Shown here piece after piece: positions 1 through 28,776 of a stretch of 28,776 nt of DNA (position 1 is the stretch's first letter; each line of letters opens with the position of its first letter). The position numbers and the translations under genes are program-made. Below the pieces are notes generated by a model. It made no database searches. It was given only the letters and a program-made list of their open reading frames with translations, and was not told the origin of the DNA. The stretch lies in IMG/VR virus record IMGVR_UViG_3300032893_000230, positions 1 to 28,776 of that record; one strand, written 5' to 3'. Source of the stretch: a virus.

Positions 1-13
1 TTACTTTAACTCC

Positions 14-652
14 TTACAGAAATGCGAGAGCTCCAAGCCCTCCGAAGATATTGCCCCACATCTGGCTTTGAGCTTGATTTTCTGCTGCCTGACCAGACAT
101 CGCAAGATTACCCTGATTCATCCAAGTTGAACCTAGACCACTTGCAAGCTCATTAGAGGCATTAAAGCCTTGATTCATCATACCCTGCTGACCAGAAAGA
201 CCCGTTCCATAAAGCCCGAGAGCATTGCCCAAGTAATTGTAATAGTCCTGGTTAGCTAAACCCTGGGCAGTTGCCATTTGCTGTTGTTGATGCATCGGAG
301 TTCCGGCCATTCCACCTGCAGCAGCTGCATTATTACCTGCCTGGAGAGCTTGACCTAACTGCCATTGATATCCAGGAGATTGCTGGTAACCCTGGCCGAT
401 CTCATTTAACTTACTTCCGGGGTTATTTATAAGCGAGCCATATTGGCCTTGAAGCTGACCCATAGACCCCATTCCTGATTGGATATAAGGATTATAGGTA
501 TTCTGAAGCATTCCCGGAATTTTATCGTAATAAGGCTTTGCTTGGTCATATGGACTGTCGCCTGGGAACATAAGTCCCATTACGCCGGCTCCAAGTCCAC
601 CTACACCGGCAGCCTTTCCAAAAGCTCTAAAATCTTGACCTGATAGTGGCAT
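14..652 (-). CDS. DNA ejection (internal virion) protein, P22 gp7-like role
   Basis: 212 residues, rich in Gly, Gln, Ala, Asn and Met, with a Gly-rich hydrophobic N-terminus (about residues 12-30) and a hydrophobic C-terminal end. The central part (residues about 85-145) has the SPGYQWQL...NNAAAAGGM...YYNYLG pattern known from podovirus DNA transfer/ejection proteins, which leave the head through the tail and help carry DNA across the envelope. It is the last gene of the virion operon seen here, after the gp10-like gene, which fits P22 order (head completion genes, then ejection proteins). The start is fixed by an AAGGA Shine-Dalgarno sequence held in the loop of a 7-bp hairpin that abuts the ATG. 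The family call rests on remembered motif patterns. The exact P22 counterpart (gp7, gp16 or gp20) cannot be told. Confidence 0.7.
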   Translation of the reverse strand: MPLSGQDFRAFGKAAGVGGLGAGVMGLMFPGDSPYDQAKPYYDKIPGMLQNTYNPYIQSGMGSMGQLQGQYGSLINNPGSKLNEIGQGYQQSPGYQWQLGQALQAGNNAAAAGGMAGTPMHQQQQMATAQGLANQDYYNYLGNALGLYGTGLSGQQGMMNQGFNASNELASGLGSTWMNQGNLAMSGQAAENQAQSQMWGNIFGGLGALAFL

Positions 653-670
653 CGTTAAATCCTTTTAACG
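653..670 (-). promoter_or_regulatory. SD-in-loop hairpin before ejection protein gene
   Basis: On the minus strand the arms CGTTAAA and TTTAACG (7 bp, perfect) enclose an AGGA loop. The 3' arm touches the ATG. The Shine-Dalgarno sequence is therefore presented in the loop. The same design occurs before the portal gene with arms GTTTAAA/TTTAAAC. Confidence 0.7.
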
Positions 671-677
671 TCTGCTC

Positions 678-696
678 GTGAAACATCATGTTCCAC
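678..696. repeat. 8-bp inverted repeat in the 653-703 spacer
   Basis: GTGAAACA and TGTTCCAC lie around a TCA centre, with one mismatch. On the minus-strand RNA this is an 8-bp stem (one G-U) with a UGA loop. No U-tract follows, so it is not a standard terminator. The half-sites look like those of parS but in the opposite order, so a ParB-type site is not claimed. Confidence 0.45.
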
Positions 697-703
697 GTTT
701 TAC

Positions 704-1030
704 CTAAGTTAAAGTAACGGTTTTAAAAACCGGCTTTGGCGGGCTACCGCCATCACTAATGGCCATCATCATTGAATTGGCCGTACTATTATATACAATC
801 GTACCATACTGGCAGCTATATTGCCCATTTTCGAGTTGATTATTTTGAACAGCCGTGATCTGGGCTGCGGTCAAAGTTGGTGCAACAATCCCTTCTGATC
901 CAAAATTAGTCTGCAGGACGCTGAACAGCTGCTGCATAATTAATGACCAACTCTCAGACCACATGCCGCCTGAACCAATAATAGGGACATTTTCAAAGTT
1001 GGGGATCTGCTTTTGTCTGCTCGCCGTCAT
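704..1030 (-). CDS. Small virion-operon protein of unknown function
   Basis: 108 residues with no recognisable domain. The N-terminal half carries a possible amphipathic helix around WSESWSLIMQQLFSVLQ. The C-terminal half is polar and looks beta-rich (QYSCQYGTIVYNS). The start overlaps the stop of the gp10-like gene by 4 bases (ATGA), so the two are probably translationally coupled. Small genes at this position between tail-hub and ejection genes are common in P22-like modules and often encode adaptors or minor structural proteins, but nothing in the sequence assigns a role. Confidence 0.6.
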   Translation of the reverse strand: MTASRQKQIPNFENVPIIGSGGMWSESWSLIMQQLFSVLQTNFGSEGIVAPTLTAAQITAVQNNQLENGQYSCQYGTIVYNSTANSMMMAISDGGSPPKPVFKTVTLT

Positions 1031-2652
1031 TGGTAAACGCTCGCTATTCCATCAGTTACCACGAACCTTGAGAGTCCCCAGAACTGGAACATCGGAACAA
1101 AGTCATTAGCAGCCCCAAGCTGCCAATAGATCAGGCGATTCCGGGTATTACCTTGTGGAGGAAGATCCTTAATCTTAACCGCACCGAAGTTGAGACCGCC
1201 GTCTTTGGATACAGAAAGACCAACGGATTGCGGGACAATATAGGGCTGGTCAGACAGAACATTGGCATCCAGGTCAGTTAGATTATCAGTAAGGATATTA
1301 TCCCCAGCATCCGTCATGATCGGCTCAGCAACATAGTAATTGAACGGGCTATTGACCATGATGGTCTGTAGGGTGTCCGTTAGGATGTCCTCGCCGCTCT
1401 CGGTCATAAGGTCATCTGACTCAATAATTTGCTGCTGAGTGCCGGACTCCAAAGTAAAAGTCAAATTATTGACTGCAAAACGAGAAGCATCCGGCATCCT
1501 GATATTTCGGCAGATCCTGATCCTCGGAATCTCAACGCCGTTATAAGTACTGTATTTGGTAGACATCTCGTAGATGTTTCCATCGACGAAGCTCACGAAG
1601 TAATAGGTGTTATTGAAAAACGCGACGCGCTTCGCAATATGGGCGTTTTGATTTTCATCGGTAATTGTAAAAAATTTCTTGGTGTTGAAGTCATAACTAT
1701 ATGTTAGCGCATCGTCTGGAAAAGTAATTTGGTAGATCAGATGGCCGTCCTGGCGAAATAAAAATCCATAGCTATTGCTCGGATTAGTCAGAGTCGTAAA
1801 CTTGAAGTCAATCCCATCTGTCGAAATGCGCTGGATATCGCCGCCGGTGGAGTAAGCAATGAAAGGGCCAGACTTTTCATTTGTCGCTAACCAAACGATA
1901 TAATTTTCATTATAAGCAATCGTTGCCGGAGACAAACAGCCGTAATCAATATTGACTGAAGAGTTTTTCTGATAAGGAAACAAAGCCGCACCAATGTCCT
2001 GCCATGGCTCACTCACAGTGGTTCCCATGACATAGAGAAGATTGCCTCGCCCAGGAAACCGTTGGACAGCTTGAACGTAATCAGGTTTTGTTTGAAGAGC
2101 GCCAACGAAAGCAGCCGTTCCGGGCCAGCTAGTTGCATCACCTAATGCTGAAAGATTCCAATTGCTCGTTCCTTTTCCGGCCGCAACAATCCGATTGTTC
2201 TGCATAGTAATATAGCCAGGAGTGAATCCTAAAGTTGCCGGCGTAATCACCTGAAGAGCAGGTGTCGTTGGCGTTGCATAGTTATAAACATAAAGAAAGA
2301 ACTGATCGCAAATGACAATCTGACCATTCAGGTTCTCATCTATGTAAACAGTCCCTGTCGATGTATTCAGTTGACCAATCGTTGTGACTTCGATATCAGG
2401 CGAAACAAGGTAAGCCATGTTACCAATTACAACGACCATGCTGTTCAAACGGACAGATGTAAAAATTCCGCGTCCGTCTTGTTGAGGAGCAACAGTTGCT
2501 ACTTGAAGATGACCAGCATAAGGCACAAGAAAGCCATCGCTTATGATCATGTTGAAGGTCTGCTCTTGACTAATCTTCGGATAACGACCAAAGCGAGTCG
2601 ATCCCACGACATCCAAGGGAAGTTGTGTAAAAGTAGGAGAGCGTCCTTTCAT
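1027..2652 (-). CDS. Packaged-DNA stabilisation / tail hub protein, P22 gp10-like
   Basis: 541 residues, close to P22 gp10 (about 470), the hub protein that sits below gp4 in the tail and keeps packaged DNA in the head. The N-terminus has the family-like QTFNMIISDGFLVPYAG segment, followed by a long run of short beta-strand repeats typical of a propeller (for example MVVVIGNMAYLVSP, QIVICDQFFLYVYN, YIVWLATNEKSGPFIAYS). Near residues 400-460 there is a duplicated motif, DDLMTESGEDILTDTL and EPIMTDAGDNILTDNL. It lies directly after the gp4-like gene, 3 bases apart, as in P22. Its SD is part of the end of the upstream gene (GGGGAATTAATCC, then ATG). Confidence 0.8.
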   Translation of the reverse strand: MKGRSPTFTQLPLDVVGSTRFGRYPKISQEQTFNMIISDGFLVPYAGHLQVATVAPQQDGRGIFTSVRLNSMVVVIGNMAYLVSPDIEVTTIGQLNTSTGTVYIDENLNGQIVICDQFFLYVYNYATPTTPALQVITPATLGFTPGYITMQNNRIVAAGKGTSNWNLSALGDATSWPGTAAFVGALQTKPDYVQAVQRFPGRGNLLYVMGTTVSEPWQDIGAALFPYQKNSSVNIDYGCLSPATIAYNENYIVWLATNEKSGPFIAYSTGGDIQRISTDGIDFKFTTLTNPSNSYGFLFRQDGHLIYQITFPDDALTYSYDFNTKKFFTITDENQNAHIAKRVAFFNNTYYFVSFVDGNIYEMSTKYSTYNGVEIPRIRICRNIRMPDASRFAVNNLTFTLESGTQQQIIESDDLMTESGEDILTDTLQTIMVNSPFNYYVAEPIMTDAGDNILTDNLTDLDANVLSDQPYIVPQSVGLSVSKDGGLNFGAVKIKDLPPQGNTRNRLIYWQLGAANDFVPMFQFWGLSRFVVTDGIASVYQ

Positions 2653-2655
2653 GGA

Positions 2656-3363
2656 TTAATTCCCCGGTCTCCAGCCCCTGCCAATGTTAATATCGCCCCA
2701 GTTTAATCCTGGTTCGCTTGCAAGAGAGCTGTACTTCGTGATCGTGAGATCCGGTGGCGAAACATCTGTTACTGCTTCTTCAAGCTCTGCTAATTCCATT
2801 TGCGCTTGTGGCTGCAATGGAATGCCGTATTCAGAACAAATCCTCTGAGCCAAGCGATAACGAAGGTAATCAATATAATATTCGTCGTAGGTCTGCTCGA
2901 GATCCTGCTCTAGGGTGACATTCGTAAATCCGAACTTGCCCCAGATCTTAGCTGGATAGTCAGCTGCAGGAAGGAAGTAAAGATAGATGTTCGAACCATT
3001 TAGGAGACGTTCAAAATGCCAGCTAAAAGGTAGCGAAGAAATATTATCGATACGACCAGTTCCGAAGTAAGACTTTCTTCCAAGAGATTGCGTTGCATAG
3101 CGTACTGGACCAATATTAAAAGTAAATGTTTCTGGTTGAACCAAATTAGGAATAAAGTACTTTTCGACATTCTGCGTCAGGGTAAAATCATATTCCTGAT
3201 AATAGGGAATGACTCGGCTATAAGCGGACTTCAGTGATAGCAGTGCATTTAACCAAGTGAGACCGTCAGAGATCTGCTGACCACTGACAGTCTCAAGTTC
3301 TCTGGAAACAACCTGGGATAAATAAAACGCTCTTGTTATCAGCTGAGCCGCTGTATATGCCAT
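2656..3363 (-). CDS. Tail accessory factor, P22 gp4-like
   Basis: 235 residues; P22 gp4 has 166. The family caps the portal ring and starts tail assembly. Family-like features are the N-terminal AAQLITRAFYLSQVV...LNALL helix pair, the YYIDYLRYRLAQRICSEYGIPL helix (residues about 164-185), and the Gly/Arg-rich tail GDINIGRGWRPGN. The order capsid, unknown structural protein, gp4, gp10 supports the call. The SD lies in the loop of a 5-bp hairpin just before the start. The start hairpin overlaps the stop of the upstream gene. Confidence 0.8.
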   Translation of the reverse strand: MAYTAAQLITRAFYLSQVVSRELETVSGQQISDGLTWLNALLSLKSAYSRVIPYYQEYDFTLTQNVEKYFIPNLVQPETFTFNIGPVRYATQSLGRKSYFGTGRIDNISSLPFSWHFERLLNGSNIYLYFLPAADYPAKIWGKFGFTNVTLEQDLEQTYDEYYIDYLRYRLAQRICSEYGIPLQPQAQMELAELEEAVTDVSPPDLTITKYSSLASEPGLNWGDINIGRGWRPGN

Positions 3364-3365
3364 TT

Positions 3366-3381
3366 GTCATGTCCTTATAAC
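3366..3381 (-). promoter_or_regulatory. SD-in-loop hairpin before gp4-like gene
   Basis: Minus-strand arms GTTAT and ATGAC (5 pairs, one G-U) surround AAGGAC, leaving AA before ATG. It is the weakest of the six hairpins of this type and overlaps the stop codon of the upstream gene. Confidence 0.45.
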
Positions 3382-4175
3382 GCCATTTCGAAAGCCTGAA
3401 CATAAACATTGTTCAGAGTTCCGGCGCTGACTTTATAGCTGACTTCTGGTTTAGAAGTAGTAAAGTCTGTTCCGGCTAAAGGCAAGATTACAAAGCTGTC
3501 TTCCATAGCGACGCCAGCCACTTGTCCAATAGCAGTGTAAAAATCGCCTGTTGCGCTGCTTGGAGTAAAGTTAATTGTGTCTGCAGCAGCATTGTTAGTC
3601 CATTTCCACTTCAGACTGACCTTGCCAAATTTAGTCGCAGGAACGCCAACAGAAAGATCCATTGCCGCATAACTGGCTGAGGTACCTGAAGAAGTCACAG
3701 TGACCGCAATCGGAGCATCCCACTGGAAATAACGTGTTGCGGTGCTTCCTGATGTATACATAGCCAACAAGAAAGTGCTGCTATCAGATCGGCAATATCC
3801 AATCAAGCGGATAGAGTCATATCCGAAAGGTAACGTCGGAGCAGTCGCGCTTAATGAAGCTAAGGCTGCGACAGGATTTTTGTTGCTTGAGTCGCCAATT
3901 ACAAAAACGTAATAAGCAGTAGAAGCAGCAAATGTGCCTGTATCTAAACCATTAGCACCATTGACACTGAAGTTAATGACAGTTGTAGAGTTCGCTGTAC
4001 CTACTCCAGAAAGACCAAGGTAGTTTCCAAGATTCATGTCAATAATGTTGTTGCTGTCACGACAAATACCGGGAGCTACATCAAGCTTTGTATGCGGAGT
4101 CGTAGCGTCATTGCTGAGTAACAACCCATTCATATAAAGAGCGGGTTGATTTACAATCGGATCTAATTGAGACAT
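3375..4175 (-). CDS. Virion structural protein (decoration or tail-fibre-like), unknown
   Basis: 266 residues rich in Ser, Thr, Ala and Gly, and probably all-beta. The N-terminus (MNGLLLSNDATTPHTKLDVAPGICRDS) and the middle (NGANGLDTGTFAASTAYYVFVIGDSS; LPFGYDSIRLIGYCRSD) follow a pattern I know from unassigned phage structural proteins near capsid genes. It is separated from the coat gene by a strong hairpin terminator and feeds directly into the gp4-like gene. Decoration protein and tail-fibre or tailspike attachment protein are both possible. There is no clear enzymatic motif. Confidence 0.65.
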   Translation of the reverse strand: MSQLDPIVNQPALYMNGLLLSNDATTPHTKLDVAPGICRDSNNIIDMNLGNYLGLSGVGTANSTTVINFSVNGANGLDTGTFAASTAYYVFVIGDSSNKNPVAALASLSATAPTLPFGYDSIRLIGYCRSDSSTFLLAMYTSGSTATRYFQWDAPIAVTVTSSGTSASYAAMDLSVGVPATKFGKVSLKWKWTNNAAADTINFTPSSATGDFYTAIGQVAGVAMEDSFVILPLAGTDFTTSKPEVSYKVSAGTLNNVYVQAFEMAL

Positions 4176-4202
4176 GGCTTTATTCCTTTAATTCGTTTAT
4201 CC

Positions 4203-4225
4203 AAAAGGCCACGCACTGCGTGGCC
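4203..4225 (-). terminator. Rho-independent terminator after the coat gene
   Basis: On the minus strand GGCCACGC - AGT - GCGTGGCC forms a perfect 8-bp GC-rich stem followed by TTTT. It sits 11 bases after the coat stop codon. It should trim or attenuate transcription so that tail genes are made at lower level than coat protein. Confidence 0.85.
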
Positions 4226-4235
4226 AATTCAATGC

Positions 4236-5564
4236 TTACACAGGGAACGCAATTCGCATGGTGTACTCTGGAACCAAAACAGAACCCCAAGTACAGTCGT
4301 GAATCATACCCATTTGGTTCTGACCGAAGAGAGAACCGTAGGTCATGCGCATGCTAACGCCGGTGTCCGGATCATATTCGGCCGCTGTTGGGAACGGATA
4401 TTGATCAGGCAAGCGAGGCATAGCGACATAAAACGCATCGCCACCCAGTACCAATCCGCAAGTATGAGAAGGCAGGAACTTCATCTGCATACCCGCAACA
4501 ATATTGGTATTGATGTTTTGATTTCCGCCTGGGACTGAAGAAAGCGCAGGAGTAAAGGTCACTGTCACATGGCCAGAACCGTCAGCAGCTGAATCAGCAG
4601 TCGCTCGGATTTGCACGGGCTGTTTGCTGATTGTGTGACCGATAAAAGTCAAGAACCGAAGATTCGGGTGACCGCTGACATTATCCTGGAATTGACCCAA
4701 GTCACCAGAGAGGATTGCGCTTGCATCTGATGCTGTAGCACCAGAGAAAGTAATCTGAGTGATGCTCGCGCCAGTAGGATCGTTGGTGGAGATAACAGTT
4801 AAGGTTGTTCCATTCACGCCGACGTTGCCGGAAGTGTGTTGAGGTAGCAAGTTGCTCTGGTAGTACATCACAGGCGGAGTGCCGAACTCACCAACTTCCC
4901 AGGAGTTTGCAATGTCGTTGTTACGATTGGGAGCAAACTGATTTAAGCCGGTACCAACGATAGGCGGAATGCTGACATCTGGAAGAACGACTTTGATGCC
5001 TTGAGCAACAGAGCCGAAGTTCTTGAAGTTCGCAATCATCTGAGCGAGCTGTTGGTAAGAATTGATTGGAGTCACGCCATCGCCGAAGAAACGGAAAGGA
5101 CCTGATTCTGTATGCAACGCACCTGTCGGAACAGTCTGACCGTTTACGACGTTGTTCACAGGTACAGAAGAGTTCGCATTTAAAGCAAGATTCGCTTCGA
5201 TGTTGGCACCCATTTCCGCAACAGCCGAACGACCGAACATTTCCATGTAGGATTCGGTGTCTTTTTCGACGTTGAAGATACGTTCTTGCGCGGTGAATTC
5301 ATACGAGGTGTTTGTCGCTTGATCGCAAGTGAGGGTTAAGACGCGCTGCACGGCGGGTTGGAATGAAGCAACCAAACCGATAGCGGTTGTAAACCGAGGC
5401 GGCAAATCGAACGTCACACTTGATCCAAGGTTTGCGGTAATATTTTCGAAATCTTTGAACTTGAAGTTGCCGATATTCATCATGCAATTCAAGTTTTCGA
5501 GTAAAGCTAAATTGGAACGTTGATACGTTTGTACTTGTTGTAAAACGTTTGTAGGTGTAGCCAT
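4236..5564 (-). CDS. Major capsid protein, P22 coat (gp5) family
   Basis: 442 residues against 430 in P22 gp5. The N-terminal part shows the family's order: helical start (NVLQQVQTYQRSNLALLENL), then GNFKFKDFENITANLGSSVTFDLPPRF, then EFTAQERIFNVEKD and the spine-helix-like AEMGANIEANLALNA. P22 coat proteins have an HK97 fold plus an inserted I-domain, and the Gly/Ser/Thr-rich stretch around residues 230-330 could be that region. It is preceded by the scaffold gene and followed by a terminator. The start has GGAG 7 bases upstream, without a hairpin, unlike terL and portal. Confidence 0.88.
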   Translation of the reverse strand: MATPTNVLQQVQTYQRSNLALLENLNCMMNIGNFKFKDFENITANLGSSVTFDLPPRFTTAIGLVASFQPAVQRVLTLTCDQATNTSYEFTAQERIFNVEKDTESYMEMFGRSAVAEMGANIEANLALNANSSVPVNNVVNGQTVPTGALHTESGPFRFFGDGVTPINSYQQLAQMIANFKNFGSVAQGIKVVLPDVSIPPIVGTGLNQFAPNRNNDIANSWEVGEFGTPPVMYYQSNLLPQHTSGNVGVNGTTLTVISTNDPTGASITQITFSGATASDASAILSGDLGQFQDNVSGHPNLRFLTFIGHTISKQPVQIRATADSAADGSGHVTVTFTPALSSVPGGNQNINTNIVAGMQMKFLPSHTCGLVLGGDAFYVAMPRLPDQYPFPTAAEYDPDTGVSMRMTYGSLFGQNQMGMIHDCTWGSVLVPEYTMRIAFPV

Positions 5565-5625
5565 GTCGTTTCTCCAAAATAAAAATTCCGTTTTTTATTC
5601 TGGATAACGGCTCAAGCGCGAACGC

Positions 5626-6291
5626 TTACCCTCGGTATTTCTTCTTCAAGTCCCTAACCGTGGGCATGCCATTATCCATGCCAACTGTAGAAGATTTAAT
5701 TTGAGATAAGGGTTCTTTAGCTTGAGGAGTTTCTTGGGCTGTCTGATTCTGTTTAATAGAGTCAGACAATTTCTTCATTTCTGATTTTGCGAGATGGGGA
5801 TTGATATATGCTAGTGTCATAAGTGATGCCACTTTGCCAGGATTTTTGCCCAACTCATACATCACATCCCCAGCAATCCCTGTGTCTGCCGCCATCTCAA
5901 CGATATGAGGGAGGTTCTTCATATCACCAAGTGTTGCAACAGTCTCGTCGAAATCAGAGTATTTCCCTTTCCCTGAAGACATCTGTTGGACAAAGCTATT
6001 CAGCGTATTATGCGCTGCAGCCATCTGAGATTGTTTCTGCGCTTCGTCGGCGATCATCTGCCGAACTTGATCTTCCGTGATCTGAGGCATTCCGCCCATG
6101 CTCTGTTGAGGAGCAGGAGAAGATTGTCCTTGCGCATCCCGTAGGCCTTTCGCATAAGCTTCCTGCTTAAGACGACCGACCAACTCATTGACTTCACTTT
6201 GTTTTAACATTTTCTCTTGCTGCACATCCTGCACAACAGGAGCTGTTCCAGCAGACGCACTCTGCCCTTGATTCCCTTCAGCTAAATCCAT
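5626..6291 (-). CDS. Capsid scaffolding protein
   Basis: 221 residues, highly charged and Gln-rich, probably mostly helical and coiled. The middle is Pro/Gln-rich (SSPAPQQSMGGMPQ). The C-terminal end has a basic LKKKYRG tail after the conserved-looking LSQIKSS..G.DNG motif. Helical scaffolds with a short basic C-terminal coat-binding helix are the P22 gp8 pattern. It lies directly upstream of the coat gene in the expected place. The call rests on composition, tail motif and position. Confidence 0.75.
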   Translation of the reverse strand: MDLAEGNQGQSASAGTAPVVQDVQQEKMLKQSEVNELVGRLKQEAYAKGLRDAQGQSSPAPQQSMGGMPQITEDQVRQMIADEAQKQSQMAAAHNTLNSFVQQMSSGKGKYSDFDETVATLGDMKNLPHIVEMAADTGIAGDVMYELGKNPGKVASLMTLAYINPHLAKSEMKKLSDSIKQNQTAQETPQAKEPLSQIKSSTVGMDNGMPTVRDLKKKYRG

Positions 6292-6417
6292 TAGCTCAAT
6301 TCCTTCTTCTGACTGTTGCCCGAGTCACGGTAGTGCCTCTATCCTCACCTAGAGTTGGTGGCCATTTTGACCGGATAGCTCCGTAATTATCAGCCTATGC
6401 CTAAAACAATATCTGTG
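6292..6417 (-). other. Structured leader upstream of the scaffold gene
   Basis: A 126-base spacer with no ORF. On the minus strand CTATCC (5' side) pairs with GGATAG about 28 bases later. Between them lie two small hairpins: GGTC-AAAAT-GGCC and ACC-AACTCTA-GGT. A third hairpin, TGACT-CGGGCAAC-AGTCA, follows. CTCTA in the second loop can also pair with TAGAG after the junction, giving an alternative fold. No known riboswitch class is recognised. It may be a regulatory leader or protein-binding RNA for scaffold/coat expression. Confidence 0.4.
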
Positions 6418-6663
6418 TCAAGTTTTAGCAGGAATTACATCACCTTCTTTTACTTGAACATCTGGCTTGCGCGCGATGTTATTGATTAGGACCTGCATCC
6501 ACATAATACACTCTTCAATCTTAGTGAATGCAATTGATCCAGGCCGAGATGGTTCAAAAAGATCAATGACATCCATAATTCCAGTTGCGAGCTGCACGAC
6601 ATGCTGAATGAGCTCTGGTTTATCTAACGCGGTAATGACCGATTCCTTTTTATCTTTAGACAT
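6418..6663 (-). CDS. Acb2-like anti-CBASS cyclic-nucleotide sponge (candidate)
   Basis: 81 residues, two-helix layout. The second helix, EPSRPGSIAFTKIEECIMWM, closely follows the PPSRExSLALTKLEEAVMWA signature I associate with the Acb2/Tad1-type hairpin family. Acb2 proteins form hexamers that bind the cyclic di- and trinucleotide messengers of host CBASS defence and so block it. The first helix (PELIQHVVQLATGIMDVIDLF) and the size fit that family. The gene is translated from within the accessory block between portal and scaffold, overlapping its upstream neighbour by 40 bases. The ligand-binding residues outside the signature cannot be verified here. Confidence 0.6.
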   Translation of the reverse strand: MSKDKKESVITALDKPELIQHVVQLATGIMDVIDLFEPSRPGSIAFTKIEECIMWMQVLINNIARKPDVQVKEGDVIPAKT

Positions 6664-6890
6664 GACTCTTCTTCTCCTTTAGGTTTAACAACAAATCCGT
6701 TCTGACGCATGATGCTCATTATGTTTTTGATTATTTCGAGTTTGCATTCGGTGACGTGACGCTTGAGTCGATCTTCCATTTCTTTGAGTTCAGATCGATA
6801 AAGGTTCTGACTTTCTTTGACCGCATCTTGAGAAAAACTTCTAACGGGTTTTACATCATCTTCTTCGTCGTAAATTCCGTAATAACTCAT
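6624..6890 (-). CDS. Small charged coiled-coil-like protein, unknown
   Basis: 88 residues. The N-terminus is acidic (YDEEDD). The middle is a long charged helix (QNLYRSELKEMEDRLKRHVTECKLEIIKNIMSIM) with heptad-like spacing. The C-terminus is basic. It overlaps the Acb2-like gene by 40 bases and the upstream small gene by 4 (ATGA), so it is part of the same translational chain. No family recognised. Confidence 0.55.
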   Translation of the reverse strand: MSYYGIYDEEDDVKPVRSFSQDAVKESQNLYRSELKEMEDRLKRHVTECKLEIIKNIMSIMRQNGFVVKPKGEEESCLKIKRNRSLPR

Positions 6891-7087
6891 AAGCGGGGTA
6901 TCCTTCCCATTGTAATGTTTTTTTGGGCGCGGACTTTCTGGTTTTCAAAAGTCCAAATCTCGCCCGTGTCGTCTATTACAACGACCCAGAGAAGGTTGTA
7001 CTCAGCACCATAATCGATGACTAACCATGCCAATCCCTTCCCCTTCTCTGTCTCCATGGGGATCGGCGGGTTAAGTTGTAAGATCAT
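6887..7087 (-). CDS. Small conserved-type phage protein, unknown
   Basis: 66 residues. The core LLWVVVIDDTGEIWTFENQKVRAQKNITMGR is a pattern seen in unassigned phage proteins near the portal gene. A weaker relative may be the protein at 12954-13346, which has DIWVVIVDKNGDAF at its centre. Both probably form a small beta sandwich. The two are on the same strand about 6 kb apart. Function unknown. Confidence 0.6.
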   Translation of the reverse strand: MILQLNPPIPMETEKGKGLAWLVIDYGAEYNLLWVVVIDDTGEIWTFENQKVRAQKNITMGRIPRL

Positions 7088-7089
7088 GC

Positions 7090-7314
7090 TTACATCTTGC
7101 CAGAATGACCTGCTACATCGGCACCCTTAGGCTCGCCCATGACAGAAGATAAATGAGATTTATCGCCCATCTCGTGACTACCTTTCTTGCCCATGACAAC
7201 TTCTTCTTTAGCACCCATCTTTGCCCCGCTACCACCTCGGTTATGAGGATGAATATACATATTGTGATGAGGACCTTTGTGCATAGGATGATTGTGATCA
7301 GAAATGTGAGGCAT
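7090..7314 (-). CDS. His/Gly/Lys-rich small protein, unknown
   Basis: 74 residues with a His-rich first half (HISDHNHPMHKGPHHNMYIHPHN) and a Gly/Lys-rich second half. It may bind metal or be disordered. The ATG at 7314 is chosen because AAGGAG lies 7 bases upstream. A longer reading upstream would run back into the portal gene in another frame and is unlikely to be real. It follows the portal stop by 4 bases. Confidence 0.6.
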   Translation of the reverse strand: MPHISDHNHPMHKGPHHNMYIHPHNRGGSGAKMGAKEEVVMGKKGSHEMGDKSHLSSVMGEPKGADVAGHSGKM

Positions 7315-7318
7315 TGTA

Positions 7319-9496
7319 CTACTCCTTAGATATTGATTCCTTATTGGCTTGCGCCATCTCGTGCTCAACTTTACGCTCTTCCAGAACGTGTTTCTTGAGC
7401 TCGAGGTCATGTTCCTTATGACCCATTGCATGCCCATGCGCTACATCGACATGTTTAATAGCCAAGTCAACAGCAGCTCGGGTTTCTTCGGCATGAGCTT
7501 TCATTGCAGATACTGCCTGCTCACCTCGAGCTCGGTGCATCTCAGTCAGCACTTTCAAGAAATCCGTATCAGCCTGTTGCTTGTCAACGGCAAGTTTGCC
7601 GGCTTCAAGTTGATTATCCACCTGTTTTTGTTTCTCATCAAGAGCCATTTTGATCTGGTCATTCTTGGCTTTAAGTACCATTGGGTTCTGTGCCATCTCC
7701 TGCTGCTGCATTTTTTGCTGCATTTGCTGCTGTTGCGCAAGTTCCTGCATAAACTGATCAGCGAGCTCTTTCAACTGCTCTGAACCATTAATGTCAAAAT
7801 TATCAATGAGGACTTTAAGCCCCTTCGCATTCATGAACTGACCGAATATTGGCATAGCCTGTGACATTGATACTAGTTGCTGTAGGGATCGCGATTTTTG
7901 AATCGAGAAATTGACGCCAGCCTCGACTTTGACATTCAGGGCATTTTCATCATAGTTGAACGAAACTTGACCAGGTCCATTGACCTGCCGATAATCACGG
8001 GTGCCGTCATCTTTAACAATGGGAATAGTGCGCGGAGTGCGATAATACTTCGGAAGCATCTTAGCGATCATTTGTCCCAAATGAGACAAGGACTGCATAT
8101 AGCTTACGACATAGGGCATTGCTGCAGCATTGGATTGAGTCGCGCCTTCTACGATAGCGGTACCAGAGAGTTGATTATTATTAATGCCGAGAGAAGCATC
8201 ATAACTACCAAGAATACTTTGAGACATCTGATCGACAAGCGTAAAAGTCTGGATGACTTCTGTTGGAGGCGGTATTCGAGCAATCTCAGTCGGCGCAGGA
8301 ACAGGCGTTTTCGGATCATTATCCTTGAAAGCCTTGTAGACAAGAGTGTTAGCAATCTGAATATTCGTGTAAGCATCCAGGTAGGATTGTTCATCAGGCA
8401 GTGACTCCTTGGCGACCTTAAATTTATGCTGAACGAGATTTTCAAGTTCATTAGCAAGTGTTTGACCTGCAAAATTCTTTAACTGCTGAAGCCCCTTCAG
8501 ATGGTATATATAAGGTCTCGTCATCTGAACGAATGAACCCTGATTTGTGCCGGCGCGAATCACAATAGAGTTGCCATCTACAAAGATAAGAGGCAATCCA
8601 GGATAGTCAGTTTCGACATACTCTAAGATGCGGTTTTCAATAAATCGATATCGGCATACGATCTCGAGATCCGTCATACGCGAAGATTTAATAGCTGGAA
8701 CTTGTTGTGTAATACCGGAAGCTTCCCACTGTGCTACGAATGGCTCATATTCATCAGCGAGCATCACAGCGCCATTAGCAAGTTCTACGATTCTTTTGCG
8801 TTTCTTGTGCTTTTCGTACATATCGCAAATAAGCAAAACATCTTCTTGATTCTGGCTATAGGACCAGTTAAACCCTTCGACGTTCCTGGTGAAGTCAATG
8901 CCATTGAGATCAATCTCAGGATGCTCATCTAGGAACTGTTCTCGGGTTTGCGGAATAAGTTCAAAACAGAATCGGCCATCACCTTTATGCGGTGCGCGCG
9001 CGAGTGGATCAAAGCCAACTAAGGTGGGATCATAGCAACGGTCAAACTTAATGACTTGATTGAATGACATCGAATTTGCATATTCTGTCCAAAGTTTAAT
9101 GGCAGAAAAGCCACCGGATAGGATGTCCGTGTAAACCTGGTATTCACAAGAATTCTTATTGGCTTCAAAAATAATATGCCGAAGGTGGTCATTGACCGTT
9201 TGAATGAGCGCACCCGGAACTTGGGTGCCATCTTCGGCTGTTACATAAATACCGGGTTGCTGTTTGGAGAACTCACCCCTAAGACGAGAAATGTATGCTT
9301 CGCCAATATTGAATTCGATCTTCGGCTTCTTCAAAGCATCGAGGACCATCTTATCGTCGTCAGTTAAGGAAGTATCAAAGACAAAACGACGGAACTCATT
9401 GAATCGTTTGTAATTTGGCTGAAAATAAGAATAGGTATTTCGGACATTCTTTTTTAAGCGCTCAAGCTGATCTTGATGCTTTTTTGCCACTTCCAT
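7319..9496 (-). CDS. Portal protein, P22 gp1-like
   Basis: 725 residues, the same length as P22 gp1. The portal forms the dodecameric DNA gate at the unique head vertex and docks the terminase. Seen features are the N-terminal helix (RNTYSYFQPNYKRFNEFRRFVF), the wing/stem-like middle, a Pro-rich loop (PKTPVPAPTEIARIPPPTEVIQ), and a long C-terminal coiled, Gln-rich barrel-like region (residues about 575-725; MQELAQQQQMQQKMQQQEM). P22 has a comparable C-terminal barrel. It lies between terL and the accessory block. The start is set by a 7-bp hairpin showing AGGA in its loop. Confidence 0.88.
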   Translation of the reverse strand: MEVAKKHQDQLERLKKNVRNTYSYFQPNYKRFNEFRRFVFDTSLTDDDKMVLDALKKPKIEFNIGEAYISRLRGEFSKQQPGIYVTAEDGTQVPGALIQTVNDHLRHIIFEANKNSCEYQVYTDILSGGFSAIKLWTEYANSMSFNQVIKFDRCYDPTLVGFDPLARAPHKGDGRFCFELIPQTREQFLDEHPEIDLNGIDFTRNVEGFNWSYSQNQEDVLLICDMYEKHKKRKRIVELANGAVMLADEYEPFVAQWEASGITQQVPAIKSSRMTDLEIVCRYRFIENRILEYVETDYPGLPLIFVDGNSIVIRAGTNQGSFVQMTRPYIYHLKGLQQLKNFAGQTLANELENLVQHKFKVAKESLPDEQSYLDAYTNIQIANTLVYKAFKDNDPKTPVPAPTEIARIPPPTEVIQTFTLVDQMSQSILGSYDASLGINNNQLSGTAIVEGATQSNAAAMPYVVSYMQSLSHLGQMIAKMLPKYYRTPRTIPIVKDDGTRDYRQVNGPGQVSFNYDENALNVKVEAGVNFSIQKSRSLQQLVSMSQAMPIFGQFMNAKGLKVLIDNFDINGSEQLKELADQFMQELAQQQQMQQKMQQQEMAQNPMVLKAKNDQIKMALDEKQKQVDNQLEAGKLAVDKQQADTDFLKVLTEMHRARGEQAVSAMKAHAEETRAAVDLAIKHVDVAHGHAMGHKEHDLELKKHVLEERKVEHEMAQANKESISKE

Positions 9497-9514
9497 GTTT
9501 AAATCCTTTTAAAC
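9497..9514 (-). promoter_or_regulatory. SD-in-loop hairpin before the portal gene
   Basis: Minus-strand arms GTTTAAA and TTTAAAC (7 bp, perfect) with loop AGGA. The ATG follows without a gap. It is the twin of the element at 653-670. Confidence 0.75.
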
Positions 9515-9520
9515 AGGTGG

Positions 9521-11038
9521 TTATCGGGCCATGCGTAACTGCAACAGCCTCTTAAAATTGGTCATTATGCCACGGGCAACATTCTCTTCTTCCTGAAGTT
9601 TCTTCGGAGCCGTGGTCAAGATAATATTATCTATTATGCCTAACTTGACACCATCGTACAATGTATCGGCAATATCGTCGAAGCGGTGCGAGTCATTGGC
9701 AGTAATCTTTCGCATATGTTCCAAGACCATGGCTGTATGCTTTCCGCCCTTTGGAATGGAGACTTGACGGGCAGCGACAACAGATTGAATCTCTAGGAAT
9801 CGAGTCGTTTTATTGCCGGTTGCATGAGTGCGTTCAACATCGAATATCTGAAGGCCCCGGACATTCTTGAGGACTGATGAGAGGGTCACGCCGGTTGATT
9901 TACGTTCGATAGCAACAAGACGCGGCTTTACGGAATATCGCATGCAATTTGCATAGAAAGCCATAAACTCTTGTTCAAGGTCTTTCGGTTCAATTCGGAC
10001 CTCAATACAATCGAGCCAGTGCAGTCCAATCTGCCCAGTTTCATATTCACCATGTTTAATCTTATAGACGCCAAAGAAGCTGAAAACAGTGGCGTCGTTA
10101 TAGCTTTTGTCGGTTTCAGCGGTATCACAGGTGATAAATGTTGCAAGGATATCTGGTTCATCTTCCATCTCATAGAACCACTCTGGCTTGAAGATACCGC
10201 CTCCGGCCGGCATGGGGTCTTGCTGATATTGGCTACTGAAGACATAGGGCATTGTCTCCTGCATCTTGTGAAGTGTTGCGATGTTATGCATTTCGGGATG
10301 GAGGGCGTTACCGGCGACATCGAGTGCTGGAATGATGACCGTTTCCCATTCACCGGATGCAATGAGATTGGCTGCGAGGTCATCTTCATGAAGGCGTTGG
10401 CCAATGAAGACGATTGGGGTTTTATCCGGATCATTCAATCGGGACTGCAGAGTATTAAAGTACCAGTCGTTGATAGATTTTCGGATAGTATCTGAAGTGA
10501 CTTCTGAAGGTTTATGGATGTCGTCAATAACAATACACCCACCAAAACGGTTACCACCCTTAATACCTGCACCGCGACCTGTAATTTCGCCGTCTGCTCC
10601 TGCCGCATAAACTGAACCTCCTTGACGAGTTTCAAAGTTCCCTTGAGCTGATGTTTCATCAGACATCTGTACATCAAATATATCACGATACTCCATCATG
10701 GATACTATTTGTCTAATTGTCTTGGTTTGCTTCTTGGCGAGCCCCAAGCTGTAAGATACATAGAGAAAGTTGCTATCCGGAAACTGAGCGAGGGCCCAGG
10801 CGACGAAGTGAATGACCATTTCCGTTTTGCCATAACGCGGCGGGACGTTAATGATTAGGCGTTTGGTTTCGCCTTTAATGACCCGCATGAGGGCGCGGCA
10901 GATAGTAATATAGTGAGATTCACGGCCGTCAGGATGAGAAAGTTCAAACTTTCTCCCTGTCCGTAGGTAATAGAAAAGCTGAATAAATCGCATGAGAGAA
11001 GCTTCGAGCTGCTCTCGCGAGACAGTTTGCTCTGCCAC
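9521..11038 (-). CDS. terL: Large terminase subunit (packaging ATPase-nuclease)
   Basis: 505 residues. Walker A is PPRYGKTE (66-73), Walker B CIVIDD (168-173), and a coupling-motif-like stretch lies near VFIGQRLHEDD (210-220). The nuclease domain carries acidic residues in TCDTAETD (D305, D310), E378 in VAIERKSTG, and HRFDDIADTL (D454/D455). TerL pumps DNA through the portal and cuts the concatemer. The start is GTG at 11038, preceded by AAGGAA in a hairpin loop. The small subunit is not next to it but 8.6 kb away at 19656-20117. Confidence 0.93.
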   Translation of the reverse strand: MAEQTVSREQLEASLMRFIQLFYYLRTGRKFELSHPDGRESHYITICRALMRVIKGETKRLIINVPPRYGKTEMVIHFVAWALAQFPDSNFLYVSYSLGLAKKQTKTIRQIVSMMEYRDIFDVQMSDETSAQGNFETRQGGSVYAAGADGEITGRGAGIKGGNRFGGCIVIDDIHKPSEVTSDTIRKSINDWYFNTLQSRLNDPDKTPIVFIGQRLHEDDLAANLIASGEWETVIIPALDVAGNALHPEMHNIATLHKMQETMPYVFSSQYQQDPMPAGGGIFKPEWFYEMEDEPDILATFITCDTAETDKSYNDATVFSFFGVYKIKHGEYETGQIGLHWLDCIEVRIEPKDLEQEFMAFYANCMRYSVKPRLVAIERKSTGVTLSSVLKNVRGLQIFDVERTHATGNKTTRFLEIQSVVAARQVSIPKGGKHTAMVLEHMRKITANDSHRFDDIADTLYDGVKLGIIDNIILTTAPKKLQEEENVARGIMTNFKRLLQLRMAR

Positions 11039-11039
11039 G

Positions 11040-11055
11040 CTAACTTCCTTGTTAG
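11040..11055 (-). promoter_or_regulatory. SD-in-loop hairpin before terL
   Basis: Minus-strand arms CTAAC and GTTAG (5 bp, perfect) with loop AAGGAA, then one C and the GTG start. Confidence 0.6.
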
Positions 11056-11069
11056 ATCATTCCCTGGTC

Positions 11070-11078
11070 AGTATATCA
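11070..11078 (-). promoter_or_regulatory. Extended -10 promoter upstream of terL
   Basis: The minus strand reads TGA-TATACT, a TGn extended -10. No good -35 box is found. Start of RNA would be near 11063, about 25 bases before the terL GTG. It could be the late promoter for the virion operon. Confidence 0.4.
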
Positions 11079-11109
11079 TAATTAGGTGGGAGGCACCCTA
11101 TTCCACGTC

Positions 11110-11155
11110 ATCTAAGCTATAGTGGACGCCAGTGATCAACCTGGCCGACTTAGAT
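11110..11155 (-). repeat. Stem-loop with 7-bp outer and 5-bp inner stem
   Basis: ATCTAAG (11110-11116) and CTTAGAT (11149-11155) form a perfect 7-bp outer stem. Inside, GCCAG and CTGGC form a 5-bp hairpin. It lies between the tRNA-like element and the terL promoter, not followed by a U-tract. Role unknown. Confidence 0.5.
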
Positions 11156-11186
11156 CGTTTGGGTGTGTACTCTTCCCATAAATCGG

Positions 11187-11278
11187 AGCGGGAGATGGGA
11201 TTCAAACCCACCGTTTAGGGTAACTAGGCTTACCTAGGAAGACCTAATTCCAGTCTTTTATCCCCAATCAGGGCCCGC
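11187..11278 (-). tRNA. Degenerate class-II tRNA-like element
   Basis: About 92 bases. A tRNA-like T arm is clear (GTGGG-TTTGAAT-CCCAT), followed by CTCCCGC. The 5' end GCGGGCC pairs with this at five of seven positions. A long variable arm, GGTAA-GCCTAG-TTACC, gives the class-II (Leu/Ser/Tyr) size. The anticodon region CTGGAATTAGG resembles Leu(UAG) tRNA with insertions but does not form a clean 5-bp stem with a 7-base loop. The D arm is also poor. It may be a decayed tRNA or a tRNA mimic. No CCA is encoded. Confidence 0.4.
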
Positions 11279-11489
11279 ATAAACTGGCGGCTCTCTCTCC
11301 GTCGTCTGGTGCTAATGAACACAGGCTTTAGTCGACAATGCCTGCTCGAGTGCTCCAGGTCGGTGCCCATACTATCGCGCATGGATTCGAGAGCCATAAA
11401 TTGGCGGCCTATTTTCCCTCCTGCTTGTCTACGACTTTCACGTAGCCCCGCGACTCAAAGTCCGCCCGGAAGTATCGTCGGCCATGAAG

Positions 11490-11594
11490 CTATTTATTAA
11501 CGTTCAACTTTTCACATGGTTCTTGGGTGCCATCATAACAAGCAATAGACGGCATTGAGACCACACATAATAGAACTACTAGCAGCATTTTCAT
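11490..11594 (-). CDS. 34-residue exported peptide with C-x7-C-E motif
   Basis: The peptide has a classical signal sequence: MKMLLVVLLCVVSMPSIA followed by Cys. The mature part CYDGTQEPCEKLNVNK is 16 residues with two Cys in C-x7-C-E spacing. The Cys directly after the predicted cleavage site could be lipid-modified, though SIAC is a poor lipobox. AAGGAG lies 8 bases before the ATG. A second peptide with the same spacing is at 15910-16026. They may act in the periplasm, for example in superinfection control, but this is inference. Confidence 0.6.
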   Translation of the reverse strand: MKMLLVVLLCVVSMPSIACYDGTQEPCEKLNVNK

Positions 11595-11715
11595 TCCTAA
11601 AACTCCTTTTTTGTTAAATTGGTGGTCAATCGAATCAAGCATAAGATAGTGTGTTCATCAATTAATATAAAATTAATTTCACTTCAAATGCTAAAATCCA
11701 ATCGACCATAATATT

Positions 11716-11787
11716 TTGCGGGGGCTGGAATCGAACCAGCCGTGACGTGCTTATGAGACACGCGCGTTACCACTTCGCCACCCCGCA
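11716..11787 (-). tRNA. tRNA-Met (anticodon CAT)
   Basis: A full cloverleaf on the minus strand. Acceptor TGCGGGG/CCCCGCA, D stem GCG/CGC, anticodon stem CGTGT/GCACG with loop CTCATAA, T arm GCTGG-TTCGATT-CCAGC, discriminator A. No CCA is encoded. The CAT anticodon could also be an Ile tRNA after lysidine modification, which cannot be excluded. Confidence 0.9.
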
Positions 11788-11813
11788 ACTGCGCCTGATT
11801 CGCGCCCCACTCA

Positions 11814-11877
11814 GGCTCATGGGATGAGGGCTACCGAATTAATAGGACCCTGCGCTTAACGGTTTATTCCCCGAGCC
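11814..11877. repeat. Nested inverted repeat beside tRNA-Met
   Basis: GGCTC (11814-11818) pairs with GAGCC (11873-11877). Inside, AGGG pairs with CCCT. It fills most of the 91-base gap between tRNA-Met and the phosphoesterase stop. The tRNA-like size is suggestive, but no T loop or anticodon loop can be drawn. Confidence 0.3.
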
Positions 11878-11878
11878 G

Positions 11879-12547
11879 TCACGGAACAACATCGATTACA
11901 GTCGGAGCATTCTGATATCTATACATATAGTTCAGCGCTGCTACGTTGTGAAACATTTTATATCCAATTTGCCAATCTTTTCCACCATGGTCGTGTATGT
12001 GTCCGAAGATGTGATGCTTTAGGTTTGGCAATTGCATAACGCGATCCAATAATGTCTTGCTTCCGCATCGATCCGGAATGCCGGTTTCTTTGTCGACTTC
12101 ATCTTTATTCGTATCCAAGATGCCAAATGGCGGACCATGGGTAATGAGCACTTGGGTGTCATCTGAAATCGCTTCCCAATGAAGTGCAAGATCGTCTTCT
12201 TCTTTCATGAACGCCCAGTTATAAAACTGATTCACCCAGGGACTTCCCCAGAATTTAATTCCTTCGAGTTCCACTCCGCTATCCTGAAGGTAAATGACAT
12301 CTCTGTCGAAATGGGACTTAAGGATAAGTTGCCTATCGCTCTCCAAGCCGAAGTCATGATTGCCTGCGATGAAGATACGATGCTTAAAGCGTTCCTTGAG
12401 ACTTTCAAACCACTTACCAACGCTGATGAAATCATAATAATTCCCTCTTGGGGTAAGATCGCCTGCATGAATAAGGATATCTCCATCTGGAATGGGCACT
12501 TGCTTGTGCTTGCTATGCGTATCAGAAAGGCAGACCAATCTAACCAT
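11879..12547 (-). CDS. Metallophosphoesterase (MPPED-like)
   Basis: 222 residues, single calcineurin-like phosphoesterase domain. Metal ligands are D9 and H11 (SDTHS), D30 (HAGDL), N63/H64 (AGNHD), H137 (ITHGPP) and GHIH (182-185). The ITHGPPFGILD and DRCGSKTLLDRV stretches fit the MPPED1/MPPED2 type, with phosphodiesterase activity likely. It overlaps the upstream zinc-ribbon gene by 8 bases. A second, different phosphoesterase is at 14192-14770. With tRNA genes nearby, RNA-end repair or cleavage of a nucleotide messenger are possible roles, but no substrate can be read from the sequence. Confidence 0.88.
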   Translation of the reverse strand: MVRLVCLSDTHSKHKQVPIPDGDILIHAGDLTPRGNYYDFISVGKWFESLKERFKHRIFIAGNHDFGLESDRQLILKSHFDRDVIYLQDSGVELEGIKFWGSPWVNQFYNWAFMKEEDDLALHWEAISDDTQVLITHGPPFGILDTNKDEVDKETGIPDRCGSKTLLDRVMQLPNLKHHIFGHIHDHGGKDWQIGYKMFHNVAALNYMYRYQNAPTVIDVVP

Positions 12548-12722
12548 TTTCTTCGTCTCTAAGATAAACTTTTCTCGTCAACGAATCTAAAACTCTATTC
12601 CGGCGGCGCTTTTCTGCTTCCCAGGATTCTTTATACTTCGAAGACTCCCGGCAATCTTTGCAATCGAAGATAAATACATAGCCATGAGGACAAGTCTTGC
12701 ATTCTGAAGTCTCCAAGACCAT
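12540..12722 (-). CDS. Zinc-ribbon small protein
   Basis: 60 residues from the ATG at 12722. C-x2-C-P-H-G ... C-x2-C (CKTCPHG and CKDC) suggests one zinc site, followed by a basic Arg/Lys helix. An open frame continues upstream to 12851 but that part is the reverse reading of tRNA-Phe (its NVAQAVEQRT peptide is typical of translated tRNA). The start is therefore placed after the tRNA, though the GAGG before it is very close, so the start remains uncertain. Confidence 0.6.
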   Translation of the reverse strand: MVLETSECKTCPHGYVFIFDCKDCRESSKYKESWEAEKRRRNRVLDSLTRKVYLRDEENG

Positions 12723-12763
12723 TTCCTCATCGCGTCCAAAATAACCCTCAACTGGATAATCAT

Positions 12764-12836
<73 letters not shown>

Positions 12837-12873
12837 TTTATCTTTATTCATGATCTTTCTTCACCTTTTATGA

Positions 12874-12946
12874 TGCCCCCTGAGAGAATCGAACTCCCGC
12901 TCTTTCGCTTACAAGGCGATTGCTTTACCAACTAAGCTAAGAGGGC
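12874..12946 (-). tRNA. tRNA-Thr (anticodon TGT)
   Basis: Cloverleaf on the minus strand. Acceptor GCCCTCT/AGGGGGC with one G-U, D stem GCTT/AAGC, anticodon loop CTTGTAA, T loop TTCGATT, discriminator A. No CCA is encoded. One mismatch (A-A) at the top of the anticodon stem. Confidence 0.9.
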
Positions 12947-12953
12947 CGCTATA

Positions 12954-13346
12954 TTAGTGTTTAGTTTCCTGTTCAAAGCGCATCTGCTGATCATTCAGGG
13001 ATTCTTTCAGCTTATTTGCGATTGCTTCCCTTATATGCTGAGGCAAATTCATAATCTGCATTGCCGGATTATTTCCGCGTTCCATATTATGCTGCCATGC
13101 GGTCGTATGCAACGGCATGCCATGGATGTCAGTTCGCATTGGCTGGTTCTGTCCAAGGCCGTGAAGCATGATCGCGCGCATGTCCTTAGAAAGATGCAAG
13201 ATGTGATTGTTATCGAAGGCATCTCCATTCTTATCAACGATTACAACCCAGATATCCTCATCGCGATCCTCTAATAGCCTTACATAAAGCTGATCGGTTT
13301 CTTGTGTCTTCTTTGCGTCTTCAGTCCAAATCTTTAGCCACTTCAT
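12954..13346 (-). CDS. Unknown protein with DIWVVIVDKNGD core
   Basis: 130 residues. The centre has a short beta region (DIWVVIVDKNGDAFDNNHILHL) like that of the 66-residue protein at 6887-7087. The C-terminus is helical and charged. The start overlaps the stop of the next upstream small gene by one base (TAATG), so the two are coupled. No domain recognised. Confidence 0.65.
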   Translation of the reverse strand: MKWLKIWTEDAKKTQETDQLYVRLLEDRDEDIWVVIVDKNGDAFDNNHILHLSKDMRAIMLHGLGQNQPMRTDIHGMPLHTTAWQHNMERGNNPAMQIMNLPQHIREAIANKLKESLNDQQMRFEQETKH

Positions 13347-13486
13347 TATTTTGTCTCCAGGTCTTTTGAGATATTTTCTAGCTGATTTGTAATCCGCGTT
13401 CTTCTCTCTTCATCATGTTTCAAACACCAATAAGGAGTCCATGGAGTACCGGCCTTCTCTTCGCAATCTTTTTCAACGCACTTCAT
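13346..13486 (-). CDS. 46-residue Cys/His microprotein
   Basis: Cysteines C3 and C8 (CVEKDC) and C21-x2-H24 (CLKH) form a possible zinc site, followed by a charged helix. Start and stop codons overlap both neighbours by one base in TAATG form, which strongly supports a real coupled gene. Function unknown. Confidence 0.65.
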   Translation of the reverse strand: MKCVEKDCEEKAGTPWTPYWCLKHDEERRTRITNQLENISKDLETK

Positions 13487-13656
13487 TAGCGAGTCCTCCC
13501 GCAGACAGTGCAACGCCATCCGCCATCTTTGGTAGATGCTTTGGGGTTATGGACGCGCATCATATCGCCATATTTCTGATCTTGGTATTCATGTTTTTTG
13601 CACGAATCGCAACGCAATATTGTAGCTTTATAGTTTTTCTTCTCTTCTTTCGACAT
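13486..13656 (-). CDS. 56-residue zinc-ribbon microprotein
   Basis: C16-x2-C19 (CDSCKKH) and C49-x2-C52 (CTVCGRTR) make a four-Cys zinc ribbon. AGGAGG lies 4 bases before the ATG. The stop overlaps the next start as TAATG. Four-Cys ribbons in phage microproteins often bind nucleic acid or host proteins, but no target is visible. Confidence 0.7.
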   Translation of the reverse strand: MSKEEKKNYKATILRCDSCKKHEYQDQKYGDMMRVHNPKASTKDGGWRCTVCGRTR

Positions 13657-13664
13657 AGCTCCTC

Positions 13665-14009
13665 CTAATAATAATAAGCATATGGTTTACGGTCGACCGG
13701 CCAGATATGTTCTTGTTCAGTATCCAGGTCGATCTTTTTCAGCAACTGTTTCGTCTCGCGCTTCTTCGGTATATTGCTAAACATGCGCGTATGCCAACTC
13801 GGGCCTTTGCTATAATTGATAATAGTCTTCTGCTCTTTTGGCGTCAGACTGTCCCAAACACTTCGGCCCTGACGACTCTGCCACCAGGCTTCATCGAAGC
13901 TATAACCTTTGCGCATAAGCTTCTTGAAGAGCTTATGACACTTTAGGTTTTCTTCGTTTGACAGCCGATTGTACTTTCTTTTTATCTTTATTTTGTATGT
14001 GTCTGCCAT
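13665..14009 (-). CDS. Basic protein of unknown function
   Basis: 114 residues, strongly basic, with an N-terminal KIKIKRKYNRL and a Trp-rich middle (EAWWQSRQGRSVWDSLTPKEQ). It ends in YAYYY. It overlaps the upstream gene by 77 bases, an unusual length, but both frames look coding: the upstream one keeps the CKHCG motif before the overlap. No family recognised. Confidence 0.6.
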   Translation of the reverse strand: MADTYKIKIKRKYNRLSNEENLKCHKLFKKLMRKGYSFDEAWWQSRQGRSVWDSLTPKEQKTIINYSKGPSWHTRMFSNIPKKRETKQLLKKIDLDTEQEHIWPVDRKPYAYYY

Positions 14010-14238
14010 TGTATTTCTTCTTTAGTTTAAGCGGAAAAAGGTTCCAAACAATACTTCCGCAGTGCTTGCATCTTTTATCTTCCGTCTCCACTAACTCTGT
14101 TCTTTGGCTTACTAAAAAATCTTTCATTCGTTTACTTGCAACAAAGTCGGCAAGCTTATCCAGAAACTTATCGTTAATCTCCTTTTCAGACTTAATGATC
14201 TTCTCGATTCTGTATGAGAGGATTTTCGTTCGTTTCAT
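13933..14238 (-). CDS. Basic protein with CxxC, unknown
   Basis: 101 residues. Long charged N-terminal helix, then C57-x2-C60 (CKHCGS) and a very basic C-terminal tail. A single CxxC pair could bind zinc as a dimer. The start lies 47 bases inside the end of the phosphoesterase gene and has AGAGG upstream. Its own tail overlaps the next gene. Confidence 0.55.
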   Translation of the reverse strand: MKRTKILSYRIEKIIKSEKEINDKFLDKLADFVASKRMKDFLVSQRTELVETEDKRCKHCGSIVWNLFPLKLKKKYNGRHIQNKDKKKVQSAVKRRKPKVS

Positions 14239-14770
14239 GTATATGCCTCTGTTTAACTTGCTGTGCTCGTTTCATCACTTCATCCATGTGAAACGGCTTC
14301 ATATTGTTTTGCTCGAGACAAGCATTGAAGTAACGCTCATCTGGATCTTGATAAGGACCTTTTGTGACGAGCTTTCCGTGTAAGTGCCCGTGTACATTCA
14401 CGCCTGAACGATATCCAAATTCATTTGGATGAATCGGAATATGCGTTAAGGCCAGTACACGATTTAAGAAGAGAGCCCCGTGTAATGAATCAAAATACTC
14501 CAAATAATCAGCAGTGCTAAAGATGTCATGATTACCCAAAATAAGCTTCTTACGCCCGTGGAGTACCTTTGCAAGCCGAAGGCCTTCCCGATTAAAAGCG
14601 AAATCCCCAAGAACATAAACCAAATCAGCAGGACCGATAAGTTTATTCCAATTGTGTATGATTGTGACATTCATGTCCTCCAATGACTGAAAAGGCCTAT
14701 TCACAGGCTCAAACTGCAGCACACGCCGGTGGCCGAAATGAATATCGCTTGTGAACCAAGTTTCACTCAT
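14192..14770 (-). CDS. Metallophosphoesterase (calcineurin-like)
   Basis: 192 residues, single domain. Metal ligands are D9 and H11 (SDIHFGH), D56 (LGDFAF), N80/H81 (GNHD), H110 (ALTHIP), and H129/H131 (GHLHG). It is the short bacterial and phage type, different from the MPPED-like protein at 11879-12547. It overlaps the upstream start region by 8 bases. Substrates of phage members range from nucleotides to RNA ends, and none is indicated here. All core metal residues are present, so it should be active. Confidence 0.88.
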   Translation of the reverse strand: MSETWFTSDIHFGHRRVLQFEPVNRPFQSLEDMNVTIIHNWNKLIGPADLVYVLGDFAFNREGLRLAKVLHGRKKLILGNHDIFSTADYLEYFDSLHGALFLNRVLALTHIPIHPNEFGYRSGVNVHGHLHGKLVTKGPYQDPDERYFNACLEQNNMKPFHMDEVMKRAQQVKQRHIHETNENPLIQNREDH

Positions 14771-14903
14771 CTTTGTAATCTTCCAACTTCATGCCACCGC
14801 CAATAAAACTTGCATGCCTCTCGACCACTTCAATAATAGCATCATTGATCTCATCTGCGACCTGATTGCGAATCGCAGGAAAGGTCTCCAAGACGTAATC
14901 CAT
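14763..14903 (-). CDS. Small acidic protein, unknown; start uncertain
   Basis: 46 residues from ATG 14903, the ATG that follows AAGGAG (12 bases between). The frame is open to 15023, but the upstream part overlaps the zinc-finger end of the neighbouring gene. The conserved-looking part is ETFPAIRNQVADEINDAIIEVVERHASF, an acidic helix. No family recognised. Confidence 0.45.
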   Translation of the reverse strand: MDYVLETFPAIRNQVADEINDAIIEVVERHASFIGGGMKLEDYKDE

Positions 14904-14928
14904 CGTTAGGCGATACTCCTTGAATAAG

Positions 14929-15234
14929 TTATCCGTAGACGCTCGCCGCTTGCTTTTGACACGTTTCTCCACAATAAATCGCTCCATCTTTAGTTGGTTG
15001 ACCGCATTCAAAACAATCTTCATTTTTACTGAAGGTAATTTTATTCATCATAATCTCTTCGACATAAAGCCTCACGGTCTTGAGTTCCTGCCAACGAATG
15101 TTGAATTCATTCTTTTTTTCTGGATCTTTTTCAGTCTTCGTCATGCATTTATGGCCTTCCATCTCATCTTCGAGGTACTTGACGAAGTTCTTACAGGCAT
15201 GCTCGAAGCCCTTATCCATCTTGGATTTTCTCAT
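14929..15234 (-). CDS. Small protein with C-terminal zinc knuckle
   Basis: 101 residues from the ATG at 15234. An upstream extension to 15315 would read through DnaA boxes and is rejected. The first part is helical and charged. The end, CFECGQPTKDGAIYCGETCQKQ, is a four-Cys zinc knuckle. It is the first gene of the leftward operon, with a DnaA box only 5 bases upstream of its start, so expression and origin use may be linked. Confidence 0.6.
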   Translation of the reverse strand: MRKSKMDKGFEHACKNFVKYLEDEMEGHKCMTKTEKDPEKKNEFNIRWQELKTVRLYVEEIMMNKITFSKNEDCFECGQPTKDGAIYCGETCQKQAASVYG

Positions 15235-15396
15235 AATATTTATCCACAAAAATAGGGGATAAAGCTGGGGATAATTTTTTAAAAACTGTGGATAAGTAAA
15301 GAATGGGATGCACAAACAAACTTATCCAAAAACTATCCCCTAAGGCTTCATTCCCTTAACTTGTTGACTGCTTTAAGCTCTTCGGAGTTATCCACT
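15212..15396. other. Candidate replication origin: DnaA-box cluster
   Basis: Two perfect DnaA boxes (TTATCCACA) at 15240-15248 (plus) and 15287-15295 (minus). Boxes with one mismatch lie at 15266-15274 (minus, TTATCCCCA), 15322-15330 (plus, TTATCCAAA) and 15388-15396 (plus, TTATCCACT). A two-mismatch site is at 15212-15220. An AT-rich stretch (about 15411-15445) follows and could unwind. The cluster sits exactly between the leftward and rightward operons. Confidence 0.65.
15348..15395 (-). CDS. 15-residue leader-type peptide (tentative)
   Basis: AAGGAGG lies 8 bases before a GTG that opens a 15-codon frame, MDNSEELKAVNKLRE. The SD is among the best in the window, yet no longer frame uses it. 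It lies downstream of the leftward promoter at 15452-15480 and inside the DnaA-box region. It may be a leader peptide or a non-functional SD. Confidence 0.3.
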   Translation of the reverse strand: MDNSEELKAVNKLRE

Positions 15397-15408
15397 GCTG
15401 GATCCTCC

Positions 15409-15438
15409 TTAACAATCAAGTAAAATAAAAAATATATT
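15409..15438 (+). promoter_or_regulatory. Rightward promoter TTAACA-N18-TATATT
   Basis: -35 TTAACA at 15409-15414 and -10 TATATT at 15433-15438, each 5 of 6 to the sigma70 consensus. RNA would start near 15445 and drive the gene at 15506. Confidence 0.5.
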
Positions 15439-15446
15439 GTTATAGT

Positions 15447-15466
15447 ACTTGCTTATACCGACAAGT
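15447..15466. promoter_or_regulatory. Possible operator, ACTTG-N10-CAAGT
   Basis: A 5-10-5 inverted repeat covering the leftward -10 box and the rightward start point. A dimeric repressor here would block both promoters. No repressor gene is recognised apart from the HTH protein at 15506. Confidence 0.3.
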
Positions 15467-15480
15467 CCAAATAAAATCAA
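15452..15480 (-). promoter_or_regulatory. Leftward promoter TTGATT-N17-TATAAG
   Basis: -35 TTGATT at 15475-15480 and -10 TATAAG at 15452-15457 on the minus strand with a 17-base spacer. RNA starts near 15446 and runs left across the DnaA boxes into the gene at 15234. It faces the rightward promoter. Confidence 0.5.
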
Positions 15481-15505
15481 GAACTATTAATGAGGTTGAC
15501 GAAAG

Positions 15506-15727
15506 ATGAAAAAACCTATACAAGACAGCAAGCAACCGAAGAAAGATGTTTATACAGTTGAAGAGTTTTGTCGGCTGGTTCGGATTGGACGAACGCTTTA
15601 TTATAAGCTGATCAAGCAAAAACTTGGTCCAAGGATCATGAAGCTTGGTGAGCGCTCAGTTCGGATCAGTCACGAAGCAGCTGTCAACTGGATGAAGAAG
15701 ATGGAGAGACATCGTTATGAGCAGTGA
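15506..15727 (+). CDS. Excisionase/AlpA-like HTH protein
   Basis: 73 residues. A MerR-type winged helix-turn-helix: VYTVEEFCRLVRIGRTLYYKLIKQ (15-38) is the HTH, and LGERSVRISHEAAVNWMKKM (47-66) the wing and last helix. This is the pattern of AlpA/excisionase (HTH_17) regulators, where the R-I-S-x-E-A-x-x-W signature is typical. As the first gene after the control region it probably regulates the local promoters. No integrase is in the window, so an excision role is unproven. Confidence 0.75.
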   Translation: MKKPIQDSKQPKKDVYTVEEFCRLVRIGRTLYYKLIKQKLGPRIMKLGERSVRISHEAAVNWMKKMERHRYEQ

Positions 15728-15905
15728 TTTTCTTGATCAGTACCTCGAAGCCAAGAGCGACGGCGCTCGAGAGGTGCTCAATGACCTACTTATCTGGCTT
15801 AGGGCCGAGATGAAGACCTATTCTTTTGACACGCTGGCTTTACGATTCGGTAAGGCCGTCAGGTCAAAGATTGAAGAGCAATTAAACAACAACCACAAGG
15901 AGTAA
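15717..15905 (+). CDS. Small helical protein, unknown
   Basis: 62 residues, all helical, alternating acidic and hydrophobic. It overlaps the HTH gene by 11 bases and is followed at 5 bases by the exported peptide gene. No family recognised. Confidence 0.5.
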   Translation: MSSDFLDQYLEAKSDGAREVLNDLLIWLRAEMKTYSFDTLALRFGKAVRSKIEEQLNNNHKE

Positions 15906-15909
15906 TACA

Positions 15910-16026
15910 ATGCGTCTATTAGTTACAGTTTTATTTATCAGTTCAATCCTAGTAAGCGGCGTCGCCTTAGCTGATAGGAATGCCCTTATTAAATGCAGTC
16001 CCGATACACCTCATGATTGTGAATAG
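15910..16026 (+). CDS. 38-residue exported peptide with C-x7-C-E motif
   Basis: A signal peptide (MRLLVTVLFISSILVSGVALA, cut after ALA) leaves a mature 17-residue peptide ending in CSPDTPHDCE. The two Cys have the same C-x7-C-E spacing as the peptide at 11490-11594, so both may carry one disulfide in the periplasm. AAGGAG lies 8 bases before the ATG. No known family. Confidence 0.6.
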   Translation: MRLLVTVLFISSILVSGVALADRNALIKCSPDTPHDCE

Positions 16027-16029
16027 AGC

Positions 16030-16242
16030 ATGATGACCGTATTCTATTTACTAAACATAGCAATGGGCGCTTGGTTTGCTTTCTGCACAGCGCTTGTGCT
16101 CTTACCCAAAAGATATGCCGAATCCTGCGATCTGTTCTTTAGTGCTCTTGACTATTCAATTGATCACTATCGCGTGAGCTGGGTGTGTTCGGCTATCGGG
16201 CTACTCGTCTGGACGGTTCAATGTTGGTTGAGGTGGTTATGA
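16030..16242 (+). CDS. Small two-TM membrane protein
   Basis: 70 residues with two hydrophobic segments (residues about 3-26 and 51-67) separated by a polar loop with YAESCDLFF. Its stop overlaps the next start (ATGA). Role unknown. Early inner-membrane proteins of this size often serve superinfection exclusion, but this is inference. Confidence 0.55.
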   Translation: MMTVFYLLNIAMGAWFAFCTALVLLPKRYAESCDLFFSALDYSIDHYRVSWVCSAIGLLVWTVQCWLRWL

Positions 16243-16622
16243 TGCTAGAGGATCAGGTCTGCAAATTAGAATTCGCTCAGCGATTGAAAGAGCTTGGATT
16301 TAAGCAGGAAAGTTATTTTTATTGGACGCCGGACGATACCAATGAAACTTGGAAAATTGAACATTGTGCAAGAATATGGTCAGCTCATTACTCAGCCTTT
16401 ACCGTTGCTGAACTCATCGCAATGGTTCCCGAATTCAAAGAGCCCTATCGCTTTTTGTTTGGCGTTGAGAACCCAAGTGTCTGCATGCCGAAGTACTTCG
16501 CTACATGCGATGTAGTTAATTATCCCGAAGACTATGACATCCACGGTGATAACCTAGCTGATTGCCTTGCGGAGCAATTCATTCATTTAGTTACGAATAA
16601 GGCGATGGAGGTTCCGAAGTGA
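16239..16622 (+). CDS. Conserved-type phage protein, unknown
   Basis: 127 residues from the ATG overlapping the previous stop. The pattern FAQRLKELGFKQESYFYW near the N-terminus and the end FATCDVVNYPEDYDIHGDNLADCLAEQFIHL are seen in unassigned proteins of many phages and prophages. GAGGTGG lies 3 bases before the start. Function unknown. Confidence 0.65.
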   Translation: MMLEDQVCKLEFAQRLKELGFKQESYFYWTPDDTNETWKIEHCARIWSAHYSAFTVAELIAMVPEFKEPYRFLFGVENPSVCMPKYFATCDVVNYPEDYDIHGDNLADCLAEQFIHLVTNKAMEVPK

Positions 16623-16822
16623 CCTTCTTGAATTGCAAAGACTGTAAAGATTGTTCGGAGAGAGAGCAAAATTTAAAAGATAAAATGGATAGCTTGCTTG
16701 GTGATTTAGCTGAAGCAAGAAAATATGGAGAACGATTGGCAATCATTGAGATGCGTAAATTCGTCATTGCCTTTGCTGATTGTTACCTAGACAACTTAGA
16801 AAAGAAGCTTAAGGATAAATAA
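16619..16822 (+). CDS. Small Cys-containing coiled-coil protein
   Basis: 67 residues. The N-terminus has three Cys (CKDCKDC), then a long charged helix (SEREQNLKDKMDSLLGDLAEARKYGERLAIIEM). The GTG start overlaps the previous TGA. A possible zinc site at the N-terminus. Unknown function. Confidence 0.5.
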   Translation: MTFLNCKDCKDCSEREQNLKDKMDSLLGDLAEARKYGERLAIIEMRKFVIAFADCYLDNLEKKLKDK

Positions 16823-16824
16823 TC

Positions 16825-17070
16825 ATGATGGCCGGTGGTCCCAAGATCGACATGGATAAGATGGCTGAGAACTACATGAAGATGCGTCGCTTTCTTCAAT
16901 GGCAAGCAGCGCAAGCATGTGATACTGAAGACATCTGCTTCCCCTGCAAGGCATCTGAGATGCTTGATAGCATCTACATCGATCATGATCGAACTGAGAC
17001 TGTGTGCTTAGAAAAGCCCATGCCGCCTGTGTGTTCGAAATGCGATGGCGTTGGAAGGACGTGGAAATGA
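16825..17070 (+). CDS. Cys-rich small protein, unknown
   Basis: 81 residues. The end CSKCDGVGRTWK is a zinc-ribbon half-site of DnaJ type. More cysteines lie at ACDTEDICFPCKA. AAGGA is 9 bases before the ATG. The stop overlaps the DUF551 start by 4 bases. Unknown function. Confidence 0.55.
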   Translation: MMAGGPKIDMDKMAENYMKMRRFLQWQAAQACDTEDICFPCKASEMLDSIYIDHDRTETVCLEKPMPPVCSKCDGVGRTWK

Positions 17071-17264
17071 GCGAATGGATCAGCGTTAAGGATAGATTGC
17101 CGCCTGATGATGAGCATGTTTTAATTTTCATTCCATGTTATCCAGGTATCAGTTTAGGAAGTTTTCACAGTGATTATGGGTGGAATGATCGTTGTGATTC
17201 TATTCAAATGCCGCATGATAATAAGGTTACTCACTGGATGCCATTGCCGGAGACACCAAAATGA
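17067..17264 (+). CDS. DUF551 family protein (first copy)
   Basis: 65 residues. The family-defining ends are present: EWISVKDRLPPDDEHVLIF near the start and THWMPLPETP at the end. DUF551 proteins are common in phage early regions and have no known function. The start at 17067 overlaps the previous stop. A second copy follows directly. Confidence 0.8.
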   Translation: MSEWISVKDRLPPDDEHVLIFIPCYPGISLGSFHSDYGWNDRCDSIQMPHDNKVTHWMPLPETPK

Positions 17265-17500
17265 GCACTATTCATCCGGAAGATTTATTTGTTGAAGCCT
17301 CTAAGAAATTCGCTGATAGCATGAACGATCGATGGGTATCGGTTAAAGACCGCATGCCACCTGAAGATGGTGCTTATCTCACTTATGACGATACAAATGA
17401 GATGACAGTTTATTACTTTCGGAAAGACCGAGGAAAGTTCTTCAATGCATTCGTAACCCACTGGCAGCCTTTACCCCCGCCGCCTAAGGACCGCAAATGA
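17261..17500 (+). CDS. DUF551 family protein (second copy)
   Basis: 79 residues. RWVSVKDRMPPEDGAYLTYDD and THWQPLPPPPKD match the first copy's ends, while the first 22 residues are an added helix. It overlaps the first copy by 4 bases and the YopX gene by 4. The middle parts of the two copies differ, so any duplication is old. Confidence 0.8.
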   Translation: MSTIHPEDLFVEASKKFADSMNDRWVSVKDRMPPEDGAYLTYDDTNEMTVYYFRKDRGKFFNAFVTHWQPLPPPPKDRK

Positions 17501-17928
17501 CAACCATTCGTTACCGCGTCTGGGATGATCTGCATAAGAGCGGCATGTGCGAAGTCCTTAGCATTGACTTCCTGAATAATGAATTCGGCTATGTCTGCAA
17601 TTGCGGCGGAGTGCATTGGCTTTACAAGAACGACTTTTCTGAACTCCTCGCCTGGACTGGATGGAAGGATATTAAAGGCAAGATGATCTTTGAAGGCGAT
17701 TACGTCAAACTGAACAATCTGCCCATTGGCGGATCAGATGGCATTGCTGAAGTGATCTGGTGCAATGACTTCACCTTGAAGAATAACCCCGGCTGGGGGC
17801 TATGGTTTCCGCAGATAGCGGAGAACGGCATGAAAGGCGGCTATAATGACCTAGAGACCTTTCTGGGCTGTGAAGTGATTGGCAATCAATATGAGAAGCC
17901 GGCATGTCTACTTCTTCCATCATCGTAA
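17497..17928 (+). CDS. YopX family protein
   Basis: 143 residues. Family features are the opening IRYRVWDDLHKSGM, the centre LLAWTGWKDIKGKMIFEGDYVKL, and the end GCEVIGNQYEKPACL. YopX proteins are phage and prophage early proteins of unknown function with a beta-barrel-like core. It is part of the overlapping series from 17067. Confidence 0.85.
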   Translation: MTTIRYRVWDDLHKSGMCEVLSIDFLNNEFGYVCNCGGVHWLYKNDFSELLAWTGWKDIKGKMIFEGDYVKLNNLPIGGSDGIAEVIWCNDFTLKNNPGWGLWFPQIAENGMKGGYNDLETFLGCEVIGNQYEKPACLLLPSS

Positions 17929-18617
17929 AGATCTGCAAGCACCATGGCCCGCGCACTGAAGACCAGCTCTACACCTGGAAATGGCGTGACAAGACCTTCA
18001 AGCGCTGCCATGAATGCATCCTTGCTAAATCCCGGAAGTACGAAGCATCCAAGCCAAAAGAGGCAAAGAAGACCTATCGGGCGCAGCAGTGGATCAAAGA
18101 GAAAGAGCGTCTGACAAAGCTACGTAGCTCGCCGGAAGCCCTAGCTAAGCGGCGGGAGTATGCAAAGCAGCTTTATCAGCGTAAGAAAGCATTGAAGACC
18201 CCAAAGGTAGCTGCTCACATCTGCAAGATCCACGGACCCCTGAGCGAAGAAGAGATCTACTTGCATCAGAAAACATCAGAAGGTCGCAAGCCCTATTTCG
18301 GCTGTCACCACTGCAAGATTGAACGCCAACATCGCTATGCAGCCAATAACAAACGCAAGGTACTAGCGCTCTCTAAAAGACAGAACAGAGCTAGACGCGA
18401 TGAACTCAAGGACCACTACATCAAAAAGCTCCTGCGGAATGATTTAGAGTATCCGGAAGCCTTAATAACACCTGAGATAATTGAACTTAAACGCCTTAAC
18501 CTTCAGCTTAAGAGATTTGTAAGGAGTGCCTTGGATAAACGGGAACGTGACAAGGAACGCCGGAGGGAAGAAGCCCGCTATAGAGCGAGATTGCGCCATG
18601 AACAAAACCTGCCGTAA
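17904..18617 (+). CDS. Tandem CxxHG/CxxC zinc-finger protein
   Basis: 237 residues with two zinc modules. Module 1 has C11-x2-H14-G and C35-x2-C38. Module 2 has C107-x2-H110-G and C134-x2-C137. Basic helices follow each. The C-terminal block DHYIKKLL (170-177) ... IIELKRLNLQLKRF is shared with the proteins at 18598-19257 and 23236-23664. The two Cys/His modules probably bind nucleic acid. No HNH residues are seen. It overlaps the YopX gene by 25 bases and the next relative by 20. Confidence 0.75.
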   Translation: MSTSSIIVKICKHHGPRTEDQLYTWKWRDKTFKRCHECILAKSRKYEASKPKEAKKTYRAQQWIKEKERLTKLRSSPEALAKRREYAKQLYQRKKALKTPKVAAHICKIHGPLSEEEIYLHQKTSEGRKPYFGCHHCKIERQHRYAANNKRKVLALSKRQNRARRDELKDHYIKKLLRNDLEYPEALITPEIIELKRLNLQLKRFVRSALDKRERDKERRREEARYRARLRHEQNLP

Positions 18618-19257
18618 GCATGGTGTATTAAAGCCTGAGGACACCTATTGCTATAGATCATCTAGCTACATCGGCTGCAAGCTATGTAAAAATGGCTATA
18701 AGAATTGGGCTGTCAATAATCCAGATAAGAAGAAAGCAGCTGAGGTAAAGAAACGCACTGAGAGACTGGCTGAACAAGCTGCTGGAACCCTCAAACTGCA
18801 CTGCCCTAAGCATGGAGACATTCCCTGTGAGAAGATACGCATTGATTCCCGAGGAACGAAGATATGCCGGCAATGCAGCAATGAGATCTGCGCTAAGAGT
18901 CACTCCAGGCCAGAATACAAGAAGCGCGCAAGGGAATGGCTGCACAGTGACCCCGCAAGGAAACGCCGCTATCGACTCAACGACTACACTAAAAGACGCA
19001 TCAGACAACGTAGACGCTACCACGAAATACGCAAGAACCCCGAACTCAATGCTAAACTAAGAATCAAGGAACGCAAGAACGCCACCAAAGGCCGGGAACG
19101 CCTCAATAACCACTACATCCGAATCCTTCTCTCAGGAAGTCGCTATGCATGGCCCTATGGCGATATCCCCCAGGATGTCATAGACCTTAAGAAAGCCTCA
19201 GTCCTACTTGTGCGTGAGATACGTAAGCTATGTGGATATAAATGGAAACCTCTATGA
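18598..19257 (+). CDS. Tandem CxxHG/CxxC zinc-finger protein (paralogue)
   Basis: 219 residues from the ATG that starts MNKTCRKHG. Module 1 is C5-x2-H8-G with C27-x2-C30, module 2 is C69-x2-H72-G with C90-x2-C93. The middle is strongly basic (RKRRYRLNDYTKRRIRQRRRY). The C-terminal block NHYIRILL ... DVIDLKKASVLLVREIRKL matches the 17904 protein. A recent-looking pair by layout, not by close identity. An upstream start in the same frame would lie inside the previous gene and is not used. Confidence 0.75.
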   Translation: MNKTCRKHGVLKPEDTYCYRSSSYIGCKLCKNGYKNWAVNNPDKKKAAEVKKRTERLAEQAAGTLKLHCPKHGDIPCEKIRIDSRGTKICRQCSNEICAKSHSRPEYKKRAREWLHSDPARKRRYRLNDYTKRRIRQRRRYHEIRKNPELNAKLRIKERKNATKGRERLNNHYIRILLSGSRYAWPYGDIPQDVIDLKKASVLLVREIRKLCGYKWKPL

Positions 19258-19266
19258 CCTAATGGT

Positions 19267-19295
19267 TTGACAAATGAATAAAAATCTGCTACAAT
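19267..19295 (+). promoter_or_regulatory. Strong sigma70 promoter TTGACA-N17-TACAAT
   Basis: -35 TTGACA at 19267-19272 is perfect, -10 TACAAT at 19290-19295 is 5 of 6, and the spacer is 17. It should drive the gene at 19331 alone. Confidence 0.7.
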
Positions 19296-19330
19296 CTTGA
19301 GATTCCTTAAGATTTAACTAGGACAGCCTT

Positions 19331-19522
19331 GTGAGCAAAAGCTTCACTTTACACGGAATAGGTTTAAAGTCTTGTCCTTGGTGCGGCTTTCGGGTCAATT
19401 TAAGATATAGCATTTACGACGATAAGAAATGGTACTTTATTAATTGCAGGGCATGCCGCATCCGGATGGATGATGAAGTGCGAGATGATCTTATACGTAG
19501 ATGGAACCAGAATCGGTCTTAA
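19331..19522 (+). CDS. Lar-like zinc-ribbon protein (restriction alleviation type)
   Basis: 63 residues. KSCPWCGFRVNLRY, then FINCRACRIRM, then a helix ending in IRRWNQN. This is the CPxCG ... CxxC ... W-N layout of the Lar family, whose founding member eases type I restriction. Start is GTG with AGGA upstream. It has its own strong promoter, which fits an early anti-host gene. The motif is common in other zinc ribbons, so the anti-restriction role is not proved. Confidence 0.6.
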   Translation: MSKSFTLHGIGLKSCPWCGFRVNLRYSIYDDKKWYFINCRACRIRMDDEVRDDLIRRWNQNRS

Positions 19523-19655
19523 TAAATAGTACCTGCACATGTATCAGCGGAGCTACCCCCTTACCCCACGGGTGACGGCCTGGGTGTTTTTGCAGATGAT
19601 AGAGGGGGGGATTGATAGTACCGTCAGGGAGCGGGCAGAGAGGCGGAGAGAGAGG

Positions 19656-20117
19656 CTAGTAGTCTTCGTATGCTTTCTTTGCATCTTTGATACGCTGTTC
19701 AGTGTTGAGATTGAATGTAACCTTGTTGCTGATTGCTGTATCACCTGTCATCTTGTTCACTTCCTTGATAGCGTCTAATCCAATCCTGACCTTGTTAGTG
19801 TTCGCTAGTTCATGGTCATCATCAGGGATATATGTATCAATTATGTGCTTAAGCTTCTTAGCACGCCATAAGATTGTCATTCCGAGCTTAGAGACGATAG
19901 CATCATGCCTCGAATCCAATGCCTTATGGACAATCTCTTTAACAAGGGGCTGTTGAATCAGGTCAAAGCCTTGTGTGCGAGAGGTTGAGCGCTCGTAACC
20001 AGCGTCTAGCATTGCTTTTTCTATATTGAATCCATTGCCAACAAGATTACGAGTGAAATCATATTGCTTTTGGGTGAGTGTATGAATAGAGCGCTTAAAT
20101 TCTTTTGTATAGGCCAT
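19656..20117 (-). CDS. terS: Small terminase subunit
   Basis: 153 residues. LTQKQYDFTRNLVGNGFNIEKAMLDAGYERSTSRTQGFDLIQQPLVKEIV (14-63) is the N-terminal HTH pattern of TerS (LTxKQ...G.N...A...AGY...). The remainder is helical (oligomer core) with a C-terminal TerL-binding-like tail. TerS binds pac/cos and recruits TerL. Here it is separated from terL by 8.6 kb and reads from its own promoter (20376-20404), which is unusual. Confidence 0.75.
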   Translation of the reverse strand: MAYTKEFKRSIHTLTQKQYDFTRNLVGNGFNIEKAMLDAGYERSTSRTQGFDLIQQPLVKEIVHKALDSRHDAIVSKLGMTILWRAKKLKHIIDTYIPDDDHELANTNKVRIGLDAIKEVNKMTGDTAISNKVTFNLNTEQRIKDAKKAYEDY

Positions 20118-20123
20118 TCATTA

Positions 20124-20351
20124 TCAAGCCTTCTTAGCTAGTTTTAATGCTCGGTATTCTTTGCTGCGTTTGTCCATTTTAACTGCTGATGATTGCAAAG
20201 AGTCAAAGGTTTTAAGTGTTTCGTCTTTATTGCTTTCCTGACTAACCCACCCAATGCCCTTGCAATAGGCGCAATCCTTAGTGATACCGCCTAAAGGGGC
20301 TACTTGTTTCTTGCCTTTGCAGCTAGGGCAGATTAACGGCATGTCATGCAA
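20124..20351 (-). CDS. DnaJ-type zinc-ribbon small protein
   Basis: 75 residues. C-P-S-C-K-G-K-K and C-A-Y-C-K-G-I-G-W give two CxxCxGxG-like halves as in the DnaJ cysteine-rich domain. The rest is a basic helix. It lies 6 bases before the terS gene and shares its promoter. Either of two ATGs (20351 or 20342) is possible, and AAAGGA fits both. Confidence 0.6.
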   Translation of the reverse strand: MHDMPLICPSCKGKKQVAPLGGITKDCAYCKGIGWVSQESNKDETLKTFDSLQSSAVKMDKRSKEYRALKLAKKA

Positions 20352-20375
20352 TCCTTTGAATTAATGCACTAATTA

Positions 20376-20404
20376 ATCATAGCGGATTATTGCTGTAATA
20401 TCAA
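20376..20404 (-). promoter_or_regulatory. Leftward promoter for the terS operon
   Basis: Minus-strand TTGATA (20399-20404), 17-base spacer, TATGAT (20376-20381). Start of RNA near 20369. Confidence 0.6.
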
Positions 20405-20415
20405 GTAAACAATAG

Positions 20416-20442
20416 TTGACATTAAATAACAAATGATATAAC
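20416..20442 (+). promoter_or_regulatory. Rightward promoter for the 20481-24595 operon
   Basis: -35 TTGACA at 20416-20421 is perfect. -10 TATAAC at 20437-20442 has a TGA extension. The spacer is a short 15. It is divergent from the terS promoter within 70 bases. Confidence 0.5.
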
Positions 20443-20480
20443 CTTGCATTACCGTTTAACATTATAAGAGAGATATAAAA

Positions 20481-20642
20481 ATGAAAATATCAATCAAACG
20501 TCATCCATTAAGCAAACCTTTCTTCTTAATCCCCTGGTGTGAGTACGTTGGGGGTTTCTGGCATAACCTATTCAATAGTTATAGCACGGAATTGATCTGG
20601 GGTTATTGGCAGATACAACTATTTAGAGTGAGGAGCGCTTAA
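20481..20642 (+). CDS. 53-residue aromatic-rich small protein
   Basis: Short protein with a hydrophobic, Trp/Phe/Tyr-rich C-terminal two-thirds (FFLIPWCEYVGGFWHNLF). It may sit at the membrane. GAGAG is 7 bases before the start, in the loop of a weak TTATA/TATAA hairpin. The next gene starts one base later. Confidence 0.5.
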   Translation: MKISIKRHPLSKPFFLIPWCEYVGGFWHNLFNSYSTELIWGYWQIQLFRVRSA

Positions 20643-20924
20643 ATGACCTTTGAACCATTAAAACTATATAACTGGACTAGCGATCATTTTGATCTATGGA
20701 TACAAGGCCAGCATATTGCTATTGGCTATCATACAGGCCAATGCTCAGATAGCATCGCAATGCTGCTTAAGAAAAAATATCTACTCAAGCAATTCAAACG
20801 CATCAAAGCGAAAGACTTGCGCCAATACCTTGAGCAATTCGACCTTGAACGGCCTAGAACTAAATACGGGTGCATGTCACAAGTTCTTTGGCTTGCTTGT
20901 GGCGATTTAATAGATAATCAATAA
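20643..20924 (+). CDS. Unknown small protein
   Basis: 93 residues, mixed alpha/beta (FDLWIQGQHIAIGYHTGQCSDSIAMLLKKKYLLKQF). Basic middle. SD GAGGAG lies 8 bases upstream. First larger gene of the rightward operon. No family recognised. Confidence 0.55.
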   Translation: MTFEPLKLYNWTSDHFDLWIQGQHIAIGYHTGQCSDSIAMLLKKKYLLKQFKRIKAKDLRQYLEQFDLERPRTKYGCMSQVLWLACGDLIDNQ

Positions 20925-20938
20925 GAGGAGTTTAAGCA

Positions 20939-21226
20939 ATGAGAGATTATAGAACCAATAAAACAATTGAGGAAATGAACGAGCAAGAATTAGTCACTTA
21001 TTGCCTAGGTGATATTCAAAATGCTTGCAATATCCCGCCTATCGCTGAAGCCCTCAAGCTTGTCACTAGGCGCTTGCGTGATCTAGGACTTAACGGAAAT
21101 GATCATATTGCCATGCGATGGCTAATAGATAAGCTCTATAGCCTTGTCGGGCGTGAAGTAGATGAAAGAGACGATCACGAAAGAGCGCTAGTTGACCATG
21201 CCCTTAAAACACTAAGAGGAGAATAG
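20939..21226 (+). CDS. Unknown small helical protein
   Basis: 95 residues, charged, all helical (EMNEQELVTYCLGDIQNACN...LVTRRLRDLGLNGNDHIAMRWLIDKLY). AGAGGAG upstream. It is coupled to the next gene 2 bases away. No family recognised. Confidence 0.55.
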   Translation: MRDYRTNKTIEEMNEQELVTYCLGDIQNACNIPPIAEALKLVTRRLRDLGLNGNDHIAMRWLIDKLYSLVGREVDERDDHERALVDHALKTLRGE

Positions 21227-21228
21227 CC

Positions 21229-21450
21229 ATGTTATTAAAACCATTATATGAAGCTCGTTTCCATACAATGCACGAAGTGAGAACCCTTAAAGACGTTAAG
21301 CGAGATATAGAGCGCGATGCTCCGCTTAGTAGCGCTGAGGAAATAGACTTTGCTAAACGTATTAGCTACGCAGAAGGCCAATTTGAAGCATACGATAACG
21401 CAATAGCACTACTCAAAGACGCTATAACTCAATTGATCAATGGAGTTTAA
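21229..21450 (+). CDS. Unknown small helical protein
   Basis: 73 residues of charged helices (EVRTLKDVKRDIERDAPLSSAEEIDFAKRI). It probably forms a helical hairpin. Three bases separate it from the next gene. Function unknown. Confidence 0.5.
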   Translation: MLLKPLYEARFHTMHEVRTLKDVKRDIERDAPLSSAEEIDFAKRISYAEGQFEAYDNAIALLKDAITQLINGV

Positions 21451-21453
21451 ATC

Positions 21454-21747
21454 ATGACACAACGTATTAATCAAAAAGACTTAGAAATACTGGTCAATAA
21501 AATAAATCGCCTAACCAATAGTCCTATGAGCTATTGCGACAAAGTAATTGAGCAGCCCTTCAAGGCTAATATCGGTCACTACTATCTAGACTGGGCATAT
21601 GGCGGAGTAAAGCTTGAGCGCGTGCATAACGAGCAAGGGGGCTGTATTACGGTAAGCACCGGGGGGTACGGCACTAAACGCGCCCTCTATCAATGGATGA
21701 CAGCTTTTATTAGTGGATTAAGCAACCAGGAGCAGCAAGCATGTTAA
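21454..21747 (+). CDS. Conserved-type phage protein, unknown
   Basis: 97 residues. DLEILVNKINRLTNSP, then GHYYLDWAYGGVKLERV, then GYGTKRALYQWMTAFISGL is a pattern seen in many unassigned phage and prophage proteins. Mixed beta centre and helical ends. It overlaps the next gene by 7 bases. Confidence 0.65.
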   Translation: MTQRINQKDLEILVNKINRLTNSPMSYCDKVIEQPFKANIGHYYLDWAYGGVKLERVHNEQGGCITVSTGGYGTKRALYQWMTAFISGLSNQEQQAC

Positions 21748-21911
21748 AGCCCGGGATTCACATTATTGATGTTAAGCAATGCTTATTAGCCAATAGAAAG
21801 CATGCACTAGAGAAACAAGAAAATAACATGAATAAATTAGAATACTATCAGGCTATCTATGATTTCTGCGACATGATGTTAGATGAATACTTTAAACCAG
21901 AGGAGAAGTAA
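21741..21911 (+). CDS. 56-residue small protein, unknown
   Basis: It starts at the ATG that overlaps the previous stop and has AGGAG 9 bases upstream. Helical, charged, Tyr-rich near the end (LEYYQAIYDFCDMMLDEYF). The stop is 2 bases before the next ATG. The coupling supports a real gene. Confidence 0.55.
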   Translation: MLKPGIHIIDVKQCLLANRKHALEKQENNMNKLEYYQAIYDFCDMMLDEYFKPEEK

Positions 21912-21913
21912 AG

Positions 21914-22303
21914 ATGACAACCACAACAGAAAAACCCTTTAACACTCAGTTTTCAACAATAAGAGAATGGCTTGAAGATGAAGTGAAAGAAAAAAATGAG
22001 GAAGGTTATACAACTTTCCTCAATGACCTAACAAAGCATGGTTGTATATCCGGCATGGTTAGCAGTCTCATTTATTATGAGGATACTAATGCTTTCTATG
22101 ATCAATTTGAATCGGAAATATGGGAGATGCTAGAAGAAAGCGCCCAGGATCAAGGAATAAATATTTTAGAATTAATAGGACATTTTAAAGGCGCTGATAA
22201 TGTAGAAGATATGTCAACTTTCAAAAATTTATTAGCCTGGTATGCTTGCGAAGAAACAGCCCATAAGATGTTAATGGAGAAAGAGGAAAGCGACAATGCC
22301 TAG
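21914..22303 (+). CDS. Acidic phage protein, unknown
   Basis: 129 residues, very acidic, with REWLEDEVKEKNEEGYTTFLNDLTKHGCISGMVSSLIYYEDT and FESEIWEMLEESAQD helices. The acidic charge and length suggest a DNA-mimic or host-protein binder but no motif shows this. GAGGAG 7 bases upstream. Confidence 0.6.
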   Translation: MTTTTEKPFNTQFSTIREWLEDEVKEKNEEGYTTFLNDLTKHGCISGMVSSLIYYEDTNAFYDQFESEIWEMLEESAQDQGINILELIGHFKGADNVEDMSTFKNLLAWYACEETAHKMLMEKEESDNA

Positions 22304-22448
22304 CCAAGAAGAAGACTACAGGGATACTGGCCATGAATATTGTCCCCTATGTGGAGTCTACAGTAATACCGTCATGCTCATTGAGTATGACGGGGTAGAT
22401 GCAGCTTGCAAAGATTGCCGACAACAACTAAGAGAGACAACAAAATGA
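22296..22448 (+). CDS. 50-residue zinc-ribbon microprotein
   Basis: C16-x2-C19 (CPLCG) and C39-x2-C42 (CKDC) form a four-Cys ribbon. The start overlaps the previous stop by 8 bases and the stop overlaps the next start as ATGA. AGAGGA 6-7 bases upstream. Function unknown. Confidence 0.6.
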   Translation: MPSQEEDYRDTGHEYCPLCGVYSNTVMLIEYDGVDAACKDCRQQLRETTK

Positions 22449-22663
22449 CTATATCAAGAAAAAGACTTCATGCATTAATTGCTAGAAACCTTAGGAACTA
22501 TTCACGCGATGAATTGCTAGGAATAATTTTGAGGGAATTAAATGATGAGCAATTAATTTATTATGCGGAAACTATTTGCTCTCATTGTTTAGGGGGATTC
22601 TTTGGAAAAGGGGATCTTTGCAATATCTGCGGAAATAAAGAGGAGAAAAAAAGCAATGCCTAA
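22445..22663 (+). CDS. Small zinc-ribbon protein
   Basis: 72 residues from the ATG overlapping the previous TGA. Helical first half, then CSHCLGGFFGKGDLCNICG as a four-Cys zinc ribbon at the end. Longer upstream reading is in another gene's frame and has no SD. Unknown function. Confidence 0.6.
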   Translation: MTISRKRLHALIARNLRNYSRDELLGIILRELNDEQLIYYAETICSHCLGGFFGKGDLCNICGNKEEKKSNA

Positions 22664-22916
22664 ATTTAAAATAGAGCTATGCAAAAACAAAATAGCTTAT
22701 CAATTCTCAAAACCGTTTATCATTGAAGCAAGCACAAGGCGGACAGCTTTAATCAAAGCGAACAAGATTGCTGCTAATATTGCCAAAGAACAATACTATC
22801 CCGACCTGGTTGAAATGAATAATCAACAACAATACATAGACTGGGATGAATGGTGTAATGATACATCAATAGAATGTCGTCCAGCTTTAATTGAGGAGAT
22901 ACTTGATAATGAATGA
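22656..22916 (+). CDS. Unknown small protein
   Basis: 86 residues from the ATG overlapping the previous gene. Mixed alpha/beta (FIIEASTRRTALIKANKIAANIAKEQYYPDLVEM). GAGGAG is upstream. No family recognised. Confidence 0.5.
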   Translation: MPKFKIELCKNKIAYQFSKPFIIEASTRRTALIKANKIAANIAKEQYYPDLVEMNNQQQYIDWDEWCNDTSIECRPALIEEILDNE

Positions 22917-23049
22917 ATTTGCAGAGCGCCGGATTGAAAACGCCTTGAAGCAATTAGACCAGCTTGCAATTGGCGATTTAACAAAAGAATCCTTTAAGCT
23001 TTTAAATGAAGCAAAAGAAAGATTAGAGAGGATAATATTAAATGCCTAA
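22909..23049 (+). CDS. 46-residue helical protein
   Basis: All-helical and charged (ERRIENALKQLDQLAIGDL...LLNEAKERLERII). It overlaps both neighbours by 8 bases. GAGGAG lies before the start. It may be an adaptor or antitoxin-like, but nothing assigns it. Confidence 0.5.
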   Translation: MNEFAERRIENALKQLDQLAIGDLTKESFKLLNEAKERLERIILNA

Positions 23050-23248
23050 GCACATTCTCGCCGAAAAACTTTCCTTGCGTGAGTTCTTTTATCAAGTTCT
23101 AATCCCAAAGATTGACAAGCAATATAGACGCTATATTCAATGCGAATTCTGGAACGAGTGGGCGTGGGAGTGTAAGAGAAAGATAGTCAAACACTCTCGC
23201 GCTAAATGGTGGGTAAGGTGGAGACGCTTTCTAAAATGGCAGCAATAA
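23042..23248 (+). CDS. Trp-rich basic small protein
   Basis: 68 residues, rich in Trp, Lys and Arg (CEFWNEWAWECKRKIVKHSRAKWWVRWRRFLKW). It may bind membrane or nucleic acid through its basic-aromatic C-terminus. Overlaps the zinc-finger pseudogene start by 13 bases. Confidence 0.5.
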   Translation: MPKHILAEKLSLREFFYQVLIPKIDKQYRRYIQCEFWNEWAWECKRKIVKHSRAKWWVRWRRFLKWQQ

Positions 23249-23664
23249 CAAAAAACTGTAGACGGCATGGACATTTTTTTTAAAATGATAACATTATAAG
23301 TAAAACACACGACCGTGAAAAACCTAATGTATTATGTCGTTTATGCAAAATAGAAAATGATAAAAAAAGTTATCAAAAAAATCGTGAAAAAAGATATCAA
23401 AAAAATCTAGAATGGACTAGAAAAAATAAAGATAAAATGAAATTAATTAGAGCTAGAGTTTTTCAAAAACATAAAGAAAAAATTTATGTAAAAAACAAAA
23501 TAAGATCTAAAAATCATACGGAAAATGCAAGTGATCATTATTTAAGAATGATTCTCTCGCGTAGTGGAAAGTTTGAATATAAAACTATTCCACAATGGCT
23601 TATAGAAATTAAACGAGTATTGCTCCTGATTAAACGTGAATTAAAGGAACTAAAGAAACCTTGA
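23236..23664 (+). pseudogene. CxxHG/CxxC zinc-finger gene with in-frame stop
   Basis: Reading from the ATG at 23236 gives C8-x2-H11-G and, further on, C34-x2-C37, then the family C-terminal block DHYLRMIL ... WLIEIKRVLLLIKRELKEL, all in one frame. The frame is broken only by TAA at codon 16 (23281-23283), right after a run of eight T. It is a one-module member of the family at 17904 and 18598. It is much richer in A and T than its neighbours, a sign of separate origin. A sequencing error or recoding are also possible. Confidence 0.7.
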
Positions 23665-23715
23665 CGAACGATTAAAAATTAACTATCATCAGCTAACAAA
23701 AGAGGAGAATAAGGC

Positions 23716-24009
23716 ATGAAATCACAGATTAATTTTGATACACTAGAATACATGCAAGAGTTAAAAAACTCCGGATTAACGGAACAACAAGCTCAAGGTT
23801 TAACAAAAGCAACAGCAAAAGCGTTTGGTCAAATGGCCGATGTTAAAGAACTAGTTACTAAGAATGACATTATAGAATTAAAAAACGCTACTCAAAAAGA
23901 TATTTTAACTCTAGAATTAGCTCTAAAATCATTTATTGTTAAATCCTTTTTAATCGGAATAGGCGCTCTTGGAACAATTCAAAGTTTAATCCAGCATTAC
24001 ATAAAATAA
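23716..24009 (+). CDS. DUF1640-like coiled-coil membrane protein
   Basis: 97 residues. FDTLEYMQELKNSGLTEQQAQGLTKATAKAFG matches the N-terminal pattern of CCDC90/DUF1640 proteins. A coiled coil follows (VTKNDIIELKNATQKDILTLELALK), then a hydrophobic segment (about residues 76-93) as membrane anchor. GAGGAG 9 bases upstream. Role unknown. Confidence 0.65.
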   Translation: MKSQINFDTLEYMQELKNSGLTEQQAQGLTKATAKAFGQMADVKELVTKNDIIELKNATQKDILTLELALKSFIVKSFLIGIGALGTIQSLIQHYIK

Positions 24010-24027
24010 CGAGGAGAACCCGCTAAA

Positions 24028-24252
24028 ATGAAAACCCAACGCTTCCCCAATGACGGCTACGGTACAAGACTCGCAGTCCTTGAGCAGATAGCCAAAGAAA
24101 CAACCGAAACACTTAAAAGACTGGAAAACAAAATAGAGCATCTAAGCGCGGAATCCTGGAGTCAATTTCGCTGGCTTCTCGGAATTATCTTCACGCTTTC
24201 CCTTGCCAATACAGCAACAATCGTAAGTATTCTTTCTAAAATTCATTCATAA
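24028..24252 (+). CDS. XhlA-like coiled-coil membrane protein
   Basis: 74 residues. Coiled coil (LEQIAKETTETLKRLENKIEHL) followed by one TM segment (FRWLLGIIFTLSLANTATIVSIL). This is the layout of haemolysin XhlA-type proteins, which act with holins in some phages. The holin is encoded convergently 340 bases away. A lysis-accessory role is reasonable but unproved. Confidence 0.55.
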   Translation: MKTQRFPNDGYGTRLAVLEQIAKETTETLKRLENKIEHLSAESWSQFRWLLGIIFTLSLANTATIVSILSKIHS

Positions 24253-24269
24253 CATAAGAGAGCTAACTA

Positions 24270-24539
24270 ATGAAAAAGAAACGTCAGTCAAAAAAGCCAC
24301 AGCTTCAAACACAAGAAGAACAAATTAATCAATTTTTTCCCTTAAAGGAAATGCCGTGCGAACTACTCGAAAAGATCCGCGAGCGCATGGAAATTGAACT
24401 ATGGACACTTCATCTAAAAAATCACACAGGCAATCCGTCTCTCAGCTTTGCTACTGCCGTCACTTCCTTTGGAGAATCTTTAAGAAATTGGCTTGCAAGC
24501 GAGCTGATTGCTTCATCTATTGTTGAGGAAAAATCTTAA
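24270..24539 (+). CDS. Unknown small protein
   Basis: 89 residues. Basic Gln/Lys-rich N-terminus, then a helical region (LEKIRERMEIELWTLHLKN) and a C-terminal SLRNWLASELIASSIVEE. Its stop overlaps the start of the 18-residue TM peptide (TAATG). No family recognised. Confidence 0.5.
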   Translation: MKKKRQSKKPQLQTQEEQINQFFPLKEMPCELLEKIRERMEIELWTLHLKNHTGNPSLSFATAVTSFGESLRNWLASELIASSIVEEKS

Positions 24540-24595
24540 TGCAACTGTTGGCGATAGTGCTGATATTTTGGGTTGTCTTCATAGTCTGCACTTAA
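24539..24595 (+). CDS. 18-residue transmembrane micropeptide
   Basis: MQLLAIVLIFWVVFIVCT is wholly hydrophobic, the size of one TM helix. It has GAGG about 10 bases upstream and TAATG coupling to the upstream gene. It ends within the last codons of the convergent holin gene. Phage single-span peptides can modulate holins, which is inference here. Confidence 0.4.
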   Translation: MQLLAIVLIFWVVFIVCT

Positions 24596-25062
24596 TTCTT
24601 AGACTTAATGCTCGAGCCAAAATAATAGCTAATAATAATCACCAGGATATCTTGCACACGGGCTGAGATAACATCAAGGCCCTGTCCTTCATGAATCACG
24701 CAATAGCATTGAATCAGCGCGTATATACAGAGAAATGCCAGCGCGAGGATCTCCGGCACATGATCCCTCACAGCTACTTCCCTAGAACGGGCACTCGCCC
24801 TATCAGCGTTTGCCAAGCTCTCTAAAGCTTCGGCATGTTCGGCCTCAAGCTGCTTTATTTTCTCAATAGAATCTGGAGAAGCATTGAGAGCCGAGAGAAT
24901 ATCAGAATTAGAAGCGCCAATGGGTAAATGAAGATAATGAGCCATAAGCCCCAGAGCAACTCCCGCAAAAGGACTGCCAAGAACACTCCCCAGGAGCGGA
25001 GAAGCGTCCTCAATGAAGCCAATGATCTTTTTAAGAATCGTAACATCTTGAATACCATCCAT
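24592..25062 (-). CDS. Holin, 3-TM superfamily
   Basis: 156 residues. Hydrophobic segments at about 25-46, 104-123 and 136-151. The motif DRASARSRE (88-96) before the second TM is the signature of the 3-TM holin family. Holins form the timed hole that frees the endolysin. It overlaps the end of the endolysin gene by 32 bases. The start is set by a hairpin that shows AAGGAG in its loop. Confidence 0.8.
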   Translation of the reverse strand: MDGIQDVTILKKIIGFIEDASPLLGSVLGSPFAGVALGLMAHYLHLPIGASNSDILSALNASPDSIEKIKQLEAEHAEALESLANADRASARSREVAVRDHVPEILALAFLCIYALIQCYCVIHEGQGLDVISARVQDILVIIISYYFGSSIKSKN

Positions 25063-25576
25063 CCAGAAACTCCTTTTCTTCTGGGAAGTGATTAACTAGA
25101 TCCTTGTAGTAGTTGCCCCGTTCAGCCCGTAATGCTGGCATAAGAAAGAACCCGCATTGATTGACCAAGCTGATTGTTTCATCGCCTAAGATTCCATCTT
25201 CCGTAGGCCTTCCCCATTTACGCAATACAGCCCAGCAGGCACGTTGAATGGCTTTAATAGCAGGCGCTACTCCGCAATTAACTGCAAAATCGAATAGGTA
25301 ATTAGCGTGTTCTTGTTTCAAGAGTCTTTCAAAAGGCTGGACATTCCAGAACTGCTCACGATAGATCTGTTTCGCAGTATCAAGCGACATTTCTTTAACA
25401 GCTTGGTCGTCCAGTACAACACCAAAGCCGTACTTTCTAAGATTTTCAATGGATAGGGAATTGAGAAACCGCAGAGAAATACCAAAATTAGTTGAACTCC
25501 CGCGATCACGAGGATTGTTACTATAACGCCCTTCATTATCCAGTACAAAAGCAACCGCTTCTTCAAAGTTCGCCAT
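25031..25576 (-). CDS. Endolysin, GH108 N-acetylmuramidase
   Basis: 181 residues. The N-terminal DNEGRYSNNPRDRGSSTNFGIS (13-34) is the GH108 signature with catalytic Glu at E15. The peptidoglycan-binding C-terminal half follows, with LFDFAVNCGVAPAIKAIQRA and GRPTEDGILGDETISLV typical of the PG-binding-3 part. It cuts the glycan of host peptidoglycan at lysis. No signal peptide, so it depends on the holin. It overlaps the zinc-ribbon microprotein by 14 bases. Confidence 0.92.
   Translation of the reverse strand: MANFEEAVAFVLDNEGRYSNNPRDRGSSTNFGISLRFLNSLSIENLRKYGFGVVLDDQAVKEMSLDTAKQIYREQFWNVQPFERLLKQEHANYLFDFAVNCGVAPAIKAIQRACWAVLRKWGRPTEDGILGDETISLVNQCGFFLMPALRAERGNYYKDLVNHFPEEKEFLDGWYSRCYDS
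25063..25084 (-). promoter_or_regulatory. SD-in-loop hairpin before the holin gene
   Basis: Minus-strand arms CCAGAA and TTCTGG (6 bp, perfect) with a 10-base loop that contains AAGGAG. The ATG follows directly. It could time holin translation. Confidence 0.6.
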
Positions 25577-25727
25577 CCTTAGTCTCTCCCTGTGAACCTT
25601 CTTTAATTACTCTATCACAAGGCCGCAAACATCCGCTACAGAGCAAATAATCTTCATCATAGTGCCCGCTTCCCTGGAAAAATGACCTCGCTCCAAGAAG
25701 GGGTAACTGACAACAAACCGACAACAT
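25563..25727 (-). CDS. 54-residue Cys-rich microprotein
   Basis: C5/C6 and a later CSGCLRPC (C30, C33, C37) suggest a zinc site. It lies between VRR-NUC and endolysin, 9 bases after the nuclease stop and 14 bases into the endolysin start. GGGAG lies 12 bases before the start, a long spacing. Probably real because of the tight packing. Confidence 0.5.
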   Translation of the reverse strand: MLSVCCQLPLLGARSFFQGSGHYDEDYLLCSGCLRPCDRVIKEGSQGETKDGEL

Positions 25728-25736
25728 GAAATATAA

Positions 25737-26150
25737 TCACTCCCGAAAATATCTCTTAATCACAGCTATTGCTTCATCTACTCCGGCACAGACCGCAGTC
25801 GCATAACCTAATAAGCTAAGATTACTGAGCCAGATTCGCTGGGTATCGCTAAGCACTCCACCTGTCTTTCGCTTGAGTTCAATATAAAGGCCGTGATAAG
25901 CCCCACTAGGCATAGGAAAACATAAATCAGGCACTCCAGAACTAACCCCCATCCTTTTGAACTTAGCTCCTTCCAACGCATTTCTACTTCCTCCATTCGG
26001 AACATGATAAAATATCAACGGCTGCCCGCAATAAGGGGCTTTGGTGAGGCGAAACAGTCTACACCATTTAACAAACGCAATCTGTTCTTTTTCTTCAGTC
26101 GGAATCGGTATCCGAAATGAAGACTTCTTCCTTGAAGCCCGGAATGGCAT
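25737..26150 (-). CDS. VRR-NUC domain nuclease
   Basis: 137 residues, one VRR-NUC (PD-(D/E)xK) domain. Seen: HVPNGGSRNALEGAKFKRMG (49-68), GVPD (72-75) with catalytic D75, and E91-x-K93 in YIELKRK. Stand-alone phage VRR-NUC proteins are thought to act as Holliday-junction or flap nucleases in recombination and DNA maturation. Its start is next to a 19-base palindrome. The upstream and downstream genes overlap or nearly overlap. Confidence 0.9.
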   Translation of the reverse strand: MPFRASRKKSSFRIPIPTEEKEQIAFVKWCRLFRLTKAPYCGQPLIFYHVPNGGSRNALEGAKFKRMGVSSGVPDLCFPMPSGAYHGLYIELKRKTGGVLSDTQRIWLSNLSLLGYATAVCAGVDEAIAVIKRYFRE

Positions 26151-26160
26151 ACTGTATAAT
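26132..26160 (+). promoter_or_regulatory. Antisense promoter TTGAAG-N17-TATAAT
   Basis: On the plus strand TTGAAG (26132-26137) and a perfect TATAAT (26155-26160) are 17 apart. RNA would run right, antisense to the gene at 26183-26374. The -10 lies within the palindrome at 26152-26170. No plus gene follows. Confidence 0.45.
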
Positions 26161-26170
26161 CCTTATACAG
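26152..26170. promoter_or_regulatory. Perfect 8-bp palindrome at the VRR-NUC start
   Basis: CTGTATAA and TTATACAG around a 3-base centre. As minus-strand RNA it is a hairpin with GGA in the loop (AAGGA as SD), one base before ATG. As DNA it can be an operator over the antisense -10 box. Confidence 0.65.
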
Positions 26171-26182
26171 GTTTAAACGCAA

Positions 26183-26374
26183 TTATAGCTTGTTTGAAAG
26201 ACGATCTTTTTTACTGTCCCTTTGAGCGTCCTGTTGATGATCTTTTAAATTTGACGGCTCAGATTTCGTTTTTTCGGTATCCTGAACCAAAAGCTCATAG
26301 CTCTGCCACCACCTCTTTCGCTTCCTTGCGCTTTGTCTACGCAGATCTTTCCAGTCTGTGTACATATTATTCAT
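26183..26374 (-). CDS. Basic small protein, unknown
   Basis: 63 residues, strongly basic (QSARKRKRWWQSYELL; DAQRDSKKDRLSNKL), probably helical. It overlaps the upstream gene by 4 bases (ATGA). No family recognised. Possibly nucleic-acid binding by charge. Confidence 0.5.
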   Translation of the reverse strand: MNNMYTDWKDLRRQSARKRKRWWQSYELLVQDTEKTKSEPSNLKDHQQDAQRDSKKDRLSNKL

Positions 26375-26643
26375 CCCTTAAGTAGTGGTAATTTGAAACC
26401 CACAATGGAACCCCCATTTTTGATTATAACCTGCTGTATTCCAAAAATCTGATACCAAAGGCGATTAAAATCATATCCTTCAATGCCGGGCTTCCAAACA
26501 TTATCCTTCAATTCCCAGAGCGTTTTTTCATCATAATGCTGTTCAATCTGTTGTAGATAGCTCATCGCGGTGTTAACCGTTTCTAACCGCCTTCGCTCCA
26601 ATTCCTGGGCTGATTCCCTTGTCTGGTACTTCTCCATGGCCAT
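26371..26643 (-). CDS. Small protein next to the initiator, unknown
   Basis: 90 residues. Helical (SAQELERRRLETVNTAMSYLQQIEQHY), then a Trp/aromatic beta part (FNRLWYQIFGIQQVIIKNGG). Its start lies 71 bases inside the end of the initiator gene. Genes here in other phages often encode helicase loaders, but no motif supports that. Confidence 0.55.
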   Translation of the reverse strand: MAMEKYQTRESAQELERRRLETVNTAMSYLQQIEQHYDEKTLWELKDNVWKPGIEGYDFNRLWYQIFGIQQVIIKNGGSIVGFKLPLLKG

Positions 26644-27328
26644 TCATCCTTTTGCCTTTGAGTTTCGTTAAAATCTCCTTAATGTGCATGTGGCTTGTCT
26701 TGCATTCCGCCTTGTCTAGTTCCTTCAAACGCTCGTGTTCCCGGAGCTGCTGATCAAAATGCTCCCTATCCTTGCGATCCTGTTCACTTTCTTGCTTTTG
26801 ATGTTGTTTTAAAGAAAGCGAGCTCGTAAGCTTTTTATTATAAACATTCTTAGAAGCATTATTAGATGTAGTCCATGGTGAGCTACCCCCTGGTTCACTA
26901 TGACCTACCCCCTGGTTCACTGTGAGCGAGGTGTCCCTCTTCTTAGGGGGAAGGTGGTTCATGGTGAACTGGGTACCACCCAGCTCAACGTGAACTAGGA
27001 TCCAACGGCCTAATGAGTAGTTATTGCTCATTCCGAAATGATTATAAGAAAGTTTGATCATTCTATACTTGACTAAATTTGCTACAGATCTTTTGACAGT
27101 GCTTAGAGAACAACCGCTATATTTTGCGATCTGAGAGTGTGAAAGTTTACAGATAGTTTTGCCGGAACGATAAAATTCCATGTCCAGGACATCGGCTATG
27201 TAGCGCAAGATGGAGCGCGTATTTCCATTAAGTATTTTTTTAACAGACTTTAGTTTAAAGGGACGTTTAGAATTAAGAAAACAAGATACCTGAAAGCCGG
27301 CGGTATGCTGACGCTGGGAGGACTGCAT
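26573..27328 (-). CDS. Replication-initiator-like winged-helix protein
   Basis: 251 residues. N-terminal winged helix: KLSHSQIAKYSGCSLSTVKRSVANLVKYRMIKLSYN (61-96). The region after it (residues about 118-152) is encoded by direct repeats, then comes a basic, Gln/Lys/Glu-rich C-terminal region. N-terminal HTH plus internal iterons is the layout of lambda O-type initiators, where the protein binds repeats in its own gene and recruits helicase. AAGGAG precedes the ATG. No helicase or loader is recognised nearby, so the role is inferred. Confidence 0.65.
   Translation of the reverse strand: MQSSQRQHTAGFQVSCFLNSKRPFKLKSVKKILNGNTRSILRYIADVLDMEFYRSGKTICKLSHSQIAKYSGCSLSTVKRSVANLVKYRMIKLSYNHFGMSNNYSLGRWILVHVELGGTQFTMNHLPPKKRDTSLTVNQGVGHSEPGGSSPWTTSNNASKNVYNKKLTSSLSLKQHQKQESEQDRKDREHFDQQLREHERLKELDKAECKTSHMHIKEILTKLKGKRMNGHGEVPDKGISPGIGAKAVRNG
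26883..26926. repeat. Two 22-bp direct repeats (candidate iterons) in the initiator gene
   Basis: Two adjacent 22-base copies (26883-26904 and 26905-26926) differ at two positions and share CTACCCCCTGGTTCACT. Related half-sites nearby are GGTTCATGGTGAACT (26956-26970, an inverted pair) and GTGAAC (26990-26995). Such repeats inside an O-like gene suggest an initiator-binding origin. Confidence 0.6.
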
Positions 27329-27356
27329 CTATTTGCTCCTTAGACCCCGCAGAAGC

Positions 27357-27385
27357 TTGCTAAAAGCCTTTTTATCCCTTAAAAT
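27357..27385 (+). promoter_or_regulatory. Possible promoter TTGCTA-N17-TAAAAT
   Basis: -35 TTGCTA (4 of 6) and -10 TAAAAT (5 of 6) on the plus strand. RNA from here to the terminator at 27598 would be about 205 bases and would include a GGGGAG-N7-CTCCCC hairpin (27422-27440). No convincing coding frame lies in it. Confidence 0.35.
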
Positions 27386-27525
27386 GCGTGGGTCACTTGT
27401 TAAATGGAATTAAATATGGCAGGGGAGCTTGTAACTCCCCTTTCATACGAAAGACCCTCAGTATCCTCCTCTAATTCAATAAAAACAAGAATAAGCAATC
27501 CTTTCCCCAATGCGGAAATTCATGA

Positions 27526-27531
27526 TATAAT
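27526..27531 (+). promoter_or_regulatory. Extended -10 promoter TGA-TATAAT
   Basis: A perfect TATAAT with a TG extension at 27523-27524. The -35 region is poor. Start of RNA near 27538. Confidence 0.5.
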
Positions 27532-27537
27532 TGGTGT

Positions 27538-27598
27538 TCTCTTATGGTTTAAACGGCAGCAACCAATTAAGGGCGGACTCCTCTCCGCCCTCTTTTTT
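27538..27598 (+). ncRNA. Candidate tiny RNA of about 61 bases
   Basis: The extended -10 promoter is followed within about 35 bases by a terminator hairpin, with no coding frame or SD. It lies between the initiator gene and the next minus-strand gene and runs opposite to both. The layout is like lambda OOP RNA or other small replication-region RNAs. The RNA ends right before the stop of the minus gene at 27601. Confidence 0.45.
27571..27598 (+). terminator. Strong rho-independent terminator
   Basis: GGGCGGA - CTCCTC - TCCGCCC, a perfect 7-bp GC-rich stem, then TCTTTTTT. It ends plus-strand RNA. For the minus strand the U-tract is poor. Confidence 0.85.
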
Positions 27599-27600
27599 GG

Positions 27601-27870
27601 TTAGTCTTTGGTCAATAACTTGGTCTTTTCTTGAGCGCGATCATCAAACACCAGCGAACTATTCGGGTCTTCCAAGAACGCAATTTCAACGCCTCTTCCC
27701 AGCATCTTGTTATAGTCGCCTTGTGTCTTCAACGTACCTAGGACGGTATCAATCATTTTTGCAACAACCATGCCCTCTTGAAGATCAACCCTCTTTTCTC
27801 TCAATCCCGTGAGGGTTTCAAGGGCGAAGTCGCGTAGTTCTTTGATATTTTTTGGTGCTGCTGTGCTCAT
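27601..27870 (-). CDS. Unknown small helical protein
   Basis: 89 residues, mostly helical (IKELRDFALETLTGLREKRVDLQEGMVVAKMIDTVLGTLKTQ). The pattern with GMVVAKMIDTVL near the centre is familiar from unassigned phage proteins in replication regions. GGAG lies before the ATG, which lies 53 bases inside the upstream zinc-finger gene. Confidence 0.6.
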   Translation of the reverse strand: MSTAAPKNIKELRDFALETLTGLREKRVDLQEGMVVAKMIDTVLGTLKTQGDYNKMLGRGVEIAFLEDPNSSLVFDDRAQEKTKLLTKD

Positions 27871-28003
27871 CTTTTTTTCTCCTACATTGTTTGCAACGAT
27901 AATAATTTATGCCTTTCCTTCGCTTATCAATATGAACATCCTCCCGAGTCAATCCACCGTGTATCCTACAACGATGAACGACTAGGCGAATTAATCCATT
28001 CAT
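27818..28003 (-). CDS. Short CxxHG/CxxC zinc-finger protein
   Basis: 61 residues with a single module: C12-x2-H15-G and C37-x2-C40. Basic tail after the module, without the DHY...ELKR block of the longer relatives at 17904, 18598 and 23236. AAAGGAG lies 4 bases before the ATG. The start overlaps the upstream stop as ATGA. Confidence 0.65.
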   Translation of the reverse strand: MNGLIRLVVHRCRIHGGLTREDVHIDKRRKGINYYRCKQCRRKKDEHSSTKKYQRTTRLRP

Positions 28004-28470
28004 TGAACTCCTTTATTTTTTTTAAGTTCTCGCGCATTAAATAATAAATATTCATCACGAGGACAATAATGATAAACAATAATGCCGTTTGTTTTTTGAA
28101 GGGGGAATGAATCAGTCCAACGAAATATAACTCTTAAATGTCTGCTTCCAGGATCTTTAGAAAGTTTATTCCCATCACCTGCTTCAGTCTTACAAATTTT
28201 GAATGCGAGCTTATCATCCGGATGAGAGAAAAGAACTAACTTATCACCAACTTTCCACCCTAATGTATTAGCAACTTCATAACCAATACGCACAAGAACA
28301 CGGTCAACAGGGACATCAGACTTTCTTTGTTTAAAGGAAACAGAAACATCATCCTTAGTCAAAAAGACACCCTCTTTTGCCATTCTAATTTTTCTTAATG
28401 GAGTCACTCGCAACCAATGATTGTCCATTGTATCAATCAATTCTTTTAAAGATATGATCCTTTCGCTCAT
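28000..28470 (-). CDS. Unknown protein
   Basis: 156 residues from ATG 28470 (GAGGTG 6 bases upstream). A GTG nine bases earlier is less likely. The middle, VLVRIGYEVANTLGWKVGDKLVLFSHPDDKLAFKI, resembles a small beta-barrel as in AbrB or SpoVT-type folds, but this is weak. Function unknown. Confidence 0.55.
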   Translation of the reverse strand: MSERIISLKELIDTMDNHWLRVTPLRKIRMAKEGVFLTKDDVSVSFKQRKSDVPVDRVLVRIGYEVANTLGWKVGDKLVLFSHPDDKLAFKICKTEAGDGNKLSKDPGSRHLRVIFRWTDSFPLQKTNGIIVYHYCPRDEYLLFNARELKKNKGVQ

Positions 28471-28488
28471 TTGTAACACCTCTTTTAG

Positions 28489-28776
28489 TTAAGATAATTC
28501 AATAATAGATGTAATAACTTCACCACGTATTTCTAACCAATCTATCAACTCATGGACTATGCTCTCCTCCCTAAAATAATAACGTGGAAAAAAACTCTTC
28601 TCATCGATCAAACAACTTTGTGCATATTCACTTTTTGCTAAAGCTTTAATACAAGGCATGTTCATTTCAGCAACCCACCGCCAAGAACCATTCTTATTGT
28701 TATGACCAATGTATTTTATAAAATGATTTGTCCAAACTGTTTCTATTTTAATGTTTAAAACTTCTTTATCCAAAAG
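28489..28776 (-). CDS. Unknown protein, start beyond or at window edge
   Basis: At least 94 residues (Trp- and Ile-rich, helical end HELIDWLEIRGEVITSIIEL). The only in-window start is a TTG at 28773, so the true start may lie outside. Reading frame is open to the edge. Confidence 0.5.
   Translation of the reverse strand, partial: LLDKEVLNIKIETVWTNHFIKYIGHNNKNGSWRWVAEMNMPCIKALAKSEYAQSCLIDEKSFFPRYYFREESIVHELIDWLEIRGEVITSIIELS

Follow-up and report, generated by a model that had tools for sequence, protein, structure and literature searches.

What does a dense array of DnaA boxes do in a phage genome when it lies between two divergent gene blocks? The question is raised by the IMG/VR record IMGVR_UViG_3300032893_000230, whose entire 28,776 bp, classed as linear and probably a fragment, form the window analyzed here. 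A sequence-only reading had proposed a DnaA-dependent phage origin at this point. We favor, tentatively and with slightly less than even confidence, a different interpretation, in which the cluster is a docking array for host DnaA that is built on a DARS-type core and lies in a divergent regulatory region, and is not an origin of its own.

The portal and terminase of the window resemble those of P22-portal-type phages, and for its capsid gene 44 relatives were found in viral contigs, of which several are about 40 kb long. Genes in the left half run leftward (structural genes, then small genes), those in the middle rightward and those at the right end leftward again, the last block containing genes for lysis, a VRR-NUC nuclease and an O-like initiator. 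As near relatives we used four long contigs that cover the corresponding region (G003, G004, G005, and G007; capsids 85, 85, 83, and 77% identical, respectively). Relatives of the capsid (53% identical), terminase and portal also occur within a 98-kb contig of a sequenced isolate of Legionella maceachernii (L197; NZ_FUXJ01000015), hinting at gammaproteobacterial hosts and prophage forms for this phage family.

Five boxes with at most one mismatch to TTATCCACA fall within 157 bp of the divergent region (Table 1). The sequence-only reading had counted two perfect and three one-mismatch boxes within about 160 bp, and this count holds: 300 dinucleotide shuffles of the window yielded a maximum of three. 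The shorter core TTATCC occurs seven times within 190 bp, again with a maximum of three across 300 dinucleotide shuffles; all seven sites keep this core and vary only at positions 7-9. The adjacent AT-rich stretch and the perfect box close to the leftward start codon, both described earlier, are present as well. Of the face-to-face promoters in the same description, only the rightward one has a counterpart: the promoter scan returned one site on the plus strand and no promoter-like site on the minus strand, with totals no higher than in shuffles. The three one-mismatch boxes all differ at positions 7-9, a type that is rarer in other clusters (26 of 116). This comparison is mildly unfavorable to DnaA, though not decisive, and TTATCCCCA and TTATCCACT are also found inside other DnaA clusters. 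Judged from the sequence, there are many more boxes than chance would produce, and in three of them orientation and spacing are exactly those of DARS boxes I-III; binding of DnaA to the boxes is likely.

Table 1. Features of the divergent region, its flanking genes and the candidate origin, with viral contigs that share the three-box geometry.
Feature	Position	Strand	Remarks
DARS-type core	15240..15274	+	box I (+), N5, box II (-), N3, box III (-)
Box I, TTATCCACA	15240..15248	+	perfect; 5 nt before the leftward ATG at 15234
Box II, TTATCCCCT	15254..15262	-	two mismatches; identical to the second ColE1/pMB1 box
Box III, TTATCCCCA	15266..15274	-	one mismatch
DnaA box, TTATCCACA	15287..15295	-	perfect; outside the DARS-type core
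DnaA box, TTATCCAAA	15322..15330	+	one mismatch
DnaA box, TTATCCACT	15388..15396	+	one mismatch; 12 bp upstream of the rightward promoter-like site
AT-rich stretch	~15405-15440		80-87% AT
Promoter-like site, TTAACA-18-TATATT	15409..15438	+	inside the AT-rich stretch; consensus match only
First leftward gene	14929..15234	-	101 aa; four-cysteine (zinc-ribbon-like) C-terminus; no family above cut-off
First rightward gene	15506..15727	+	73-aa HTH_17/excisionase-like DNA-binding protein; 23.6 bits, below the Pfam cut-off of 27
O-like replication initiation protein	26573..27328	-	PHROG 678, 8102, 277, 1032; E 2e-4 to 3e-3
Intragenic iteron-like repeats	26868..26970	-	22 bp x 2.1 plus partial copies
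AT-rich stretch beside the iteron-like repeats	~26790-26866
Contigs with DARS-type three-box geometry	L329:4761, L236:6011, L245:5446, L290:6379, L240:2295, L261:12183

The known DARS elements share a core in which box I is oriented opposite to boxes II and III and the spacing is equal (PMC5742627; PMC8682772). In E. coli K-12, the sequence of DARS1 (upstream of uvrB) is TTATCCACT-N5-TGTGGATAA-N3-TGTGTATTA, and that of DARS2 (near mutH) is TTATTCACC-N5-TGTGGATAG-N3-TGTGAAGAA. The start-to-start spacings of the window core, 14 and 12 bp, match both elements exactly, and its boxes I, II, and III have 0, 2, and 1 mismatches to TTWTNCACA. None of 150 shuffled windows contained a DARS-type core. 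When seven boxes were scattered randomly across the same stretch, the geometry arose in 350 of 200,000 trials (0.18%), a post hoc figure, as the match was noticed afterwards; 1-2% is the fairer estimate because a few known arrangements would have counted as a match. Furthermore, the E. coli chromosome carries 52 similarly arranged pairs, of which two are established as DARSs (PMC5835720). Hence, the geometry makes a DnaA-reactivating function of the core plausible, not proven. The two mismatches of box II and the lack of the cluster in the four near relatives also weigh against this reading.

The likeness to DARS1 and DARS2 includes the number of boxes, their orientation (+, -, -), their spacing and the position in an intergenic promoter region. 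The window core differs from both in being phage-borne, in its weaker box II and in the extra boxes at 15287, 15322, and 15388. Unlike DARS2, the window seems to have no IHF/Fis region of that kind: a scan for IHF sites near the cluster found a single IHF-like site with one mismatch at 15357(-) and no perfect IHF site. IHF/Fis sites are not needed by DARS1 (PMC5742627). The likeness is scored on E. coli elements and biochemistry, which may not be those of the host.

A three-box DARS has also been described for ColE1 (PMC5835720). The site at the ColE1/pMB1 origin, TTATCCACAGAATCAGGGGATAA, contains the pair TTATCCACA-N5-AGGGGATAA, in which the letters of boxes I and II are those of the window; the N5 spacer is of equal length and 27 of 35 bases are identical. 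From its place by the plasmid origin, we infer that the pMB1 sequence is part of the ColE1 DARS. Position III is poor in ColE1 (four mismatches) and good in the window, and the plasmid element adjoins a Pol I-type origin, unlike the window core. A plasmid of Spartinivicinus ruber (pC, L215:3001-3049) carries a core identical to that of the window in 30 of 35 bases, which is intergenic and upstream of a hypothetical gene.

Dense perfect boxes had been described as a rarity among such phages. This is correct for the four near relatives but not for viral contigs generally: facing pairs of perfect boxes 24-54 bp apart occur in at least 120 stretches, compared with 14 for the letters-reversed pattern, and among the matches listed they often form dense TTATCCACA arrays with up to ten boxes in 160 bp. 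DnaA-box clusters are thus common in viral contigs. In a second scan, for TTATCCACA-Nx-TGGGGATAA, spacer lengths peaked sharply at x=5 (19 of 118). Facing pairs have several preferred spacings, so N5 alone is not special and it is the third box that singles out the DARS geometry. In 6 of 25 facing N5 pairs from other viral contigs, a third box lies at +12 in DARS orientation, and no other third-box offset occurs more than once. As the scans behind these 25 pairs selected for pairs and not for a third box, the recurrence provides independent support. Other viral clusters resemble that of the window in their dense TTATCCACA arrays, some with DARS geometry, and differ in their gene neighborhoods, some lying directly beside helicase or initiator genes. 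DARS-like cores are found near genes for a DnaB helicase (L240, about 160 bp downstream of the gene), a Rep_3 initiator (L230) and an O-like initiator (L261).

The near relatives bear directly on the origin proposal, according to which DnaA would fill the boxes and melt the AT-rich DNA at 15405-15440. Dense boxes adjoining an AT-rich element would suit such an origin. However, the boxes are not conserved in these relatives, which is one half of the refutation that the sequence-only reading had itself set. In G003, G004, G005, and G007 the divergent gaps (128-225 bp) lack a DnaA-box cluster and contain at most one near-box each; a search for other repeated motifs in these gaps found them to be AT-rich. 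GC skew, proposed earlier as a check, does show a local cumulative minimum near 15.3 kb, which favors an origin, but this minimum coincides with the change in gene direction and adds no independent evidence. We therefore dropped skew as an argument. The proposal is left unsupported because the cluster is absent from four relatives, an O-like gene with iteron-like repeats lies 11 kb away, the skew dip follows gene orientation, and the three-box geometry is that of a DnaA-reactivating core and not of an origin. Altogether, an origin at the DnaA cluster is unlikely.

Replication most likely starts elsewhere, at a putative iteron origin within the O-like initiator gene at about 26.9 kb. The PHROG matches that suggest the O-like assignment are weak but consistent, and initiation proteins are encoded in the corresponding neighborhood of G004 and G007. 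The 22-bp repeat within the gene has the highest TRF score of the window (80). Such repeats are clearest in the O-like gene of G007 (L064:952-1824), which has four clear intragenic copies of a unit starting AAGTCGCGT(A/T)GCA, adjoined by a perfect DnaA box. The repeats and the AT-rich stretch beside them are a better origin candidate than the DnaA cluster, and they are likely to be the phage origin. The arrangement recalls lambda, in which DnaA sites lie at an early promoter and a separate origin lies within the O gene (PMC3985674; PMC7466680). In contrast to lambda pR/pO, the window boxes are perfect, dense and in DARS geometry, and the O-like gene is 11 kb away and separately transcribed. 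A single-strand hairpin with a DnaA box as a priming site was also considered and rejected: boxes I and II can indeed form one (z -5.8), as would any two facing boxes.

A plain DnaA-responsive regulatory region, in which DnaA acts as a repressor of the leftward gene and adjusts the rightward promoter without nucleotide exchange, is the alternative that we consider quite possible, if on balance doubtful. It would resemble lambda pR/pO, mioC or the dnaA promoter, and the 14/12 spacing would then have arisen by coincidence or from the close packing of the boxes. The boxes overlap the leader of the leftward gene and flank the rightward promoter-like site, and repression of the leftward gene by DnaA, as suggested by the sequence-only reading, would fit this anatomy. 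Several promoters are DnaA-regulated, and DnaA activates transcription for lambda replication (PMC8203912; PMC3985674); moreover, DARS1 and DARS2 of E. coli themselves sit in promoter regions. A similar layout is seen in L247, a remote relative (terminase 50%, portal 44%) that was found through a search for the N5 pair motif itself. Its divergent gap contains TTATCCACA, TTATCCCCA, and TTATCCACA (an N5 pair plus a third box) just downstream of TTGACA-17-TATATT, and 3 nt separate the last box from an ATG, compared with 5 nt in the window for the corresponding terminase-side gene. The L247 pair, with its third box, counts for the DARS-type reading as well, but L247 has no box III at the DARS position, which, like its discovery through the motif, counts against that reading. 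A purely regulatory role would not account for the precise arrangement of the three boxes or for its repeated occurrence in other viral contigs, and the scan yielded no leftward promoter.

The sites might instead be operators of a phage-encoded regulator with the core motif TTATCC, for example the adjacent HTH_17 protein. The constancy of this core in all seven sites and the neighboring HTH gene point in this direction. However, the same box pairs recur in unrelated viral contigs and in ColE1 plasmids that lack this gene, and the occurrence of TTATCCCCA and TTATCCACT inside other DnaA clusters also speaks against such operators. Single-sequence searches of viral contigs gave no relatives of the two genes that flank the cluster, and a profile search gave only G005, in which the homolog has no box cluster upstream. 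Searches with the HTH protein or the O-like protein returned no phage matches, and DNA similarity to the intergenic region was absent from phages and limited to one weak plasmid match. We regard operators of this kind as very improbable. Hardly credible is a DnaA sink or datA-like inactivator that would titrate DnaA or promote ATP hydrolysis and thereby stop host initiation. The window shares with datA the number of five boxes (PMC4585315), and phage copy number would presumably multiply the effect, but datA, whose boxes lie at set distances from an IHF site, requires IHF, for which the window has no convincing site, and the geometry is that of DARS.

If the cluster is a docking array on a DARS-type core, its action may be sketched from the known elements. 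DARS boxes I and II hold ADP-DnaA head-to-head, which leads to release of ADP (PMC5742627; PMC8682772). By analogy with DARS1, DARS2, and the ColE1 DARS, boxes I and II of the window would bind ADP-DnaA in this way and release ADP, and the apo-DnaA would then reload ATP. More phage copies would mean a larger pool of active DnaA. A role of the array in setting early transcription is also probable, given the position of box I immediately before the leftward start codon and of another box immediately upstream of the rightward promoter-like site. It is conceivable, though we think it unlikely, that phages of several lineages use DARS-type cores to control the host: the site would be multiplied in infection and ATP-DnaA raised, and host and phage replication or DnaA-controlled genes would be pushed out of the cell-cycle program. 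DARS elements have been described from bacterial chromosomes and ColE1 plasmids, and a limited literature search found no title or abstract reporting a phage DARS. If DARS cores do work in phages, a virus could use a small non-coding element to reset which nucleotide the host initiator carries.

Some further features of the window are recorded here. The minus strand carries three tRNA genes (Met, Phe, and Thr) at 11715-12946, in the interval that separates the terminase from the early genes. Two separate genes encode calcineurin-like phosphoesterases (11879-12547 and 14192-14770), and relatives of the latter were found in G002, G003, G004, and G007. Two tandem 24-bp AT-rich units at 23354-23401 lie where the AT content of the window is highest (about 31-33% GC).
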